Below are positions 1-64,000 of a stretch of DNA of 64,000 nucleotides, one piece after another. How positions within the stretch are numbered: position 1 is the stretch's first letter; each line of letters begins with the position of its first letter. The position numbers and the translations under genes were made by a program. Source of the stretch: Halocalculus aciditolerans (GTDB lineage Archaea; Halobacteriota; Halobacteria; Halobacteriales; Halobacteriaceae); contig NZ_BMPG01000003.1 in the NCBI RefSeq assembly GCF_014647475.1, forward strand, positions 434,001 through 498,000. The letters are read 5' to 3'. The notes beneath the pieces were generated by a model. The model was not told where the DNA came from. It searched no databases and saw only the letters and a list, made by a program, of their open reading frames with translations.

Positions 1-822
1 GAGAGTAGCTCCTTCCGCTATGAAAATGTTCGATTCAATTTGGATGAGGATATTGATTCCTGGGCGGAGAACCAGCGAGATCCTAAAACCGCAGAGGTTT
101 GGGCTCGGATTTCTGGCATAGCGGATGCATTGTCGGACATTGAACCGAACCTGAACCCAGATATGACGCGTGAACAGGTGGGTATGATTAATAAGGCAAG
201 TGAAGAATTGCCGTGGTATTTCGGATCAGGTACTGATTCTTCAAAGCAGGTTTATCGTGAGGTGGCTGGACTGAACGAAGATGCTGATTTACCGGATGGA
301 TATTACTTTGAGGACATTTTTGACGAAGGTCGTAGGGTTGAGAGTTGGCTGAGTCGGTTCCTTACAACGAAATATGATAATCAGGTGGCAACGAAACCAG
401 GAGATATGCCGCTATCTGGGCAGAATCTCTATTCTTGGGCTACCCTGTTTGAGGAACTAAATCGAGACGCGAAGCATATAGCCTCAAGATCTGTCGGAAC
501 TGATGTTGATGATTTCCTTAACCGAGAGTTTTCGACGAACATCCTAATAACAGACATTAAGCTGTCCATCGTTGGGATATTGATTCCTCTTCTGTTATTA
601 GTGAGTTCACCGGGGGCGAAATGGCCAGAGTTCATCACGAGTCATGTGCCGGATTCTCTTCTGTCGTGGCTACTATATCCTGTAGAGATTCTATTGATTT
701 TTGCCGTAGCCTACTACACAGGCTATCTATTCCTCTATATGCTGGTTGACCTGAATTACGAAGTGCCCACGACGATGAAGGAAGCTCTCGGAGTTGAAGA
801 CTCCGAAACTGAAGGCGGTTAA
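1..822 (+). CDS. Acidic protein with C-terminal membrane hairpin (5' end outside window)
   Basis: The reading frame is open back to base 1 and reads like protein there, so the true start is probably upstream. The first in-window start candidate is a TTG at 40, giving 260 residues. The first roughly 170 residues are acidic and soluble. They are followed by two hydrophobic segments around residues 178-196 and 215-238, then a short acidic tail. This suggests an anchored protein with a large cytoplasmic domain. I do not recognise the family. It is followed by about 190 bases without a gene and then the convergent PIN gene, so it is probably the last gene of its own unit. Confidence 0.6.
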   Translation, partial: ESSSFRYENVRFNLDEDIDSWAENQRDPKTAEVWARISGIADALSDIEPNLNPDMTREQVGMINKASEELPWYFGSGTDSSKQVYREVAGLNEDADLPDGYYFEDIFDEGRRVESWLSRFLTTKYDNQVATKPGDMPLSGQNLYSWATLFEELNRDAKHIASRSVGTDVDDFLNREFSTNILITDIKLSIVGILIPLLLLVSSPGAKWPEFITSHVPDSLLSWLLYPVEILLIFAVAYYTGYLFLYMLVDLNYEVPTTMKEALGVEDSETEGG

Positions 823-1013
823 TATCTGTTAGGAACGGAATTGTTTTATATATTAAATATTTGAAACAAACGTTTGGTACGCAAATGTACTGAATGGGTG
901 TTTCACCTCTTCCACTGAATAAAGAAATCGTATTGACAGCTACTGGTAGGCATGGAGCTGGATATTGTGGTGGAGCTTCAGATATGAGAGAGGCTTGACG
1001 ACAACCCGATAAT

Positions 1014-1772
1014 TTAATACGCGGTCTCTGACGGGTTGGCGAACTCGTCCTTGATGAATACGACGTTGATGCCAACGCTCGCTCGAATCCGATCCCTGTC
1101 GTTGTACATATCGGATGCGTCGCTTGTCACGATTCGCTGAAGGAAGTTCCTGTCGCTCAACCACGCTACACTTGAGAGAATTACCGTGTCAACGTACCCA
1201 TCGACAAATCCGAGGGGGTCAGTATACTGTTGCCATTGCTCCTCCTTCACGTCTTTATCGCGGACTCGTGTACGAATCACCTCGCGTTTTTCCCGTGCCT
1301 GGGTTTGAATCGTATCACACAGGGTCTCCATCACTTCAGCGGCGACCTCTGTGGTGATCGGCCGCCCATCAATTTCCTCTTCCAGAAAGCCTCGAATCCG
1401 TGGACGGATGTACTCCTCAATGAGGTCCTCATCCGTCTTTTTCTTCACCTGGCTTTCCTCCAAGAACGAGTCCACGAGCGTCTCTAAGTCCAACTCCTCA
1501 TCGGTGAGCGATTCCATTTTCAAGTCCAGGTTGAATTGGGCGGCACGAATCGGGGAGAGCTTCTTTCCAAAGACGCCTTCTTCTGTATCCCAATCAACGT
1601 CCGCCTCTTCCAACGAATTCTCCCGAGTCCGATTACAGTAGTCGTAGATGACGGCCTCATTGACAAAGAGCGCGTTTTCAGTGTCGAAGAGGCGCTCGGC
1701 TTCGTCCCGCCAGGCATCATGGAGGAAGGTCAGCCCGATCAATAGGCCGTTGTCTAAGAAATACCGCGCCAT
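1014..1772 (-). CDS. PIN-domain ribonuclease-like protein (probable toxin-like component)
   Basis: The N-terminus places an Asp (D7) in a hydrophobic strand followed by a short helix, and a Glu (about E39) follows a second strand. The C-terminal part has an acidic Y-V-D-T-V stretch and a T-S-D-A-S-D stretch after a strand. This arrangement matches the PIN fold, whose members are Mg2+-dependent RNases such as VapC toxins. At 252 residues it is longer than a usual VapC (about 130), because a charged helical insertion occupies the middle. It starts 3 bases after the stop of 1776-2645 and is clearly co-transcribed with it. The inferred role is toxin or effector RNase held by the upstream partner. 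Family assignment is by pattern only. Confidence 0.6.
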   Translation of the reverse strand: MARYFLDNGLLIGLTFLHDAWRDEAERLFDTENALFVNEAVIYDYCNRTRENSLEEADVDWDTEEGVFGKKLSPIRAAQFNLDLKMESLTDEELDLETLVDSFLEESQVKKKTDEDLIEEYIRPRIRGFLEEEIDGRPITTEVAAEVMETLCDTIQTQAREKREVIRTRVRDKDVKEEQWQQYTDPLGFVDGYVDTVILSSVAWLSDRNFLQRIVTSDASDMYNDRDRIRASVGINVVFIKDEFANPSETAY

Positions 1773-1775
1773 GGT

Positions 1776-2645
1776 TCACCCGGTCACCTCGATGTCAAGG
1801 AAGGGTACGACGAAGGCTTCTGCCGCTTGTAAAGCCGTTTCTGAATCACGAGCATTCTGACGTGCATTAGTCCGCTCCCGTTCCAAAAGATCGGCCCGCA
1901 TCGCCTCTTTTTCCGCCTCAATATCGGAGATATCCCGCTCCGCCTCGATCTCCTTCCTAGAAACGCCGTTGTTCTCGCGGCAGGCTAACTCCAAGCAGAA
2001 CAACCGCCAAAACTTCGTCGCAAGTCGGTCAACTTCCTCGGCATCGAAGTCATTGTCATTCAATTCAGCTCGCATCACCCGATACCAGATCATCAGATCA
2101 TCTTCGTAGGCAGGGAAGTCGGCCGTCGGGAACGCTTGAACGAATTCTAGAAGGTTACGCCGGATCTGTTTGCGATTATTATCTCCAAACAGCGTGGCTT
2201 GACTTGAGTCAGCGGCAACCTCGATTTGCGTATCTAATTCACGATAAATTCGTTGTACGTCATACGGAGCTTCTTCGTACATCTCGTCAGTAATGCCCTC
2301 CAGATTTTTGCGGTAGTACTTGTCGAGACTCCGTGACAGGGCCTTCCGCGCTTTCCGAACTGTCCCATGAGACGCCTGGATATCCTCAATGCTAGTGTCA
2401 CACTGGATCCGTTGTCCACTACCCGTAGAAATCGTACGAATACCCGTATTCGCGGTCTTCACCTCTGTCCCATACATGTACCAAAAATACGGGATATCAG
2501 CGGTGACGTTCTCGTCCTCGAGCTCCTTCGCGGCAAAGTAGAGGACCTTGTTGAACGCTTTCGGTGGGATCGATCCAGAATACGTTGATTGGTGTTCATT
2601 GAGCAGTATCGCAGTGATTTCCTCCAACGATAGCTGGGGACTCAT
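1776..2645 (-). CDS. Partner of the PIN protein; Panacea/SocA-like N-terminal region (tentative)
   Basis: The protein has 289 residues and is the first gene of a two-gene minus-strand operon with the PIN gene. The N-terminal 50 residues (helix, then a K-V-L-Y-F-A-A-K-E-L helix, then a strand with Y-F-W-Y-M-Y-G) resemble the start of Panacea/SocA/DUF4065-type antitoxin domains. The middle is helical and rich in aromatic and acidic residues. The last 80 residues are a strongly charged helix likely to form a coiled coil. The inferred role is antitoxin or sensor for the PIN protein. The resemblance is weak, and it could equally be a haloarchaea-specific DUF. Its promoter shares the 107-base gap with the divergent Argonaute operon. 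Confidence 0.5.
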   Translation of the reverse strand: MSPQLSLEEITAILLNEHQSTYSGSIPPKAFNKVLYFAAKELEDENVTADIPYFWYMYGTEVKTANTGIRTISTGSGQRIQCDTSIEDIQASHGTVRKARKALSRSLDKYYRKNLEGITDEMYEEAPYDVQRIYRELDTQIEVAADSSQATLFGDNNRKQIRRNLLEFVQAFPTADFPAYEDDLMIWYRVMRAELNDNDFDAEEVDRLATKFWRLFCLELACRENNGVSRKEIEAERDISDIEAEKEAMRADLLERERTNARQNARDSETALQAAEAFVVPFLDIEVTG

Positions 2646-2752
2646 GGGAGCGTCTTGTCAAAACGAAGTGGAGGTGGTTGTAAATAACCTCGCCTGAGAA
2701 TGTCGATTTCTACGGAGGTTTTTTCTCACATACTTTCGTAGTCCTGTTCACT

Positions 2753-4201
2753 GTGTCATGGGAGGATCTCGAGGGGAAAGGTGAGGCGAGCCATCACCGC
2801 GGAGAGGTCTATCGCCAAGTCGTAGAAGAATACTTAGAGTCGGGCGAATTTCTTCGTCAAGGTGAGCCCTATTCGGGCACGAAAGACATTCGTCTCACGC
2901 GACCGGCACACAACGAGGAGAAGGTGTTCCGCGTTGAGACGAAGAATACCAAGGCCAGGATCGGAAGCGAGTCATTCGTAACCGAGGTGGCTCGTCACTG
3001 CTTAGATTTCCATTTCGGCGATGAAGAGTTTGAGTGGTACATTTACGCGCCCGAGTATTCGAACCCAGATCGGTGGCGGCACATTTTCGACGGCCGAATT
3101 CGCCGTGAAGACGAAGTGGGAGACTACTTCGGCGAAATAATTGAGAAACACAATCTCACCGAGGAGGAAGCTAAGAAGTTCGCGGAGTTGGACGTCGAAG
3201 ACTTTCGAGAGTTTATCGAAGTTGTCGCGCTGAAGAAGGCCACATCTGGTCGTCTCCAAGAACTGATTCGGGAGAATACGAAGACCGATCGTGCTGAGAA
3301 GAAGTGGGAGTTCTACATTCAGGAAAACGAGCCCAAGTACGAGCCGACTGATTATCTCCCGAACTTCTTCAGGATTACAGCGTATCCGGACAGTGTCTGG
3401 GAGATGCAGAGCATGGCGACCGGCCTCAACGATGTGTTTGACGCTGTTCCCCGGTATTTCCCCCTTTGGGTCGAAGGTGCCAGTGCATACAGCCTCGTAA
3501 GTCCGGATACCTTGCCGGCTGAACTGGAGCCACTTCTCAAGACCGACGAAAGCACTGAGCACGAGTTCGAAAAGTGGGCCTTCGAGGACGGCACCCCCGT
3601 TGACCGCCGAATTGTCACCGGGTTACTGAACAAACAACTGATTTGGCGTGGCACTCAGCTACATGAGGCATGCCGGGCAGTGCGCCATAACAGGACATTC
3701 AAACTCATCATCCCCCTCCCGGAGGGCGGACACGTCCAAAAGACACTCACGGGGGAAATCATCGACCCGGACGATGCGCAAACCGAGAAAGTAGAGGGCT
3801 ACACCGTTACACGGGATATGGGACGAGGAATCGGGCATAGATATGGGCATCCTGAGGTCAAATTTTACGGTCGCCACGGGTACGCGTTTATTTCGACAGG
3901 CTGGTTGTTCACAGCGGAAGGCAGAGGTAATTCAGTAATCGAGGGTGATGCCGCAGACGATCTTCACAACAGCCTCGACAAGAACAATTACGGGAAGACA
4001 CCGAATCGACGAGCGCAATTTCGACAATGGCGACAGTATCTCCGCATGGGTCAGGGGGAGGACGAAAAGCTCGTTGGTGAGGAATTAGCCCGAATGGACG
4101 CCTCTCAGCGGATGGTGTTCGAACGGCCGCAAGAGTTGCATCTCTCAATGCGGCCTCCGAAGAATAGCGAGGAACGGGACGAGCTTATGGAGGTGAACTA
4201 A
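2753..4201 (+). CDS. PD-(D/E)XK nuclease fused to APAZ-like region, partner of short Argonaute
   Basis: The protein has 482 residues and starts at GTG 2753. Residues 14-100 carry a restriction-endonuclease-like core: a Glu in the first helix (E18), Asp in K-D-I-R (D45), and E-T-K (E62, K64) in the next strand. The remaining roughly 330 residues have no nuclease motifs. Near the C-terminus there is an R-H-G-Y-A-F stretch, then W-L-F, then F-R-Q-W-R, and finally a P-P motif before the end. That pattern recalls the APAZ domain, which in short-Argonaute systems stands in for the missing N-terminal half of Argonaute. It ends 3 bases before the Argonaute start, so the two should be made together. 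The predicted role is a nuclease effector switched on when the Argonaute partner recognises guide-target duplex. Related systems use DREN, Mrr or DUF4365 nucleases; I cannot say which subgroup this is. Confidence 0.72.
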   Translation: MSWEDLEGKGEASHHRGEVYRQVVEEYLESGEFLRQGEPYSGTKDIRLTRPAHNEEKVFRVETKNTKARIGSESFVTEVARHCLDFHFGDEEFEWYIYAPEYSNPDRWRHIFDGRIRREDEVGDYFGEIIEKHNLTEEEAKKFAELDVEDFREFIEVVALKKATSGRLQELIRENTKTDRAEKKWEFYIQENEPKYEPTDYLPNFFRITAYPDSVWEMQSMATGLNDVFDAVPRYFPLWVEGASAYSLVSPDTLPAELEPLLKTDESTEHEFEKWAFEDGTPVDRRIVTGLLNKQLIWRGTQLHEACRAVRHNRTFKLIIPLPEGGHVQKTLTGEIIDPDDAQTEKVEGYTVTRDMGRGIGHRYGHPEVKFYGRHGYAFISTGWLFTAEGRGNSVIEGDAADDLHNSLDKNNYGKTPNRRAQFRQWRQYLRMGQGEDEKLVGEELARMDASQRMVFERPQELHLSMRPPKNSEERDELMEVN

Positions 4202-4204
4202 CCG

Positions 4205-5629
4205 ATGGCAGGCGATCAGTTCCAGTTGGAACGACTCGAAGAGCCGAGCCTCGTATTCGCGGGCGGCGGGGAGAAGAAAGACCCACGTGCCGGGATTTTG
4301 GAACACGGTCCATGCCCGCGGTCCGCGGAGGACGTTGCTGAAGTTGTGAATGTCGGCATCGTCGGGGATAGTCGTTCGATCAGCATGATGGAGGGGCTAC
4401 TGCGGGCGATGCGCGGTGGGATTGAGAGTCGCCAGAAGCGAAAGCGCTGGAAAACACCCTTCCCGGGGCTTGGTGTCGATTCCCGTCTGGGGTTTGACTA
4501 CCAACTTGTGGAGCAATGGAAGGGCCGGATTCGTGATGACAAGATGGAGGCGTTAGAGGATGTACGTGGGCGAGATGAGCGGGCTGAGTTCGCATTTAAG
4601 CACATCAAATACCAGATTCAGAGTATCTGTAACACGACGCCGTCGCCTGACGTGATCTTCGTCACGATTCCTGAGCGCATCGTGGAGGCCTGTTCCGACC
4701 CTAACACAGACACGACTGAAATTCGAACTGAGAACGGGAACTTCCGGAGTCGAATCAAAATCGCGGGGATGGAGAAGCATACCCCGACGCAACTCATGTC
4801 GCCGGAAGTGCTTCGGGACACGCGCGACGTGCAGGAGCGGTCCGAAGTCGCGTGGAATGTCGCCGTCGGGATGTTGTATAAGGCACGTCGCGGGCGTCCA
4901 TGGAAGCTTGGGAAGCTCCGGAATCAGACTTGTTACGCGGGGATTTCGTTCTTCAAAGAGCGTGGTGAAGATCCAAAGATGCGGGCTTCAGTAGCGCAAG
5001 TCTTCATCCCGGATGGCCGGCATTTTGTGATTCGTGGCGATCCTGTCGAGGACGTTGCGAGTGATGAACCGCAGACCCACTTGTCGTATGAGGATGCGAA
5101 GACGCTGGTGGAAGATATCTTAGAGAACTACGGGAGCCATATGGATGAGCGACCACGGCGACTGGTGCTCCATAAGTCGTCGAACTTCTTGGACGAAGAA
5201 GCGCGTGGCTTCCATGACGGGGCGGAGGACGTCCCGGAGAAGGACTTTGTCACAATTCGAAAGAAGCATCCTCTCCGCATTTTCCCGCCGTCTGGTGATC
5301 ACCCAGTGCTTCGAGGCACCTTAGCTATCCCTCAAGGTGAGAAGGAGTACTATCTCTACACAAAAGGGTACGTGCCTGAACATTCAGTGTACAATGACCC
5401 GGGGACGCCGAACCCGATCGTCATCCGCCCGCACTCAGAATACTACACAGGCGACTATAGCCGGATCTGTGATGAAATTCTGGCGTTCACAAAGCTCGAC
5501 TGGAACAGCTCTGACTTCTGTAAGCGAAGCCCAGTCACAATCGGTATCGCAGATGCAGTGAGCGACATTCTGGCCGAACCCGAAGCCTCCGACGTCAACC
5601 TTGAGACACACTATTATTACTACATGTGA
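4205..5629 (+). CDS. Short prokaryotic Argonaute (MID-PIWI), catalytically inactive
   Basis: The protein has 474 residues, typical of short pAgos with only MID and PIWI. The N-terminal D-P-R-A-G-I-L-E-H-G-P segment (26-36) and the following V-N-V-G-I-V-G strand mark the MID start. T-P-T-Q near 193-196 fits the 5'-phosphate pocket region. PIWI landmarks are L-Y-K-A-R-R-G-R-P-W-K-L (224-235), C-Y-A-G-I-S-F-F (243-250), V-L-H-K-S-S-N-F (321-328), V-L-R-G-T (368-372) and F-T-K-L-D-W-N-S (428-435). The catalytic Asp expected in the first strand is Gly, and the second Asp (usual R-D-G) is replaced by K-S-S. It should therefore bind guide and target without slicing. It is coupled to the upstream nuclease-APAZ gene. 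Confidence in the family is high; the role in anti-plasmid or anti-phage defence is inferred from known short-pAgo systems. Confidence 0.88.
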   Translation: MAGDQFQLERLEEPSLVFAGGGEKKDPRAGILEHGPCPRSAEDVAEVVNVGIVGDSRSISMMEGLLRAMRGGIESRQKRKRWKTPFPGLGVDSRLGFDYQLVEQWKGRIRDDKMEALEDVRGRDERAEFAFKHIKYQIQSICNTTPSPDVIFVTIPERIVEACSDPNTDTTEIRTENGNFRSRIKIAGMEKHTPTQLMSPEVLRDTRDVQERSEVAWNVAVGMLYKARRGRPWKLGKLRNQTCYAGISFFKERGEDPKMRASVAQVFIPDGRHFVIRGDPVEDVASDEPQTHLSYEDAKTLVEDILENYGSHMDERPRRLVLHKSSNFLDEEARGFHDGAEDVPEKDFVTIRKKHPLRIFPPSGDHPVLRGTLAIPQGEKEYYLYTKGYVPEHSVYNDPGTPNPIVIRPHSEYYTGDYSRICDEILAFTKLDWNSSDFCKRSPVTIGIADAVSDILAEPEASDVNLETHYYYYM

Positions 5630-5763
5630 GATGGGGAAGGACGTTCTCGCTCCTTTCGGTACGGTTCTGTAGGTTCGGCGAACGTCTATGTTGGAGTCGG
5701 AAGTTTACTAGTTCACCTAAATGTTAACTCGATACCCATCAAACTAGTTGATAGGTGATTGCC

Positions 5764-6096
5764 ATGGATTACGTCTCCGGGGATGATAACACGAATAACA
5801 AGCATCTGGCAGAGGCATTGGATATGACAAGGGAAGGCAGTGCGCCGCCTGACGGGACGACAGGGTACGACGAGCAACGCTTCCAGGGCGACGTTGAGAC
5901 ACTCCGGGATTCCTGTTTCCACGTCGCTATTGAAGAACTGCAAAAGATTGAGTCGGCATCAGGAGAGAACCAAGAGGACATTGATCGCGTCATCGAAATG
6001 CTTCAGAACGCCAGATATGCGAATGATGAGCGTAGAGCGCAAGTAATGGCAGAGGCCCACGATATCCTACAGGATGTTTGGGTACCACCGAAATAA
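5764..6096 (+). CDS. Small acidic hypothetical protein downstream of Argonaute
   Basis: The protein has 110 residues from ATG 5764; an in-frame GTG at 5755 is a less likely start. It is highly acidic, with a disordered N-terminal third and two amphipathic helices in the C-terminal half. No motif is recognised. It lies 135 bases after the Argonaute stop on the same strand. Haloarchaeal codon use and acidity support it being a real gene. It could be an accessory to the Argonaute operon or simply a neighbour. Confidence 0.5.
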   Translation: MDYVSGDDNTNNKHLAEALDMTREGSAPPDGTTGYDEQRFQGDVETLRDSCFHVAIEELQKIESASGENQEDIDRVIEMLQNARYANDERRAQVMAEAHDILQDVWVPPK

Positions 6097-6198
6097 CGAC
6101 CAGTAGTTCCGAGCACGGTTTCTTGATGTAGTTTCTCGTAACGGGGCGTTTTCATTGAGCGGAGAGTTTTATACAGGTTCCCCGGAGAAGTACGCTCT

Positions 6199-7125
6199 AT
6201 GGCCATTCACTATCTCATTTCAGAGGAGTCCAGAGAACGCATTAACAATGAGTTCTGGAACGGCTACGACCCGGAACACTGGTTTTACAAAATCAAGATG
6301 TATGACGCGTTGCTGGAGAACACAGCTGATTTTATGGACGAGATGGGGGATGAGGAACTCCAAGAGAAGTCCGCTGACTCATTCCACCAGGCTATCGAGA
6401 GCGAAATTGTCTTCAACTTCTATCATATGACAGAGTCCCTGTTTATGCTCATAAGCGTGTGTAACAGCCTTCTTCCATGGGTTGAGATGAGGCACATTCG
6501 AGTCAATGAGATTGCCGATTTTATGCGCGATGTAGTAGTGGAGAAGGACTGGGAGGATGGTCACATTAAGCAGATTTTCTATCCGGGTATGAGAGAGCCG
6601 GAAGAACACGAGGGAACAATGGAACCTTCTATCGAGTTTATTGAGGAATACCTAGCCCGGATGAGTGAGTGGTATTTGGACAACGACATCTACAATGAAT
6701 ACAAACACGGAATGCGACTCTCCACCTCAGGGGGGCGACTACAAATAGCGCCCGAAAAGGAGTTCATGGGAGAAACCGAGCCAGTAGTATTCGAACGAGA
6801 AGGGACTACCCATGTGTACCTAAAGGAGGAAGAGGTTGGGCGAGACGATAGTGAGGTGTATTATACCCTGACTCGAGTGATGAGCGGATTTGACTACGAA
6901 CTATTCCAGCAGTTCTGTTACATCAACTACCTCCTGATCGATCAAATCGTTAGCATCCGCCGAGAACAACTCCAAGGGAGCCGAGAAGACGAGGAAGAGG
7001 CGCGAATCGAGGTGCACTCGTTCCACGATATGGATATTGATGAGATATTCGATTACAATCACGAGAAAGAATGGGAGTTCACAGTCTCCTACCCAGCCGG
7101 CGATTCTATGGTAACGATTGAGTGA
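6199..7125 (+). CDS. Helical hypothetical protein with N-E-Y-K-H-G motif
   Basis: The protein has 308 residues. The N-terminal two thirds are predicted helical, with an F-N-F-Y-H-M-T-E-S-L-F helix and an I-Y-N-E-Y-K-H-G-M-R stretch near residues 168-177. N-x-x-K-H motifs of this kind occur in some HEPN-like abortive-infection proteins, but the canonical R-x(4-6)-H RNase motif is not evident. The C-terminal third is acidic. It lies in the same direction as the Argonaute operon, 100 bases after the small gene at 5764. I do not assign a function. A defence role is only suggested by the location. Confidence 0.5.
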   Translation: MAIHYLISEESRERINNEFWNGYDPEHWFYKIKMYDALLENTADFMDEMGDEELQEKSADSFHQAIESEIVFNFYHMTESLFMLISVCNSLLPWVEMRHIRVNEIADFMRDVVVEKDWEDGHIKQIFYPGMREPEEHEGTMEPSIEFIEEYLARMSEWYLDNDIYNEYKHGMRLSTSGGRLQIAPEKEFMGETEPVVFEREGTTHVYLKEEEVGRDDSEVYYTLTRVMSGFDYELFQQFCYINYLLIDQIVSIRREQLQGSREDEEEARIEVHSFHDMDIDEIFDYNHEKEWEFTVSYPAGDSMVTIE

Positions 7126-7293
7126 ACGTGCTCTATTGGGGGATTAGCCCACATATGGACCGATACACAATGAGACGGCCATAGAGCCTCCGTGCCGCTA
7201 GACTCTGAGGAGATGTTTCTACCGGCCCAAGTATGCATACTGCCCTTGATGTGGAGTGTAGCTTGAAATAGCCTGGCTGATATTACCGCGCAT

Positions 7294-7911
7294 ATGCTCA
7301 AACCCTTCGAGATCTCTGAGCGACTTCAGTCCCGATTAGAATCAGTTGAGGAGCAAGTAACAGACGCCTACGAGAGTGGGACGGCAAGATCTGAAGATAG
7401 AGTTTCAGGATATCTATCCGGGATTCTGTCTGCGGAGCTTGATGACACATTCACGTCTGGTTCTGACGAAATACGTATTGACGTCGACGCGTTCGAAGGG
7501 ACGAACGAACCTGAGAGTGGTGTGGACATTGGCCTTCGATATCAGCTAGTCTCAGAGGAATTCCGTCTCTCAACAGGTATGTTGATTCAATCCAAACGGT
7601 TCGGGAAATCCGATCCTCTATTGCGGCACCAGTGCTATAAGATGCTATCTCGGACACAAGAATCCTACATCTTCACGTATTCTCCCGGTGAAATCGGAGT
7701 CGTTCCGGCGCTCCCAGTATACTGTGACGGGGGAACCGGAGGAAAGTATACGAGATACTATAGTAATGGATTCGTCGAGTTTCTGTGCAAGTTCTTGGAG
7801 GGATACCACGGGGATATTCGTATTTCTGACGCCCTTGACCAGCCGGCTGATGCGTTCCCGGTACCGGAGCGCGTCAACTATCTGATTGATATGCGAGTCC
7901 AAGTTAATTAG
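7294..7911 (+). CDS. PD-(D/E)XK-fold nuclease-like protein
   Basis: The protein has 205 residues. After a helical N-terminus come G-V-D-I (D78) and, one strand later, L-I-Q-S-K-R (Q99, K101). The D-(x)n-QxK arrangement is a common variant of the PD-(D/E)XK catalytic core found in Mrr-like enzymes. A helix with R-H-Q-C-Y-K-M follows, as in families where this helix packs against the active site. It probably cleaves or binds DNA. It is the last of the plus-strand genes after the Argonaute operon. No target-recognition domain is visible. Confidence 0.55.
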   Translation: MLKPFEISERLQSRLESVEEQVTDAYESGTARSEDRVSGYLSGILSAELDDTFTSGSDEIRIDVDAFEGTNEPESGVDIGLRYQLVSEEFRLSTGMLIQSKRFGKSDPLLRHQCYKMLSRTQESYIFTYSPGEIGVVPALPVYCDGGTGGKYTRYYSNGFVEFLCKFLEGYHGDIRISDALDQPADAFPVPERVNYLIDMRVQVN

Positions 7912-8022
7912 GCCGAGACTGAATTCACCCCCGTCGACAGAGAGTATTTCGACAAAATTTGGTGGGAGGATCAATACTGATCTATCACCAGATCTCGTCG
8001 CCTCTTGTGGCCAGAAATTCCA

Positions 8023-8352
8023 TTAAATATTCTTCATCCACCCAATCTCATCGGATCGCTTTTCGAATCCTTCAGTCTCCAAGATATGTTCCATAGCCGA
8101 ATGGGTGGTGTTAGTTGTGGTGACTTCACTTCTCCCCGCTTTTCGACTCAACTCGATGAATTCGTGAAGTGTCGCACGGGCGACACCCTTCCCCTCTCAG
8201 GGCATCTCCACCGTGATGTGCTCGAGGTCGCCCGGCACACCTTCGATTGCGCCCGCAATTTCGCCATTCACAAGAATACTGTACCCTAGCATCGCCTCGG
8301 TGAGCGTCACCATCTTCTGATCCACTTCGTCAATAGCGTCCGCGGCAGTCAT
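8023..8352 (-). pseudogene. GNAT acetyltransferase, interrupted by in-frame TGA
   Basis: Read on the minus strand from ATG 8350-8352 to TAA 8023-8025, one frame encodes about 109 residues resembling a short GNAT N-acetyltransferase. It has a strand pair (Y-S-I-L-V-N-G-E-I-A-G), then the acetyl-CoA loop E-G-K-G-V-A-R-A-T-L-H-E-F, then M-E-H-I-L-E-x-E-G-F-E near the end. A TGA at 8197-8199 stands just before the E-G-K-G-V-A-R loop. A TGG Trp codon is the likely ancestor, one base different. The rest of the frame is clean, so inactivation looks recent. It could instead be a sequencing error. Confidence 0.6.
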
Positions 8353-8454
8353 TAGCCACAACTACCGACTACTGGCCCTGAACAGTAGATAGCCGCACGG
8401 GCTCTTTATTCAAGAGGTGGTCTGGGGGCACCCGTTGGGCAGGCAGGCAGGTAA

Positions 8455-8871
8455 TTATACCCTCCTGATTGCTTGGCCAAAGCGATATTTACTGATATGA
8501 TTAGACCGCTGTTGATTCACTTTAGGGCCCATTTGGTCTAAATCCGTGAAGGTCACCCGTTGTCGTTTTCCACTCGCTTCATCAATAGGGATGAAAAACG
8601 TAGCCTTCTTCTCCAAATATCCAGCTAAGAGGTCAACGTATTTCTTGTCGTAGTGATTGGCGTTCGCCTGGATATAATACCGGTTCCCCTCCTCGTGCTT
8701 TGCTGTTTTAACCTGAATTCTGTATAGTGCTCCGTCCATGTCCACGATGAGGTCGTATTGATGGTCATGGCCAAAAGGGAACGACACGCCGAACCCCTTC
8801 TCCATCAACTCTGAGGCGACAGCCAATTCTGACTTCTCTCCTTGTCGAGAGGAGTTGTTCATATCGTCCAT
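8455..8871 (-). CDS. PD-(D/E)XK endonuclease-like protein (PDDEXK_5 type)
   Basis: The protein has 138 residues. It opens with a helix carrying G-E-K-S-E-L-A-V-A-S-E-L (E15), followed by V-S-F-P-F-G, then Q-Y-D-L-I-V-D (D40) and Y-R-I-Q-V-K-T-A (Q53, K55). This order is characteristic of the small group-I-intron-endonuclease/Holliday-junction-resolvase-like PD-(D/E)XK family. The catalytic set E, D, QxK is intact. A second ATG three codons downstream is an alternative start. It stands alone on the minus strand. Its cellular job is unknown; such proteins occur in archaeal genomes near mobile or defence genes. Confidence 0.7.
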   Translation of the reverse strand: MDDMNNSSRQGEKSELAVASELMEKGFGVSFPFGHDHQYDLIVDMDGALYRIQVKTAKHEEGNRYYIQANANHYDKKYVDLLAGYLEKKATFFIPIDEASGKRQRVTFTDLDQMGPKVNQQRSNHISKYRFGQAIRRV

Positions 8872-8933
8872 GTTTATGTGACGTAATAAGTATCAACCGG
8901 CACCTCTCGCTATGAGATAGGTCTGTACTGCGT

Positions 8934-10058
8934 TCACTGACTGAGTTGGTCGTGAGGTTCCGGGCCGCCCAGCGTGACCATCTCGCCTGCGTCCAGACAG
9001 TTTGGGCACAACGGCGGATCGTCTGTATCCCCATCCCAGTCAAGGGCGTCCCACGCGAACGTCTCCGGGCAGGCTGGGCAACTCCACTCGTACGCACCAT
9101 ACTCTGGAACCAAGTCGGGGTACACGTGCGCGAGCGTGGGTGTCAGTTTCGCACCGGCATCTGCGTACCCATCCAAGTACTCCGTGAGTGGGTCGCGGTC
9201 GTAGTCGGCGAACAACGGCAACAACCCGTCAAACTCGATATCCGAGTACGGCGTGTCTGCTTCGCCGCATCGATGCTTGTACGAGCAGTACGAGCACTCC
9301 CAGTCACGCTCCGAATCAGCCGGCGGTAACTCCCCACGCGCCTCATAGTTGGTCTGGGCGGCCATCCACTCGGTGACGCGCTCCCAGAACTCGGGGTCGA
9401 ACTCGATGTGGAAGGCTTTGAGGTCGAACGTGGTACGGCTCCCGTAGACAACCAGCCCATCACGGACCGAGTGGTCGTGTTCCTCATCGAGGGCGTACAG
9501 GTAGGCGTGGAGCTGGGCCTTGTGGTGCGGCTTCGGCTCGGAGAGGTGCTGGACGTCTTTCGTCGTCTTGATTTCGGTGACGAACAACGGCTCTGCGTCT
9601 TTCGTCACGATTGCTGGGTCGGTTGAACCGCGAAGCCGCACGGTGGTGCCTTCGACGGTGATTTCGGTGTCAATCCACACCGAATTCTGGACGTACGTCT
9701 TCGGCGTCGTGGCGTCCTGGAGGAACGGTACGATTACCTGTTCTTCAAACTCAGAACCGATCCAGAACAGGCCCTCGGGCGGTGTGCCCTCGTTTGGCGC
9801 ATTCTGGCGGTCGTAGCTGGCTTTCCGATGGCACTGAAGGAGTTTACTCGGCGTGTGCTTCCCTGGATCCTTCGGCGGGGATGGCCCGTTGAAGTACGCT
9901 TGCCCCTCAAGGATGTTCTCTGCGACTTGCTGTTCCGCGTACCACTCACGGAACGTCTGATCGGATATCCGGTCACGCACGATTTTAGAGACGTACGCCG
10001 ACTTCCCGCTAGGTGTTTGGGGCGGGTCGTGTGGTGGTGTAGTTGATTCGTCGCTCAT
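8934..10058 (-). CDS. Cas4/RecB-like PD-(D/E)XK exonuclease with Fe-S cysteines and zinc ribbon
   Basis: The protein has 374 residues. It carries a Cys at L-L-Q-C-H (C76), then R-G-S-T-D (D147), E-I-K (E162, K164) and Q-L-H-A-Y (Q182, Y186). Next comes W-E-C-S-Y-C-S-Y-K-H-R-C around 252-263. Together these are the four cysteines and nuclease core of Cas4/AddB-like Fe-S exonucleases. An extra C-terminal region has C-P-A-C and C-P-N-C, a zinc ribbon not found in ordinary Cas4. The gene lies just after orc1/cdc6 on the same strand. No CRISPR array or other cas gene is present, so I read it as a replication or recombination nuclease. Confidence 0.8.
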   Translation of the reverse strand: MSDESTTPPHDPPQTPSGKSAYVSKIVRDRISDQTFREWYAEQQVAENILEGQAYFNGPSPPKDPGKHTPSKLLQCHRKASYDRQNAPNEGTPPEGLFWIGSEFEEQVIVPFLQDATTPKTYVQNSVWIDTEITVEGTTVRLRGSTDPAIVTKDAEPLFVTEIKTTKDVQHLSEPKPHHKAQLHAYLYALDEEHDHSVRDGLVVYGSRTTFDLKAFHIEFDPEFWERVTEWMAAQTNYEARGELPPADSERDWECSYCSYKHRCGEADTPYSDIEFDGLLPLFADYDRDPLTEYLDGYADAGAKLTPTLAHVYPDLVPEYGAYEWSCPACPETFAWDALDWDGDTDDPPLCPNCLDAGEMVTLGGPEPHDQLSQ

Positions 10059-10151
10059 CGCACGTCGACGGACACGAGACCAGCCATTAGGTATCCGCGT
10101 GTGATTTCCGAATACCGGCGGTTCCCGTGTAGAGAAGAATGGAATGTCGGG

Positions 10152-11156
10152 TCAGGGAGCGGGACGGTATCGGCGGCCTTTCGTGTTACCCTCCGCGACG
10201 ATGAGGTTGTAGTGCTCTAACTTCGAGAGGTAGTTTCGAACCATACGGTGCGAGTTCGGTTCGTTGGCACGATTTCGGTAAGCGTCGTAGAGGGGTTGTG
10301 GCTTGATTTCGTCGTGCTCGTTGATGATGTGGTAGAGGATTTTCTGGTGGGGTTTCAAACGGTCGATGGTCTTTTGCTCGATTTCCGATTTCGCTTCCGG
10401 AGTCACTTTCCGAATCAAATCCTCGGTGATTCGGTCAGCAGATTGGTCGCGCGCCTGGCGGGCGGCGCGTCGAAGGATGCCGATGGCGACGCGGGCGTCA
10501 CCAGCGGCATTCGTGGCGATCGCGTTGATGGCAGAGTCATCGATGGTGTCTGGTGCGAGTCCCCATTGGACCCGGTCTTGGAGGATACTCACGAGCTCTG
10601 GGTCGTGGTAGGCACGAAAGTGAATCCGCACGGCGTTGGTGAGACGGCTGTTGAGGCGCTCACCAACGTCTGTGAAGAGAGCTTGCTCGCTATTCGAGAT
10701 GAGGATCATTGTGAGGTTGCGGATGCGGTAGAGGTCGTAGAGGAGACTCTTGTCTTCGAGTTGATCCACTTCGTCGAGGATGACGACGTAGGGCGGGCCA
10801 TTGTAGTCGCGGAGGCGTTCGAGCAGGTGGTCAGTGGGTGTGGATTGGCGGTGAATGGTGGCGGTTTGTTGGATGCCGTCGATGAGCCTGTAGAGGGTTT
10901 TGAAGCGACTATAATCTTCCCAGCAGTTCACGTACTGCGTGTCCAGGTCAATGACAGCCTCTTGGAGCTGTTCAACGAGGTATTGCGCGACGCACGTTTT
11001 GCCGACGCCGCTCGGGCCATGGAGAAGTGCCGGGTCGGGTTGCTCGCCGTTCGTGATCGGAGTGAGTGTGCTGGAGAGGTGGTTGACTTCGGCGTCACGG
11101 TGTTGCACCTCCCGGGGGATGAACTTGGGTTGTAGGACGCGAGCATCCGTTATCAT
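10152..11156 (-). CDS. cdc6: Orc1/Cdc6 family replication initiator ATPase
   Basis: The protein has 334 residues, somewhat short for the family (usually about 380-410). It has an AAA+ core with Walker A G-P-S-G-V-G-K-T (47-54), Walker B V-V-I-L-D-E-V-D (124-131) and sensor-1 I-L-I-S-N-S. The C-terminal winged helix contains the R-M-V-R-N-Y-L-S-K-L-E recognition-type helix. It belongs to the divergent orc paralogues common on haloarchaeal plasmids and islands. It probably binds repeats next to its own gene (see 11201-11218). Whether it drives an active origin cannot be told from sequence. The Cas4-like nuclease gene follows it by 93 bases. Confidence 0.85.
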   Translation of the reverse strand: MITDARVLQPKFIPREVQHRDAEVNHLSSTLTPITNGEQPDPALLHGPSGVGKTCVAQYLVEQLQEAVIDLDTQYVNCWEDYSRFKTLYRLIDGIQQTATIHRQSTPTDHLLERLRDYNGPPYVVILDEVDQLEDKSLLYDLYRIRNLTMILISNSEQALFTDVGERLNSRLTNAVRIHFRAYHDPELVSILQDRVQWGLAPDTIDDSAINAIATNAAGDARVAIGILRRAARQARDQSADRITEDLIRKVTPEAKSEIEQKTIDRLKPHQKILYHIINEHDEIKPQPLYDAYRNRANEPNSHRMVRNYLSKLEHYNLIVAEGNTKGRRYRPAP

Positions 11157-11200
11157 ACTTCGTTGACAGGGAGGCTACTATCGTAAATCGAAGGGCATCG

Positions 11201-11218
11201 TTTCCGATATTTCCGATA
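11201..11218 (+). repeat. Tandem TTTCCGATA repeat upstream of orc1/cdc6
   Basis: Two exact copies of the 9-mer TTTCCGATA stand head to tail in the roughly 135-base gap between the divergent cdc6 and EEP-hydrolase genes. The start codon of cdc6 is about 45 bases away. A small direct repeat in this place could be an initiator or autoregulator binding site. It is not the long dyad-containing ORB seen at main haloarchaeal origins. Confidence 0.45.
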
Positions 11219-11292
11219 CTCTTCGGATACCCGCTTCAAACTGGGTGTTCATCACCCGGAAACGCCAAGCCTCGCGCCCGACACCCAGTGGT

Positions 11293-11991
11293 ATGCGCAT
11301 CGTGACGTGGAACTGTAACATGGCTTTCCGAAACAAGCGGGCCAAGGTACTCGGCTGGGATCCAGATGTACTCGTAATTCAGGAAGCCGAGAATCCCAAT
11401 CACAAGGGTTCGTGGAACAAATTCACGGACTGGGCATGGATAGGCGATAACCCGAACAAGGGACTCGCCATATTCACCCGGAACGGACACGCAATTGACC
11501 CGATCAACGCCCCAGCGACAGACGCCGAATACGTCCTCCCTGTTACTGTCGCTGGTCGAACGATTGTCGGGGTGTGGGCGATGAACGACAAGAGTAACCC
11601 GGAACAACGGTACATCGGACAAGTTCACACCGCGCTCCAGGACTACAGCGAACTCGTCAACGCGGAGACGATCGTTGCAGGTGACTTCAACTGGAACGTC
11701 CAGTGGGACGAATCGCCGAAAAGCCCGCTTGTCGGGGGCTTCGCCGACGTCACGTCCACATTGAATGCCTGTGGGTTGATGAGCGCGTATCACGGTGCCA
11801 CGGACGATGAGCTCGGAGAGGAAACGAAGTCAACGTTCTTCATGCACAAGAAGCAGGACCGGCCGTATCACACCGATTATATTTTCGCACCCAGTTCAGT
11901 AATTGAATCTGACGCGGTTCGTGTCGGCCACTTCAACAACTGGATTGATGCGAGTGACCACATGCCTGTCATGCTTGATACATCCGAATAA
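11293..11991 (+). CDS. Endonuclease/exonuclease/phosphatase (EEP) family hydrolase
   Basis: The protein has 232 residues from ATG 11293, chosen because M-R-I-V-T-W-N-C-N is the usual EEP start strand. The upstream in-frame GTG/ATG candidates would add unrelated residues. Metal and catalytic landmarks are W-N-C-N, I-Q-E (about residue 36), G-D-F-N-W-N and the C-terminal S-D-H-M-P. The fold cleaves phosphodiester bonds, as in DNase I or AP endonuclease. This short form has no extra domain and no signal peptide, so it acts in the cytoplasm. The substrate is unknown. It diverges from cdc6. Confidence 0.82.
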   Translation: MRIVTWNCNMAFRNKRAKVLGWDPDVLVIQEAENPNHKGSWNKFTDWAWIGDNPNKGLAIFTRNGHAIDPINAPATDAEYVLPVTVAGRTIVGVWAMNDKSNPEQRYIGQVHTALQDYSELVNAETIVAGDFNWNVQWDESPKSPLVGGFADVTSTLNACGLMSAYHGATDDELGEETKSTFFMHKKQDRPYHTDYIFAPSSVIESDAVRVGHFNNWIDASDHMPVMLDTSE

Positions 11992-12127
11992 CTGGCACGA
12001 CCGCATCACTTCAACCATGAAATTGATGCGAGGCTCGCCCGGAAGCCTGGAGGCGGACGCTACAACCTCCGAAATGGCGGGCTTTTCAGCGGCACACTGG
12101 GCACATGCAGTCACTGTCTGATTTCGT

Positions 12128-12538
12128 TCAGAATGAGAAACCACACTCTTCGCACACGTCGTCTACTAGGTCCCCAGAGATCCTCGGCGGCTCTGTTTCA
12201 ACCCGTCCAAAATAGACATCATCGGCGTCAACTTCAATGTCAATACCATCGCTGGAAGACCCCGACAACCCGCTAAAAGCATCCTCAAGTAGATCTTCCA
12301 TCGTCGATAACGCAAAGTTCCGAGTAACCGAGTAGAGATACCCTCGTTGTTCCCCTGTGGTGAAGCTATCGAGTTCTGAAATGAACTTGCAGTACGGGCA
12401 TCGAAGATTCATGAATCCCCTCTCCTCATAGCGTTCCAGGTCGATCTTGAACTGGGAGCGGCAACGAGGACACTCCCGGCCAAGCATTCCAGTCTCGCCC
12501 ACCGGGATTTCTAGAGATCGCCGTCTAATCTGCGTCAT
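12128..12538 (-). CDS. Zinc-ribbon protein coupled to the wHTH/PLD-like gene
   Basis: The protein has 136 residues. Two C-x-x-C pairs (C-P-R-C and C-P-Y-C) within the first 55 residues form a zinc ribbon. A further C-E-E-C sits at the extreme C-terminus. The middle is an acidic, Ser-rich linker. The gene start overlaps the stop of the upstream gene by 4 bases (ATGA), so translation is coupled. Its function is unknown. The pairing suggests a nucleic-acid-binding or adaptor subunit for the upstream protein. Confidence 0.68.
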   Translation of the reverse strand: MTQIRRRSLEIPVGETGMLGRECPRCRSQFKIDLERYEERGFMNLRCPYCKFISELDSFTTGEQRGYLYSVTRNFALSTMEDLLEDAFSGLSGSSSDGIDIEVDADDVYFGRVETEPPRISGDLVDDVCEECGFSF

Positions 12539-13512
12539 TCTACGCGCTCAGCCGTTTCCCAGGCCTCATCAAAGACTTCTAAATCGTTCTCCAGATTCAC
12601 AGGCCGGAGTTGACTAATCGTGTGATGCCGCCCACCTGCATCAGCGAACGTGTGATCCCACACCCATCCAGCTTCACGATCCCGGATAACCTCCCGTGAA
12701 TGGAACGGATACTCCCCCCAGTAATCCAAATACCGAAGCGCTACATCACCGTCTTTCCCGTCGTTGTACTCCCGGGAGAGTCCAATGTTCTCCTCTCCGA
12801 CTTCCTGGTCCGACATAAGAATCTTCACATCAACGACGGACGGGACGTGACTCTCCAATAACTCGTATAGACGACCCTTCGCGTACATATCCACAACAAT
12901 CACTTCTTCACGAGCTACCTCCACAATGTCACGGAACACGTTCTCAGCTTTCTCACGATCACCCTGCTCTATTGTGTGCTGAGTATACCGTTGCACCGGA
13001 TGAGTCCGGGGAATTGGAATCCCCTCATCACGGTACTGCTCGTATCGATCCCGTCCCTCTCCTTCTAATTGAAAGTGGCTAGAAGTCCCGGATAGGTCAA
13101 TAAGCCCCTTTTCTGAGAGATACCAGAGATTCCGTTTCATCTCCTCAATGGAGACATCCAACTCCTCAAAGATCTCATTCCTATCAATAACGGCGTGCGG
13201 CTTCCCTCGATCCTTCTCGTACGCTCGGCGAAGAATTTCATAGCGAAGGTCCGTATCGAGCAGGGTTTCGTATCCTTCCCGATCAAGCTTCTCGACACCT
13301 TCTGCGTTTATCCGAACAGAGTGCTGAGCCCTATACTCTACCTGTCGATTATCCTCAAGCCGCTTTAGATGGTACCGGAGTTCATCCAGATTTAGATTCT
13401 CGAACTCCTCAGCCATTTCTCGAGGATCGGCGTACCGCCGGAAATCATCACTCACCGCCTCGTAGATGTAACTCAAAATCTCTCGGTGGATTTTTTGGTC
13501 GTTGACACTCAT
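12535..13512 (-). CDS. Winged-helix protein with C-terminal phospholipase-D-like domain
   Basis: The protein has 325 residues. Two winged-helix-like segments (about 5-80 and 85-150) precede a C-terminal alpha/beta region. In that region E-E-V-I-V-V-D-M-Y-A is followed by V-K-I-L-M-S-D and later D-R-E-A-G-W-V-W-D-H. This matches the layout of phospholipase-D-like or MIT-associated domains, in which a degenerate H-x-K site senses or cleaves nucleic acid. The canonical H-x-K is not present. Overlap with the zinc-ribbon gene makes a two-gene operon. A regulatory or defence role is inferred. Confidence 0.6.
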   Translation of the reverse strand: MSVNDQKIHREILSYIYEAVSDDFRRYADPREMAEEFENLNLDELRYHLKRLEDNRQVEYRAQHSVRINAEGVEKLDREGYETLLDTDLRYEILRRAYEKDRGKPHAVIDRNEIFEELDVSIEEMKRNLWYLSEKGLIDLSGTSSHFQLEGEGRDRYEQYRDEGIPIPRTHPVQRYTQHTIEQGDREKAENVFRDIVEVAREEVIVVDMYAKGRLYELLESHVPSVVDVKILMSDQEVGEENIGLSREYNDGKDGDVALRYLDYWGEYPFHSREVIRDREAGWVWDHTFADAGGRHHTISQLRPVNLENDLEVFDEAWETAERVE

Positions 13513-13689
13513 TCCTGACTACTGTCTATTGGAGGAATAAAACCGTTTCTCCGCTAGAGAAGAGGATACAGCGATACCCCTGCTGTGCTCGCGTTTTCAT
13601 ACTTGACTGCCCAAAGCCAGCTGACTTCGATAGGATGCATAGAGATCCCCGTTGTGAATACACGATTTCGTCAACAACGAGGACGGGGG

Positions 13690-14130
13690 TTAGCGAACTC
13701 GTGAGCTTGCTACCCGGTGCAACAGGACGACGGCGATTCCACCAACCACGAGGTCGAGTACTCCGAGCACGACCACTGCTGGTACGATTGTGTTCCAGAT
13801 GCCCGAGAACGCCGCCACGTCGATTACGGTGAGGACGTCCTGGCCGAGCATTAGCGCTCGAACGGCGTCGACGCCGTACGTGACCGGATTGACCGTTGCC
13901 ACGACTTGCATCCACTCGGGCAGAACGCTGACCGGCAGGAAGGCACTGGAGACGAACAACAGCGAGAACTGGAGCAAGTTCGTCCAGACCGCCGTCGATT
14001 CGGAGTCTCGAGTCACGAGTGCCGCGATGTTCGAGAACGCGGCGAACCACAGCGAGAACACGATGACGACGGCAACGATTCCAAGCACGCCGGCCAGTCC
14101 CGTCTGCACGTATGTTCCGGGGGACCCACC
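13690..14130 (-). pseudogene. ABC-2 type permease, C-terminal remnant
   Basis: On the minus strand the frame encodes three or four membrane segments. They include the signature A-L-V-T-R-D-S-E-S, then F-V-S-S-A-F-L-P and N-P-V-T-Y-G-V-D-A-V-R-A-L of daunorubicin-type ABC-2 permeases. Only about 145 residues resemble the family. Upstream of about 14130 the frame continues into unrelated sequence, and no ATPase gene is attached. The N-terminal half is therefore missing and the gene is probably dead. Confidence 0.65.
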
Positions 14131-14142
14131 AGTATCGACCCA

Positions 14143-14241
14143 CAACGCGACCTTGCGGATGAGTTGGGCCTGTCCCGGGGCACGATTGGCGAACATCTCC
14201 GCCGGGCGGAAGCGAAGATCATCCAGTCGGTAGTTGTGTGA
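14143..14241 (+). pseudogene. HTH-10 (bacterio-opsin activator type) C-terminal remnant
   Basis: A 32-codon plus-strand piece reads L-A-D-E-L-G-L-S, then H-L-R-R-A-E-A-K-I-I, and ends in TGA. That is the recognition-helix end of haloarchaeal HTH-10 regulators. The rest of the gene is absent; it abuts the permease remnant head to head. It marks a rearrangement scar. Confidence 0.5.
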
Positions 14242-14492
14242 ATCTTTGCGGAACTCCTGACGGCTTCTCGATGAGATAATTCGTTCAGCGGTGAACTTTG
14301 ATGATAAACGCCCGAATTCTTCCTTACGTACGGGCTTATTGAGTACTGTGAGAAAGATCTGTATTCCCTCACAAATCGCATTAATCATCACTGCACAAAT
14401 CGGACAACTAACCTACAGATTCGGACTATACAACGGCGGTTATCAGCCATTTGCCCAGGTTGTGGACTTACTTAATGTGGCCAGAAGGTCCG

Positions 14493-15131
14493 TTATTCTT
14501 CTACTGTGAGCCCTCGCGCAAGAGTTGATATCATTTTCTCCTGAAGTTGGTAATACACCTCGTCTTGAACCTCCTCAAAAAGAGCTGCGTATTCCTCATA
14601 TTCGTCCTTATGAAGAACTAATAGGCCAAGAGACGAGCCCATGAGTCCTAACACAGTTATGGGGTCCATCTCCGAGATCGGTCCCTCACTTTGTTCTTGA
14701 ATGTCCTTGATTGGCGGAATCAACCCCTCCATCTCTTTCTGCTCGATCTCGACGATCTGTTCAGAGGACATGTTTTCGAGAACGTCCCGGTAATCCTTCT
14801 CCACAAATAACTTTTTTATAAACTTATTCCCCTCACTAAATTCGACATAACATCGGAAGAATTTCTCTAGTCGCTCTTGCGGATCGTCCACCCCTGATAG
14901 TTCGGACTGCATCTGCTCCGTAAACTCGTCAAACTCGCGTTCGAAGATCTCCACATAGAGGTCCGCTTTCGCGTCGAAAAACTGGTAGAACGTGGGTTTA
15001 GCGATGCCGACCGGGTCAGTGATGTCTTTCAGGGTCGTCTTCGCCGGCCCATACGTCACCAACAGTTCACGCCCTGTCTGGATTAATTCCTCGTGTATCC
15101 GGTCTCGCTCCTCATCGCTGAATTTCCGCAT
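14493..15131 (-). CDS. TetR/AcrR family regulator of the adjacent ABC transporter
   Basis: The protein has 212 residues. Residues 10-55 form the TetR helix-turn-helix, with T-T-L-K-D-I-T-D-P-V-G-I-A-K-P-T-F-Y-Q-F-F and then K-A-D-L-Y. The rest is a helical ligand and dimerisation domain with long acidic helices. It is divergent from the ABC ATPase gene, with 95 bases between them containing a palindrome (15158-15170). That is the usual arrangement for a repressor of an export pump. The ligand is unknown. Confidence 0.85.
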   Translation of the reverse strand: MRKFSDEERDRIHEELIQTGRELLVTYGPAKTTLKDITDPVGIAKPTFYQFFDAKADLYVEIFEREFDEFTEQMQSELSGVDDPQERLEKFFRCYVEFSEGNKFIKKLFVEKDYRDVLENMSSEQIVEIEQKEMEGLIPPIKDIQEQSEGPISEMDPITVLGLMGSSLGLLVLHKDEYEEYAALFEEVQDEVYYQLQEKMISTLARGLTVEE

Positions 15132-15157
15132 ACCTCCCGTGAGTTCTGAAAACCTAT

Positions 15158-15170
15158 AACCGAAACGGTT
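15158..15170. promoter_or_regulatory. Palindrome AACCGAAACGGTT, candidate TetR operator
   Basis: This is a perfect 5-base inverted repeat with a 3-base centre. It lies between the divergent TetR and ABC ATPase genes, 27 bases from the TetR start and 57 bases before the ATPase start. The position suits a repressor that controls both genes. Confidence 0.5.
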
Positions 15171-15226
15171 CTCGTTTATTACTACAAAACCAAAATAGAT
15201 ATTTAGTCACAACTGGCAGGTGGGGT

Positions 15227-16144
15227 ATGGCAACAATCGAAGTGAACGACCTGACGAAAGACTACGGGAGCGTTCGCGCCGTCGATTCGATCTCATTCAC
15301 CGTCGAGCGTGGGGAGATCTTCGGATTCCTCGGCCCGAACGGCGCGGGTAAGACGACCACAATCCGAACACTGCTCGGATTACTTGAACCAACAGAGGGA
15401 ACCGCGAGCGTCCTCGGCGCTGACGTTCACGACGAGGACGCACTCATCGACGCGAAGGAACGAATCGGGTACTTGCCGGCGCATCTCGGCTTCAACGAGG
15501 AAGTAACTGGAAAGGACGTCCTCGACTACCACGCATCGGTCAAAGGCGAATCACGCCGCGAGGAACTTCTCGAGATATTCACGCCACCGGTGGAGCGCCC
15601 CGTCCGCGAGTATTCGACCGGGAACAAGCGCATGCTTGGCATCGTTCAGGCATTCATGCACGACCCCGACCTAGTGATCATGGACGAACCGACGTCCGGC
15701 CTCGATCCGCTCATGCAGGAGGAGTTCAACGAGTTTGTCAGGGGTGAACGCGAGCGCGGCAAGACGTTGTTCTTCTCGTCGCACGTCTTGAGTGAGGTGC
15801 GGCGCGTCTGTGACCGTGTCGGGATTCTCCGTGAGGGCGACCTTGTTGGTCTTGAGGATATCGAGTCGTTGCTCGGCCAGGGTGGCAAGCGGGTGCAACT
15901 CCAGACGACGGACGAGGCCAGCGCGGATCTCACAGCGCTCGACGGCGTCATCGATGTGCAGACGTTCGCCGAGGGAATTCAGTTCATCTACACGGGAGAG
16001 TACAATACGCTCCTCCGCGAGCTCGCATCCCACGATGTCCGTGAGATAGAAATCAATGAGCCACCGCTCGAGGATATCTTCATGCACTACTACGGGAAAG
16101 ATGACGCCGTTGAATCCAACCAGGAGGTGGCGTCAGATATTTGA
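15227..16144 (+). CDS. ABC transporter ATPase (export type)
   Basis: The protein has 305 residues. Walker A is G-P-N-G-A-G-K-T (36-43), the signature region is Y-S-T-G-N-K-R (a variant of LSGGQ), Walker B is L-V-I-M-D-E-P-T-S-G-L-D, and the H-loop is F-S-S-H-V-L-S-E. The C-terminal roughly 80 residues form the extension usual in DrrA/CcmA-type exporters. It powers the permease encoded by the next gene, whose start overlaps this gene by 44 bases. Expression is probably repressed by the divergent TetR protein. The substrate is unknown; drugs or lipids are typical. Confidence 0.9.
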   Translation: MATIEVNDLTKDYGSVRAVDSISFTVERGEIFGFLGPNGAGKTTTIRTLLGLLEPTEGTASVLGADVHDEDALIDAKERIGYLPAHLGFNEEVTGKDVLDYHASVKGESRREELLEIFTPPVERPVREYSTGNKRMLGIVQAFMHDPDLVIMDEPTSGLDPLMQEEFNEFVRGERERGKTLFFSSHVLSEVRRVCDRVGILREGDLVGLEDIESLLGQGGKRVQLQTTDEASADLTALDGVIDVQTFAEGIQFIYTGEYNTLLRELASHDVREIEINEPPLEDIFMHYYGKDDAVESNQEVASDI

Positions 16145-16922
16145 AACCACCCGATATGAGATGGGTCGCCGGCTCCGCGGAACCGTGGTTCTGACCGTCG
16201 GTGTGAGTCTCTACACGGCGTTTATCGTGTGGTATTTCTCCCTGTTAGACCCGGAAGCCTTCAAGCAGGTGGCCCAGTCGTTGCCACCGGCGATGCTGGA
16301 GGCGTTCGGCATGCAGGCGATCGGATCGATTGGTGGGTTCCTCGGCGGGCAGATCTACACGTTCGTATGGTTGCTGGGGCTGGGAATCTACTTCGCATAC
16401 ACGGCGGCGGGAACGATAGCGAGTGATATCGAAAACGATCGAATGGATCTGTTGCTCTCGTTCCCGGTGTCTCGAAGTCAGTTACTCCTCGAGAAATTCG
16501 CATCGTTGCTCCTTCCAATGACCGTGCTGAACATCGTGGTGGGTGGTGTCACGTACGGGCTTGTGCTGGCGATTGGCGAGACGATCGATCCGATGCATCT
16601 CGCGCTGGCCCATCTCCTCTCAATCCCGTATCTCCTGGTCTGTGCGGCGATTGGCATGGTGCTCTCAGTGCTCGTGGACCGTGCGGCAATTGCAGAACGC
16701 GCCGCAATGGGAGCAATATTCGTACTCTGGATGGTTGAATCAGCGGTCGGCACGGCTGAGAGCGTCGCCTGGCTTCGATACATTAGCCCAACGCACTACT
16801 ACCAGCCAACGCCGATTCTGCTCACTGGAACGTACGAATTGATGGATGCTGGAATCCTCCTTGCCGGATTCTTGGGCTTGCTGATCATTGCTCAAGTGCT
16901 GTTCCAGCGCCGCGACATCTGA
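16101..16922 (+). CDS. ABC-2 family membrane permease
   Basis: The protein has 273 residues from ATG 16101, which puts about 30 polar residues before the first membrane segment. Six hydrophobic segments are visible, with a conserved-looking D-I-E-N-D-R-M-D-L-L-L-S-F-P-V-S-R loop typical of ABC-2 permeases. It overlaps the ATPase gene by 44 bases in another frame, so the two are translated together as an export pump. No substrate clue is present. Confidence 0.85.
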   Translation: MTPLNPTRRWRQIFETTRYEMGRRLRGTVVLTVGVSLYTAFIVWYFSLLDPEAFKQVAQSLPPAMLEAFGMQAIGSIGGFLGGQIYTFVWLLGLGIYFAYTAAGTIASDIENDRMDLLLSFPVSRSQLLLEKFASLLLPMTVLNIVVGGVTYGLVLAIGETIDPMHLALAHLLSIPYLLVCAAIGMVLSVLVDRAAIAERAAMGAIFVLWMVESAVGTAESVAWLRYISPTHYYQPTPILLTGTYELMDAGILLAGFLGLLIIAQVLFQRRDI

Positions 16923-17090
16923 CACAGTAACGAGATCATTCCCAGTCGAAATCAGGTGGGTATAGTTGCTAAATCCTGATCGGGTCTATGACGAAAACAG
17001 GATTTCGCCACACTCTCACTCGTCTTCAGTCCCGGAAAATATTGACGCCAGATTAACATTTGATCTGTGGGTACAGGAGAATGAACGACG

Positions 17091-17951
17091 TTGTCACCCG
17101 ACAAGTCCGCTGAGGGTAACTGTGTAACAATACGCGATACAGGCGAATCCCTCAATGACGCTGTCAATGAAGGAATTCACGCAGATGCAGATGTCGTCCT
17201 GAAGTCGGAATACCACTTCAGCACGGGGGACTTACGAGAGGAACTCGCGTTGTTGCGTACGGGCTCGTTCGACGCCGTTGTGTTCGAAGCCGCCCGCGAG
17301 AACGTTGAAGAAGTCCCTACGCCGACGATTACCGATCGGATCGTTGGTCTCCCGTTCTTCTTCCTCGGATTCCTCTACACAGACACTACGCCACTTCTCG
17401 CCGCGGCACTCAAAGACGACGTTGACGTGCAGTACACGCGTGAATCGGACGGGGATGTTATCGAAGGACTCCCAAGCATTCTTCCATTAGTCGTACTCGG
17501 AATCGCCCTGACGCTCGGTGCCGGGATTGCGTATTTCGGAGCACTCGCTCTTGTTAACGCGCGGTATGCCGTATTGAGTTTCGGCTGTTACGCTACGATC
17601 TTCGCAATCCCCATCACGGTGCGCTACGCTCGCGGGAAGATATCCGGCGGGGCGAATCGAAATGAGATCATGGCGAACCGCATCGCGGACGCCGTAGCGG
17701 ATACGAATGATGGGCGTGTGTTCGTGCCAGTTGGTGCGCGACACACGGACCCATTGCGTAAGCGACTCCCCGATAGGATTACCACGGACACGATCTCTCC
17801 TGCCTATAGATTTCTGAGCGTCCCGGCGATGAAGGAGTTTCTCCCTGGTGTCACGAAAAGCATTGTACTGATTGTCGCCGTCTGGATTGCTGTAGCCGGC
17901 ATCGGTGGCGCCGTCGTCATTCTCGCGTACGGTGTTGTCGGCCTTGTGTGA
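17091..17951 (+). CDS. TraB-like membrane protein
   Basis: The protein has 286 residues with a TTG start at 17091; no better start is in frame. The N-terminal part is soluble, with F-D-A-V-V-F-E-A-A. Two membrane segments lie around 126-170, followed by N-R-N-E-I-M-A-N-R-I-A-D and then V-F-V-P-V-G-A-R-H. This order resembles the TraB/PrgY/GumN fold, in which R-x-x-x-M and G-x-x-H lie in the C-terminal half. One more hydrophobic segment closes the protein. The family is known for pheromone-shutdown proteins; the archaeal function is unknown. The assignment is tentative. Confidence 0.5.
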   Translation: MSPDKSAEGNCVTIRDTGESLNDAVNEGIHADADVVLKSEYHFSTGDLREELALLRTGSFDAVVFEAARENVEEVPTPTITDRIVGLPFFFLGFLYTDTTPLLAAALKDDVDVQYTRESDGDVIEGLPSILPLVVLGIALTLGAGIAYFGALALVNARYAVLSFGCYATIFAIPITVRYARGKISGGANRNEIMANRIADAVADTNDGRVFVPVGARHTDPLRKRLPDRITTDTISPAYRFLSVPAMKEFLPGVTKSIVLIVAVWIAVAGIGGAVVILAYGVVGLV

Positions 17952-18128
17952 GCTGTACCACCGGCCCGCTGTACAACCTTGAGGTCCAGCGGTGAGGATG
18001 AGACACCTGGTTGGCCATTGGGAAGCCTCTCCCCGCTGGTAGTCCAATAGGCCGATACCGGATAACGTCACTTTCAGCGTTCACTGGCCGGCCAACAATT
18101 TTCTCCCCAGCACGCTTGCTGAGTGGCA

Positions 18129-18491
18129 ATGGAAGCGCCGAACGAAACTACACCGAATACGTCGGACAATCCAGAAGACGCACTCCCTGATCCAAGCGTT
18201 CTATCCCTCGATGAATATCTTTCCATGCAACGCTCTCTCGGGAACCGCACCCGTTACGAGATCGTGTACTACCTTCGGCACGACGGCCCTCAGACGGCTA
18301 CTGATCTTGGTGATCTACTTGGTGAACCAAGCTCAACAATCCACTATCACCTCGAGCGGCTCACCGACGTGGGACTCGTTGAAGAGCGACTTCGAACAAC
18401 GCCCGATGATACGGAGCGATACTATGGCGTGACGATTTTAGCAACTTCCCTGCTCTCCGAAGGGCTTGAAACTGTCCTTGAACGCGAATAG
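18129..18491 (+). CDS. ArsR-like winged-helix regulator
   Basis: The protein has 120 residues from ATG 18129; the GTG six bases upstream is an alternative. After a disordered acidic N-terminus come N-R-T-R-Y-E-I-V-Y-Y-L and T-A-T-D-L-G-D-L-L. The recognition helix S-S-T-I-H-Y-H-L-E-R-L and the wing V-E-E-R follow, all standard for haloarchaeal ArsR-type wHTH proteins. There is no metal-binding cysteine pair. It sits alone, about 180 bases after the TraB-like gene, and its target is unknown. Confidence 0.78.
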   Translation: MEAPNETTPNTSDNPEDALPDPSVLSLDEYLSMQRSLGNRTRYEIVYYLRHDGPQTATDLGDLLGEPSSTIHYHLERLTDVGLVEERLRTTPDDTERYYGVTILATSLLSEGLETVLERE

Positions 18492-18552
18492 GACTTCCGC
18501 TCGGCCTACGGTAAATCCAAGGCAACAGAATCGTCGGAGAGTACATAATCTA

Positions 18553-19479
18553 CTAAATCGGTAAGTCAAGCCCACCGTCAAACAGGTCACCATCGTCGAC
18601 GAACAGGGAGTCATTATCGCCGAGCACATTTTTGTCCACGAGGTTCTTTATCTCCTCCAGTCCGCTCGTTCGTTGGAACCTCTGTAGTTCCTGAAGGTCG
18701 TCTTTCTGGAAGAATTGTGAATACGCCGCAGGAAGCGTATTCTGGAGTGTCCTCGTCGTCCGAATGATATACTCCAAGACGTCAGTCACTTCTTCTCGAA
18801 TCGTCCAGTGGACCTCTCGAAGCAGGATCGAGTATACCTTGAGGCCGACGAGACCTCGAACGCGGACGAGCAAATTGTTCGCAACCGTTCGGGTGGCCCA
18901 GTAGGAGAACCGATATCCGAGTGAGTACTGAATCATCAGTACCTCGACGATGAGCATTCCGCAGTTCAGGAGGAAATTTTCCAAGGCGGCCTGCTCCGCC
19001 GTAGAGTCCTCTGGTAATCGTCGCATCCGACACCCACTATCTGCCACTTGCTTCGCGGACATCACCAAGGGGATGAGGTTGGCGGCCGTCTTCATGACCT
19101 CATCAACACCGCCAAGGACAGACGCATCTAGATCGATGTCGAAGTGAGAGTTGAAGGCGTCAATGAGCCCCTCGATCTGACGGAGGTAGTGTCTGGCCTC
19201 AGTAGGGAGTTCCTTTGGGTTCTGGGCAGTCCGAATCTTTGTCACAGCTGTCTCGTCAATCTCCTTGATTTCCCCATAGATATCGCACACGTCAGACGCG
19301 GCGTCCTTCCCAGCCGCAATTACAGAGTCTGCTTCCCGGACTGGATTCAGGAACTCATCTAGGACCTCCTCGGAGTGTTCAATCCGTTTCTCCCGGTTGG
19401 TTTGCCTGAGCCAGTCTGGGAGCGAGTACCCCGAGGCGGCCAATATTCCAGTACTTTGTAAGAACTCTCGCCGTTGCAT
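18553..19479 (-). CDS. Tat-signal hypothetical protein
   Basis: The protein has 308 residues. The N-terminus M-Q-R-R-E-F-L-Q-S-T-G, followed by a short hydrophobic stretch, is a plausible twin-arginine signal. The mature part is mostly helical, with an amphipathic region around 140-215 that may associate with the membrane. The tail is very acidic. I recognise no enzyme motif. It is convergent with the wHTH gene at 18129. Confidence 0.55.
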   Translation of the reverse strand: MQRREFLQSTGILAASGYSLPDWLRQTNREKRIEHSEEVLDEFLNPVREADSVIAAGKDAASDVCDIYGEIKEIDETAVTKIRTAQNPKELPTEARHYLRQIEGLIDAFNSHFDIDLDASVLGGVDEVMKTAANLIPLVMSAKQVADSGCRMRRLPEDSTAEQAALENFLLNCGMLIVEVLMIQYSLGYRFSYWATRTVANNLLVRVRGLVGLKVYSILLREVHWTIREEVTDVLEYIIRTTRTLQNTLPAAYSQFFQKDDLQELQRFQRTSGLEEIKNLVDKNVLGDNDSLFVDDGDLFDGGLDLPI

Positions 19480-19751
19480 GATCTGGATTACCGGTTTTGC
19501 TCCAACTGGTTCGTCAACCGTGTCTGAATATCGCCAGCCCGGTTATGAGTGCTAAATCAACCCAACACCAATTTAGTAACGGTGATAGATATCTGGCTTC
19601 CAGGCGTGGTTTTCGTCTGAGCTTGAGCTATCACGCGGGACAATCAGTGAAGATTTTCAACGGACGAAGGTGAAAATCAGCCAGTCTGTCGTAGAAGTAG
19701 AGATCAAGATCGTTACTTATGCTTATTTGAATACTCCTCTACAGGACGAGC

Positions 19752-20645
19752 ATGGAGAATCAATCATTCCCTTCAGATATCTCGGAGTGGACGTGGGAGA
19801 CTATCGAGTCACTCTCCGATGTCGATCACCCAGAGAACACGTATCTCGAATTCAAGCAGTACCTCCAGTATCCGGGCAGTACTGGCACTACGGAGTCTGA
19901 GTGGCGACAGAGCGTTGAGCGAGAATTCACCGCGTTTGCGAACGCGAGTGGTGGAATTATCGCCTTCGGGATGCGTGACGACACCGAACCGCGACCCTTC
20001 GAGCCTCCAGAGCACGACATTTCGCAGACCGTTAAGCAGTATATCCATGACACAACCCCCATCGTCCAGACGGAAGTTACCACGATTCCTACCCCGAGTG
20101 AGGACACGAACCGCGTCATCGTCGCAGTCCGCGTCCACGAGGCAACACGCAAACCTGTCGCCACTTCTGATTCCGCCTTTTACGTCCGAATCAACGACCA
20201 AAAACAGCCGATGAACCGGGAACAGGTTGAGTCCCGATTCGTCGAAACTGACCGACGTCAACAGGCCGTTCGGCAACTAGAAATGGAACTGGACAGCTTT
20301 GTCGAGACATACGAAGAAACATTCAGTGACTACCCCCTCATTGACCAGCCCCCGGACTACCATCTAATCGACCGAGAGGCGCTCAAAGAAGTGTTCCGAG
20401 AAAACACGCACCTCTATACCGACGAACGAACCTCAGAGATCATTCAGGGCATCTTGGCCAAACTTCGAGAGATCGACTCACACGAGCGTCAGTACGGTCG
20501 GATGCTCAACGGCGTCGTATTTAACCCATACGAGGATCGTGAGCACATGAACCAGAAGACACGAATGCAGTTCCGAGATATGGTAGATAGATTGTACGAG
20601 TTGATCCAACAGCTCTCGGAACAGACTAACCTCCAGACCCCCTAA
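19752..20645 (+). CDS. Schlafen AlbA_2-domain protein
   Basis: The protein has 297 residues. Residues 25-165 match the AlbA_2 divergent domain. It has L-E-F-K-Q near the start, then F-T-A-F-A-N-A-S-G-G-I-I-A-F-G-M, and a strand with F-Y-V-R-I-N-D followed by the closing helix. The E-x-K pair and the F-A-N-x-x-G-G signature are intact. The family includes nucleic-acid-binding and tRNA-cleaving Schlafen-like proteins, often found in defence loci. The C-terminal 130 residues are helical and unassigned. It is a single gene on the plus strand. Confidence 0.78.
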   Translation: MENQSFPSDISEWTWETIESLSDVDHPENTYLEFKQYLQYPGSTGTTESEWRQSVEREFTAFANASGGIIAFGMRDDTEPRPFEPPEHDISQTVKQYIHDTTPIVQTEVTTIPTPSEDTNRVIVAVRVHEATRKPVATSDSAFYVRINDQKQPMNREQVESRFVETDRRQQAVRQLEMELDSFVETYEETFSDYPLIDQPPDYHLIDREALKEVFRENTHLYTDERTSEIIQGILAKLREIDSHERQYGRMLNGVVFNPYEDREHMNQKTRMQFRDMVDRLYELIQQLSEQTNLQTP

Positions 20646-20857
20646 CAACCAGATACTGCTTATCGGGACATCTACAAGGTCGCTTGTCCGTGCTACTACA
20701 CGCCTGAGTAACTGAATGACTAACGATGAATGAATAGCAAGAACCCGCCAAGCGATATCGGTGTGAGCCGATCAACATAGCACCACTTTCGTTCCCGACT
20801 GGAAGGATATATGGTGTAGAGTCTACCTGAAGGGGTTTGACTCAGCCTGAACTAGCA

Positions 20858-22165
20858 TCACCAATAGATAGCAACTATTTGCGATTCGATTTGGAGAGCG
20901 TCGACATCTATCGTCTCTCCTTCGCTACTCAAAGACGTGTATTCGTCGAATATCATGTAGTCAGTAGCCTCAGATTCGTCATTCTTTGAGAGGGAGACAC
21001 CGTGGTCTCGAAGATACGTTGCATAATCGGTGTAAAAGTCAATCAGTTCGGTTCCTCCAGATGGAGAGAGTCCTAGGACCCCTTTTTCAACTACGTATCC
21101 GGTCAGGAACTCCCGATGAAGATCATCCCCAACCTCATCAATACCTGCTCGTTCATCAAATTTAGCAAGCGTATCTACCCACTCATCTAGGTCCGCATCA
21201 TCATTGACAGTATCACTCGCCTCCTCTTTGGCGAGGGCCGCCGCACGTTCCATAAATTGAGTTAATAGCTGAGCTAGCGGCGAAGAGACCGTTTCGATTT
21301 TCTGTGCGAGGCTCAGTGGGTGCCACGACTCCTCGTCATACGTCTCCTCAACACGACAGAAGACAGTGTATTCTTCCTCGTCAAACAGGGCATCAGGAAC
21401 GTCTTGCCAGAGCTTCAGGGCATTCAACTGACCCACGATATGAAGCGGCACTCCGTCAGAATCGTCGGGGTCACCTGGCTGGATTCTCCCATCCTTTACT
21501 TGGTAATCGAGAACGCGTCCACTCACTGGAATCTCCGCCCCAAACATGGATTCGATAAGCTCTAAGACATCTTCGTCCTCTGGACCAACCGCCTCGGGAA
21601 TATTCTCTTGAAGGTACATCATCACCTTATAAAATCGATACAGGTAGTGCGTCTCCAGCTCAACATCAACCCGAAGAATCTTCCCTCGAATCACTTCAGA
21701 CACATCTACCTCGGTCTCCTCGTCCGAATCGATGAGACCGACATCCTCATCGCGCCGTCGATGCTTATCTAACTGGTCAAAGAGGGACTGAATCGCATAG
21801 TTGTGTACCACTTCGGATGAACTCTCTCCCATCTCCACCTGCTCACCCTCTACCTTCGCGCCAACCCCGGAAATACTCGCATTCACACCACCAGCAACAC
21901 GCTCTTTTGATCGACTCCCGATCTGCTCAATCCGTTCCTGCTTGATGGCACCCTCAATTGACGCGAGAAGACTCACAACACTATCCCGATCCAGATAAAC
22001 AAACTCCCGAAGCTCCCTCTCGTACTCACGATCGTCTGCTTCAACATCTGGTTCTCCGCCGTTGGATTCCCCGGCAGAGCCGGTTTCTGGTGACTCGCCG
22101 TTCGGAGATTGTTCATCTCCATTCTTTCTGCCCAGCAGACTCGAAATCCGATCTCTCAATCCCAT
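20858..22165 (-). CDS. DUF6414-like protein, partner of AAA+ ATPase
   Basis: The protein has 435 residues. A disordered acidic leader of about 50 residues precedes R-E-F-V-Y-L-D-R-D-S-V-V-S-L-L-A-S-I-E-G-A-I, the recognisable opening of the DUF6414 family. Then comes a Gly/Ser-rich region with alternating beta pattern, and a mixed alpha/beta C-terminal half. No catalytic motif is seen. Its ATG overlaps the stop codon of the AAA+ gene by one base (TAATG), so the two are coupled. It is likely a substrate, adaptor or effector of the ATPase. Confidence 0.62.
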   Translation of the reverse strand: MGLRDRISSLLGRKNGDEQSPNGESPETGSAGESNGGEPDVEADDREYERELREFVYLDRDSVVSLLASIEGAIKQERIEQIGSRSKERVAGGVNASISGVGAKVEGEQVEMGESSSEVVHNYAIQSLFDQLDKHRRRDEDVGLIDSDEETEVDVSEVIRGKILRVDVELETHYLYRFYKVMMYLQENIPEAVGPEDEDVLELIESMFGAEIPVSGRVLDYQVKDGRIQPGDPDDSDGVPLHIVGQLNALKLWQDVPDALFDEEEYTVFCRVEETYDEESWHPLSLAQKIETVSSPLAQLLTQFMERAAALAKEEASDTVNDDADLDEWVDTLAKFDERAGIDEVGDDLHREFLTGYVVEKGVLGLSPSGGTELIDFYTDYATYLRDHGVSLSKNDESEATDYMIFDEYTSLSSEGETIDVDALQIESQIVAIYW

Positions 22166-23415
22166 TAGCCTGAACCCTCCTCAGCTTCTTGCTCTCGTCG
22201 TCGTTGCGCCTCCTTGTTATTGATTTGTGCCTGCACTCTCTCATAGGCGCGCTCGACATCCATTCGACGAATCGTCGGGGACCCCTCCCGGTCCCGTTCT
22301 TCCTTCAAGAGAATCTCCCCAATCTCCTCGAACAATGACTCAATATGGGCGCCCGTCCACCCTTCCGTCTTCTCCACAAGGTCATCAAACGACACGGTAT
22401 CAGCGAATTCAACATCCGGTCTGTGGATGTCGAGAATTTCTCGTCTGCCTTCACGTGACGGGCGGTGGAATTCGATTTCACGTCCAAACCGACCAGGGCG
22501 CCGAAGTGCTGGATCAATTGCCTCTATCAAATTGGTCGTCCCAATGACTACCACCCGGCCACGATCCTCAATGCCATCCATCAACGATAGCAATTGACCG
22601 ACGGTTCTGCGGCCAGAATCCATCGTTTTGTCTCGTCGTGGTGCTACAGAATCAATCTCGTCAAAGAAGATGATCGCTGGCGGGTTGTTCTGGGCCTTCT
22701 CGAATAATCCGCGAAGTAACCGCTCTGTCCTTCCAACCAATTCGGCAGACAGCTCTGGGCCCCGAATACTGTAAAACGACGCGTCCTCTACCTGGTTGGC
22801 AACAATTTTCGCCAGATACGTTTTGCCAGTCCCTGGCGGGCCGTAGAACAGCACGCCTTTCGGAGCATCCATCCCGACATCTTCGAACCGCTCTGGTTCC
22901 TTGAGCGGGACTTGCACTTTGTATTCCACTTCCTCAACAACCTCATCCATCCCACCGAAGTCAGAATACTGCTTGTCAGGGACGTTTTCTGGTTCAAGGT
23001 CAGACGGATCCATGTCGTTCACCCCGCGCCGCAAACTTCCCCCGTCATCATCGTCAAGATCAACGATATCCTCCTCAAACACGGTGTAGAATTCCCCTAA
23101 ATCCGTGAGCAACACGCCGTCACCAGGCGAGACATCTTCCTCCGGAATAGGTAGAACCTGTTTCCCAGTCTCAGTCCTCACTAGAAGAAGATCATCCGTC
23201 TTCTTCTCAATGATTCCTTGTTGTCCGGATGGGTCATCCTCTCGCGCAAATCCAACCGCCTTATCCCGTGTGTAGTGGTCTTCAACCTCAACGAAATCAC
23301 CGGGAGTTACTTGGCTCGAAATCTCATTCTTGACCTGAATAATCTCCCCATTGTCATAGACCAATAGATGCTGATCCTCTACAGCGAGTACTTGTAACAC
23401 CCGGACATTTCCCAT
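22165..23415 (-). CDS. AAA+ ATPase of the PAN/Cdc48 clade
   Basis: The protein has 416 residues from ATG 23415; a GTG at 23439 would add 8. The N-terminal roughly 110 residues look like an OB-type beta domain. The AAA core follows, with Walker A G-P-P-G-T-G-K-T (192-199), Walker B I-I-F-F-D-E-I-D (248-255) and R-R-P-G-R-F for the arginine fingers. The pore loop reads E-L-V-G, so the usual aromatic residue is replaced by Leu. The C-terminus is acidic and lacks the HbYX tail that docks PAN to the proteasome. It is probably a dedicated remodelling ATPase for the DUF6414-like partner rather than a proteasome regulator. Confidence 0.85.
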   Translation of the reverse strand: MGNVRVLQVLAVEDQHLLVYDNGEIIQVKNEISSQVTPGDFVEVEDHYTRDKAVGFAREDDPSGQQGIIEKKTDDLLLVRTETGKQVLPIPEEDVSPGDGVLLTDLGEFYTVFEEDIVDLDDDDGGSLRRGVNDMDPSDLEPENVPDKQYSDFGGMDEVVEEVEYKVQVPLKEPERFEDVGMDAPKGVLFYGPPGTGKTYLAKIVANQVEDASFYSIRGPELSAELVGRTERLLRGLFEKAQNNPPAIIFFDEIDSVAPRRDKTMDSGRRTVGQLLSLMDGIEDRGRVVVIGTTNLIEAIDPALRRPGRFGREIEFHRPSREGRREILDIHRPDVEFADTVSFDDLVEKTEGWTGAHIESLFEEIGEILLKEERDREGSPTIRRMDVERAYERVQAQINNKEAQRRREQEAEEGSG

Positions 23416-23611
23416 ATTTCGCCGTTTCTCGCCTACCACTTATGATATCTTCGCCAATTTGGCTGAGGAAAAGAGTGAATGAAGCAGTTAAGTGTATCCG
23501 TTCGATGAACATATCCAACGCCACGCACGAGTCCTTTGCTTCAACTATACTGGTTAGAGTTCATCACTATGTACACCCCGGATTTAATTTTCTTCGCGCA
23601 GTTCACCGGTC

Positions 23612-23866
23612 ATGGACGATATTATTCCCGAACACACTGCGGGACCAGGGAAACTGCGAATCTTTGTGTCTCTGCTAATGCTTCTTGTCTTGATGCTAGT
23701 CATCGGATCGATTCTATCCGCGTTCTACAATATTCACTGGGTGGAAGACTTAGCGATGGTACTTGCAGACCATCCCTTTGTGATTTTTGAGATAGCAGGG
23801 CTACTAGCGATACTCTCGCTCTTGATTAAGGCGATTAGTTTTGCTAATGACGAAGGCCTGGTTTAG
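23612..23866 (+). CDS. Small membrane protein with two segments
   Basis: The protein has 84 residues, with hydrophobic segments at about 17-37 and 54-72 and a polar N-terminus. It diverges from the AAA+/DUF6414 operon with about 200 bases between. The ATG at 23612 gives a clean coding frame. No family is recognised; it could be a small membrane effector or unrelated. Confidence 0.45.
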   Translation: MDDIIPEHTAGPGKLRIFVSLLMLLVLMLVIGSILSAFYNIHWVEDLAMVLADHPFVIFEIAGLLAILSLLIKAISFANDEGLV

Positions 23867-24033
23867 GGAATCTGTCCGAATTCGTGTCTATCAACCATCT
23901 CAGAAACCACTATTCGCCAAACTTGTAACCACTAACTCCGCCCTGAGCTTCGTTTGAGGCGCGTCACCGTACTCTCCCCGCAATACCGGGTTAAGAAAAT
24001 TTAATATGGTGGCGACTTCATCACTACTCAAGG

Positions 24034-24441
24034 ATGTCTCAACAACCTCCGTCGATAGGGGATGCAGATCTTGACTTGGAGAGTATTCTCCCGGAGGACA
24101 GCCTTCTCTCGATTGAAGACTATCTGGAAATGTACAAAGTAGCCGCCTCGAAACCCGCGTTCAACATCCTTCGTGCACTTAGCGAAGAAGGCAAACTCAG
24201 CACCAGCGAGCTCGGGATGATGCTCGACCGCGAAGACAACGACCTGCACTACTACCTCCGGAAGCTCAAGCGGTCCGCGCTCATTCGGAACCGCCGCGAC
24301 CCGAATACCGGAACCGAAGAGACGTACTCCTACTACGAGCTCACTGACCTCGGGCACGTCATCCTTACCGAAGGGTTGGCGACTGGAATCCAGGAACTGG
24401 TCAAAGAGGAATCCACTATTAGTAAACAGGAGGGCAAATAA
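24034..24441 (+). CDS. Winged-helix transcriptional regulator
   Basis: The protein has 135 residues. K-P-A-F-N-I-L-R-A-L, then L-S-T-S-E-L-G-M-M-L and the recognition helix D-N-D-L-H-Y-Y-L-R-K-L, followed by a wing with Y-S-Y-Y-E-L-T-D-L-G, mark a haloarchaeal ArsR-like wHTH. The layout of its acidic N-terminus parallels the regulator at 18129, so the two may be paralogues. It is monocistronic. Confidence 0.75.
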   Translation: MSQQPPSIGDADLDLESILPEDSLLSIEDYLEMYKVAASKPAFNILRALSEEGKLSTSELGMMLDREDNDLHYYLRKLKRSALIRNRRDPNTGTEETYSYYELTDLGHVILTEGLATGIQELVKEESTISKQEGK

Positions 24442-24603
24442 TCGGAAAGGCCAGAAGCTCTTTCGAAGGACCAGGGGTTTGTCTTGGCCGGTTACACGGC
24501 TCGTCTGAGCGACGGTAAATTCGACTTGGAGAGGTTCGCAGACTATAACGAGTGAAGAAGACCTTACGCAAGACGAGGCCGCAACTCGGACGACAATACC
24601 GGA

Positions 24604-25062
24604 CTATCGGTCCTTACGGTGAACAAGGACCTCTTCGGGTGGAATAGAGTAGATACACTTCAATTCAGGGAGAGCTAGTGCCTTTGCGGTGAGCGAGCGG
24701 TGGATGCCGTCAGACGTGACGTAGTATTCGTTATCGATTTTCTGTAGCCGTGGTGGAGCAGGGTCCTCTCGCCAAAATTCGTCGTTGTGAAAGCGTGCAA
24801 GGTGGCTTTTGATACGACCACTGTTGAACCGGTTGATGTTTGATTCAAAGGTTCCTGCAATGTTTGAGGGGTTGATGAACTCGGTCTCCTCGGGGTACGG
24901 AAGATAGTCCGAGTCGGAGCCAAGCTTTGGGTCCGGTATTCGGGGAGGTGTCTTCCATTCGTTGACGAGTTCGGTTGAGGCACTAATCTCACCGTCGTCA
25001 ACTTTGTGATAAAGTTCTTTAGCGCGGTCGCGCTGGGGATCCGTTAATGAGTACGTTTCCAT
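24604..25062 (-). CDS. ParB/sulfiredoxin-like protein
   Basis: The protein has 152 residues. The C-terminal half reads Y-Y-V-T-S-D-G-I-H-R-S-L-T-A-K-A-L. This fits the ParB/sulfiredoxin fold, in which the D-G-x-H-R loop binds nucleotide (CTP or ATP). The N-terminal half is polar and unassigned. No DNA-binding HTH is present, so it is not a partition ParB. Similar stand-alone ParB-like domains occur in phage and defence regions. Confidence 0.6.
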   Translation of the reverse strand: METYSLTDPQRDRAKELYHKVDDGEISASTELVNEWKTPPRIPDPKLGSDSDYLPYPEETEFINPSNIAGTFESNINRFNSGRIKSHLARFHNDEFWREDPAPPRLQKIDNEYYVTSDGIHRSLTAKALALPELKCIYSIPPEEVLVHRKDR

Positions 25063-25175
25063 TGAAATTCAGTATTCAGACAAGTGCTTAAAGGTCCAAC
25101 CGTGAAATATCTGGAACTCATCCAATCGATCTAATCATTTGAACTTGATTGGGTAGAAATGAGTCATGTCGTTGG

Positions 25176-26915
25176 TTAGTGATTGAGGTCCCTTAGTTCG
25201 TCCAGGATAGCCATGACTTCGTCGCTAGTCAGGTCGGAGACACCTGCTCGAATTGGTGCCCAGTTCTCCTGTTGCTCTTCTACCGCCTCTTCCATCCGAT
25301 TTAACGTCTCGCCCCAATACGTCGTCCCAAGAGACACCACATGCTCCCCACCGGACTCAGCGTACCACAACACATCGAACAACACTTCAAAATTCTCAAA
25401 GGCACGCTCATACTGGCTCTCCGACACGAAAAACTCCATTCCTGGATCTTCTAGCGTTTGTTTCATAGACGAACGAAGAGACTGTTCTGCACCTTCTCTA
25501 TCGAAACCCCTTCCCCACTCACCGGTGAGCCATTGTGGATGTAGGGCCTTAGCAGGAAGCTCCTCACTGGGTTGGGCCGAACGTACGTTCGATATCTCAA
25601 CGGGGTTAGTTAGTAGAGTAGAAACAAGATCCCAGTTATCGCCAGCCACTCCGGCGAGCCCAGCACCGTACAGAACGAGAGTGGCAGGGTACCGCCGCAA
25701 ATCGTTCAATTTTCCATTGAACTGACTAGTGGGGCTCTGACTTGGCGTAAGGGTAGAGAGACTATCAGAGATGGGGTCTTTTCCTGAATTTACTGTCTCA
25801 CCACCCCAGTACGCACAGGTCATCACTACGGCGACTATTGTCTGCGTCAGGTTCCCGTATTCCTGATATCGATCTGTAAATGAGAAGTCGTCATCCAACT
25901 GCTCCGTACTGAGTGGGAATCGTTCCTCATTTTGTACGTTCTTCCCTGTACGCACCGCCGTCTCACGGATGAGGTCCGCGAGATCGATTCGGTGTTCGTC
26001 GCGTGGAAGATAGCGTTTCGCCCGCTCTCGCGCAATCGGTGTTGACAACGGCTCCCCCTCTTCCGCGTCCGCTAGTGCTTGAACTCGGCCTTGGAGGTCA
26101 GTGAAGAGCGAAATCGCTCCGTCATGGTGAATCGTGAAGGCATCACGATGCGCAACCAATTCACCGGCAATGTCCCCTAAGTTGCTGTAGTAGGTCCAGT
26201 ACGTCGAGTATCGATGAGTTTCACATTCCTGGAGAGACTGGCGAAGGCGCGTGTCGTACTCTCCCGACCAACCGCAGACGATCAACCCATACTCTTGGAA
26301 CACGCGGTCAATGATCTGCCGAATCGGCTCGGAATACGACTCTAGTTCCGAGCTGAGATTCTTGACGTTGGTCTGCTTGTAGTCGCCGTTCACCTTCACG
26401 ACGACCGCATCTTGGTGCTGTAAGGGTTCCGCGCCTTGAGCACTCTCTTCTCCAGAGATGACGACAGGATTTACACCTCGGTCACGAAGCGCTTGTTCAA
26501 GGAGTTGGTCGAAGTTCGTCGTGAGGATGACGTCAATATAGCCCTTTTCAACGAGCCATGCAATACTCTCATGGGCTTCGGTTGGAGTCTTCTCACCTCG
26601 TTCAGCTTCTTCCTCGGTTGGTTCGAAGAAATCCTCGAGAAGTGATCGACGCTCAGTTTGTGTTCTTGCTAGCCCCTCGATAAGGTTCTCATACGTCGCT
26701 GGTTCGTCATAGGTTTCCTCATACCAGTCAGTCGGGTCAGTGTCGTCGTCAATTGGTGTTCCCTCGGTGGCGGCGGCACGCTGAGCGAGCTTGGAGACGA
26801 CGGTCCAGCCCGTCGGAATACCGGCTTCCGTGGAGACGCCGGATCCAAGAAGGAGTGCGTATCTGCCGGGGTTGTTCCGTACTGAGAACGTCAGTGACAT
26901 CCGAGCGTCTACCAT
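25176..26915 (-). CDS. SIR2-like protein with large C-terminal domain (probable NADase-type defence protein)
   Basis: The protein has 579 residues. The N-terminal 260 residues form a SIR2-like Rossmann domain, with G-S-G-V-S-T-E-A-G-I-P-T-G-W (24-37) and T-T-N-F-D (132-136). A late strand reads V-C-G-W-S-G. The catalytic His expected after the T-T-N-F-D strand is Asn here (K-V-N-G-D, N176). The C-terminal roughly 300 residues are helical and unassigned, of the size seen in single-protein SIR2 defence genes that deplete NAD+. No signal or membrane segment is present. It stands alone between a ParB-like gene and an interrupted gene. Confidence 0.75.
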   Translation of the reverse strand: MVDARMSLTFSVRNNPGRYALLLGSGVSTEAGIPTGWTVVSKLAQRAAATEGTPIDDDTDPTDWYEETYDEPATYENLIEGLARTQTERRSLLEDFFEPTEEEAERGEKTPTEAHESIAWLVEKGYIDVILTTNFDQLLEQALRDRGVNPVVISGEESAQGAEPLQHQDAVVVKVNGDYKQTNVKNLSSELESYSEPIRQIIDRVFQEYGLIVCGWSGEYDTRLRQSLQECETHRYSTYWTYYSNLGDIAGELVAHRDAFTIHHDGAISLFTDLQGRVQALADAEEGEPLSTPIARERAKRYLPRDEHRIDLADLIRETAVRTGKNVQNEERFPLSTEQLDDDFSFTDRYQEYGNLTQTIVAVVMTCAYWGGETVNSGKDPISDSLSTLTPSQSPTSQFNGKLNDLRRYPATLVLYGAGLAGVAGDNWDLVSTLLTNPVEISNVRSAQPSEELPAKALHPQWLTGEWGRGFDREGAEQSLRSSMKQTLEDPGMEFFVSESQYERAFENFEVLFDVLWYAESGGEHVVSLGTTYWGETLNRMEEAVEEQQENWAPIRAGVSDLTSDEVMAILDELRDLNH

Positions 26916-27111
26916 TGGTTTCCCTCCGCCGCAAGGCTGTGAATCATAGATTCATCATCGGAGCGTGTTCCTCTAAATGTTGCCACATTTGGAGACAATC
27001 AGTCCTCGTCTCAGAGAAGCACTCCGTAGACGTTCCCTAAGACGTGCTTGACAACTAGGGAAGAGCGAGTGGTGGGAACGGAAGACAGAGAGATGAACTC
27101 AGAGATCCAGT

Positions 27112-27780
27112 CTAATCGGGAAATTCGAAGTTCGTTTTTGCTAATTCTTCCATCGGAATGACGGGGTGTTCAACATCCTCCCGGCTGGTTCGACTCATAA
27201 ACTCCTCAAAGGAGGGGATCTCGTCTTGGTCCTCGATTTTGCCAGAGAGAATATCGTCGATAATCTGTGATACAACTATCATGGTCATTAACACGGCTAC
27301 CGCACCTCTTCTCGTGGAATCTGCAAACAGATTCACATTGACAATGAGTGTTTGATCTGACACAGTTACGTCGTATCCGCCTGTTCCAGAGTCAGAGTCA
27401 GAAAAATGGACTTCCTTTCCATAGTACGGGTGGGACTCGATATCTTCGGCACGAGGTGGTGTGTCCGGGATTTCAAACTGTGCGATTACCTCTGCCTTTC
27501 CTAAAAACAGGCCCTTGATCAGGGCGTATCCTAATTGCTGATCTGCGTTTTCATATGCGCTTATCTAGTCGGAGTTGTCCGTTACCTTAACATCAACTAC
27601 ATTTACTGAATGCCGGTTTGTCCGAAGCACTCGGTCGTTCGTATGTGAAAAGAGACTGTCCCGTAATTCAGAAGCGATTTCGGATGCTGTCGGTTTGTTC
27701 CCGTGACGGTAGTACACGTATCCTAAAACCACTCCCAAGAGGCTCACACCAAGTCCAAGCACCGAGAGGATACCAACCAT
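27112..27780 (-). pseudogene. Membrane-anchored protein gene interrupted by an in-frame TAG
   Basis: A 71-residue frame (27780 down to 27565) starts with one membrane segment and ends in TAG at 27565-27567. The same frame continues without any further stop for 150 codons to 27112. It has protein-like sequence throughout, including Y-A-L-I-K-G-L-F-L-G-K-A-E-V-I and H-P-Y-Y-G-K-E-V. A second possible start (GTG 27363) lies only inside it. The simplest view is one 222-residue gene broken by a single amber mutation. Readthrough or a sequencing error are alternatives. The family is unknown. Confidence 0.6.
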
Positions 27781-27830
27781 CTGCTGGTTCGATAAAGCGG
27801 CTTTCTTCTAATAACTCTTGAGAGACCATC

Positions 27831-28463
27831 TCAGATAACGTCGAGTACGCTCACGTCTTTCTCTAAGACGTTGTTCTGCATATCCCATCGCTGAAGGAAG
27901 TCCAAGCCATGTTCGTACCCACCTCTCCACACCCGGCGAATTAGAGCGACTACGAGAATCCCGATAATTGACGAGTTACTGCTCAATACCTTCGCGTTCC
28001 ATCCGCGCTTGAACAGGAGAACTGAATCCTGATCTCGAGGATTCGCGGAAGTATAGCATGCGAGATTGATCAGCGCTTTCGTGAATAGCAGGCCGTGGTT
28101 GATTAGAGTGAAGAATAGGAACACAGCAATCGAAGGGACGACTGCGGGAACCCCACTTAGGCCGAGATGTGTGAGAAGGATATATAGGCCGAATCCAAGC
28201 ATTCCGCCCGTAAGGCCATCAAAAACTTGGAGCTTATTCACCCCATCTTCGACTGTCAGGATTTTCTTTCGAGAGTTCTGCAAGGCGGTGTGTACTTCCA
28301 GAGCAACCTCTTTGGAGTCAATTTCCCACGACTCTTCCGTTCGATTCTCTGTCCAGATTGACTCAATGTCGTTCCGAAAGCCGACCAGGTGACTACCGTC
28401 AAAGATCTCCGACAGCTCCTGCTCCGCTTTACTTAGCTGAGACTGGAACGGTCTGTCGGCCAT
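27831..28463 (-). CDS. Integral membrane hypothetical protein
   Basis: The protein has 210 residues from ATG 28463; a TTG start three codons upstream is possible. The N-terminal roughly 85 residues are soluble and helical. They are followed by two clear hydrophobic segments around 89-135 and one near 165-178. The C-terminal tail is acidic. It lies 50 bases upstream of the interrupted gene on the same strand and may form an operon with it. No family is recognised. Confidence 0.55.
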   Translation of the reverse strand: MADRPFQSQLSKAEQELSEIFDGSHLVGFRNDIESIWTENRTEESWEIDSKEVALEVHTALQNSRKKILTVEDGVNKLQVFDGLTGGMLGFGLYILLTHLGLSGVPAVVPSIAVFLFFTLINHGLLFTKALINLACYTSANPRDQDSVLLFKRGWNAKVLSSNSSIIGILVVALIRRVWRGGYEHGLDFLQRWDMQNNVLEKDVSVLDVI

Positions 28464-28472
28464 CAACAGCAA

Positions 28473-28816
28473 TCAATTGGACGCCATATAGCAAAGACGT
28501 TGCCCTGGGTGAACAACTGAAATGAATCACTGGTGAGACCCGGAACCGACGCTCTCACCTGCTTGACCGCAAGGTAACCGTGCGGGTTGGTGAAGTGTCT
28601 CCCCTATGAATATTTGTAGACGTCCATTTGACCAGATTGCGAGACTGGTTTAACCTTGTCCACAGTCAGCGGCGCCGATTAAACCCGTGTTAGATTGAGT
28701 CCAAAACCCCCACCACCTCCCCAATTCCGATCTGATATCGCTCATTACGCCATTTCCGGGGGCCACTCCAAAAAGAAGCCTCACCCATCCGAAGATACAC
28801 ATCGATAATACTGTTC
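28473..28816. other. Intergenic stretch, no supported gene
   Basis: Short open frames occur on the minus strand. One reads protein-like for about 40 codons next to the wHTH gene end (28690-28810) but lacks a start of its own, so it may be a gene remnant. Nothing firm is seen. Confidence 0.35.
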
Positions 28817-29269
28817 TTAGAGTTCGGAGGTGTCGTACCAATCAGGTTCAGGGCGCCCCTCGAAATTTTCGATCGTCTTGATTCGCGTTGTGCGGGTGAG
28901 GGCGGAGTCTGCTTCCGCAAGCACGGCGATTTCCTCGTAGAAGCCGAGGCGCTTCAGTAGCTCGAGGCCGGTTTCGGTCACAGCCCAGTACGTATTTGGC
29001 AGGTCGTTCGCTGGATCGTCAGCCTTGAGCCGGGTTACGACGCCCTCGTCAGCGAGTTCCCGGAGGTGATAGTCTATCGTACGCTCGTTGAGGTCGGTAT
29101 TCCGGTATGCTAACTCCTCGACCGACAGCGCGCCTGAACCTGAGGCCAGGACTTGTTGGACGAGACCTAGTCGCGTTTCACTCAAGACCGCACGCATCTG
29201 CCTGATTCGCTCCGTGTCGCTTGGCGTATCAAAAGTTGGTTCCTCGTCGTCTTCCGTGGACTGAGCCAT
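28817..29269 (-). CDS. Winged-helix regulator
   Basis: The protein has 150 residues from ATG 29269, chosen over the 29287 start because the preceding codons are not needed. The acidic leader is followed by T-R-L-G-L-V-Q-Q-V-L, L-S-V-E-E-L-A-Y, and the recognition helix E-R-T-I-D-Y-H-L-R-E-L-A-D-E-G-V-V. A C-terminal helix ends in F-E-G-R-P-x-P-D-W-Y. This layout is common among haloarchaeal wHTH proteins of unknown target. Confidence 0.75.
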   Translation of the reverse strand: MAQSTEDDEEPTFDTPSDTERIRQMRAVLSETRLGLVQQVLASGSGALSVEELAYRNTDLNERTIDYHLRELADEGVVTRLKADDPANDLPNTYWAVTETGLELLKRLGFYEEIAVLAEADSALTRTTRIKTIENFEGRPEPDWYDTSEL

Positions 29270-29287
29270 TATCACTCCCACGTGCAT

Positions 29288-29610
29288 CCACCCCCTTGTC
29301 TGTTTTGGCGAACCCTGAATCAGGATTAGTGAAATAGAATTGAGGCCCCTACTTTAACTCCATTGCCACTCAAATTGCGACTGCCAACTACGACTCAGGA
29401 CGGGTTCCGGTAAAACTATTCACAGACTCTGAACGCACAGGTCCTCTCACCACCCAGCTCAAATTGGCAATAATATTGGCATTAGGCCGTTGGATTAGTT
29501 TCGTTGGTTTTGTAGCACCCATAATTGTCAGATACTTTCTGATTTGTAGGTTTCTACCTTCCGAACCTGTGGACCACTGATTCGACCAGATACGTATCGC
29601 GATATATCGT
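29288..29610. other. AT-richer intergenic stretch between wHTH and recombinase
   Basis: Low-GC sequence with no convincing frame on either strand. It follows the recombinase stop and is a plausible place for an attachment site. No duplicated core could be identified by eye. Confidence 0.4.
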
Positions 29611-30867
29611 TTATAGGTGCTCGTCGAAGATGTCTGCGAGTTCTTCCTGGACGAGTTCGCGCATGGCGTCGGCGCGGGCCTGCCGGCGGGTTCGCTCGTC
29701 GAGGTAGTTCCGCTCGGAGATATCGGCGTCCTTGGAGCCCTGGGCGGCGGCGACGGCGGCGGTGCCGGCGTCGATAGAGGGGCGTTGCTGGCGGTAGAGC
29801 CGATACCACGTCCGGCGTCCCATCTTCGGGAGCGGGTGGCTGCCGTCGATGGTGATGCCGGCGCGTTCGCCGAGGTCGCGGAACCACCGCCGCGCCGTCT
29901 CCGTCGACATGGGACGCCCGACCGACCGGCCGGGGAGGAGGTGGCCGGTCCAGCCGTCGTGTTCGGCGAGCGTGTCGATCCGCTCACGGACGGCGTCGAG
30001 GCCGACGAGGAGTTCGACCGTGTTCCGGGTTCGGCGGGCGTTCTTGCGCTGCCCCGCCTCGAACTCGACGTAGGGAACGTCGCCGTCGGGGGCGAGTTCG
30101 AGCTGGTCGACGTGGAGTTCACAGGCTTCGACGGGCCGTAACCCCCAGCCGGCGAGCGCGAGGAGGAGGAAGCGTTCGTCGGGGTCGCCGGCGGCGAGCA
30201 TGGCGTCGAGGTCGTCGCGGCCGAGGGCGGGATGGTCGTATACGGGGTCTTCGTCCCACCCGAAGCGGTTGAGGAGGTTCTCCGCGGGGTTGTAGAGGCC
30301 GCGGCCCATCTCCACGAGGAACGTGTACCAGTTTTTGACCGCAGAAACGTACTTCTTCTTCGAGGCGAGGGTTCCCAACTCGTCGTCGAGGACGCGGAAC
30401 GTATCCCGGACGCGCGCGATTTCGTCGGGCTTCGCCGTCTCGTCCAGCAGCGGCGAGAGCAGGTCGCCCGTCTCGTTCACCTCCCGGTAGGTGGTGACGT
30501 AGGTCTTCAGTCTGGACCGGCGGGGGTTGACCGTGGTCGCGGCGCGCCCCCGGTCGCGTTCGAGCTCCTCGAGGTAGTCCTCCAGGCCGCGAACGGTGGG
30601 TTCGTGGCCGAGCTCCCACCCATCGCTGCCGGCGTCCGGGTTCGGCGGGAGCCCGACGGCGTCGTAGAACTCCCCGGGGGAGCAGTCGTGATCGCGTCGG
30701 AGGCGTTCAACGAACCCCGAGTAATTAGCCTTCAGCCATCGGTAGGTGGGAGTCTCACGGTCGGGGTCGACGTCGACGTCCGGGTCGGCCCGAATCGCCG
30801 GCGCGATCTCCTCGCGGTAGAACTGGGCGAAGTCGTCGAGGCCGTCGAAGCGGGCGTAGTTCGGCAT
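29611..30867 (-). CDS. Tyrosine recombinase / integrase
   Basis: The protein has 418 residues from ATG 30867; a TTG at 30885 is the alternative. The N-terminal half is helical core-binding. The catalytic half has W-G-L-R-P-V-E-A-C-E-L (first Arg), then K-M-G-R-R-T-W-Y-R-L-Y (second Arg, with the His positions altered) and a C-terminal R-N-Y-L-D-E supplying the Tyr. It is of the XerC/D-like haloarchaeal type. Its GC content is far higher than the flanking 10 kb on each side. It is likely responsible for integration or excision of a mobile segment here. Confidence 0.82.
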   Translation of the reverse strand: MPNYARFDGLDDFAQFYREEIAPAIRADPDVDVDPDRETPTYRWLKANYSGFVERLRRDHDCSPGEFYDAVGLPPNPDAGSDGWELGHEPTVRGLEDYLEELERDRGRAATTVNPRRSRLKTYVTTYREVNETGDLLSPLLDETAKPDEIARVRDTFRVLDDELGTLASKKKYVSAVKNWYTFLVEMGRGLYNPAENLLNRFGWDEDPVYDHPALGRDDLDAMLAAGDPDERFLLLALAGWGLRPVEACELHVDQLELAPDGDVPYVEFEAGQRKNARRTRNTVELLVGLDAVRERIDTLAEHDGWTGHLLPGRSVGRPMSTETARRWFRDLGERAGITIDGSHPLPKMGRRTWYRLYRQQRPSIDAGTAAVAAAQGSKDADISERNYLDERTRRQARADAMRELVQEELADIFDEHL

Positions 30868-30901
30868 TAGTTCGTGGCAGTGCAAAGCGACGCTGGTGTC
30901 A

Positions 30902-30908
30902 TTTATAT
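30902..30908 (-). promoter_or_regulatory. TATA-like box of the recombinase gene
   Basis: TTTATAT on the plus strand (ATATAAA on the minus) lies about 35 bases before the ATG at 30867. This is right for an archaeal promoter with a very short leader. Confidence 0.45.
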
Positions 30909-31229
30909 CCCCCCGAGTGAGCGGCGCTGGAGCGGTGGAGAAGGCCGCTCGCTGTGCCTGGTGCCGATTCTAAGGGCATGGGTTTCGGTGGATAGAGCGA
31001 TACAGTCCGATTGCTTAGTTTTTGTGTTTCGTGGTTGTCCCGTCCAGACAACCAGACAACACGCTCGTGCGCCGGATGGCGAGGAAAATGCGTATACCAT
31101 ATATCGCTATACAAAATTGGTTCCCGCGGGTGGCCCTAGTTCGGAGGTGGATTTCTGTAAATAGGCTGTTTCCGGCAGGTTTCACCACAAAAGCTGTCGC
31201 CCAGAGGCGTTAAGAGGATTGTTCTGGCA
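30909..31229. other. Intergenic stretch, no supported gene
   Basis: There are only short frames with no protein-like sequence. It lies between the recombinase promoter and a transposase remnant. Confidence 0.4.
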
Positions 31230-31638
31230 TGCTACCAAGTTACCCCTACACTGTGTTATTGAGCCCGAAACCAGACCATATTTCACCATTCAAGCATAAA
31301 TTCCCAGTGCGAACATCATCGGTGAACCACGCTCTGCATGAGACCTAATTCGTGTTCAGCATTCTCATGTACAACGTCTGTCAGCTCTCCAACGTCACTT
31401 TTAAGAATGGACGTTTCTCGGGAGCTGATGCACTACTCACCGGCGGTTACTCTAGGCGGGCTGGTGGACCGGCTCGCGATTCACCTCCAAGACGAATTCG
31501 ACTAAGGAATCGACAGTCGTCAGGGTTGAGAAGTCTGGAGCGACAGCCATCACCTAATCTACTGGTTCTTCCCGGCTCAAACGAGTTTTACACTGGATCT
31601 CAATGTCGACGATGACGGCCCAAGTTACACTCCGAAGT
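31230..31638 (+). mobile_element. Degenerate 3' end of an IS4-superfamily element
   Basis: Conceptual translation shows broken pieces matching the C-terminus of the intact transposase at 36612-38411: I-E-P-E-T-R for I-E-N-E-Y-R, then R-T-S-S-V-N-H-A-L-H for R-T-S-S-T-N-H-E-L-R, then F-S-I-L-M-Y-N-V for F-G-I-L-M-Y-N-V. Stops and frameshifts intervene. The right end AGTTACACTCCGAAGT (31623-31638) is identical to the terminus at 38591-38606. The 5' part is gone. Confidence 0.72.
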
Positions 31639-31723
31639 AAGAGTGTCCAAAAGAATGAGTATCTATTCAGGTTGAGTTACTGCTAACCACTCCCTTCGAA
31701 TCGCTTTGTTGGCGAAGTTGCGA

Positions 31724-32533
31724 CTAAAGGCGGTGTTCAAAGAGAACCTCATTGTTCTGCTCACAGACTACTTTGAGACGGTCCTGAGTGCTACAACAGG
31801 TCTCAATCATGTCCTCTTCCATGCTTGCTGGCCCATTCTCATGCGGGCATATTGGTGTAAACAAGCGGAGGGAAGATAGAAGCCATCCTCGTTCATCACC
31901 GGTTCGAGACCACCAATCTGGAACGAAGCCGTCCAGTGCTTTCGCCGCAGCAATGTCTACCTCGAATGCCGATCTTGAGGGCCATTCGCCGATTGATCCC
32001 TTCTCATTCTTTAGGGCAACTCCCGAGTTGGTCTCAATAAGTCTGAGATTCGAATCTGATAACTGAAATGCAATGGCTGCATCGTGTGCCGTGCAGTCTG
32101 GTAGAGCTCTTATTTCGTCTTTCCAGACGCTTGAGAAGCTTTCTGTGAGGCATAGATCGTCCGATGAATCACAAGGAGCAACGACATTATGTCTATAAAA
32201 GAATTGCTCCGGATTATCTATGGCATTATTCGAGCTTTGGTTCTGTGCGGGGTCGGAATTACTCTCCAAACCTGTGGGTGGGGATTCAATCTCCTTGCCG
32301 AACGCTCTAAGTACAAATACCGGAAGGTACTTTTTCGTCAGTTTTGGAGTCCCCGGAATTAGGTAGCCCCGAAAATAGATTGCGGCTAAGAATAGAATGA
32401 ACGCCACTCCACCAATGATTTGGGAGAAAAACCCGATTACCAGACTCAAAAATATGGAGATTAGTACATTTATGACGGTGCACGGTGTGCATCGGTTTTC
32501 GCCTGTGTACTCCGCCTGCTTGAATCTAGTCAT
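31724..32533 (-). CDS. Conserved haloarchaeal membrane protein
   Basis: The protein has 269 residues. The N-terminus M-T-R-F-K-Q-A-E-Y-T-G-E-N-R-C-T-P-C-T opens into two close membrane segments (about 22-57), then R-G-Y-L-I-P-G-T-P. The remaining 200 residues are soluble and contain scattered cysteines. I recall this start as shared by a widespread haloarchaeal membrane family of unknown function. The C-x-x-C just before the membrane could bind metal. It is a single gene. Confidence 0.65.
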   Translation of the reverse strand: MTRFKQAEYTGENRCTPCTVINVLISIFLSLVIGFFSQIIGGVAFILFLAAIYFRGYLIPGTPKLTKKYLPVFVLRAFGKEIESPPTGLESNSDPAQNQSSNNAIDNPEQFFYRHNVVAPCDSSDDLCLTESFSSVWKDEIRALPDCTAHDAAIAFQLSDSNLRLIETNSGVALKNEKGSIGEWPSRSAFEVDIAAAKALDGFVPDWWSRTGDERGWLLSSLRLFTPICPHENGPASMEEDMIETCCSTQDRLKVVCEQNNEVLFEHRL

Positions 32534-32881
32534 CTCTATACTGGGAGATACATAACAAGCGTATGAACTTTATCCCTGTGTTGCTTCCCGAATCCAAACT
32601 ACCCAGTCTTTACCGAACCTTGAATGGTTGGTCGTTGTGTACTGCTCACTCATCGACTTCTACATAAATGGACAGACATATGAGACTATAAGATTACATC
32701 AGGAGTGTCTATCAACAACTCGTCGTTTGGGTCGTTGGCTATCCTACCCCCACTTGAGAGATTCTACCCCGGCTTTGTGTCAATAACATATCCAATCTAG
32801 TCTTGTTATAGTATTAATCATTGTTTCCGGAAATATATCTGTGCGTGGGTTCAACTGACACCGGGGTGATGTTTGACCTGG
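32534..32881. other. Intergenic region holding the promoter of the Tat/HExxH gene pair
   Basis: AT-rich and without a gene. An AAATATATC stretch at 32831-32839 is a possible TATA box for the pair starting at 32882. Confidence 0.4.
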
Positions 32882-33526
32882 ATGTCAGACAATCAATCGG
32901 TATCCCGTCGGCAAGTTCTCGCATCATCCGCAGCAGTTACTGGAGCAGGCCTTCTAGGCCTATCAAACGTTCAGACCGTAAGTGCTGCCGCAAAAGATAC
33001 GTCACTCGGAGGGACAAAGCTCGTGCGAGTTTCCCTGACTCACAAAGACGCTCCCAACTTCCCGCGCGACAACAACGACAGTGTCTCAGACTACGTCGTT
33101 GACATGGAGAATTCAGACATGATGGTCTACCCGTTCGTGTCGGCCGACCTCGTCACCTCCTTCATCACAGACAATGTCCTCGTGGACGTTCCTGGGGGCG
33201 GCTATCATGAAGCAGGAAAAGGGGCATTCGGGACAAGTAACAAACGAGCAGAGCTGGGGGGTGGGTCAGCTGTACTCTTGAGTCGAAACTACAAATCACC
33301 ACAACCAGTAATTCGGGAATCCTCAGGCGGAGTCCAGGTTTCGGTCGACGGAGGTTCGTACTCTGTTGAAGCCGGATCGAGCAACGAAATCGAGCTGGAT
33401 CCCAGAACGGTTCACACCAAAACGAACGGAAAGAAGAAGAAGGAGAAATCCACGAGTATCACCCCCGTAGTTCATGTTCAGAACTACGGCCGACTGGACG
33501 TTCGGCGGTTCAAGGAGGGACAATAA
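32882..33526 (+). CDS. Tat-exported protein, partner of HExxH protein
   Basis: The protein has 214 residues from ATG 32882; a TTG nine bases earlier is an alternative. The N-terminus carries S-V-S-R-R-Q-V-L-A, a hydrophobic stretch and V-S-A-A-A, a complete twin-arginine signal with a cleavage-like end. The mature protein is beta-rich and has a Lys-rich patch (G-K-K-K-K-E-K) near the C-terminus. The stop overlaps the ATG of the next gene by one base. It could be an inhibitor, propeptide-like chaperone or export carrier for the next protein. No family is recognised. Confidence 0.65.
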   Translation: MSDNQSVSRRQVLASSAAVTGAGLLGLSNVQTVSAAAKDTSLGGTKLVRVSLTHKDAPNFPRDNNDSVSDYVVDMENSDMMVYPFVSADLVTSFITDNVLVDVPGGGYHEAGKGAFGTSNKRAELGGGSAVLLSRNYKSPQPVIRESSGGVQVSVDGGSYSVEAGSSNEIELDPRTVHTKTNGKKKKEKSTSITPVVHVQNYGRLDVRRFKEGQ

Positions 33527-34230
33527 TGACGACTCACTACGTTTCCACGGCCTGGGCAAATTCAGGAGTGACCAACAAGAGTACCGTCGATGATGCGGCT
33601 TCGGACATCGCCAGCTACATGGACTCGAACATCAGTGGGCCGTTCAGTCACTACTCCTACGGATCTGTTTCCATCGGGAGTACGAACGGAGAAGTCGACT
33701 TTATCAAGACGGTTCTGGACAAGATCCATAACGATTCCGAGCATGCCGACCTCACTCCGAGTGAAACTGTCCTGATACCCCATGACAACTGGTCGTGGGG
33801 GTACGGGCGGAATATCGCGTACGAATACGCCAGCGGAGAGTGGTGTCACGGCTGTACCGTCTATGCTGGGACACAGATCTCTGCCCTTGAGGCACGAATT
33901 ATGTCCTGGCACGAAGCGGGCCACACCTGGGCGTATGATTCAGGTCGGACCGGGGGTGAACATGCGAACGCTCATGCGAACTGCTGTAACAGCGATAATC
34001 AAATGTACGAGATTACTCCGATGGGGGCTGCCTACACCCTTGACAATAATAATATCTCCTACATGGCCTACGCTGGAGACGATACCCCAGTCGGAACCTA
34101 CTGCAACGGTACGAACAACCGGCAAGGGATCGCCTGCGAAGGCTACTGCCACACTGACGGGGCGTTCAACTACTCAAAGTACAGTTCGTGTACGATGAAC
34201 GACGCCTCAACCTGGGACTCTCAACACTAA
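33526..34230 (+). CDS. HExxH-type zinc metallopeptidase-like, cysteine-rich, no own signal
   Basis: The protein has 234 residues. W-H-E-A-G-H-T-W (H129-H133) is a zinc-binding HExxH motif, followed by a His-rich E-H-A-N-A-H-A-N-C-C stretch that may supply a third ligand. About ten cysteines (W-C-H-G-C, N-C-C, Y-C, A-C, Y-C, S-C) suggest an extracellular, disulfide-stabilised or extra-metal protein. Yet no signal peptide is present at its start. It is translationally coupled to the Tat-signal gene upstream. The inferred role is a secreted protease or toxin exported together with its partner. Confidence 0.68.
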   Translation: MTTHYVSTAWANSGVTNKSTVDDAASDIASYMDSNISGPFSHYSYGSVSIGSTNGEVDFIKTVLDKIHNDSEHADLTPSETVLIPHDNWSWGYGRNIAYEYASGEWCHGCTVYAGTQISALEARIMSWHEAGHTWAYDSGRTGGEHANAHANCCNSDNQMYEITPMGAAYTLDNNNISYMAYAGDDTPVGTYCNGTNNRQGIACEGYCHTDGAFNYSKYSSCTMNDASTWDSQH

Positions 34231-34492
34231 GACGCTTTCACTCCTTTCGACGTTTTTCCTCTGGAAGGCGACACTTGAATTAGAAACGTACGGCTCTGTT
34301 GAAACTCTATTGACTCGAAACCCGACATTGCTGAAACAATCGTTCACTAAGTACCCACGTCGAGTACCTCTTGCTTGACGTCTGAATAGCAAGTTTCTAT
34401 CGCTGTCGAATGACCATAGTGCTTTAAGTACGAGAGCGTCCCAAATTTATGTTCACACAAAGTATTTACAAATCTGGGAAGATTATGGATAT

Positions 34493-34744
34493 ATGAATCA
34501 GAAGTACCTAATCGGTGTTTCCGTCCTCGCCGCACTGATCGCCCTCTCGATGAACCCTTATCTTCGGTACGCTCGCAATGTCAATGTCAAGTTCGGACCG
34601 ATGCTCCTAATCGGGATCGGCGGAACCCTCCTCCTTGGAGTCATCGGCATCGTCGTTGGGCGACAAACCGACCGAAAACGAACTCTTACAGGGATAAACA
34701 CTGCTGCCGTTATCGTCGGTTTGGCCCTCGGGTACGTCGCCTAA
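34493..34744 (+). CDS. Small membrane protein with three hydrophobic segments
   Basis: The protein has 83 residues and starts at ATG 34493. Hydrophobic segments lie at about 5-20, 36-56 and 68-82. No family is recognised. It lies about 150 bases before the Agl23-like gene on the same strand. Confidence 0.5.
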   Translation: MNQKYLIGVSVLAALIALSMNPYLRYARNVNVKFGPMLLIGIGGTLLLGVIGIVVGRQTDRKRTLTGINTAAVIVGLALGYVA

Positions 34745-34892
34745 CTCCCGTCGGTTTCACCCTTCGTTCGACTAACGTGTCCGTTCCCTACGTCACGTAG
34801 TCCCCTACAATCACACGCCACACCCCACACGAGTCTAACCAGAGTTCAACGCGTTCTCAACCGCCTATCCCTGTTCGCCATCACTACAACTC

Positions 34893-36488
34893 ATGTCGGA
34901 CCAGCTTTCCACACGGACAACGTACGTCATCCTCCTCGTAATCACGGGTGCGTCTATCGCCCTCCGTCTGGTGTTACTTGGACACCGGATAGCCCATTGG
35001 GACGAAGCCAGGATTGCCGTCCAAATTCTACACTTTACGAGAACTGGAACCTACAGCTACGACCCACTTTTCCACGGTCCGTTTATCTTCCATGCAGACG
35101 ATCTCGCGTTCAAACTATTCGGTGTCTCTGACTTCACGATGCGCCTCCCGATGGCAATCATTGGTGGTTCCCTTCCACTTGCCGCGTGGCTCTATCGAGA
35201 CTACCTCGACCGCGGCGAACTGACCTGCCTCGCGCTACTCCTCGCGGCGAACCCGATTCTCGTTCACTACTCGCGGTTCGCTCGCAGTGATATTCTCGTC
35301 GCTACGTTCATGTTCACCGCACTCGGACTCCTGTTACGAACCTACCACACAGGGCACACACGGTACGTGGTGGGGAGTGCGGTGATGCTCGCTCTCGGGA
35401 CAACGACAAAAGAAAACTTCCTCCTCTACCTCGGCGCTTGGTTCGCTACTGGTCTCATCCTCTCTGCATTGAGATATCGCCAGTATTCCGAGCGTAACGG
35501 GTTGCTGGTGCTCACACGACGCTGGAGAGAGTCGTGGTCTCGAGAATGGGCTCGAAAACTCAGTCTTGCCGCGTTCGCCTTCCTCCTCGTCGTTCTGGAG
35601 CTCTATCTCCCACGAAACGTCAGCCAACCCTCGCTCTGGTCGTTGGTTCTCGCTCCGGAGAACGTCGGTGAAATCCTCACCGTCGGACTAATTTCTCCCG
35701 CTCAAACCGGATTCTCGTACTGGGTGCTCGGAACCGGACACGTCGTACACTCGTACCTTGGGTTTCTCGTACTCCTCATCGGGCTTCTTCTCGCAGGGGG
35801 CGCGGCGACTCTCGGTCTCGCCAGCTGGACGATTCGCGATGCATGGACAGACCGGCAGATTGTTCGGTTCGCAGCGATATGGGCCGGTCTAAGTGTAATT
35901 GGCTACCCGTATTCGACGGATCTAATGAGCGCATGGATTGCACTCCACGTCCTTATTCCACTCACGATTCCAGCTGCCATCGGGATGGCGAGGCTTGCTC
36001 GCTCCGCTGTGGGGCACAACTCACGCCGCACTGACATCGGATTCGCGGCTGTCATCGCGTATCTCGGTATCGCGCTACTCCTCACAAGTTTTGTCGCACC
36101 CGGAGCGATATACAATCCACTCGCTCAGCCGAGTCAGATGCCTACACAGGCTCGGCCCGCGATGCACACAATCGAATCTCAGCCGACGGGCAGGGGTGTT
36201 GATGTCGGGTATGTCGGGTCGTATTGGGCGAACTGGAATCATCGTCTTCCGCTCCCGTGGTACATTGCCCAAGCGAACGCCTCGTCGATTCAGGTTGACT
36301 CAACTGTTGGGCTCTCTGATAGGCGGCCGGCAGTACTCGTCACGACCCGCTCAAGCCGTACACGGGTTGAATCTGCCTTCCCTCGGTACAAGTGCCATAC
36401 ATACACGCGGATTCCATGGGTTGACTTCCGGCCAACGGGCCCACGACAGCGAGCTGTGATTTGCACGAAATCTGGGTCTACTGATTGA
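34893..36488 (+). CDS. Agl23-like flippase-associated membrane protein (glycosyltransferase-39 type)
   Basis: The protein has 531 residues and about ten or more membrane segments. Just after the first comes H-R-I-A-H-W-D-E-A-R-I (D-E motif of the GT-C/GT39 superfamily). The conserved F-H-G-P-F-I-F-H and Y-S-R-F-A-R-S-D-I stretches follow. This fits the haloarchaeal TIGR03663 family, named flippase activity-associated protein Agl23 and linked to lipid-linked glycan handling in N-glycosylation. The C-terminal 130 residues are probably outside the membrane. Its isolation from other agl genes is unusual. The downstream IS element begins shortly after it. Confidence 0.78.
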   Translation: MSDQLSTRTTYVILLVITGASIALRLVLLGHRIAHWDEARIAVQILHFTRTGTYSYDPLFHGPFIFHADDLAFKLFGVSDFTMRLPMAIIGGSLPLAAWLYRDYLDRGELTCLALLLAANPILVHYSRFARSDILVATFMFTALGLLLRTYHTGHTRYVVGSAVMLALGTTTKENFLLYLGAWFATGLILSALRYRQYSERNGLLVLTRRWRESWSREWARKLSLAAFAFLLVVLELYLPRNVSQPSLWSLVLAPENVGEILTVGLISPAQTGFSYWVLGTGHVVHSYLGFLVLLIGLLLAGGAATLGLASWTIRDAWTDRQIVRFAAIWAGLSVIGYPYSTDLMSAWIALHVLIPLTIPAAIGMARLARSAVGHNSRRTDIGFAAVIAYLGIALLLTSFVAPGAIYNPLAQPSQMPTQARPAMHTIESQPTGRGVDVGYVGSYWANWNHRLPLPWYIAQANASSIQVDSTVGLSDRRPAVLVTTRSSRTRVESAFPRYKCHTYTRIPWVDFRPTGPRQRAVICTKSGSTD

Positions 36489-36611
36489 TTTCTCTCGCAC
36501 GACTCGATATCGAAGGGCCATCCATCACGGCCTGGATTTCTCGGATTCTGTAGAATTGGATGCGGCTGGTAGCGAACTCCCAGATACCGTTTTGTTGCGA
36601 TTGGCTATTGG

Positions 36612-38411
36612 GTGCATAATTCGATTCTTCAATTTCCGCGATTGGCAATACCGCCGGTCGTTCTGGGTTTTTGTCTGGAAGCTTTAGAGGCTGAAACATC
36701 GAATCGCGATTCGGTCCGCTTAACGGGTTCAAGCGCCTGTAATGGTTCGACTCGATGGTGGTCAATCCCGGCTGGAGGACGTATCAGATGTCCGGAGTGG
36801 GTTGCGGTGGCTGAACAAGCCGTAGAACAGCCAATTGTCGATGATGTTCACGACTGCCTTGGGAGCGCGCGAACACTCATCGATCTCGTCGGGGACCTCC
36901 CTGTCACTACAGTTCTCCAGAATCGGGATTACGCATACTTCGAACAGCGAGAGTACGATGTAGAACCGATAGTCCGAGCAATCCTCTGCCGCGAACTTGG
37001 CGGCTTCTCCTGGAAGGGGCTCTACGAGTATCTCTCGACGGAAGCACGGGCAGTCCGCCTTGGTTTCGACCCGTCTAAATTCGGGAAGTACAACACGGCT
37101 CCGACGCGCCAGACGCTGACGGCCGCGTGGGACGACCACCTCTCCGACACAGCGAAACGCGGCATTCTCTCGGTGAGCGAGCGGCTCGTCGACGCCGCCT
37201 ACGAGAACGACGGCGCTCTCGACCTCCGCCAACCACGACACGTCGAAGAGAACGACTCTGACCTTCGTGAGCGGCACGTTGGCGAGTTCTCCAAAGACCA
37301 GATTCGAAAGCACGTCCGCCTCGCCAGAGACACGGTATTCGGGGCGTTCGATACGGGACGAGCAGAGAACGTGAAGTACCCCGACAGCCGGTTCGACGAG
37401 CTACAAGCGCTCATGGCAATGGGCGGGTGTGGAACGCCGACGGGTCAGTCACGGATGGAGAACTTCTTCGGCAAAGACTACACACCCCACGGCGACACCC
37501 ATCTGCGTACCGTCAACAAGTTCTCCAGGGACGCGATTCAGGCAGGGTTCACGCAGTCGATAGAGAATCTGCTCAGCGTTGCCAACGATATCCAGATTCT
37601 CCAGCGTCCGGTGACGGCGGCGATAGACATCACGACGTGGGACTACCACGCCGACGACGACCTCCCCTCGGAGGTAAACGGGACGAAAGACCCGGGGCGG
37701 CGGGCGTACAAGTTCGCGACGCTCTCACTGGTCGGGAAGAGCATGCCGGTCATTCTCGCGTACGCGCCGGTCGTCGAGAGCTCGGCGTGGGACGAAAACC
37801 CCAGCCATCACTACCACAGAACCGTTCGAAAGCTCGTGAAACGCGCCCAAGAGTTCGTGAACATCGATCTGGTGCTCGCTGATCGGGGGTTCGAGTCACT
37901 CGACGTCTACCAGGCACTCGACGATCTCGGTGTCGACTACCTCCTGCCGAAGATCGAGCACTCGAGCGAACTCGAGGTCGCCGAGCGAATGGAGCAGAAC
38001 GGTGAAGACGTCGCGGTTGAACGGACCGAAGTCGAGGTTAAGAGGGGCTCACACGAGTCACGGTTGCTCTACGTTCCCGGGAACGACGGGGAGACGCAGA
38101 CGTTCATCACGAACCGTTCGATCGCTCCAGAGGACGCGGAAGCGTGGGTAGAGCACTACGCGAATCGGTGGTGTATCGAGAACGAGTACCGCGCGATCAA
38201 GCAGGAGTTCCTCGCGCGGACGTCTTCAACGAATCACGAGTTGCGTATTTACTACTTCGTGTTCGGCATCCTCATGTACAACGTCTGGCGGCTCGCCGAC
38301 GTTCTCCTGAAGGCGACCGTTACCCGGGAGATTACTGACTACACGCCAGCGATCTCTGCGGGGGAGCTGGCGGACTGGCTCGCGATTCACCTTCAGAACG
38401 AGCCCGATTAA
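36612..38411 (+). mobile_element. IS4-superfamily transposase (apparently intact)
   Basis: The frame has 599 codons; the first 60 residues are poorly protein-like, so the true start may lie near 36780-36850. The DDE triad appears as A-I-D-I-T-T-W-D (first Asp), V-L-A-D-R-G-F (second Asp) and Y-A-N-R-W-C-I-E-N-E-Y-R-A-I-K. The last matches the IS4 signature Y-(2)-R-(3)-E-(6)-K exactly. The right end is AGTTACACTCCGAAGT at 38591-38606; I could not find the left end. A decayed relative lies at 31230-31638. The element sits on the border between low-GC and high-GC DNA. Confidence 0.85.
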
Positions 38412-38590
38412 GGGGCACGACACCGGCGAGTTCGACGACTCCAGAGCAGCAGCTATCGGCTGACTCACCAATTCTCCTCAGCCAGGGCGGACTTTCACGC
38501 CGAATTTTGCTCATCCGCGATCTTCGAGGGGTTCGACAGCGTCCAAGTACCCGATTCGCCGATATTCTCGACGTCGACGGCAGAACTCTG

Positions 38591-38606
38591 AGTTACACTC
38601 CGAAGT
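38591..38606. repeat. Right terminus of the IS element
   Basis: AGTTACACTCCGAAGT occurs here and, identically, at 31623-31638 at the end of the transposase remnant. Shared position after the same coding end marks it as the element terminus. Confidence 0.6.
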
Positions 38607-38767
38607 CAGGGGGTGGGGTGGCGATTGCGGGAAGCAGGGTGTGTAATGCGGGAAAGCGACTCTGGGGGCGTCGACGGCGTCGTGGTGTGGCGGCGGGACG
38701 CTGGCGGAATCGGCCGAAGGAGGTGGAACTAAGAGGTCTCCCACGAACGTTCGTGGTACGAGGAGCG

Positions 38768-39679
38768 ATGGGTAACACGACAAGCATGCAGGCGGCGATT
38801 TCGAGCGCCGTCGACGACGGAGACAGCATCTATCTGGCCGGGTTCACGCATATGATTCCGTTCGCGGCCGGCCACGAGATTATTCGGCAGGGCGTCGAGG
38901 ACTTAGAGGTGATTCGGGCGACGCCCGACCTCGTCTACGACCAGCTCATCGCGGCGGGGTGTGTGTCGAAGGCGACGTTCTCGTGGGCGGGCAACCCGGG
39001 CGTGGGGAGTCTGCGGGCGTTCCGCCGCGCCGTCGAAGAGGGCGTGCCGAACGAGCTCGAACTGGAGGAGTACACGCACTTCGGGTTGACGGCGCGCCTG
39101 CACGCGGGCGCGGTCGACCTGCCGTTCGTGCCGCTGCGGACGTTCGCGGGCTCCGACCTCCCCGAGCACAACGAGAACATCCGAACAGTGAAATCGCCGT
39201 TCAGTGAGGAGGAAGTCTATGCGGTCCCGCCGTTGAACCCGGACGTCGCGGTCGTGCGGGCGCAGCGCGCGGACGCGAGCGGGAACGCGCACGTCTGGGG
39301 TATCTCGGGCGAGCAGAAGGAGGCGGCGTTCGCGGCCGAGACGGTCGTCTTGAGCGTGGAGGAGGTCGTCGACGAGGACGTGATTCGGAGCGACCCGAAC
39401 CGCACGCTCTACACGGAGGACGTCGTGGACTACGTCGTCGAGGAGCCCTACGGCTCGCACCCCTCGTACGCGCAAGGGTACTACGACCGCGACAACGACG
39501 CCTACCTAGAGTGGGACGAGGTCTCGAAGTCCCACGACGGCATCGAGGAGTGGCTGGACGAGTACGTCTACGGCGTCGAGAACCGGCGGGAGTACGTGGA
39601 GAAGCTGTCGAGCGAGCGGCTGCTCGACTTACAGGGCGGGAACGACTACGCGGTGCCGATCGACATGGGGTCGTACTGA
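38768..39679 (+). CDS. Class I CoA-transferase, subunit A
   Basis: The protein has 303 residues from ATG 38768. The frame is open further upstream, but that part crosses the IS end and is not protein-like. Landmarks are S-I-Y-L-A-G-F-T-H near residue 20, F-S-W-A-G-N-P-G-V-G and V-A-V-V-R-A-Q-R-A-D. These place it with glutaconate, 3-oxoadipate and IpdA-type CoA-transferase A subunits. It forms an alpha/beta pair with the next gene (no gap between them) and transfers CoA between carboxylates. The substrate is not readable. Confidence 0.85.
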   Translation: MGNTTSMQAAISSAVDDGDSIYLAGFTHMIPFAAGHEIIRQGVEDLEVIRATPDLVYDQLIAAGCVSKATFSWAGNPGVGSLRAFRRAVEEGVPNELELEEYTHFGLTARLHAGAVDLPFVPLRTFAGSDLPEHNENIRTVKSPFSEEEVYAVPPLNPDVAVVRAQRADASGNAHVWGISGEQKEAAFAAETVVLSVEEVVDEDVIRSDPNRTLYTEDVVDYVVEEPYGSHPSYAQGYYDRDNDAYLEWDEVSKSHDGIEEWLDEYVYGVENRREYVEKLSSERLLDLQGGNDYAVPIDMGSY

Positions 39680-40426
39680 ATGAGTTACTCGAACACTGAG
39701 CTGATGGTGACGGCGGCGGCGAGCAGGCTGCGAGACGACGACTCCGTGCTCGTGGGGATCGGCGTGCCGAACCTCGCGTGCAACCTGGCGAAGCGCACGC
39801 ACGCGCCGAACCTCCAGATGATCTACGAGTCCGGGACCGTCGGGTCGAACCCGTCGAAGCTCCCGCTCTCCGTGGGCGACCCCGTGCTCGCGTCGGGCGC
39901 GGTGAACGTCGAGTCGATGATGGACGGCTTCTCCTACTACCTCCAGGGGGGCCGCATCGACGTCGGCTTCCTCGGCGGCGCGCAGGTCGATAAGCGCGGG
40001 AACATCAACTCCACCGTCATCGGCGACTACGACGACCCCACGGTCCGTCTCCCCGGCAGCGGCGGGGCCTGTGAGATCGCGGCGAACGTCGAGCGCACCA
40101 TCATCATCGCCCCCCACCAGGAGCAGCGCTTCCCCGAAGAGGTCGACTTCGTGACGAGCCCCGGGTTCGTCGAGGGGGGCCGCGAGGAGAAGGGCCTCCG
40201 CGGCGGCCCCGAGGCCGTCATCACGGACAAGGCCATAATGGCGTTCGACGACGGCGAGATGTACGTCGACTCGCTCCACCCCGGCGTCACGAGGGCGGAA
40301 GTCGCCGACGCGACCGGCTGGGACGTCGACTTCGCCGACGACGTGACCGAGACGCCGCCGCCGACGGACGACGAGCTCGCCATCATCCGCGAGGACCTCG
40401 ACCCCGACGGCGTCTACCTCGACTGA
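39680..40426 (+). CDS. Class I CoA-transferase, subunit B
   Basis: The protein has 248 residues and starts on the base after the subunit A stop. Y-E-S-G-T-V-G-S (about 50-57) carries the catalytic Glu that forms the CoA thioester. G-A-Q-V-D-K-R-G-N-I-N-S and L-P-G-S-G-G-A are the other family signatures. It resembles glutaconate/IpdB-type B subunits. With subunit A it should activate an organic acid for the beta-oxidation genes found further on. Confidence 0.87.
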   Translation: MSYSNTELMVTAAASRLRDDDSVLVGIGVPNLACNLAKRTHAPNLQMIYESGTVGSNPSKLPLSVGDPVLASGAVNVESMMDGFSYYLQGGRIDVGFLGGAQVDKRGNINSTVIGDYDDPTVRLPGSGGACEIAANVERTIIIAPHQEQRFPEEVDFVTSPGFVEGGREEKGLRGGPEAVITDKAIMAFDDGEMYVDSLHPGVTRAEVADATGWDVDFADDVTETPPPTDDELAIIREDLDPDGVYLD

Positions 40427-40543
40427 GGAGACGCGGGAGAGTTCGGAAATTTCGGAGAGGGAGTGAGAGAACGTGGGTTGCGTCGGCAACCCGTCGGCTG
40501 TGCCTCGCCGTGCCGTTTCGCTGTCGAAGCGGCGCGTGTCGTC

Positions 40544-40957
40544 CTAGAGGGGGCGGAACTTCGCGCCGTAGCGGACGACACCTTCGTCTTCGTAGATACG
40601 TCGGATAGTTGCTTCGACGCGGTCGCCGCGCTCGGGGCCGTGCGGGTCGCAGTCGGTGAGCATCCCGGGGAGGCGTGCGCCCCCGTCGAGTTCGACGAGT
40701 GCGACGCCGATTGCGCCTTCCGCGTCGAGGAGGGCTTCGAACTCGGGCGGTGCGCCGCCCTCGATGACGGTCTGTGCGACGATTGTCCCCGTGCCCTCGG
40801 GTTCGACGGGTTCGAGGGCGTCGACGGCGTTACAGTCGACGCACGCGCCTTCCGGAGGGAAAGTGTGTGCGCCGCATTCGGTGCATTCGCCGACGACGAG
40901 GCGGTAGCGGCTGTCGAGCTGCCGCCACCACGTCGGGACGCTGACGTAGGCTCCCAT
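40544..40957 (-). CDS. DUF35 zinc-ribbon/OB-fold protein
   Basis: The protein has 137 residues. C-x-x-C (G-E-C-T-E-C-G) and C-x-x-C (G-A-C-V-D-C-N) form the rubredoxin-like ribbon at 25-42, followed by an OB-fold. This is the small acyl-CoA-binding bridge protein of archaeal thiolase/HMG-CoA-synthase complexes. It is last of a three-gene operon, with start-stop overlaps to the HMG-CoA-synthase-like gene. Confidence 0.85.
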   Translation of the reverse strand: MGAYVSVPTWWRQLDSRYRLVVGECTECGAHTFPPEGACVDCNAVDALEPVEPEGTGTIVAQTVIEGGAPPEFEALLDAEGAIGVALVELDGGARLPGMLTDCDPHGPERGDRVEATIRRIYEDEGVVRYGAKFRPL

Positions 40958-41922
40958 CAGTTCTCACCTCCGCTGGGGAGGACGTGGCCGCGTTTCCGCA
41001 GGTACTCGGCGTAGGTGATGTCCGTGGTGTCGTGCGTCCGGTCGACGTCGAGGTGTCCCTGAATCATGACTGCGTCCGCGCCCGCGCCGTCGCCGTAGCC
41101 GACGACGAGCGTCTCGTTCGCGTCGGCCTCCCAGGCGGCGAGGAGGGAGAAGAGCGCGCTCGCCGCGCCCGTGTCGCCGAGCTCGCCGGCGAGGTGCGTC
41201 ACGTCGGCGTCGAGGCCGAGCGCGCGCGCCCCGCGGCCAGGGAGGCTGCCGTTCGGTGCCGTGAGCGCGAGCGCGTCCGGGTCGACGTCGAGCTGGTCGA
41301 CCGCGCCCGCGAGCGCCGTGCTGTACGCGTCGCGCTCGTACGTCGTCGCGCCGTACTCTTCCACCGTGTCGCTGCCGCGCTGCCGGAACCGCGTCCCGGG
41401 ATACTCGCGGGCGAACGTCGCCGAGTCGGCGAGGGCGACGCTCCCCGAGGGCCCGGTGAGGAGGGCGACCGCGCCCGCGCCGGCGGCGTGGTCGACGGCG
41501 TCGTTCGGCTCGCCGACCGGGGCGTCGGCGGCGACGGCGAGCGCCGGGCCGTCCGTGCGCGCGGCCGCGAGAAGCGCGCGCGTTCCCGCGCGCGTCGACT
41601 GCGTGAAGACGGAGACGTCGAGTTCGTCGGCGAGGCCGAGCATCTCCGCGACCTGCACGCCGATATCGCCCTCCTCGATTGGGGGCGTCGTCGTCGCGAG
41701 CGCGAGCGCTTCGACGTCCTCTCGCGATTCGTCGCTCGCGGCGAGCGCGTCCCGCGCGGCCTCGACGGCCATCGTGACGGCGTCCTCGTCGCCGGCCGGG
41801 ACGCGCTTCTCGTGCACGCCGCGCGCGCGGAAGCCGTCCCACGCGTCGCCGATTTCTTCCGCCGTGATTCGGTAGCGGGGGACGTACGCGCCCGCCGCCT
41901 CGATGGGGTTCAGGGCGCTCAT
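40957..41922 (-). CDS. HMG-CoA-synthase-like thiolase-fold protein without catalytic Cys
   Basis: The protein has 321 residues from ATG 41922, which overlaps the thiolase stop (ATGA). The duplicated thiolase fold is visible, with D-V-E-A-L-A-L-A-T-T-T-P, then F-T-Q-S-T-R-A-G-T-R-A-L where HMG-CoA synthases have A-C-K-A-G-T, and later A-A-G-A-G-A-V-A-L-L. The nucleophilic Cys is Thr (about T110). It therefore probably does not form an acyl enzyme. It may be a structural or altered-function partner of the thiolase and DUF35 proteins. Confidence 0.78.
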   Translation of the reverse strand: MSALNPIEAAGAYVPRYRITAEEIGDAWDGFRARGVHEKRVPAGDEDAVTMAVEAARDALAASDESREDVEALALATTTPPIEEGDIGVQVAEMLGLADELDVSVFTQSTRAGTRALLAAARTDGPALAVAADAPVGEPNDAVDHAAGAGAVALLTGPSGSVALADSATFAREYPGTRFRQRGSDTVEEYGATTYERDAYSTALAGAVDQLDVDPDALALTAPNGSLPGRGARALGLDADVTHLAGELGDTGAASALFSLLAAWEADANETLVVGYGDGAGADAVMIQGHLDVDRTHDTTDITYAEYLRKRGHVLPSGGEN

Positions 41923-43088
41923 GCCCACCCCTCCTCGAAGACGTTGACGACGACGGCACCGCCCGAACCACCGACGTTGTGCGTGAGTCCGCGGGAGAGC
42001 CCGTCGACCTGCCGGTCACCGGCCTCGCCGCGGAGCTGCTTGAACACTTCCACCGCCTGCCCGCCGCCGGTCGCGCCGATGGGGTGGCCCTTCGACTTCA
42101 GGCCGCCGGAAAGATTGACGGGACGTTCGCCGTCGGGGAGCGTCGCGCCGGACTCGATGTAGTCGCCGGCGTCGCCTTTCTCGCAGAACCCGAGGTCCTC
42201 GTAGGCCATGAGCTCCGCGATGGAGAAGCAGTCGTGGACCTCGGCGAACTCGATGTCCTCGGGGCCGACGTCCGCCTCGTCGTAGGCCTGCTCGGCGGCG
42301 TCTTCGGTGGCGGGAACGCCGGTGATGGTGTCGCGCTGGAAGAGGCCGACGCGGTCGCTCGCCTGCCCCGACCCCGTGAGCCGAATCGGTTTCTCCGTGA
42401 GCTCCTCGGCGGCGTCCTCGCTCGCGAGGAGCACGGCGCTCGCGCCGTCCGACGTCGGACAGCAGTCGTAGAGGTTGAGGGGGTCCGCGACCGTCGAGCC
42501 GTTCATCGCGTCCTCCAGCGAGCACTCGAACCCGAGGTGGGCGTGCGGGTTCTTCGAGCCGTTCGCGTGGTTCTTCACCGCGACGCGGGAGAGGTGTTCG
42601 CGCGTCGTCCCGTGCTCGGCCATGTGCGCGTCCGCCATCTGCGCGTAGACGCCGGAGAACGTCGTCCCCGCCATGCGCTCCCACTCGGTCTCGCCGGAGA
42701 CGCCGAGCCAGTACCGCGTCTGCTCGCCGCTCATGTCCGTCATGACTTCGACGCCGCCCGCGAGGGCGACGTCGGCGACGCCCGCGCGAATCGCGAGCGC
42801 GGCCTGCCGGAGCGCGACGCCGCTCGCCGCACACGCGTTCTCCACGCGCGTCGACGCCGCGCCGTCGAGGCCGACGTGCTCCGTGACGCTCGGGCCGGGC
42901 AGGCCGAGCTGGCGGCCGCCGACGCCGAGCGTCCCGATGTACGCCTCGTCCACGGAGTCCCGGTCGAAGTCGCCGTCGACGGAGTCGACGGCACCCTCGA
43001 AGGCCTCCGCGAAGAGGGAGCGATACGATTCGTCTGGGAAGGAGCCGTAGTCCGACTGGCCGGCTCCGACCATGTACACGTCCCGCAT
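41919..43088 (-). CDS. Thiolase (SCP-x / acetyl-CoA acetyltransferase type)
   Basis: The protein has 389 residues. E-N-A-C-A-A-S-G supplies the nucleophile (C86), V-H-D-C-F-S is the family's second block, and S-K-G-H-P-I-G-A-T-G carries the catalytic His. H-N-V-G-G-S-G-G is near the C-terminus. It cleaves 3-oxoacyl-CoA with CoA, or condenses in reverse. It is first of the thiolase, HMGS-like, DUF35 operon. In this setting it most likely ends beta-oxidation of the cluster's substrate. Confidence 0.9.
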   Translation of the reverse strand: MRDVYMVGAGQSDYGSFPDESYRSLFAEAFEGAVDSVDGDFDRDSVDEAYIGTLGVGGRQLGLPGPSVTEHVGLDGAASTRVENACAASGVALRQAALAIRAGVADVALAGGVEVMTDMSGEQTRYWLGVSGETEWERMAGTTFSGVYAQMADAHMAEHGTTREHLSRVAVKNHANGSKNPHAHLGFECSLEDAMNGSTVADPLNLYDCCPTSDGASAVLLASEDAAEELTEKPIRLTGSGQASDRVGLFQRDTITGVPATEDAAEQAYDEADVGPEDIEFAEVHDCFSIAELMAYEDLGFCEKGDAGDYIESGATLPDGERPVNLSGGLKSKGHPIGATGGGQAVEVFKQLRGEAGDRQVDGLSRGLTHNVGGSGGAVVVNVFEEGWA

Positions 43089-43111
43089 ACCACACCATGT
43101 GTCACGGAGTG

Positions 43112-43132
43112 GGTAAACGGTTTCTATTTACC
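43112..43132. promoter_or_regulatory. Inverted repeat GGTAAA-N9-TTTACC upstream of thiolase operon
   Basis: The 6-base arms with a 9-base spacer lie 24 bases before the thiolase start. The AT-rich right arm can also serve as the TATA box of the minus-strand operon, so a bound protein here would block initiation. Confidence 0.45.
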
Positions 43133-43192
43133 AAGAAAAACGAGACCGCGCAGGGGACCGCACCGACGTTCGACAGCGTCGTTCGGCGTGTT

Positions 43193-45184
43193 TCAGTTGG
43201 TCACCTCCGTGGGGTCGGTCGCGAGGACGCGCGTCTGGACGAGGAAGAGCGCGCCGCCGAGGGCGAGCGCGGCGAGGCGAACCGTCCGCGTCGAGATCGC
43301 CATCGCGGCGACGCCGAACACGACGAACGCGGCGCGCGCCGTGAGCGAGACCGCGCGGCTCGGGAGCCGCGACCGGTCGAAGTTCAGCCCGTGGATGACG
43401 AGCACGGAGCCGAGGAGGACGAGGAGGCCCGACCAGATGGTGTAGAGCGTCAGGCCGCCCGTCACGATCTCGGGGTTGTAGATGAACGCGAACGGCAGGA
43501 TGAACAGCGGCGCGGCGAGCTTCAACGCTTCGAGGCTCGTCCGCCAGAAGTTCGACCCCGCGATTCCCGTCGTCACCACGACCGCGATCGCAATCGGCGG
43601 TGTGATGCCGGAGAGGATGGCGGAGTAGAAGACGAAGAAGTGCGCGGCGAGGTCGGAGACGCCGAACTGGCTCGTCAGCGTCGGCGCGATGAGGAGCGCG
43701 ACGATGGTGTAGGCGGCCACCGTCGGCATCCCGAGGCCGAGCACGAGACAGATGACCATCGCGAGGATGATGGTGATGAGCATGACGCCGCCCGCGACGC
43801 TGATGAGCGCGAGGGAGAGTTTCCCCGGGACGCCCGTGGCGTTCAGCAGGTCGACGATGCCGTTCACCGCCGCGATGATGATGGCGATGGGCGCGAGCGT
43901 CGTCGCGCCGTACTTCACGCCCTCGACGGTGTCGAGGACCTGTTTCTTGACCGTGGCGACGACGTCCGCCTCGCTCCGTACCGCGCTGAGGAGGATGGGG
44001 ATGCCGGCCCCGGTGGCGACCATCGTGACGCACGTGTAGAGCGCGGAGGAGACGACCGTCCACTGCGCGACGCCGAGCAGGTAGAGGAGGATGGCGAACG
44101 GCACGCCGAACCGCACCGCCTCGACGACCGGGTGGTAGCCCGCGTCGAGGTCCTCGAGGCGCGATTCGAGCTGGGCCTCCCCCTCGTCGAGCTGCTTCGA
44201 CGACATGTAGTGGACGCCGATAGCGACGGAGACGTAGAAGACGACCGCGGGGATGATGCCCGCGATCAGGACCTCAGTGTAAGTGATGCCGAGGAGCGAG
44301 GCCATGACGAACGCGGCCGCGCCCATCACGGGCGGCATGATCTGCCCGCCGGATGACGCGACGGCCTCGATGCCGCCCGCCGTCTCCGACTTCATCCCGT
44401 TGCTCTTCATCAGCGGGATGGTGAACGACCCGGTCATCGCGGCGTTCGCGGTCTGCGCGCCGTTGATGGAGCCGACGATGAGGCTCGACAGGACGGCGGA
44501 CTGCGCGACGCCCGATTTGAAGTACTTCGCGGCGTTGAACGCGAGCCGCATGATGAGCTGGAACGCCCCGTACCCCCGTAACAGCCCGGCGTAGAGGAGG
44601 AAGAGCGCGACCCAGGCGGCGACGATCTGCGTGATGGAGCCGAAGAAGCCGTCGAACTCCAGGACGAGGAGGTTGACGACTTGGCGCTCGCCGACGCCGC
44701 TGTGCTGGAGCAGCCCGGGGAAGAACTCCCCGAAGCGCGCGTAGACGATGGCGAGCAGGATGACGCCGACGAACGCCGCGCCGAACGCCCGGTACGTGAG
44801 GTAGATTATCGTGATCGTGAACAGCGCGGCGAGCGCGTACTCGTACTCGAGTGCGTACCCGACGCGCGTCGTCGACAGCACCTCGTAGTTGAGGTAGAGG
44901 TAGGCGCACGTGAACGTCGAGAGGCCGGCGAGCACCCAGAGACCGAGGCGTTCGAGGCGGTCTGCCTCCCCGAGGTCGATGAGCTCGTGGAGGACGTAGA
45001 TGAGGACGCCGCCGCCGAGGAAAATCGTGCCGTACTGCGCCCGCGGAAGCTCCTGGTTCAGCGCGTACAACAGGACGCGCGCCCAGAAGACCAGCGAGAG
45101 GAGCGTGAGCGCGTTGTTGAGCAGGTGCTCGCGCTCCAGCGACGCCGGCGACCAGACGGGGGGTTCGGAGTCGGTCTCACTCAT
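43193..45184 (-). CDS. TRAP transporter fused permease (4TM/12TM)
   Basis: The protein has 663 residues and about 16 hydrophobic segments. The N-terminal four fit the small (DctQ-like) part and the rest the large (DctM-like) part. N-G-A-Q-T-A-N-A-A-M-T-G-S-F-T-I-P and G-I-T-P-P-I-A-I-A are permease signatures. It couples substrate uptake to the Na+ gradient, which suits a halophile. The TAXI-type binding protein is encoded 12 bases upstream in the same operon. Confidence 0.9.
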   Translation of the reverse strand: MSETDSEPPVWSPASLEREHLLNNALTLLSLVFWARVLLYALNQELPRAQYGTIFLGGGVLIYVLHELIDLGEADRLERLGLWVLAGLSTFTCAYLYLNYEVLSTTRVGYALEYEYALAALFTITIIYLTYRAFGAAFVGVILLAIVYARFGEFFPGLLQHSGVGERQVVNLLVLEFDGFFGSITQIVAAWVALFLLYAGLLRGYGAFQLIMRLAFNAAKYFKSGVAQSAVLSSLIVGSINGAQTANAAMTGSFTIPLMKSNGMKSETAGGIEAVASSGGQIMPPVMGAAAFVMASLLGITYTEVLIAGIIPAVVFYVSVAIGVHYMSSKQLDEGEAQLESRLEDLDAGYHPVVEAVRFGVPFAILLYLLGVAQWTVVSSALYTCVTMVATGAGIPILLSAVRSEADVVATVKKQVLDTVEGVKYGATTLAPIAIIIAAVNGIVDLLNATGVPGKLSLALISVAGGVMLITIILAMVICLVLGLGMPTVAAYTIVALLIAPTLTSQFGVSDLAAHFFVFYSAILSGITPPIAIAVVVTTGIAGSNFWRTSLEALKLAAPLFILPFAFIYNPEIVTGGLTLYTIWSGLLVLLGSVLVIHGLNFDRSRLPSRAVSLTARAAFVVFGVAAMAISTRTVRLAALALGGALFLVQTRVLATDPTEVTN

Positions 45185-45196
45185 CGTCTCGAAGCG

Positions 45197-46264
45197 TCAC
45201 TCCTCGACGCTGCCGCGTTCGTAGCTGCTCACGTCGACGTCTTGCTCCTCGAGGAAGTCGTAGACGCCGGGGTGAACGGGGAGCCCGTCGAGGTAGACTT
45301 CGGCCATCACTTCGGGGTCGCTGTGGTCGGCGTACGCGGCCTGGCCTTCCTGGATGGCGTCGACGTTTTCGTGGCTGATTTTGGCGAGTTCGTAGCCGAC
45401 GTCGCGGGAGATATCGGAGCCGAAGAAGAACTGGAAGTCGGAGGGGAAGGTGCCGACGGTGTCAGCGCCCATGTCCTGGTTCCAGCCGTAGACCTCGATC
45501 TCCTTGTAGTTCGTACCGCGGGTCTGCTCGATGCCCTGCTGGAGCGTGTCCGTCGGCTGGACGACGTGGAGGTTCGCGCGGGCGTCCACTTCCGTCGCCC
45601 AGCCGGGGAGGTTCTGGAAGCCGGATCCGTAGGCGACGAGAGCGTCGACGCGGCCCTCTTCGACCGCGCCCGCGACGTCGCCGGTGTCGAGGTTGACGAC
45701 GTTCGGCTTGAGGTCCTCCCACATGCCGGCGTTCTTGAAGACGGTCTCGGTCTGCTGGCGCAGCCCCCAGCTCGGCGGGAGCGGCCAGAAGTTCTTCCCG
45801 ATCAGGTCGTCGCTCGTCTCGATGCCGGAGCCGTCCACCGCGACGATGTGGAGGTGGAGCGACGCGATTTTGAACGCCTGATTGGGGACGGATTCGACGG
45901 GGTTCTCCGAGAACGGCGGCGCGTCCTGCATCGCGGAGGCGATGACGAAGTTGCCGCCCGTCATGGCCTGTACGTTCCCCTGGTTGTACTGCCGGAGGCT
46001 CGGCGGGTCACCGCCCGTCTCCTGGCTGTTCCACGTGATGGTCCCTGCGGGCTCCGTGTCCGGGGACTGCTCTTTGACGACGCGCTGGAACGCGTTGCTC
46101 GCCTGTCCCGTCGTCGTGCTGGAGCTCGGGATGCCGACGCCGATGGACGTCGAGCCGTTCCCGCTACCGCCTCCGTCGCCGGAACAGCCGGCGAGACCGG
46201 TGATTCCCGCTGCGCCTGCGATACCTGTGGCCTTCAGCATCTGCCGCCTGCTAAATCGCACCAT
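45197..46264 (-). CDS. TAXI family TRAP solute-binding lipoprotein
   Basis: The protein has 355 residues. The N-terminus S-R-R-Q-M-L-K-A plus hydrophobic stretch plus L-A-G-C is a twin-arginine signal with a lipobox. The mature protein would be lipid-anchored outside the cell. G-V-G-I-P-S-S-S and G-G-N-F-V-I-A-S are consistent with the TAXI (TRAP-associated extracytoplasmic immunogenic) fold, which binds organic or amino acids such as glutamate. It feeds the fused permease downstream. Its promoter region (46265-46409) is shared with the divergent CoA-transferase gene and contains an AAACGTTT palindrome at 46293-46300. Confidence 0.9.
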   Translation of the reverse strand: MVRFSRRQMLKATGIAGAAGITGLAGCSGDGGGSGNGSTSIGVGIPSSSTTTGQASNAFQRVVKEQSPDTEPAGTITWNSQETGGDPPSLRQYNQGNVQAMTGGNFVIASAMQDAPPFSENPVESVPNQAFKIASLHLHIVAVDGSGIETSDDLIGKNFWPLPPSWGLRQQTETVFKNAGMWEDLKPNVVNLDTGDVAGAVEEGRVDALVAYGSGFQNLPGWATEVDARANLHVVQPTDTLQQGIEQTRGTNYKEIEVYGWNQDMGADTVGTFPSDFQFFFGSDISRDVGYELAKISHENVDAIQEGQAAYADHSDPEVMAEVYLDGLPVHPGVYDFLEEQDVDVSSYERGSVEE

Positions 46265-46409
46265 ACCCCAGACCGGTGTACCAAGGCATATTAAACGTTT
46301 TCATAAATAGTGTACGTTGTCCGGGAGAACGCGGGGCCGCGCTGGGTTCGGGAGGGACAGGGCTGTGAACTACACAACACCTAAACCGCCTCGGTCGTGA
46401 CGAGGTACC

Positions 46410-47591
46410 ATGCGGCCGTTAGAGGACATTACCGTTATCGACGCGACGCAGGCCCTCGTGGGCCCCCTGACCTCGCAGACGCTCGGCGACATGGGCGCGG
46501 AGGTCGTGAAGATCGAACGCCCCGGCCACGGCGACCTGACGCGGGCGTACTCGCCGACGTACGGCGACGAGCTCTCCGCGTACTTCGTGAGCCTGAACCG
46601 GAACAAGCGCAGTCTCACGCTCGACCTGGCGAGCGACGAGGGGCAGGAGATCCTCCACGACCTCGTCGCCGACGCCGACGTCTTCCTCCACAACTTCAGC
46701 CCGGGGAACGAGGAGACGTTCGCGGCGGACTACGAGACGCTCAGCGGCGTGACCGACGACCTCGTCTACTGCGGGATGTCCGGGTACGGCGAGGGGAGCC
46801 CGTACACGGGCGAGAAATCCTTCGACATCATCCTGCAGGGCGAGTCCGGGATGATGTCCATCACGGGGAGCGAGGAGCAGCCGGCGCGCGTCGGCGTCTC
46901 CATCAGCGACATCTCGGGCGCGATGACCGCCATCTACTCCGTGATGACGGCGCTCTACCACCGCGAGCGGACGGGCGAGGGGCAGGAGATCGACCTCGCG
47001 CTCCTCGATACGAGCTTCCAGTTCCTGCTCTACCACGTCTCGAACTACTTCGCGACCGGGGAGAACCCGCAGCGGATGGGGGCGCGCCACCCGAACCTGA
47101 TGCCGTATCAGGCGTTCGAGACGAAGGACGACTACGTCATCGTCGGCGTCATCAGCGAGAAGCACTGGCCGCCGTTCTGCCGCGCGCTCGGCCACGAGGA
47201 GTGGGCCGACGACCCGAAGTACGCGACGTTCCCGGACCGCATCGAGAACCGGGACGAGCTCGACGCCATCCTCGACGACATCTTCGTCGAGAAGACGACC
47301 GCGGAGTGGCTGGAGATCCTCGAAGCCGAGGACGTCCCGTGCACGCCGCTGAACTCCGTGGAAGACGTCGTGAACGACCCGCACATCGAGGCGCGCGACA
47401 TGGTGACGGAGATGGAGCACGAGGAGCTGGGGACGTTCAAGTCGCCGGCGAACCCCGTGAAGTTCTCCGACCTCGAAACCGACCGGGCGGAGGCACCGCC
47501 GAAGCTCGGCGAGCACACGGAAGAAGTGCTCGCGGAACTCGGCTACGACGAGGAGGAGATCGAGCGGTTCCGGGAGGACGGGGTCGTCTGA
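46410..47591 (+). CDS. Class III (CaiB/BaiF) CoA-transferase
   Basis: The protein has 393 residues. It starts with L-E-D-I-T-V-I-D-A-T-Q, then G-A-E-V-V-K-I-E-R-P, L-N-R-N-K-R-S-L-T-L-D-L, and S-F-D-I-I-L-Q-G-E-S-G, which holds the catalytic Asp (D139). The C-terminal small domain ends normally. It moves CoA from a donor acyl-CoA onto an acid without a ping-pong Glu thioester. It is divergent from the TAXI/TRAP operon, so uptake and activation of the same acid is a natural inference. The DMT exporter gene follows directly. Confidence 0.88.
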   Translation: MRPLEDITVIDATQALVGPLTSQTLGDMGAEVVKIERPGHGDLTRAYSPTYGDELSAYFVSLNRNKRSLTLDLASDEGQEILHDLVADADVFLHNFSPGNEETFAADYETLSGVTDDLVYCGMSGYGEGSPYTGEKSFDIILQGESGMMSITGSEEQPARVGVSISDISGAMTAIYSVMTALYHRERTGEGQEIDLALLDTSFQFLLYHVSNYFATGENPQRMGARHPNLMPYQAFETKDDYVIVGVISEKHWPPFCRALGHEEWADDPKYATFPDRIENRDELDAILDDIFVEKTTAEWLEILEAEDVPCTPLNSVEDVVNDPHIEARDMVTEMEHEELGTFKSPANPVKFSDLETDRAEAPPKLGEHTEEVLAELGYDEEEIERFREDGVV

Positions 47592-48494
47592 GTGGCGTCC
47601 GGCGTCGCCGCGCTCGCGGCACTCCCCGGTGAAGCGCTCGCGCTCGCCGCGGCGCTCGTCTCCTCGGTCGGCTACGTGAGCGCGCGCCGCGGGCTCGACG
47701 ACGTCTCCCCGGAGGCGCTCGTCACGGCGACGACGGCGGTGAGCGTCCTCATTCTCTCGCCGCTCGTCGTCCTCCTCGACCAGCCCCTTCTCTCCTCGAC
47801 GGCCGCCGGGGTCTTCTTCGTGAGCGGCGTGCTCGGCTCCGGGCTCGGCCGGTTCATGCTCTCGCACGCCATCGGCCTCGTCGGGGCGGGCGTCGCCCAC
47901 GCCGTGAAGTCCGCGAGCCCGATGGTCGCCGCCGCCTTCTCCGTCATCTTCCTCGGCGAGTCGCTCTCGCCGCTGCTCGCGGTGGGTATCGTCGTGGTCG
48001 TCGTCGGTCTCGTTATTCTCACGCGCGCCGACGCCGCGGACGGCGAGCGTCACGCCGGCCTCTCGACCACCGCCGTCATCGCGCTCGTTCTCGTCCTCTG
48101 GTTCGGCGTCACCCCCGTCATCCGGAAGTACGGGCTCAGCGTGCTCGACGCCCCGGTGCTCCCGGCGCTCGCGATGAACTTCGCCGCCGGCCTGCTGGTC
48201 GGCCTCGTCATCGCGCTCGCCCGCGACCCCGGTCAGCTCCGCACCTTCACGCGCCCCGGCCCGCGGCGCTTCCTCGCCCTCACGGGCGTCTGCTGGACCG
48301 CCGCCATCACGATGTACTTCGCGGCGCTCGCCGTCGCCGACGCCGTCGTCGTCGTCCCCATCTTCAACGCCAGCCCGCTCTTCACTGTGACGCTCGGGAT
48401 TCTCCTCCTCGACGAAGCGCAGGGCGCGCGCCGTCGGACGGTCACGGGCGCGGTCGTCACGGTCGTCGGCGTCGTGCTCGTCACGCTCGGCTGA
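47592..48494 (+). CDS. EamA/DMT family transporter
   Basis: The protein has 300 residues with a GTG start on the base after the CoA-transferase stop. Ten hydrophobic segments form two EamA repeats, each with the F-L-G-E-S or L-L-L-D-E-A loop near its end. Family members export or import metabolites such as amino acids or organic acids. Coupling to the CoA-transferase suggests efflux or uptake of a pathway compound. Confidence 0.83.
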   Translation: MASGVAALAALPGEALALAAALVSSVGYVSARRGLDDVSPEALVTATTAVSVLILSPLVVLLDQPLLSSTAAGVFFVSGVLGSGLGRFMLSHAIGLVGAGVAHAVKSASPMVAAAFSVIFLGESLSPLLAVGIVVVVVGLVILTRADAADGERHAGLSTTAVIALVLVLWFGVTPVIRKYGLSVLDAPVLPALAMNFAAGLLVGLVIALARDPGQLRTFTRPGPRRFLALTGVCWTAAITMYFAALAVADAVVVVPIFNASPLFTVTLGILLLDEAQGARRRTVTGAVVTVVGVVLVTLG

Positions 48495-48503
48495 GGTCCC
48501 ATG

Positions 48504-48515
48504 GGAACGTTTATC
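48504..48515 (+). promoter_or_regulatory. BRE/TATA promoter of the beta-oxidation genes
   Basis: GGAACGTTTATC lies 26-37 bases before the ATG at 48541. The spacing puts the expected transcription start at or next to the start codon, a leaderless mRNA as is usual in haloarchaea. The same GGAACGTTTAT string occurs at 52465-52475 upstream of the hydratase gene at 52585. Confidence 0.6.
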
Positions 48516-48540
48516 GGGGCGGCGGGAGCCTCCTAGAAGT

Positions 48541-49422
48541 ATGCAGGTCGCCGTCATCGGCGCAGGCAGTATGGGTCACGGAATCGCGCAGGTCTCCGCG
48601 CAGGCCGGCCACGACGTCACGCTGAACGACGTGGACGACGAGCGCATCCAGGCCGGACTCGACAGTATCGAATCGAACCTCCAGGGCGGCGTCGACCGCG
48701 GGAAAGTCACCGAAGACGAGCGGGACGCGGCGCTCGACCGGCTCAGCGGGAACGCCGACCTCGAAGCCGCGGTCGCGGACGCCGACCTCGTCGTCGAGGC
48801 CGTCCCGGAGAACATGGACCTGAAGAAGGACATCTTCGAGCAGGTCGAAGAGGCGACAGGCGACGAGACGCTCATCGGGTCGAACACGTCGAGTCTCTCC
48901 GTGACGGAGCTCGCGAGCGTGCTCGACGACCCGACGCGAGCCATCGGCCTCCACTTCTTCAATCCGCCGCACATCATGCCGCTGGTGGAGATCGTCGTCG
49001 CCGAGCAGACGTCGAAGGCGACCGAGGACCGCGCGGTCGGCTACGTGGAAGGCCTGGAGAAAGAGCCCGTGGTCGTCCGCGACACCGCGGGCTTTGCGTC
49101 CTCCCGGCTGGGCGTCGCGCTCGGCCTCGAAGCCATCCGGATGGTCGAGGAAGGCGTCGCGTCAGTCGAGGACATCGACACGGCGATGGAGGAGGGGTAC
49201 AGCCACCCGATGGGTCCTCTCGAACTCACGGACCTCGTGGGGCTGGACGTCCGCCTCGACATCGCGGAGTACCTCCGCGAGGAGCTCGGCGAGCGCTTCA
49301 AGCCGCCGCAGGAGCTGAAGCGGAAGGTGCGCGCGGGGAAGCTCGGGAAGAAGACGGGCGAGGGGTTCTACGTCTGGGAGGACGGAGAGGTCGTCGGCGT
49401 CTCCGGTGAGGTGGACGAATGA
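48541..49422 (+). CDS. 3-hydroxyacyl-CoA dehydrogenase
   Basis: The protein has 293 residues. G-A-G-S-M-G is the NAD-binding glycine loop at 7-12. E-A-V-P-E-N, S-N-T-S-S-L-S, H-F-F-N-P-P (catalytic His about residue 140) and D-T-A-G-F follow in order. The C-terminal domain has the M-G-P-L-E-L-T-D-L-V-G-L-D motif. It oxidises L-3-hydroxyacyl-CoA to 3-oxoacyl-CoA with NAD+. It overlaps the enoyl-CoA hydratase gene by 4 bases. Confidence 0.93.
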   Translation: MQVAVIGAGSMGHGIAQVSAQAGHDVTLNDVDDERIQAGLDSIESNLQGGVDRGKVTEDERDAALDRLSGNADLEAAVADADLVVEAVPENMDLKKDIFEQVEEATGDETLIGSNTSSLSVTELASVLDDPTRAIGLHFFNPPHIMPLVEIVVAEQTSKATEDRAVGYVEGLEKEPVVVRDTAGFASSRLGVALGLEAIRMVEEGVASVEDIDTAMEEGYSHPMGPLELTDLVGLDVRLDIAEYLREELGERFKPPQELKRKVRAGKLGKKTGEGFYVWEDGEVVGVSGEVDE

Positions 49423-50231
49423 GCGACTCGCTCGCCGCCCGCTCGTTCGAGACGCTCCAAGTGGACGTCGGCGGCGACGCCGAGCGCGTGGCGACCGTGA
49501 CCATCGACCGGCCGGACGCGCGGAACGCGCTCAACGGCGAGGTCCGCACGGAGCTGAAGGAGGCCGTGAAAGCCGCGGAGGACGACGACGGCGTGCGCGT
49601 GCTCGTCCTGACGGGGAACGCGGAGGGCGGGGCGTTCGTCGCGGGCGCGGACGTGACGGAGTTCGGCGACCGCGACCAGTTCGAGCAGCGGCGGGTGAGT
49701 CGGCGGCCGCGCGTCTACGAGACCGTCGCCGACGCGACGCTTCCCGTCATCGCGGCCATCAACGGGCACGCGCTCGGCGGGGGCTGCGAGCTCGCGCAGG
49801 CGTGCGATATCCGCATCGCGAAGCGCGGCGGGAAGTTCGGACAGCCCGAGATCAATCTCGGTCTCATCCCGGGCGGCGGCGGCACGCAGCGCCTCCCGGA
49901 CCTCGTCGGCGAGGGCCAGGCGCTGAAGCTCATCCTCTCCGGCGAGCTCGTCGACGCCGACGAGGCCCGAGAGATGGGTCTCGTCGAGGAAGTCCACGAC
50001 GAGGGCGAGTTCGAGGAGCGCGTCTACGACCTCGCGGGGGGTATCGCGGAGAAGAGCCCGCTCGCGCTCGAACTCGCGAAGGAGTCCGTCCGTGCGAGCT
50101 CGCGGATGGGGCGGCGCGAGGGCCTCGACTACGAGTCCGAGCTCTTCACCTCGCTCTTCGACACGGAGGACCTTCAGGAGGGCTTGGACGCGTTCTTCGA
50201 GGACCGCGAGCCCGAGTTCACGGGCGAATAG
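49419..50231 (+). CDS. Enoyl-CoA hydratase/isomerase family
   Basis: The protein has 270 residues. The oxyanion-hole stretch is V-A-G-A-D-V-T-E-F, and G-H-A-L-G-G-G-C-E-L-A is the crotonase signature with the first Glu. G-Q-P-E-I-N-L-G-L-I-P-G-G-G-G-T-Q-R-L has the second Glu. Both catalytic Glu are present, so hydratase activity is expected. It sits between the dehydrogenase and the acyl-CoA dehydrogenase, completing the beta-oxidation set. Confidence 0.92.
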   Translation: MSDSLAARSFETLQVDVGGDAERVATVTIDRPDARNALNGEVRTELKEAVKAAEDDDGVRVLVLTGNAEGGAFVAGADVTEFGDRDQFEQRRVSRRPRVYETVADATLPVIAAINGHALGGGCELAQACDIRIAKRGGKFGQPEINLGLIPGGGGTQRLPDLVGEGQALKLILSGELVDADEAREMGLVEEVHDEGEFEERVYDLAGGIAEKSPLALELAKESVRASSRMGRREGLDYESELFTSLFDTEDLQEGLDAFFEDREPEFTGE

Positions 50232-50280
50232 GCAGGCGCGTTTCCGAGTTTTTAAGCGGGTCGCCACGAGAGTGCGGTGT

Positions 50281-51417
50281 ATGATAGCGCTCGACGACGA
50301 GCAGCGCATGGTACTGGACGCGATTCAGCAGGTCGCGGAGTCCGAGTTCGCGGAGAAGGCCTTCACTTGGCAGGGCGAGACGCCGTGGGAGAACGTCGAA
50401 CTCCTCGCGGAGCAGGGCTTCCTCGGCATCAACATCGCGGAGGAGTACGGGGGCGGCGGAATGTCCGAGCTCGAGGCGATGCTCACCATCGAGGCGGTGG
50501 GCGAGGTCTGCCCGGACACGGCGCAGTTCCTCTACGAGCAACAGATGGTCGCGCCGCGCGCCGTCGAGATGTTCGGGAGCGACGCGGTGAAAGACGAGTA
50601 TCTGCCGCGGGTGACGGGCGGGGAGACGATGATCGCCGTCGCCATCTCCGAGCCCGAGGCCGGCTCGGACGTCGGGTCGATGACCACCGAGGTAACCGAA
50701 GAGGACGGCGAGCTCGTCCTGAACGGGGAGAAGACGTGGGTGAGTTCGGTGCCGGAGTCGGCGGCGGCGGTGGTGTGGACGAAGTTCCCGGAGGGGCTCG
50801 GCACCGTGCTCCTCGACTTCGAGATGGACGGCGTCGAGGTGGCGGAGCACTACACGAACATGTCGGGGGCGACGCAGACGCAGTTCTACATGGAGGACGT
50901 CACGATTCCGGAGGAGAACGTCCTGACGCGGGGGCCGGAGGCGTTCAAGGCGCAGCTGAAGGCGTTGAACTGGGAGCGACTGGGGAGTGCGACGCTCGGG
51001 AACGCCGTGGCGCGCTGCGCAGTGGACAAGGCGCTCACGTACGCGGAGGACCGCGAGCAGTTCGGCCAGCCCATCGGGGAGTTCCAGGGGATGGAGTGGA
51101 AGTTCGCGGACATGGTGAAGCGTCTCGAAGCGTCGCGCGCGCTCACGTATCGGGCGGCGACGACGGCGGTCGAGCAGGGCCGCATTCCGGACCGGATGGA
51201 GACGAGCATCGCGAAGCTCTACTCGGCGGAGATGGTGGAGGACGTCGTGAGCGAGGCGCTGCAGGTGCACGGGTCGAACGGCTACCAGCAGGGTCATCCG
51301 CTGGAGTATCTGTACCGGATGCAGCGCGGCCGCCGCATCGCCGCGGGGACGGACGAGGTGCAGAAGAACCAGATCGCGAGCGTCCTGCAGAAACAGGGCC
51401 TCCCCGACCTCGCCTGA
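50281..51417 (+). CDS. Acyl-CoA dehydrogenase
   Basis: The protein has 378 residues from ATG 50281. A-I-S-E-P-E-A-G-S-D, L-N-G-E-K-T-W-V-S and R-E-Q-F-G-Q-P-I are flavin-site landmarks. At the usual catalytic position near the C-terminus (E-G-T in most members) it has A-A-G-T, so that Glu is Ala355. A Glu in N-W-E-R-L (E232) matches the base position used by isovaleryl-CoA and long-chain dehydrogenases. It likely oxidises a short or branched acyl-CoA and passes electrons to ETF. Confidence 0.88.
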   Translation: MIALDDEQRMVLDAIQQVAESEFAEKAFTWQGETPWENVELLAEQGFLGINIAEEYGGGGMSELEAMLTIEAVGEVCPDTAQFLYEQQMVAPRAVEMFGSDAVKDEYLPRVTGGETMIAVAISEPEAGSDVGSMTTEVTEEDGELVLNGEKTWVSSVPESAAAVVWTKFPEGLGTVLLDFEMDGVEVAEHYTNMSGATQTQFYMEDVTIPEENVLTRGPEAFKAQLKALNWERLGSATLGNAVARCAVDKALTYAEDREQFGQPIGEFQGMEWKFADMVKRLEASRALTYRAATTAVEQGRIPDRMETSIAKLYSAEMVEDVVSEALQVHGSNGYQQGHPLEYLYRMQRGRRIAAGTDEVQKNQIASVLQKQGLPDLA

Positions 51418-51479
51418 GACGAATCGGGGCGAACGGCCGACGGCGGCGGCGCGATACTTGCCGGGTTCGTCGCGGGTGA

Positions 51480-51506
51480 CGAAACCGAAACCCGCAATCG
51501 GTTTCG
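51480..51506. promoter_or_regulatory. Inverted repeat CGAAACCG-N11-CGGTTTCG upstream of iclR
   Basis: Perfect 8-base arms lie just before the TATA-like CTTTAT (51517-51522) of the IclR gene at 51551. This is a likely autoregulatory operator for IclR. The half-site spacing fits a dimer. Confidence 0.6.
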
Positions 51507-51550
51507 CATCAGTGAACTTTATGTGGATGTGGGGAGGACGAGGAACTACC

Positions 51551-52342
51551 ATGACAGACCGGGAGCGCGCGGGTGACGGCGGGCAGGGCGGTCGGGCAAC
51601 CATCAAGAGCCTGGAGACGACGTTCACCATCGTGGAATCGCTGCAGGAGCTCGGCGGCGGTCGGCTGACGGAGCTCGCGACGCACACGGGAATCTCGAAG
51701 AGCACGGTGCACAAGCATCTCGCGACGCTCGTCGAGCAGGGGTACGTCGTGAAGGAGGGCGACGACTACCGGCTCGGCTTCAAGTTCCTCGACGTCGGCG
51801 GGCACGCGCGCGCCGAGTTCCTCGGGACGGACATCATCAAGCCGAAGATGCAGGAGTTAGCGGAGAAAACGAGCGAGACGGCGCAGTTCATGACGGAGGA
51901 ACGCGGCCGTGCGGTCGTCCTCTATCGCGAGGCGGGCCGAAAGAGCGTGCCGTCGCGCACGCGCACGGGGAAGCACATGTATCTCCACCAGACGGCGTCG
52001 GGGAAGGCCATCCTCTCCGGCCTGCCGGACGAGCGCGTGCACGAGATTCTCGACGAGCGCGGGCTGCCGCGGGCGACGGAGTCCACTATCACGGACCGGG
52101 AGGCGCTCCTCGAGGAGCTCGCGGAGATTCGCGAGACCGGCATCTCGTACAGTTACGGCGAGAGCACGAAGGGGCTCTACGCCGTCGCCGCGCCGATGTA
52201 CTCGCCCGACGACACGGTGCTCGGCGCGTGCGCGGTCTCGGGGCCGAGCCACCGGATGCGGGGCGAACCGATGAGCGAGGAACTCCCGAGCATCATTCTC
52301 AGCATCGTGAACGAGATCGAACTGAACATCGCCCACGCCTGA
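51551..52342 (+). CDS. IclR family transcriptional regulator
   Basis: The protein has 263 residues from ATG 51551, about 30 bases after a TATA-like box. The N-terminal wHTH has T-F-T-I-V-E-S-L-Q-E-L, L-T-E-L-A and S-K-S-T-V-H-K-H-L-A-T-L. The effector domain has L-H-Q-T-A-S-G-K-A-I-L-S and Y-A-V-A-A-P-M. IclR proteins sense organic or aromatic acids and control catabolic operons. Its position inside the cluster makes it the probable pathway regulator, with the palindrome at 51480-51506 as its own operator. Confidence 0.9.
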   Translation: MTDRERAGDGGQGGRATIKSLETTFTIVESLQELGGGRLTELATHTGISKSTVHKHLATLVEQGYVVKEGDDYRLGFKFLDVGGHARAEFLGTDIIKPKMQELAEKTSETAQFMTEERGRAVVLYREAGRKSVPSRTRTGKHMYLHQTASGKAILSGLPDERVHEILDERGLPRATESTITDREALLEELAEIRETGISYSYGESTKGLYAVAAPMYSPDDTVLGACAVSGPSHRMRGEPMSEELPSIILSIVNEIELNIAHA

Positions 52343-52344
52343 CC

Positions 52345-52367
52345 GACGTTTCGTATCGAGAAACGTC
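52345..52367. terminator. Hairpin-forming repeat after iclR
   Basis: GACGTTTC-N7-GAAACGTC is a perfect 8-base inverted repeat beginning 3 bases after the iclR stop. It may act as a terminator-like hairpin, or as another operator in front of the hydratase gene at 52585. Confidence 0.4.
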
Positions 52368-52584
52368 CGGCGGGCATCATTTCTTACAATTGTACTCCCG
52401 TAAAGCAATTCGGTCGGCGTCGACGCCGAGGCCACACGGCGAGGAGAGCCGGCGGCGTCGAGCAGGAACGTTTATTACAGATCGAGAAGAATAATGAGTG
52501 CCGAGAGTCTTCTGAACCCCGATTTTTTCTCGATAGTCGGGAGACAGGGGCATCGTTTTGTAAGTGGCCGTCCAACGGCGGGGT

Positions 52585-53844
52585 ATGGCCGCAGGGACGA
52601 TAGCCCAGCAGGTGCTATCAGCGCACGCTTCGCGAGACGACACGCCGTCGGCCGGTGAACACGTCACCGTCCGACCGGACTGGATACTCTGCCACGACAT
52701 CTCCGCGTACTCGGGGATGGAGCGGATGGGCGAGCTCGGCTACACCGAAATCGCGCATCCGGAGGACGTCATCATGGTCTTCGACCACTACGTGCCGTCG
52801 CCGAACGAGCGCATCAGCACGCAGATGAACCAGCTCTCCGAGTGGGCGGACGCGCAGGGCATCGAGCACTTCTTCCGGTCCGGGAACGGCATCAGCCACA
52901 ACATCATGAACGAGCAGGGGTACTCCCTGCCCGGTTCTCTCATTCTGGGCGCGGACTCCCACACCGTCACGCACGGGGCGTTCGGGTCGTTCGCGACCGG
53001 TATCGGACACACCGACCTCGGCGAAGTGCTCGGGTCGGGCGAGCTCTGGCTGAAGGTGCCGGAGACGCAGAAAGTCACGGTGGAAGGGATGCTCCCGGAC
53101 GGCGTCGGGGCGAAGGACCTCGCGCTCGCGATGATGCGGGAGTTCACGACGACGGGCGCGATCTACGACTCCGTGGAGTTCTACGGTGAGGCGGTGGAGA
53201 ACCTCGAGATGCACGAGCGCCACACCCTCTCGAACATCACGGTCGAGATGGGGGCGATGGCGGGTATCGTCCCACCGGACGAAGTGACCGAAGAACACCT
53301 CGACGGCGTCGCCGTGCGCGACTACACGCCGGTCACGGCGAGCGCGGACGCGACGTACAGCCGGGAGCGCCGAGTGGACGCGAGCGACCTCGAACCGCTC
53401 GTCGCCGCGCCCGCCGCCGTCGACAACGTCTCGCCCGTCACCGACCATGAAGGAACCGCCGTCGACCACGTCTTCGTCGGCACCTGCAACAACTCCAGCT
53501 GGGCGGACATCGAGGCGTTCGCCGACCTCATCGACGGCGAGACCATCGCCCCCGACACCGACCTCGTGGTGACGCCGGGGACGAAGGAGACGCTGAAGCA
53601 GATGAACAGCACGGGCGTCTCGAACGCGATTATGGACGCGGGCGGGATGGTCGGCACGCCCGGCTGTGGCTCCTGCTTCGGCGCGCACGGCGGCATCCTC
53701 GGCGAGAGCGACACCTGCGTCGGGACGATGAACCGCAACTTCCCCGGGCGGATGGGGCCGGGCGAGATCTACCTCGCCAGTCCGCAGACCGCCGCCGCCG
53801 CGGCACTCTACGGCGAGATTACGGACCCCCGGGAGGTGCGCTAG
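52585..53844 (+). CDS. Aconitase-family hydratase, large subunit (copy 1)
   Basis: The protein has 419 residues from ATG 52585. It is the size of LeuC/homoaconitase-type large subunits of archaea. Fe-S ligands appear in F-V-G-T-C-N-N-S-S and G-C-G-S-C-F-G. G-A-D-S-H-T-V-T-H-G and M-N-R-N-F-P-G-R-M-G are substrate and active-site blocks. With the small subunit directly after it, the enzyme should interconvert a hydroxy-di- or tricarboxylate and its unsaturated form. A convergent isocitrate-lyase-family gene suggests methylisocitrate or 2,3-dimethylmalate as product, but isopropylmalate-type chemistry cannot be excluded. Confidence 0.85.
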   Translation: MAAGTIAQQVLSAHASRDDTPSAGEHVTVRPDWILCHDISAYSGMERMGELGYTEIAHPEDVIMVFDHYVPSPNERISTQMNQLSEWADAQGIEHFFRSGNGISHNIMNEQGYSLPGSLILGADSHTVTHGAFGSFATGIGHTDLGEVLGSGELWLKVPETQKVTVEGMLPDGVGAKDLALAMMREFTTTGAIYDSVEFYGEAVENLEMHERHTLSNITVEMGAMAGIVPPDEVTEEHLDGVAVRDYTPVTASADATYSRERRVDASDLEPLVAAPAAVDNVSPVTDHEGTAVDHVFVGTCNNSSWADIEAFADLIDGETIAPDTDLVVTPGTKETLKQMNSTGVSNAIMDAGGMVGTPGCGSCFGAHGGILGESDTCVGTMNRNFPGRMGPGEIYLASPQTAAAAALYGEITDPREVR

Positions 53845-54384
53845 ATGGAGCGCTCTGGGCACGCACGCCTCCTCCCCGACGACGTCGACACCGACCAGAT
53901 CATCCCCGGCGAGTACCTGAACACGATCCCCGAAGACCAGCTCGGCGAGCACGTCCTCGAAGGCTACGACGCCGACTTCCCGGAGCGCGTCGCGGACGGC
54001 GACGTGCTGGTCGCGGGGAAGAACTTCGGGCTCGGGAGTTCGCGGGAGGCCGCGCCCATCGCCATCCGGAACGCCGGCGTCGCCGCGGTCGTCGCGGAGT
54101 CCTTCGCCCGCATCTTCTACCGGAACGCCATCAACGTCGGCCTCCCTATCGCCGTCGTCCCCGGAATCACCGAACACGTCTCCGAGGGCGACGTCGTCCG
54201 CGTCGACCTCACCGAGGGCCGCGTCGAGAACACGACGACGGGGAAATCGTTCTCCATCAGCCCGCTCCCCGACGACCTCACCGAAATCCTCGAAGCCGGC
54301 GGGCTCGTCCCGCTCCGCCAGCGACAGCGAACAGCGGAGCGAGAGGCAGGTCGAGGTGCGGGACGGAACGAAGAAGGCGAGTAG
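53845..54384 (+). CDS. Aconitase-family hydratase, small subunit (copy 1)
   Basis: The protein has 179 residues and begins on the base after the large-subunit stop. D-D-V-D-T-D-Q-I-I-P-G-E-Y-L-N-T holds the substrate-specificity loop (Y-L-N-T, compared with Y-L-R-T of homoaconitases). G-L-G-S-S-R-E is the conserved Ser/Arg block. The C-terminal 20 residues are a charged extension. It ends 3 bases from the convergent lyase gene. Confidence 0.85.
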   Translation: MERSGHARLLPDDVDTDQIIPGEYLNTIPEDQLGEHVLEGYDADFPERVADGDVLVAGKNFGLGSSREAAPIAIRNAGVAAVVAESFARIFYRNAINVGLPIAVVPGITEHVSEGDVVRVDLTEGRVENTTTGKSFSISPLPDDLTEILEAGGLVPLRQRQRTAEREAGRGAGRNEEGE

Positions 54385-54387
54385 GCG

Positions 54388-55302
54388 TTAGTTCTCGGCT
54401 TCCCGGTCGGCGTAGCGGTCTTTCGCGGCGGCGTACTTCGCTTCGAGGGCTTCGACGTCGCCCATCTCGGTTATCTCGTCGCGTTCCTCCCACTCGACCA
54501 TGCCGTCGAGGATGTTCTCCTGGCTGCGCTCGTCGATGAGCGTCTCGTAGGTGTCCTGGATGGTCTTCAGGGCGGCCTTGAAGGAGTCGGAGGGGTAGAT
54601 GGCCATGTCGTAGCCGATGTCGGTGAGTTCCTCGGCGGGGATGGGCGGCGTCTTCCCCTTCGCGGCGAGGTTGGCGAGGAGCGGGCTCGGGGCCTCGCGG
54701 CAGACGCGCTCCATCTCCTCGCGCTCGGTCGGCGCTTCGACGAAGAGGACGTCCGCGCCCGCTTCCTTGTATAGTTGGGCGCGGCGGATGGCTTCGTCGA
54801 GGCCGTCGACGGCGAGCGCGTCGGTTCGCGCGATAACGAGGAAATCCTCGCTCTCGCGGGCGTCCGTCGCCGCCTCGATCTTCGCCGCGAACTCAGGTGC
54901 AGAGATGATGTCCTTGCCTTCGAAGTGCCCGCAGCGCTTCGGGAACGTCTGGTCCTCCAGCTGGATGGCGTTCGCGCCGGCGCGCTCGTACTCGCGGACC
55001 GTGCGGTAGGCGTTGAGTTCGTTGCCGTAGCCGGTGTCGCCGTCGACGATGAGGGGGACGTCGAGGACGCCGGCCATCTGACGGGCGCGCCGCGTCATCT
55101 CCGTCATCGTCGTCAGTCCGATATCGGGGCCGCCGTGGACGGAGGAGGAGACGCAGGAGCCGGACATGTACACGGCTTCTGCGCCCGCTTGCTGTGCCAT
55201 TCGGGCGGTCAGCGCGTCCCACGCGCCGATCGCCATCAGTAACTCGTCACGCTCGATGAGCTCGCGAAGCGACGTCACGGGTGGAGAGTACGCGTGCGAC
55301 AC
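54388..55302 (-). CDS. Isocitrate lyase/PEP mutase family lyase
   Basis: The protein has 304 residues from GTG 55302; a TTG one codon upstream is possible. G-A-W-D-A-L near the start, V-D-G-D-T-G-Y-G-N and E-D-Q-T-F-P-K-R-C-G-H-F-E-G carry the metal site and the K-R-C-G-H catalytic loop (about 122-126) of lyases in this family. That loop favours C-C bond cleavage, as in methylisocitrate lyase or 2,3-dimethylmalate lyase, over PEP mutase. The product would include pyruvate. It is convergent with the copy 1 hydratase pair, which could supply the substrate. Confidence 0.85.
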   Translation of the reverse strand: MSHAYSPPVTSLRELIERDELLMAIGAWDALTARMAQQAGAEAVYMSGSCVSSSVHGGPDIGLTTMTEMTRRARQMAGVLDVPLIVDGDTGYGNELNAYRTVREYERAGANAIQLEDQTFPKRCGHFEGKDIISAPEFAAKIEAATDARESEDFLVIARTDALAVDGLDEAIRRAQLYKEAGADVLFVEAPTEREEMERVCREAPSPLLANLAAKGKTPPIPAEELTDIGYDMAIYPSDSFKAALKTIQDTYETLIDERSQENILDGMVEWEERDEITEMGDVEALEAKYAAAKDRYADREAEN

Positions 55303-55351
55303 CAAAAACGTGCGCTTCTCGCGCGGAGAAGAAACGGAAGCGAAGCCGGGG

Positions 55352-55870
55352 TCAGTCGTCGGTGTGGCCGAGTTTCCGGCGGGTGTAGGGTTCGAGGCCG
55401 CCCTGGTCGACGAGGGACTGGAGGAAGTCGGGGAGGGGGTCGGCGTCGTGGGTTTCGCCGGTGGTGTGGTCGACGACGCGGCCGTCGCCGAGGTCGAGGT
55501 GGACCTCGTCGCCGTCGGCGATGCGGTCGGCGTCGGGGCAGACGAGGAGCGGGAGGCCGATGTTGATGGCGTTCCGGAAGAAGATGCGGGCGAAGGATCG
55601 GGCGACGACGCCGGAGACGCCCGCGCCCCGGAGGGCGACGGGGGCGTGTTCGCGGGAGGAGCCGCTGCCGAAGTTCTCGCCGGCGACGACGAAGTCGCCG
55701 GGTTCGACGCCCTCGGCGAAGTCGGGGCGGTGGTCGGCGAAGGCGTGCGCGCCGAGGTCGGCGGGGTCGCTGGAGACGAGGAAGCGCGAGGGGATGATCT
55801 GGTCGGTGTCGACGTCGTCGCCGAACGTCCAGGCGCGACCGGGAGTCACCGGGTCGCGGACGTCGCTCAT
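55352..55870 (-). CDS. Aconitase-family hydratase, small subunit (copy 2)
   Basis: The protein has 172 residues. D-D-V-D-T-D-Q-I-I-P-S-R-F-L-V-S carries a different specificity loop (F-L-V-S) from copy 1. G-S-G-S-S-R-E-H-A-P is the conserved block. Its start overlaps the stop of its large subunit by 4 bases. It is the last gene of the minus-strand operon that begins with a CoA-transferase at 59345. Confidence 0.85.
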   Translation of the reverse strand: MSDVRDPVTPGRAWTFGDDVDTDQIIPSRFLVSSDPADLGAHAFADHRPDFAEGVEPGDFVVAGENFGSGSSREHAPVALRGAGVSGVVARSFARIFFRNAINIGLPLLVCPDADRIADGDEVHLDLGDGRVVDHTTGETHDADPLPDFLQSLVDQGGLEPYTRRKLGHTDD

Positions 55871-57189
55871 GGCTGTGCCTCCGCGGGGGTGACGACGTCG
55901 TCGTCGTAGCGGGTCGTTTCGACCGTTCGCGGGTCGGTAATCTCGCCGTAGAGCGCGGACGCGCCGACGGTGGCGGGGCTGGCGAGGTAGACGCTGCTGT
56001 CCATGGAGCCTTCGCGGCCGGGGAAGTTCCGGTTCGCCGTGGCGAGGCAGACGTCGCCGTCGCCGAGGACGCCGTCGTGCGTGCCGAAACAGGGGCCGCA
56101 GCCCGCGCTCTGGACGATCGCGCCGGCGTCGACGAAGGTGTCGAAGACGCCGGTGTCCAGCATGCGGCGGTAGATCGCTTTCGAGGCGGGGACGACGACC
56201 ATGCGCGTGCCGGGGGCGAGGGTCTCGCCGTCGAGGATGTCGGCGACGACGCGGACGTCCTCGTACCGGCCGTTCGTGCAGGTGCCGACGAAGAGCTGGT
56301 CGACGGGGGTGCCGGCGACCGCGTCGACGTCGACGGCGTTCTCGGGGTTCGAGGGCTTCGAGACCTGCGGCGCGAGGTCGGCGGCGTCGTAGGTGTGGAC
56401 GGCGGCGTAGTCGGCGTCGTCGTCGGGCGCGAGAGAGACGTCGAAGCTCGATTCGGTGCGGCCGGTCTGGCGGGCGAGAAAGCGCGCGGTGCGCTCGTCG
56501 GGTTCGACGAGACCCGCCTTCCCGCCCATCTCGATGGCCATGTTCGAGAGGACGAGGCGCTCGTGAATCGGGAGGTCCTGAACGGCGGAGCCGCCGTACT
56601 CGGCCGCCCGGTAGGTCGCGCCGTCGAAGCCGACGTCGCCGATGAACCGGAGGATGAGGTCTTTCGCGTAGACGCCGTCCGGGAGCGTGCCCTCGACTTC
56701 GAAGCGCACGGAGTCGGGCACGCGGAACCAGAGGTCGCCGGTCGCCATGGCGGTGCCGAGGTCGGTGGAGCCGACGCCGGTGCCGAACGCGCCGAGGCCG
56801 CCGAAGGTCGTGGAGTGGGAGTCCGCGCCGACGACGAGGTCGCCGGGTTCGGCGAAGCCGTGCTCGACGAGGAGCTGGTGGCAGATGCCGTCGCCGACGT
56901 CGAACTGGACCGCGCCGAACTCGGCGGCGAAGTCGCGGACGGCGTTGTGGTTGTTCGCCGCCTGCACGCCGTCCGCGGGCGCGTGGTGGTCGATGGTGAT
57001 GACGGTGTTCTCGGGGTCGGCGAGCGGGCCGTCGCCGTCGGTGACGCCGCGGAACACCTCGAAGGTGAGCGGGCCGGTGACGTCGTGCGTGAGCATCGCG
57101 TCGACTTCGGCTTCGACGTAGTCGCCCGCGCGGGCGTCGGTGTTCGACTTCTCGGAGAGTATCCGTTCGGCGAGTGTTTTTCCGGTCAT
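55867..57189 (-). CDS. Aconitase-family hydratase, large subunit (copy 2, LeuC-like)
   Basis: The protein has 440 residues from ATG 57189, overlapping the stop of the lyase gene by 4 bases. Fe-S ligands are F-V-G-T-C-T-N-G-R-Y and G-C-G-P-C-F-G. The T-C-T-N-G-R version is typical of isopropylmalate/homoaconitate/citramalate-type enzymes. Copy 1 has T-C-N-N-S-S, so the two pairs probably act on different acids. In this operon it would hydrate an unsaturated dicarboxylate such as mesaconate or citraconate to citramalate; that substrate is my inference. Confidence 0.87.
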   Translation of the reverse strand: MTGKTLAERILSEKSNTDARAGDYVEAEVDAMLTHDVTGPLTFEVFRGVTDGDGPLADPENTVITIDHHAPADGVQAANNHNAVRDFAAEFGAVQFDVGDGICHQLLVEHGFAEPGDLVVGADSHSTTFGGLGAFGTGVGSTDLGTAMATGDLWFRVPDSVRFEVEGTLPDGVYAKDLILRFIGDVGFDGATYRAAEYGGSAVQDLPIHERLVLSNMAIEMGGKAGLVEPDERTARFLARQTGRTESSFDVSLAPDDDADYAAVHTYDAADLAPQVSKPSNPENAVDVDAVAGTPVDQLFVGTCTNGRYEDVRVVADILDGETLAPGTRMVVVPASKAIYRRMLDTGVFDTFVDAGAIVQSAGCGPCFGTHDGVLGDGDVCLATANRNFPGREGSMDSSVYLASPATVGASALYGEITDPRTVETTRYDDDVVTPAEAQP

Positions 57190-58133
57190 GGCTCTGCGTC
57201 GCTGGCGACGGTGTCGAGGACGCGGCGGGCGGTGCCGCCCATGAGGACGTGGCTCGTCGCGCCGAGGTCGAGGCGGTCGCTGATCGAGTGGGCGACCGCT
57301 TCGGTCCGCTCGAAGTCGAGGCCCGTGTCGACGCCCGTCTCGGTGAGCATGTGCGCGAGGTCTTCTGTCGGTGTGTTCCCGACGCCGGAGAGGCCCTCGG
57401 GGAGGACGACGCCGCCGCCGAGCCCGCAGACGGAGGCGTCGAAGCGGTCGACGCCGCACTGCATCGCGGCGAGCGTGTTCGCGAGGCTCATCCCGTTCGT
57501 GTCGTGGAGGTGGAGGCCGGCGTCGACGCCGGGGTGGCGGTCGAAGACCTCGGTGAACATCGCGTCCACCTGCACGGGGTTCGCGAGCCCCATCGTCGTC
57601 GCGAGCGTCACTTCGTCGACGCCCGCCTCGACAACGCGGTCCACGACCTCGAGCGTGCGTTCCTGTGGGATGCGGCCCTCGTAGGGGCAGTAGAAGCTCG
57701 TTCCGATGCCGGCCTCCACGAGGACGTCCGTCCCCGCGGCGAGGTCGACGATTTGCTCGACTTCGTCGAGGATTTCGCTCGTGCTCATCGACTGGTTCTT
57801 CCGGCTGTACGACTCGCTCACGGTGACGAGCGCGTTCACCTTATCGACGCCGGCGTCGAGCGCGCGCTCCATCCCGACCGCGTTCGGGACGAGCGCGCGG
57901 TACGTCACGTCGTCGCGGCGCGTAATCCGCCGGGCGACTTCGTCGGCGTCCCGGAGGTTCGGCACGGCCTTCGGATGCGTGAAGGACGTGAACTCGATTT
58001 CGTCCACGCCGGTCGTCGCGAGGTCGTCGATGATGGAGGCTTTTTCGTCCGTTGGGACGAAGCGGTCGAGGCGCTGGAAGCCGTCGCGCGGCAGCATCTC
58101 GACGACGTGCACGGAGTCGGGCAGGTCGAGCAT
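57186..58133 (-). CDS. HMG-CoA lyase-like enzyme
   Basis: The protein has 315 residues. E-M-L-P-R-D-G-F-Q (R16, D17), G-L-H-L-H-D-T-N-G-M (metal His 208 and 210), and C-G-L-G-G-G (C236) are the catalytic set of the HMG-CoA lyase family. F-Y-C-P-Y-E-G is also family-typical. It cleaves a 3-hydroxy-3-methylacyl-CoA type thioester to acetyl-CoA (or a homologue) plus a keto acid. The CoA-transferase encoded directly upstream should make its substrate, so citramalyl-CoA-like compounds fit as well as HMG-CoA. Confidence 0.88.
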   Translation of the reverse strand: MLDLPDSVHVVEMLPRDGFQRLDRFVPTDEKASIIDDLATTGVDEIEFTSFTHPKAVPNLRDADEVARRITRRDDVTYRALVPNAVGMERALDAGVDKVNALVTVSESYSRKNQSMSTSEILDEVEQIVDLAAGTDVLVEAGIGTSFYCPYEGRIPQERTLEVVDRVVEAGVDEVTLATTMGLANPVQVDAMFTEVFDRHPGVDAGLHLHDTNGMSLANTLAAMQCGVDRFDASVCGLGGGVVLPEGLSGVGNTPTEDLAHMLTETGVDTGLDFERTEAVAHSISDRLDLGATSHVLMGGTARRVLDTVASDAEP

Positions 58134-59345
58134 CTAGATCACCCCCTCGGATTCGAGGTCGCGCCGGGTTTCGGCGTCGTAGCCGAGGAAGTCGCCGTAG
58201 ACGGCGTCGTTGTGCGCGCCGAGCGCCGGCCCGAGGTGGTCGACGCGGCCGGGCGTGTCACCGAACTTCGGGGTGACGCCCTGCACGAGGCCGGAGCCGA
58301 GGTCGTCGTCGTCGACGTCGACGACGGCGTCTCGCGCCCGATAGTGGGGGTCCTCGACGATATCGGCGACGTTGTAGATGGGCGCGATGGTCGCGCCCGT
58401 GTCCTCGAAGACGTCGAGGACGGTCTCGCGGTCGCGGTCGGCCATCCAGTCGGCGATGACGGCGTCGAGTTCCTCGACGTGTTCGACGCGTTTCTCGTTC
58501 GTCGCGAAGCGCGAGTCGTCCTTCAGGTCGGGGCGGTCGATGGCGTCGAAGACCCGCATCGCCGTCGGCTGCGTCGACGCGGAGACGGCGACGTACCGGC
58601 CGTCGCCCGTCTCGTAGACGTTCCGCGGCGCGCTCGACGTCGAGCGGTTCCCGGACCGGCGGTCGACGTCGCCGAGCTGGTCGTAGCGGAGCGGCTGCGG
58701 GCCGAGGATGGAGAAGATGGGTTCGATGAGGCTCGTGTCGACGACCTGTCCGCCGCCGCCGTTCACCTCGCGGTTCCAGAGCGCGAACATCACGGAGAAC
58801 GTCGCGTACATCGCGGCGACGCCGTCCGCCAGCCCGGTCGGCGGGAGGAGGGGTTCGCGGTCCGGGAAGCCGTTGAGGAACGCGAAGCCGCTCATCGACT
58901 CGGCGAGCGTCCCGAACCCGGGGCGTTCCGCGTACGGGCCGGTCTGTCCGAACCCGGAGATGCGGCACGCGACGAGGTCCTCGTTCACCTCGTCGGTGAG
59001 GCGCTCGGGGTCGAGCCCCCAGCGTTCGAGCGTCCCCGGTCGGAAGTTCTCCACGAGGACGTCCGCCTCCCGGAGGAGGTCCTCGAAGACGACGCGGCCC
59101 GCGTCGGTCGAGATGTCGAGCGTCACCGACTGCTTGTTGCGCCCGAGGTATTTCCACCAGAGGCCCGCGCCGTCCTTCTGGGGGCCGAACCGCCGGAGGT
59201 GGTCGCCGTCGGGGTGTTCGACCTTTATCACGGTCGCGCCGAAGTCGCCGAGGAGGCGACCGACGGTGCCCGCGGAAATCATCGTGCCTGCTTCGACGAC
59301 GACGAGCCCGTCGAGGGGCCCGTCCGTCCCGGTAGTAGTCTGCAT
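58134..59345 (-). CDS. Class III CoA-transferase-like protein, catalytic Asp position altered
   Basis: The protein has 403 residues from ATG 59345. It has the family fold (G-L-V-V-V-E-A-G-T, G-A-T-V-I-K-V-E-H-P, L-G-R-N-K-Q-S-V-T-L-D-I). Where the Asp nucleophile normally stands it reads P-G-F-G-T-L-A-E-S, Gly145 instead of Asp. Either this branch uses another residue, or the alignment is shifted. Its stop abuts the start of the lyase gene, with no gap. It is the first gene of the CoA-transferase, lyase, LeuC-like, LeuD-like operon. Confidence 0.85.
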   Translation of the reverse strand: MQTTTGTDGPLDGLVVVEAGTMISAGTVGRLLGDFGATVIKVEHPDGDHLRRFGPQKDGAGLWWKYLGRNKQSVTLDISTDAGRVVFEDLLREADVLVENFRPGTLERWGLDPERLTDEVNEDLVACRISGFGQTGPYAERPGFGTLAESMSGFAFLNGFPDREPLLPPTGLADGVAAMYATFSVMFALWNREVNGGGGQVVDTSLIEPIFSILGPQPLRYDQLGDVDRRSGNRSTSSAPRNVYETGDGRYVAVSASTQPTAMRVFDAIDRPDLKDDSRFATNEKRVEHVEELDAVIADWMADRDRETVLDVFEDTGATIAPIYNVADIVEDPHYRARDAVVDVDDDDLGSGLVQGVTPKFGDTPGRVDHLGPALGAHNDAVYGDFLGYDAETRRDLESEGVI

Positions 59346-59425
59346 GTCGTGGTGTGTGTTCGGTGGGTGTCGGGTGGTGCGGCCGGCCGCGAAGGCCAGC
59401 GGAGCGGTGCGCGCGAGCGGACGCC

Positions 59426-60826
59426 TCAGAGAGGCCGGTCGATGTGCGTGCCGTAGCCCTTCTCGCCGACGACGTCGCCGTCGTCGAAGGCGAGCTGGCC
59501 GCGGACGACGGTCTGCGTCGGCCAGCCCGTGACCGCCGTGCCCTCGTAGGGCGAGTAGTCGGGCGCGCCCTGGAGGAGTTCCGGGGTGATGGTCTTCGTC
59601 TCGTCGAGGTCGACGACGGCGAGGTCGGCGTCGCTCCCCACTCTGACTGTGCCCTTCTTCGGGTGGAGGTCGAAGGCCTTCGCCGTGTTCGTCGACGTGA
59701 CTTCGACGGCGCGCTCCAGGCTGATGCGGCCCTCGTTCACGCCCTCGGAGAGGATGAGCGGGAGCATCGCCGGCGTGCTCGGGAAGCCCGGCAGGCTGTC
59801 GGGGACGTCGTCGCCGATCTTGTCCGCTGCGAGGTTCGCGCAGTGGTCCGTCCCGATCGTCGAAATCGTCCCGTCCGCGACGCGCTCCCAGAGCGTCTCC
59901 TGGTCCTCCTTCGAGCGGACGGGCGGGTTGACGTTCATGCGCTCGTCGCACTCCTCGGTCGTGAGGGTGAGGTAGTGCGTGCAGGTCTCGCCGGTGAGGC
60001 GGTAGCCGGCGTTCCGGAGCGCCGCGAGCTCGTCCGCCGTCTTCCCCGAGGAGATGTGGACCGCATAGAAATCGTCGTCGTAGTCGTGTTGTTTGGCGAG
60101 CGACGCCCCCGAGACCATGCTCTGGGTCTCGGCGTAGCCGGGGAACTGGTCGACGAGCGTCTGGTAGTCGCGGTATTCGGCGTCGTCGTCGCGTTCGACG
60201 TCGAGGTAGGGGTTGTCGCCGAGCGAACTCGTGATCTCGACGTTCTCCGAGTGGTAGCCGAGCGTCGTGGGCGCGTCGACGTCCGCGAGCGCCTGAATGA
60301 AGGCGTCGCCGAAGTCGTCCCGCATCTCGCAGTCGACGCCGAACTTCTCCGTCGCGACGTACTTGTAGTTCATATACCACTTGAAAGAGGTGATACCGAG
60401 GTCCTCGACGATAGTCGGGATTTCCTCGACGTGCTCGAAGGAGAGCAGGCCGAGCGAGAAGAAGTAATCGTGGTAGTAGTTCTCCTCGGCCTGCTCGAAG
60501 TAGTCGCCCATGATCTCCTCGTAGGAGCCGGGGCGGCGGAAGTAGTTCCCGATGGTGGTGACGCCGCCGACGAGGTCGGCGCGGGATTCGGATTCGCCGT
60601 CGGCGTCGAGGCCGCGGTAGATGCCGTGGTGGGTGTGCGGGTCGATGGCTCCGGGGAGGACGTGCTTCCCGGACGCGTCGATTTCGGTCTCGCCGGAGAG
60701 CGTGCCGGGTTCGGCGACGGCGGCGATCTTCTCGCCCGACGCCGCGACGTCAGCTTCGAAGGTGCCGTGTTCGGGCGTGACGACCGTGCCGTTCGAGACG
60801 ACGAGGTCGTACTCGCGGTCAGTCAT
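59426..60826 (-). CDS. Dihydropyrimidinase/hydantoinase-like amidohydrolase
   Basis: The protein has 466 residues from ATG 60826, overlapping the upstream amidase gene by 8 bases. Metal ligands are H-T-H (H64, H66), the Lys likely to be carboxylated in S-F-K-W-Y (K149), G-Y-H-S-E (H192), V-H-I-S-S-G (H257) and G-T-D-H (D327). That is the complete binuclear site of cyclic amidohydrolases, which open hydantoin, dihydropyrimidine, allantoin or related rings. With the amidase it would convert a cyclic amide or imide to an open-chain acid. Confidence 0.88.
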   Translation of the reverse strand: MTDREYDLVVSNGTVVTPEHGTFEADVAASGEKIAAVAEPGTLSGETEIDASGKHVLPGAIDPHTHHGIYRGLDADGESESRADLVGGVTTIGNYFRRPGSYEEIMGDYFEQAEENYYHDYFFSLGLLSFEHVEEIPTIVEDLGITSFKWYMNYKYVATEKFGVDCEMRDDFGDAFIQALADVDAPTTLGYHSENVEITSSLGDNPYLDVERDDDAEYRDYQTLVDQFPGYAETQSMVSGASLAKQHDYDDDFYAVHISSGKTADELAALRNAGYRLTGETCTHYLTLTTEECDERMNVNPPVRSKEDQETLWERVADGTISTIGTDHCANLAADKIGDDVPDSLPGFPSTPAMLPLILSEGVNEGRISLERAVEVTSTNTAKAFDLHPKKGTVRVGSDADLAVVDLDETKTITPELLQGAPDYSPYEGTAVTGWPTQTVVRGQLAFDDGDVVGEKGYGTHIDRPL

Positions 60827-61484
60827 CGAGGGCCTCCACATACGCCTCGACTTCCTCGGTCTCCAGGACTTCGGCGTACTTCATCCAGAGGTCCATCAGG
60901 CCGATCTTGTGCGACGCCTCGATGCGGTCGAAGATGCACTCCTGGGGGAGGAGGACGTCGAAGCCGTTCTGCTTCGCGTCGATGGCGGTCGCGCGCACGC
61001 AGCCGCTCGTGGAGTTCCCGACGACGATGACGGAGTCGTGGCCGCCACGGACGAGCCGGGAGAGGAGGTCCGTGCCGTAGAACGCGCTCGCGTACGATTT
61101 GTCGATGACCGTCTCGCCGTCCGCGGGAGCGACGGGGTCGACGATTCGGAGGTCGTCGTGGTCGGGGTCGTCGTAGCTCGACGGGACGACGCGCGTGTAG
61201 ATGACGGGAACGTCGTGGTCGCGCGCGAAGTCGAGGAACGGCTCGATGTAGTCGATGGCGTCCCACGCGATCTCCCCCATCGCGGTGCGGTGTTTCTCGA
61301 CGGCGTCGAGGATGGGTTCGTCGTCGCCGACGATGAGCTCCTGCATGTCGATGACGAGGACCGCGGGGTTCTCCCCGAGCCCGCGGGACTCCCAGGAGGA
61401 CGCGCCCTCCTCGTCGTAGCCCGCTTTCGAAATCACTTGCTTGTCCCGCTCCGTGAGTAGATCTTCCCAGATACGCTCGGTCAT
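60819..61484 (-). CDS. Isochorismatase-like cysteine hydrolase (amidase)
   Basis: The protein has 221 residues from ATG 61484. L-V-I-D-M-Q (D46), I-D-K-S-Y-A-S-A-F-Y-G-T-D-L (K129) and S-T-S-G-C-V-R-A-T-A (C162) form the Asp-Lys-Cys triad. Family members include N-carbamoylsarcosine amidase, maleamate amidase and RutB ureidoacrylate hydrolase. All of these remove ammonia or carbamate from open-chain amides. Overlap with the hydantoinase-like gene points to consecutive steps. Confidence 0.88.
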   Translation of the reverse strand: MTERIWEDLLTERDKQVISKAGYDEEGASSWESRGLGENPAVLVIDMQELIVGDDEPILDAVEKHRTAMGEIAWDAIDYIEPFLDFARDHDVPVIYTRVVPSSYDDPDHDDLRIVDPVAPADGETVIDKSYASAFYGTDLLSRLVRGGHDSVIVVGNSTSGCVRATAIDAKQNGFDVLLPQECIFDRIEASHKIGLMDLWMKYAEVLETEEVEAYVEALDD

Positions 61485-61535
61485 GCTTGACAACCTCACA
61501 CTACACTTTCGCCCGGGTTCGCTTAAACCTACTTC

Positions 61536-62522
61536 TTACACCGGTGTCGGCGCGAACGCGTCGAGGACGGCTTCGGCGAGGTCGCGGTCGGCGTTTGACG
61601 GCGCGCGCACGATGGGGAGGTCGACGCCCATCGCGCGGACCGCGTCGAGTTCCTCCCGGGCGTCTTCGGGGGTGCCCCAGATTGCGACGGTGTCGAGGAA
61701 GTCGTCGCCGAGGTGCGCTACGCCCGCCTCGGTGCTCGGGGCGTCGCGGACTGCCGCGACGTCGTCGCCGAACCCGGCCTCCTCGGCGGCGCGGCCGTAG
61801 TAGCCGGGGACGTCGCGGAGGTAGTAGGCGACGTGTTCGGCGGCCGCTCGGCGGGCGACGGCGGGGTCGTCGTCGACGGCGGCGAGGACGTACATCGCCA
61901 CGTCGATGTCCGCGACGTCGCGGTCGGCGCGTTCAGCGCCCGTCGCCAGCCACTCCTTCGCCTCGGCGAACTGCTCGCGTGGGTAGAGGTTCGGCAGCCA
62001 GCCGTCGCAGTACTCGCCGGTGAGGCGGACGTTCCCGGGGCCGAGCGCGCCGTTATAGATGGGGACGTCGGCGCGTTCGGGTTCGAAGGCGTCCCAGAAG
62101 CTCGTGCGCGCGGGGGTGAAGAACTCGCCGTCGAACGCCTCGGGCGTCCCAGACAGGTAGCGGCGGACGAGTTCGACGTATTCGGCGAGTCGGGGGAGCG
62201 GGCGGTCGAAGGGAACGCCGTGAAAGTCCTCGACGACGCCGGGGTGGGCGACGCCGAGGCCGAGAATGGCGCGGCCGTCGGAGTGCGCGTCGAGGGTGGC
62301 GACGGCCTGCGCGAGCGCCGCCGGCGTCCGCGAGAAGACGTTCACGATGCCCGTGCCGAGTCGGACGTCGTCCGTGACGGTCGCCCAGCGCTCCAGTTTC
62401 CCGAACGCGGTCTTCCCCTGGCCTTCGGCGGCCCAGACGCTCTCGTAGCCGAGTGCGTCCGCGCGCCGGACGAGGTCGAGGTCGTCGCGGAGCGCGAACA
62501 GGACGCCGGTCCGTTCGGTCAT
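61536..62522 (-). CDS. Luciferase-like (LLM) oxidoreductase, probably F420-dependent
   Basis: The protein has 328 residues from ATG 62522. R-T-G-V-L-F-A-L opens the barrel. G-Y-E-S-V-W-A-A-E, R-L-G-T-G-I-V-N-V-F-S-R-T-P and G-R-A-I-L-G-L-G follow, typical of haloarchaeal luciferase-like proteins that use coenzyme F420. It could be a dehydrogenase or, as in RutA, a ring-attacking monooxygenase. It lies just upstream of the amidase and hydantoinase genes on the same strand, so it may act first on the same compound. Confidence 0.82.
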   Translation of the reverse strand: MTERTGVLFALRDDLDLVRRADALGYESVWAAEGQGKTAFGKLERWATVTDDVRLGTGIVNVFSRTPAALAQAVATLDAHSDGRAILGLGVAHPGVVEDFHGVPFDRPLPRLAEYVELVRRYLSGTPEAFDGEFFTPARTSFWDAFEPERADVPIYNGALGPGNVRLTGEYCDGWLPNLYPREQFAEAKEWLATGAERADRDVADIDVAMYVLAAVDDDPAVARRAAAEHVAYYLRDVPGYYGRAAEEAGFGDDVAAVRDAPSTEAGVAHLGDDFLDTVAIWGTPEDAREELDAVRAMGVDLPIVRAPSNADRDLAEAVLDAFAPTPV

Positions 62523-62666
62523 CGGCGGCCCTCCGCGGAGAGAGCGAGCGCACGCGGTGGTCGCTGCGGTGAGCGCATCATACCGTGGACGTTCGCGGCC
62601 GGGGGCATAACGGTATCCCCGCGTGCGGGGCGATAGCTTTAGGCGGTGTGGGTCGAACCAGCGTGC

Positions 62667-64000
62667 ATGGTCGAGCAAGCAGAGAGGAGCGGCGAGCGCG
62701 TGGTATCGGTCGCGGACGTATCGTTCGACGTCGAGACGGACGTCCTCGTCGCGGGCGGCGGCGGCACGGGTCTCGTCGCGGCGCTCGCCGCGTCCGAGAA
62801 CCCGGACCTGACCGTGACAGTGCTGGAGAAGAGCCCGGACGTCGGCGGGAACACGTCGCTCTCGACGGGGATGGTGCCGGCGGCGGGGACGCGCCTCCAG
62901 CGCGAGGCGGGCATCGAGGAGTCCCCTGCGGACATGGCGCGAGACATCTTGGAGAAGAACGACTACACGGCGGACGAGGCGATGGTCCGGCGTCTCTGCG
63001 CGGAGAGCGCGGACCTCGTCCACTGGCTCGTGGACGACTGGGACGTATCGCTCTCGCTCGTGGACGATTTCAAATACCCCAAACACTCCGAGTATCGGAT
63101 GCACGCGCCGCCGGGGCGGAACGGGGCGAACCTCGTCGCCGAGTTGCGAGCGCGCGTCGAGGAGACACCGAACGTCGAACTCCTGACGAACACGCCGGTG
63201 ACGACGCTCGTAGCGGACGACGCCGGGGTTGTCGGCGTCGTCGCAGGCGACCGGCGCTCGGAAGCCATCGCCGCAGAGAAGGTAATTCTCGCGACGGACG
63301 GGTTCGGGGGGAACCGGGAGATGATCACGGAGTGGTGTCCGGAGATCGAGGACGCGGTGTACTTCGGCGCGGACGGGAACACGGGGGACGGCATCCGGTG
63401 GGGGGCGGCGCTCGGCGGCGAGCTCGCCTGCATGGACGCCTATCAGGGGCACGCGACGGTCGCGTCGGGACAGCTCTCGACCTATGCGGTGGTGATGAAC
63501 GGCGGCGTGCTCGTGAACGAGCGCGGGGAGCGGTTCGGCGACGAGTCCGCGGGGTACTCGGCGTTCGCCGTCGACGTCCTCAGGCAGCCGGGCGGGCACG
63601 CGTTCGAACTGTTCGACGAGCGCATCTTCGAGCGCCTCCGGGGCGAGTTCGACGACTTCGACGAGGCCGTCGAGAGCGGCGTCTACCACGAGGCCGAGTC
63701 GGTCGAGGCGCTCGCGGAGACGCTGGGGTTCGACGCCGACGCCGCGGCCGAAGCCGTCGAGAGATATAACGCCGCGGCGGCGGCGGGCGAGCCGGACGAG
63801 ACGGGGCGAGAAGACGGCGTGCACGCGCTCGAAGCGCCGTTCTACGGCGCGAAGGTGACGGGCGCGCTCTTCCACACGCAGGGCGGGCTGGTCGTCGACG
63901 AGGACGCGCGCGTCCTCCGCGAGGACGGGACGGTCGTGGAGAACCTCTACGCGGGCGGCGGGACGGCGTGCGGCATCAGCGGGCACGGGCCGGGCGGCTA
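62667..64000 (+). CDS. FAD-dependent dehydrogenase, fumarate reductase/succinate dehydrogenase flavoprotein type (3' end outside window)
   Basis: The frame from ATG 62667 is open to the window end (444 codons seen). V-L-V-A-G-G-G-G-T-G-L-V-A-A-L-A-A is the FAD-binding start, and E-K-S-P-D-V-G-G-N-T follows. L-A-T-D-G-F-G-G-N and the near-terminal G-G-G-T-A-C-G-I-S-G-H-G-P-G-G are family blocks. There is no Tat signal or membrane anchor. Relatives include tricarballylate and ketosteroid dehydrogenases and soluble fumarate reductases. It is divergent from the luciferase-like gene and probably oxidises a saturated acid in the cluster's pathway. Confidence 0.85.
   Translation, partial: MVEQAERSGERVVSVADVSFDVETDVLVAGGGGTGLVAALAASENPDLTVTVLEKSPDVGGNTSLSTGMVPAAGTRLQREAGIEESPADMARDILEKNDYTADEAMVRRLCAESADLVHWLVDDWDVSLSLVDDFKYPKHSEYRMHAPPGRNGANLVAELRARVEETPNVELLTNTPVTTLVADDAGVVGVVAGDRRSEAIAAEKVILATDGFGGNREMITEWCPEIEDAVYFGADGNTGDGIRWGAALGGELACMDAYQGHATVASGQLSTYAVVMNGGVLVNERGERFGDESAGYSAFAVDVLRQPGGHAFELFDERIFERLRGEFDDFDEAVESGVYHEAESVEALAETLGFDADAAAEAVERYNAAAAAGEPDETGREDGVHALEAPFYGAKVTGALFHTQGGLVVDEDARVLREDGTVVENLYAGGGTACGISGHGPGG

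What the first reader, a model, noticed from the sequence alone, without database searches (positions are those of the whole stretch)
59426..64000. Ring-opening module: luciferase-like enzyme, amidase, hydantoinase-like and FAD dehydrogenase
The hydantoinase-like and isochorismatase-like genes overlap by 8 bases, and both keep full catalytic sets. A probable F420 enzyme and a divergent FAD dehydrogenase flank them. With the neighbouring operon this predicts degradation of a cyclic amide or imide, pyrimidine or nicotinate-like compound to a dicarboxylate. The LLM plus isochorismatase combination recalls RutA/RutB of pyrimidine breakdown, but the hydantoinase is extra.
Basis: inference. Interest (0 to 1): 0.52.

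Follow-up and report, generated by a model that had tools for sequence, protein, structure and literature searches.

The report
Haloarchaeal cyclic-imide breakdown gene cluster
A salt-loving archaeon carries a conserved set of about a dozen genes that most likely opens a small nitrogen-containing ring, strips off its ammonia and cuts the remaining branched acid into central-metabolism pieces; the enzymes are of known kinds but this combination appears undescribed.

Summary
The genes are real. The hydantoinase-like (HYD) and isochorismatase-like (ISO) genes overlap by 8 bases (ATGACTGA), and their catalytic residues are intact. In 292 sampled genomes ISO occurs in 26, all of which also carry HYD and HMGL. 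A LIV-type transporter and MmgE/PrpD usually accompany it. The aconitase-like pair is not the leucine enzyme (LeuC lies elsewhere); both subunits best match Methanocaldococcus isopropylmalate/citramalate isomerase. HMGL lacks the loop cysteine of HMG-CoA lyase in 37 of 37 sequences. RutA and RutB models score far below cut-off, so the Rut comparison fails. Best explanation (about 0.5): a five-membered, alkylated cyclic imide is opened to a half-amide, then to a cis-dicarboxylate, hydrated to a citramalate-type acid, CoA-activated and cleaved to pyruvate plus an acyl-CoA. The main rival is hydantoin opening to an N-carbamoyl amino acid. The substrate was not determined.

The parts
59426..60826 (-). 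HYD: D-hydantoinase/dihydropyrimidinase-superfamily amidohydrolase (alternative start 60841)
   Evidence: metal ligands and carbamylated-Lys position invariant in 34/34; 8-base overlap with ISO
60819..61484 (-). ISO: isochorismatase-superfamily amidohydrolase, nearest solved relative N-carbamoylsarcosine amidohydrolase
   Evidence: D46/K129/C162 triad
61536..62522 (-). LLM: luciferase-like oxidoreductase, nearest to F420-dependent Mer; usually paired with an NTF2/SnoaL-like gene in relatives, not detected in this genome
62667..64000 (+). FRD: fumarate-reductase-superfamily FAD protein (continues to 64082 outside the window, as L005:3767-5182)
   Evidence: dicarboxylate-binding Arg positions replaced
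58134..59345 (-). CoAT3: class III CoA-transferase (Asp174 in GLAD motif)
57186..58133 (-). HMGL: HMG-CoA lyase-family lyase without the canonical loop Cys
55867..57189 (-). AcnL2: aconitase-superfamily hydratase, large subunit
55352..55870 (-). AcnS2: hydratase small subunit, loop PSRFLVSSDP
54388..55260 (-). PrpB/ICL: isocitrate lyase/PEP mutase-family lyase (accessory; beside the cluster in only some loci)
52564..53844 (+). AcnL1: second aconitase-superfamily large subunit (accessory)
53845..54384 (+). AcnS1: its small subunit (accessory)
51551..52342 (+). IclR1: IclR-family regulator

Best explanation
The cluster is one catabolic pathway for an imported small cyclic imide, most likely a five-membered succinimide/maleimide ring carrying at least one alkyl group (a methyl in the simplest case). 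Inferred order: (1) a LIV-type ABC transporter imports the compound; (2) LLM and/or FRD adjust the redox state of the ring; (3) HYD hydrolyses the imide to a half-amide; (4) ISO hydrolyses the half-amide to ammonia and a dicarboxylate, and if the ring is unsaturated the product has cis (maleate-type) geometry; (5) AcnL2/S2, of a superfamily that acts on cis-alkenes (recalled), hydrates it to a citramalate-type hydroxy acid; (6) CoAT3 makes the CoA ester; (7) HMGL cleaves it to a 2-oxoacid (pyruvate for a methyl substituent) and an acyl-CoA. MmgE/PrpD would epimerise a substituted succinate. Shown here: gene identity, catalytic residues, conserved linkage, and that AcnL2 is not the housekeeping leucine enzyme. 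Inferred: substrate, order and every reaction.
For: Linkage: ISO-HYD-CoAT3-HMGL-AcnL2-AcnS2 in order in 17 of 17 haloarchaeal loci; 26 of 26 ISO genomes have HMGL, all on the same contig. No aminotransferase, PLP enzyme or ammonia-lyase was found in the recurrent gene set, which fits loss of all nitrogen as ammonia. AcnL2: 405 bits to M. jannaschii isopropylmalate/citramalate isomerase against 357 to homoaconitase; AcnS2: 177 against 132, and its loop reads F(L/I)V in 34 of 34 rather than the homoaconitase LR. Housekeeping LeuC is elsewhere. [quoted passage not shown] CoA transfer to (R)-citramalate and (R)-citramalyl-CoA cleavage exist as EC 2.8.3.20 and 4.1.3.46 (PMC8307300 passages). Bacterial plasmids pair HYD+ISO relatives with an aconitase and/or an ICL/PEP-mutase-family lyase in Shinella, Antarctobacter and Hydrogenophaga, and Cupriavidus has CoAT-HMGL-LeuC-LeuD.
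Against: No activity is known. HYD relatives at 58-61% identity sit beside urocanate-hydratase-like, ammonia-lyase and D-aminoacylase genes in Haloarcula and Halomicrococcus, which suggests a hydantoin substrate there. ISO's best solved relative is a carbamoyl-amidase, N-carbamoylsarcosine amidohydrolase. FRD was not found in 4 of the 14 complete core loci among the 16 fetched (L046, L047, L053, L058), so it may be dispensable. FRD has lost dicarboxylate-binding Arg positions, so a free substituted succinate is an unlikely substrate for it. Of 7 bacterial regions brought in by ISO that were examined, only 3 carry an adjacent HYD. Characterised haloarchaeal Mct does not use citramalate or citraconate (PMC5592240 passages), though it is a different CoA transferase.
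Confidence: 0.5

Rival explanations
1. Hydantoin route: HYD opens a 5-substituted hydantoin to an N-carbamoyl amino acid and ISO, as an N-carbamoylsarcosine-amidohydrolase-like enzyme, releases the amino acid, CO2 and ammonia; the acid module then handles its carbon skeleton.
For: HYD belongs to the hydantoinase superfamily; ISO's best solved relative is N-carbamoylsarcosine amidohydrolase; HYD relatives at 58-61% lie in urocanate-hydratase/ammonia-lyase operons that look like ergothioneine breakdown; NCBIfam hydantoin-5-propionate amidohydrolase models match HYD at 172.7 and 168.3 bits, far under their cut-offs.
Against: Nothing in the recurrent gene set removes an amino group, and it does not explain a citramalate-isomerase-type hydratase, a CoA transferase and a C-C lyase always linked to HYD/ISO.
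Confidence: 0.25
2. Nicotinate-type route like Eubacterium barkeri: a six-membered lactam is opened (enamidase), giving a branched C6 dicarboxylate that is hydrated by an aconitase-type enzyme and cleaved by a dimethylmalate-lyase-type enzyme (pathway recalled).
For: The window also has AcnL1/S1 and a PrpB/ICL-family lyase; three bacterial HYD+ISO loci have an ICL/PEP-mutase-family lyase.
Against: No nicotinate hydroxylase, methyleneglutarate mutase or hydroxymethylglutarate dehydrogenase was seen among the annotated genes; ISO would be unnecessary; the PrpB gene lies beside the core in only some loci.
Confidence: 0.1
3. Pyrimidine breakdown (Rut-like or reductive).
For: LLM plus isochorismatase-family gene; hydantoinase superfamily includes dihydropyrimidinase.
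Against: RutA and RutB models score 20.6 of 498.3 and 26.1 of 377.95 bits; no other Rut genes seen; the linked acid module is unexplained.
Confidence: 0.06
4. The ring-opening genes and the acid module are unrelated neighbours.
For: They are about 33 kb apart in one Halomarina plasmid, and the HMGL orthologue occurs without ISO in 2 of 28 genomes that have it; bacteria have CoAT-HMGL pairs without HYD/ISO.
Against: 17 of 17 loci and 26 of 26 ISO genomes keep them linked on one contig.
Confidence: 0.03

Closest known systems
Bacterial cyclic-imide metabolism (imidase plus half-amidase; recalled)
   Same: Hydantoinase-superfamily ring opening followed by amide hydrolysis to a dicarboxylate
   Different: Here linked to a citramalate-isomerase-type hydratase, CoA transferase and lyase, in archaea; no gene-level description found
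Itaconate/methylsuccinate degradation cluster of pseudomonads (PMC12290011)
   Same: CoA transferase, MmgE/PrpD and a C-C lyase giving acetyl-CoA and pyruvate from branched C5 diacids
   Different: Uses itaconyl-CoA hydratase and a (S)-citramalyl-CoA lyase; no ring-opening enzymes in the passages read; HMG-CoA lyase is not mentioned in the text
M. jannaschii isopropylmalate/citramalate isomerase
   Same: Best solved relative of both AcnL2 and AcnS2
   Different: Biosynthetic there (recalled); here in a catabolic cluster, with a separate LeuC in the same genome
(R)-citramalyl-CoA lyase and succinyl-CoA:(R)-citramalate CoA-transferase (EC 4.1.3.46, 2.8.3.20)
   Same: Predicted reactions of HMGL and CoAT3 (reactions named in PMC8307300 passages)
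   Different: Sequence relationship not tested; that the Chloroflexus lyase resembles HMG-CoA lyase is recalled
Rut pyrimidine pathway
   Same: LLM and isochorismatase-family folds
   Different: Neither protein reaches the Rut models; hydantoinase and acid module are extra

Membership tests
D-hydantoinase/dihydropyrimidinase (TIGR02033) | Model score above cut-off | tested here: not met
   258.8 against 393.25 bits
D-hydantoinase/dihydropyrimidinase (TIGR02033) | HxH, carbamylated Lys, two His, Asp metal centre | tested here: met
   34 of 34
D-hydantoinase/dihydropyrimidinase (TIGR02033) | Activity on hydantoin or dihydropyrimidine | not testable with these tools
   needs assay
RutA/RutB pyrimidine utilisation | RutA and RutB model scores above cut-off | tested here: not met
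   20.6 of 498.3; 26.1 of 377.95
Isochorismatase-superfamily amidohydrolases | Pfam match and Asp-Lys-Cys triad | tested here: met
   PF00857 102.6 bits; D46 34 of 35, K129 and C162 35 of 35
HMG-CoA lyase | NCBIfam subfamily model | tested here: met
   277.9 against 246 bits
HMG-CoA lyase | Catalytic loop Cys (GLGGC; role recalled) | tested here: not met
   Gly plus 3-residue insertion in 37 of 37; Cys236 and Gly241 both invariant
LeuC of leucine biosynthesis (TIGR00170) | Model score above cut-off | tested here: not met
   best stretch 148.9 of 560.25; true LeuC at C1:786612-788000, 594.2 bits
Isopropylmalate/citramalate isomerase | Closest solved relative and small-subunit loop without Arg | tested here: met
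   activity untested
Fumarate reductase (flavocytochrome c) | R402 and R544 (Shewanella numbering, recalled) | tested here: not met
   Tyr297 in 30 of 30 at the R402 position; GYL in place of the R544 region
F420-dependent LLM oxidoreductase | F420 binding | not testable with these tools
   nearest structures are Mer; TIGR04024 214.7 of 345.4 bits

The most novel reading that the evidence does not exclude
An undescribed archaeal pathway for C-alkylated maleimides or succinimides, possibly the methyl-alkylmaleimides released when tetrapyrroles break down in brines, in which ring geometry hands a cis-diacid to a repurposed citramalate-isomerase-type hydratase and a member of the HMG-CoA lyase family without the usual loop cysteine makes the final cut.
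Probability: 0.25. Interest if true: 0.7.

Novelty: new variant of a known kind. Interest (0 to 1): 0.5.

Why it matters
If true it gives genes to cyclic-imide catabolism in archaea, assigns roles to genes now annotated amidohydrolase, isochorismatase, hydroxymethylglutaryl-CoA lyase and 3-isopropylmalate dehydratase in many Haloferax, Halorubrum and Natrialbaceae records, and points to a carbon and nitrogen source in brines that has been overlooked. Current annotation calls the AcnL2/S2 pair a leucine enzyme and HMGL an HMG-CoA lyase, and neither label fits the tests made here.

Tried and rejected
Rut-type pyrimidine pathway: rejected on model scores. Housekeeping leucine role for AcnL2/S2: rejected. 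Homoaconitate-type substrate: made less likely by the small-subunit loop, which also weakens a carboxyethyl side chain such as that of hematinic acid. A shared operator: an ATACCGT/ACGGTAT inverted repeat lies between LLM and FRD, but it was not conserved across loci; no regulatory motif is claimed. An NTF2-like partner of LLM, common in relatives, gave no match in this genome (that tool warns that an empty answer lacks a positive control, though the same query matches relatives). Literature searches returned nothing; others returned papers. Of these PMC12290011 (section 11 plus passages), PMC5592240 and PMC8307300 (passages) were informative; PMC3832036, PMC6801745 and PMC8305020 were looked at by passage search only; the rest were seen in the listing only. 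The statement that no description was found covers only these searches of an open-licence library. No structure prediction was run, because the open question is substrate specificity, which a fold would not settle.

L012 (same contig as L011) was left out, and matches under 55% identity were dropped, so each protein has 30-37 sequences. Some of these loci come from a named record and an unnamed copy of the same region, so the counts are not independent.
Full report
Observation. HYD and ISO overlap by ATGACTGA, 8 bases, if HYD starts at 60826. Overlap recurs: of 11 orthologous loci scanned, 7 show a 4-base and 1 an 8-base overlap, while 3 gave no overlapping start. HYD keeps H69, H71, K154, H197, H262 and D332 in 34 of 34 sequences; ISO keeps D46 in 34 of 35 and K129 and C162 in 35 of 35. 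The FAD protein (FRD) runs off the window; its remainder was read from the same contig.

One unit, not two modules. The minus-strand genes AcnS2, AcnL2, HMGL and CoAT3 are packed (-4, -4, 0 bases between them), then 80 bases to HYD, -8 to ISO and 51 to LLM. A scan of genome contigs with HYD returned 18 loci, 17 of them haloarchaeal. In all 17 the order ISO-HYD-CoAT3-HMGL-AcnL2-AcnS2 is kept, with FRD present in 17. LLM lies between FRD and ISO in 12, further downstream in 3, and was not seen in 2 (L018, L022). In a sample of 292 genomes of the class, ISO is in 26, HYD in 27 and HMGL in 28. All 26 ISO genomes have the other two; ISO and HMGL share a contig in 26 of 26 and a strand in 25 of 26, with gaps of 2.6-2.9 kb in 25 and 5.6 kb in one. 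The expected overlap of ISO and HMGL is 2.5. None of the 17 other genomes listed from this organism's own family has any of the three above threshold, so the cluster is scattered and probably mobile; many relatives carry it on plasmids.

Of 16 further regions fetched, two were chosen because they lack ISO (L048, L049) and have CoAT-HMGL only; 13 have the core in order; one (L045) has the two halves adjacent in opposite orientation. FRD was not found in 4 of those 14 (L046, L047, L053, L058). Accessory genes that recur are a LIV-type ABC transporter, one or two MmgE/PrpD genes, an NTF2-like gene before LLM, an IclR regulator, and sometimes a PrpB/ICL-family lyase, an SDR or an MFS gene. In Halomarina sp. 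BND7 HYD/ISO and CoAT/HMGL/Acn lie about 33 kb apart on one plasmid with two further HYD+ISO pairs between them, one beside a CitE-type lyase and CoA transferase, the other near an acyl-CoA ligase, an aconitase pair and an ICL-family lyase.

What the acid module does. AcnL2 and AcnS2 both match M. jannaschii isopropylmalate/citramalate isomerase best (405 and 177 bits) ahead of homoaconitase (357 and 132 bits). The small-subunit loop reads PSRF(L/I)V in 34 of 34, like the RYLV of the citramalate isomerase and unlike the PYLR of homoaconitase as printed; that this loop sets specificity, and that the M. jannaschii names belong to these chains' source organism, are recalled. The genome's leucine LeuC is a different gene at C1:786612-788000, the only match above the family cut-off. 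CoAT3 is a class III transferase whose best NCBIfam match is succinate-glutarate CoA-transferase, far below cut-off (225.6 of 750). HMGL passes the HMG-CoA lyase subfamily model and keeps R16, D17 and E47 in 37 of 37 and the HLH motif, but the GLGGC loop is GLGGG (or GVGGG) with a three-residue insertion in 37 of 37. Of seven non-core relatives aligned there, five bacterial ones keep the Cys and Aminobacter has the GGG form, as does the haloarchaeal L025 copy. The window proteins therefore form a subfamily with an altered active-site loop; whether the invariant Cys236 substitutes is unknown.

MmgE/PrpD (L005:10033-11349) is closest to B. subtilis IRG1 and iminodisuccinate epimerase. [quoted passage not shown] section 11 read, other passages by search). 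That supports a substituted succinate/maleate core, hence a five-membered imide ring, over a hydantoin or pyrimidine.

FRD. The top solved match is a flavocytochrome c3 entry, 1jrz (that it is the R402Y mutant is recalled), which aligns its Tyr with Tyr297 of FRD; Tyr297 is invariant in 30 of 30 and the R544 region reads GYL. FRD thus lacks the arginines that hold fumarate, which suits a ring compound better than a free dicarboxylate. This is inference.

Bacterial parallels. Shinella has ISO, HYD, AcnA and an ICL/PEP-mutase-family gene together; Antarctobacter has the same set plus NTF2-like and LLM genes; Hydrogenophaga has HYD+ISO+PrpB. Four other ISO-containing bacterial regions have no adjacent HYD. 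Variovorax has a HYD relative near an LLM gene and F420 biosynthesis genes, a lead for F420 use. Cupriavidus has CoAT-HMGL-LeuC-LeuD without ring-opening genes.

The main counter-evidence. HYD relatives at 58-61% lie beside urocanate-hydratase, ammonia-lyase and D-aminoacylase genes in Haloarcula and Halomicrococcus, a context that suggests ergothioneine breakdown through hydantoin-5-propionate (route recalled). HYD in this cluster could therefore open a hydantoin. I keep that as the leading rival at 0.25, because it leaves the acid module unexplained.

Verdict. The most probable reading is a cyclic-imide to branched-dicarboxylate to citramalate-type cleavage pathway. All reactions remain untested.

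Noticed in passing
window 1-38000 against 40001-64000: G+C is 0.49-0.59 on the left and 0.66-0.72 on the right, a sharp change of composition near 38-40 kb; the left part looks like an island or has a different history.
   Followed up: no
L026 (Halomarina sp. BND7 plasmid, NZ_CP100455.1 252000-300000): Three different HYD+ISO pairs, two different CoA-transferase/lyase pairs (HMGL and CitE types) and two aconitase pairs in 40 kb: apparently three related ring-opening pathways side by side.
   Followed up: partly
L028 11998-13389 and L040 9995-11386: HYD relatives (58-61%) next to urocanate-hydratase-like, ammonia-lyase and D-aminoacylase genes in Haloarcula and Halomicrococcus: probable haloarchaeal ergothioneine catabolism operons.
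   Followed up: partly
L011 and L012 (Haloferax massiliensis NZ_CSTE01000007.1, 32129-53535 and 10002-31408): The whole cluster occurs twice in opposite orientation on one contig; a large inverted duplication or an assembly artefact.
   Followed up: no
L053 about 8841 (G080): ISO has lost its normal N-terminus including the catalytic Asp although the rest of the core is present; possibly a decaying copy or a sequencing frameshift.
   Followed up: no
L037 809-11368 (Variovorax sp. PBL-E5 plasmid): F420 biosynthesis genes (cofE, C, D, H, G), an F420 reductase and an LLM gene lie beside a HYD-like amidohydrolase.
   Followed up: no
L035 9983-10984 (Aminobacter sp. MSH1 plasmid pUSP2): A bacterial HMGL with the same Cys-less GGG loop as the window protein, next to a nitroreductase, an acyl-CoA dehydrogenase and a CoA transferase.
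   Followed up: no
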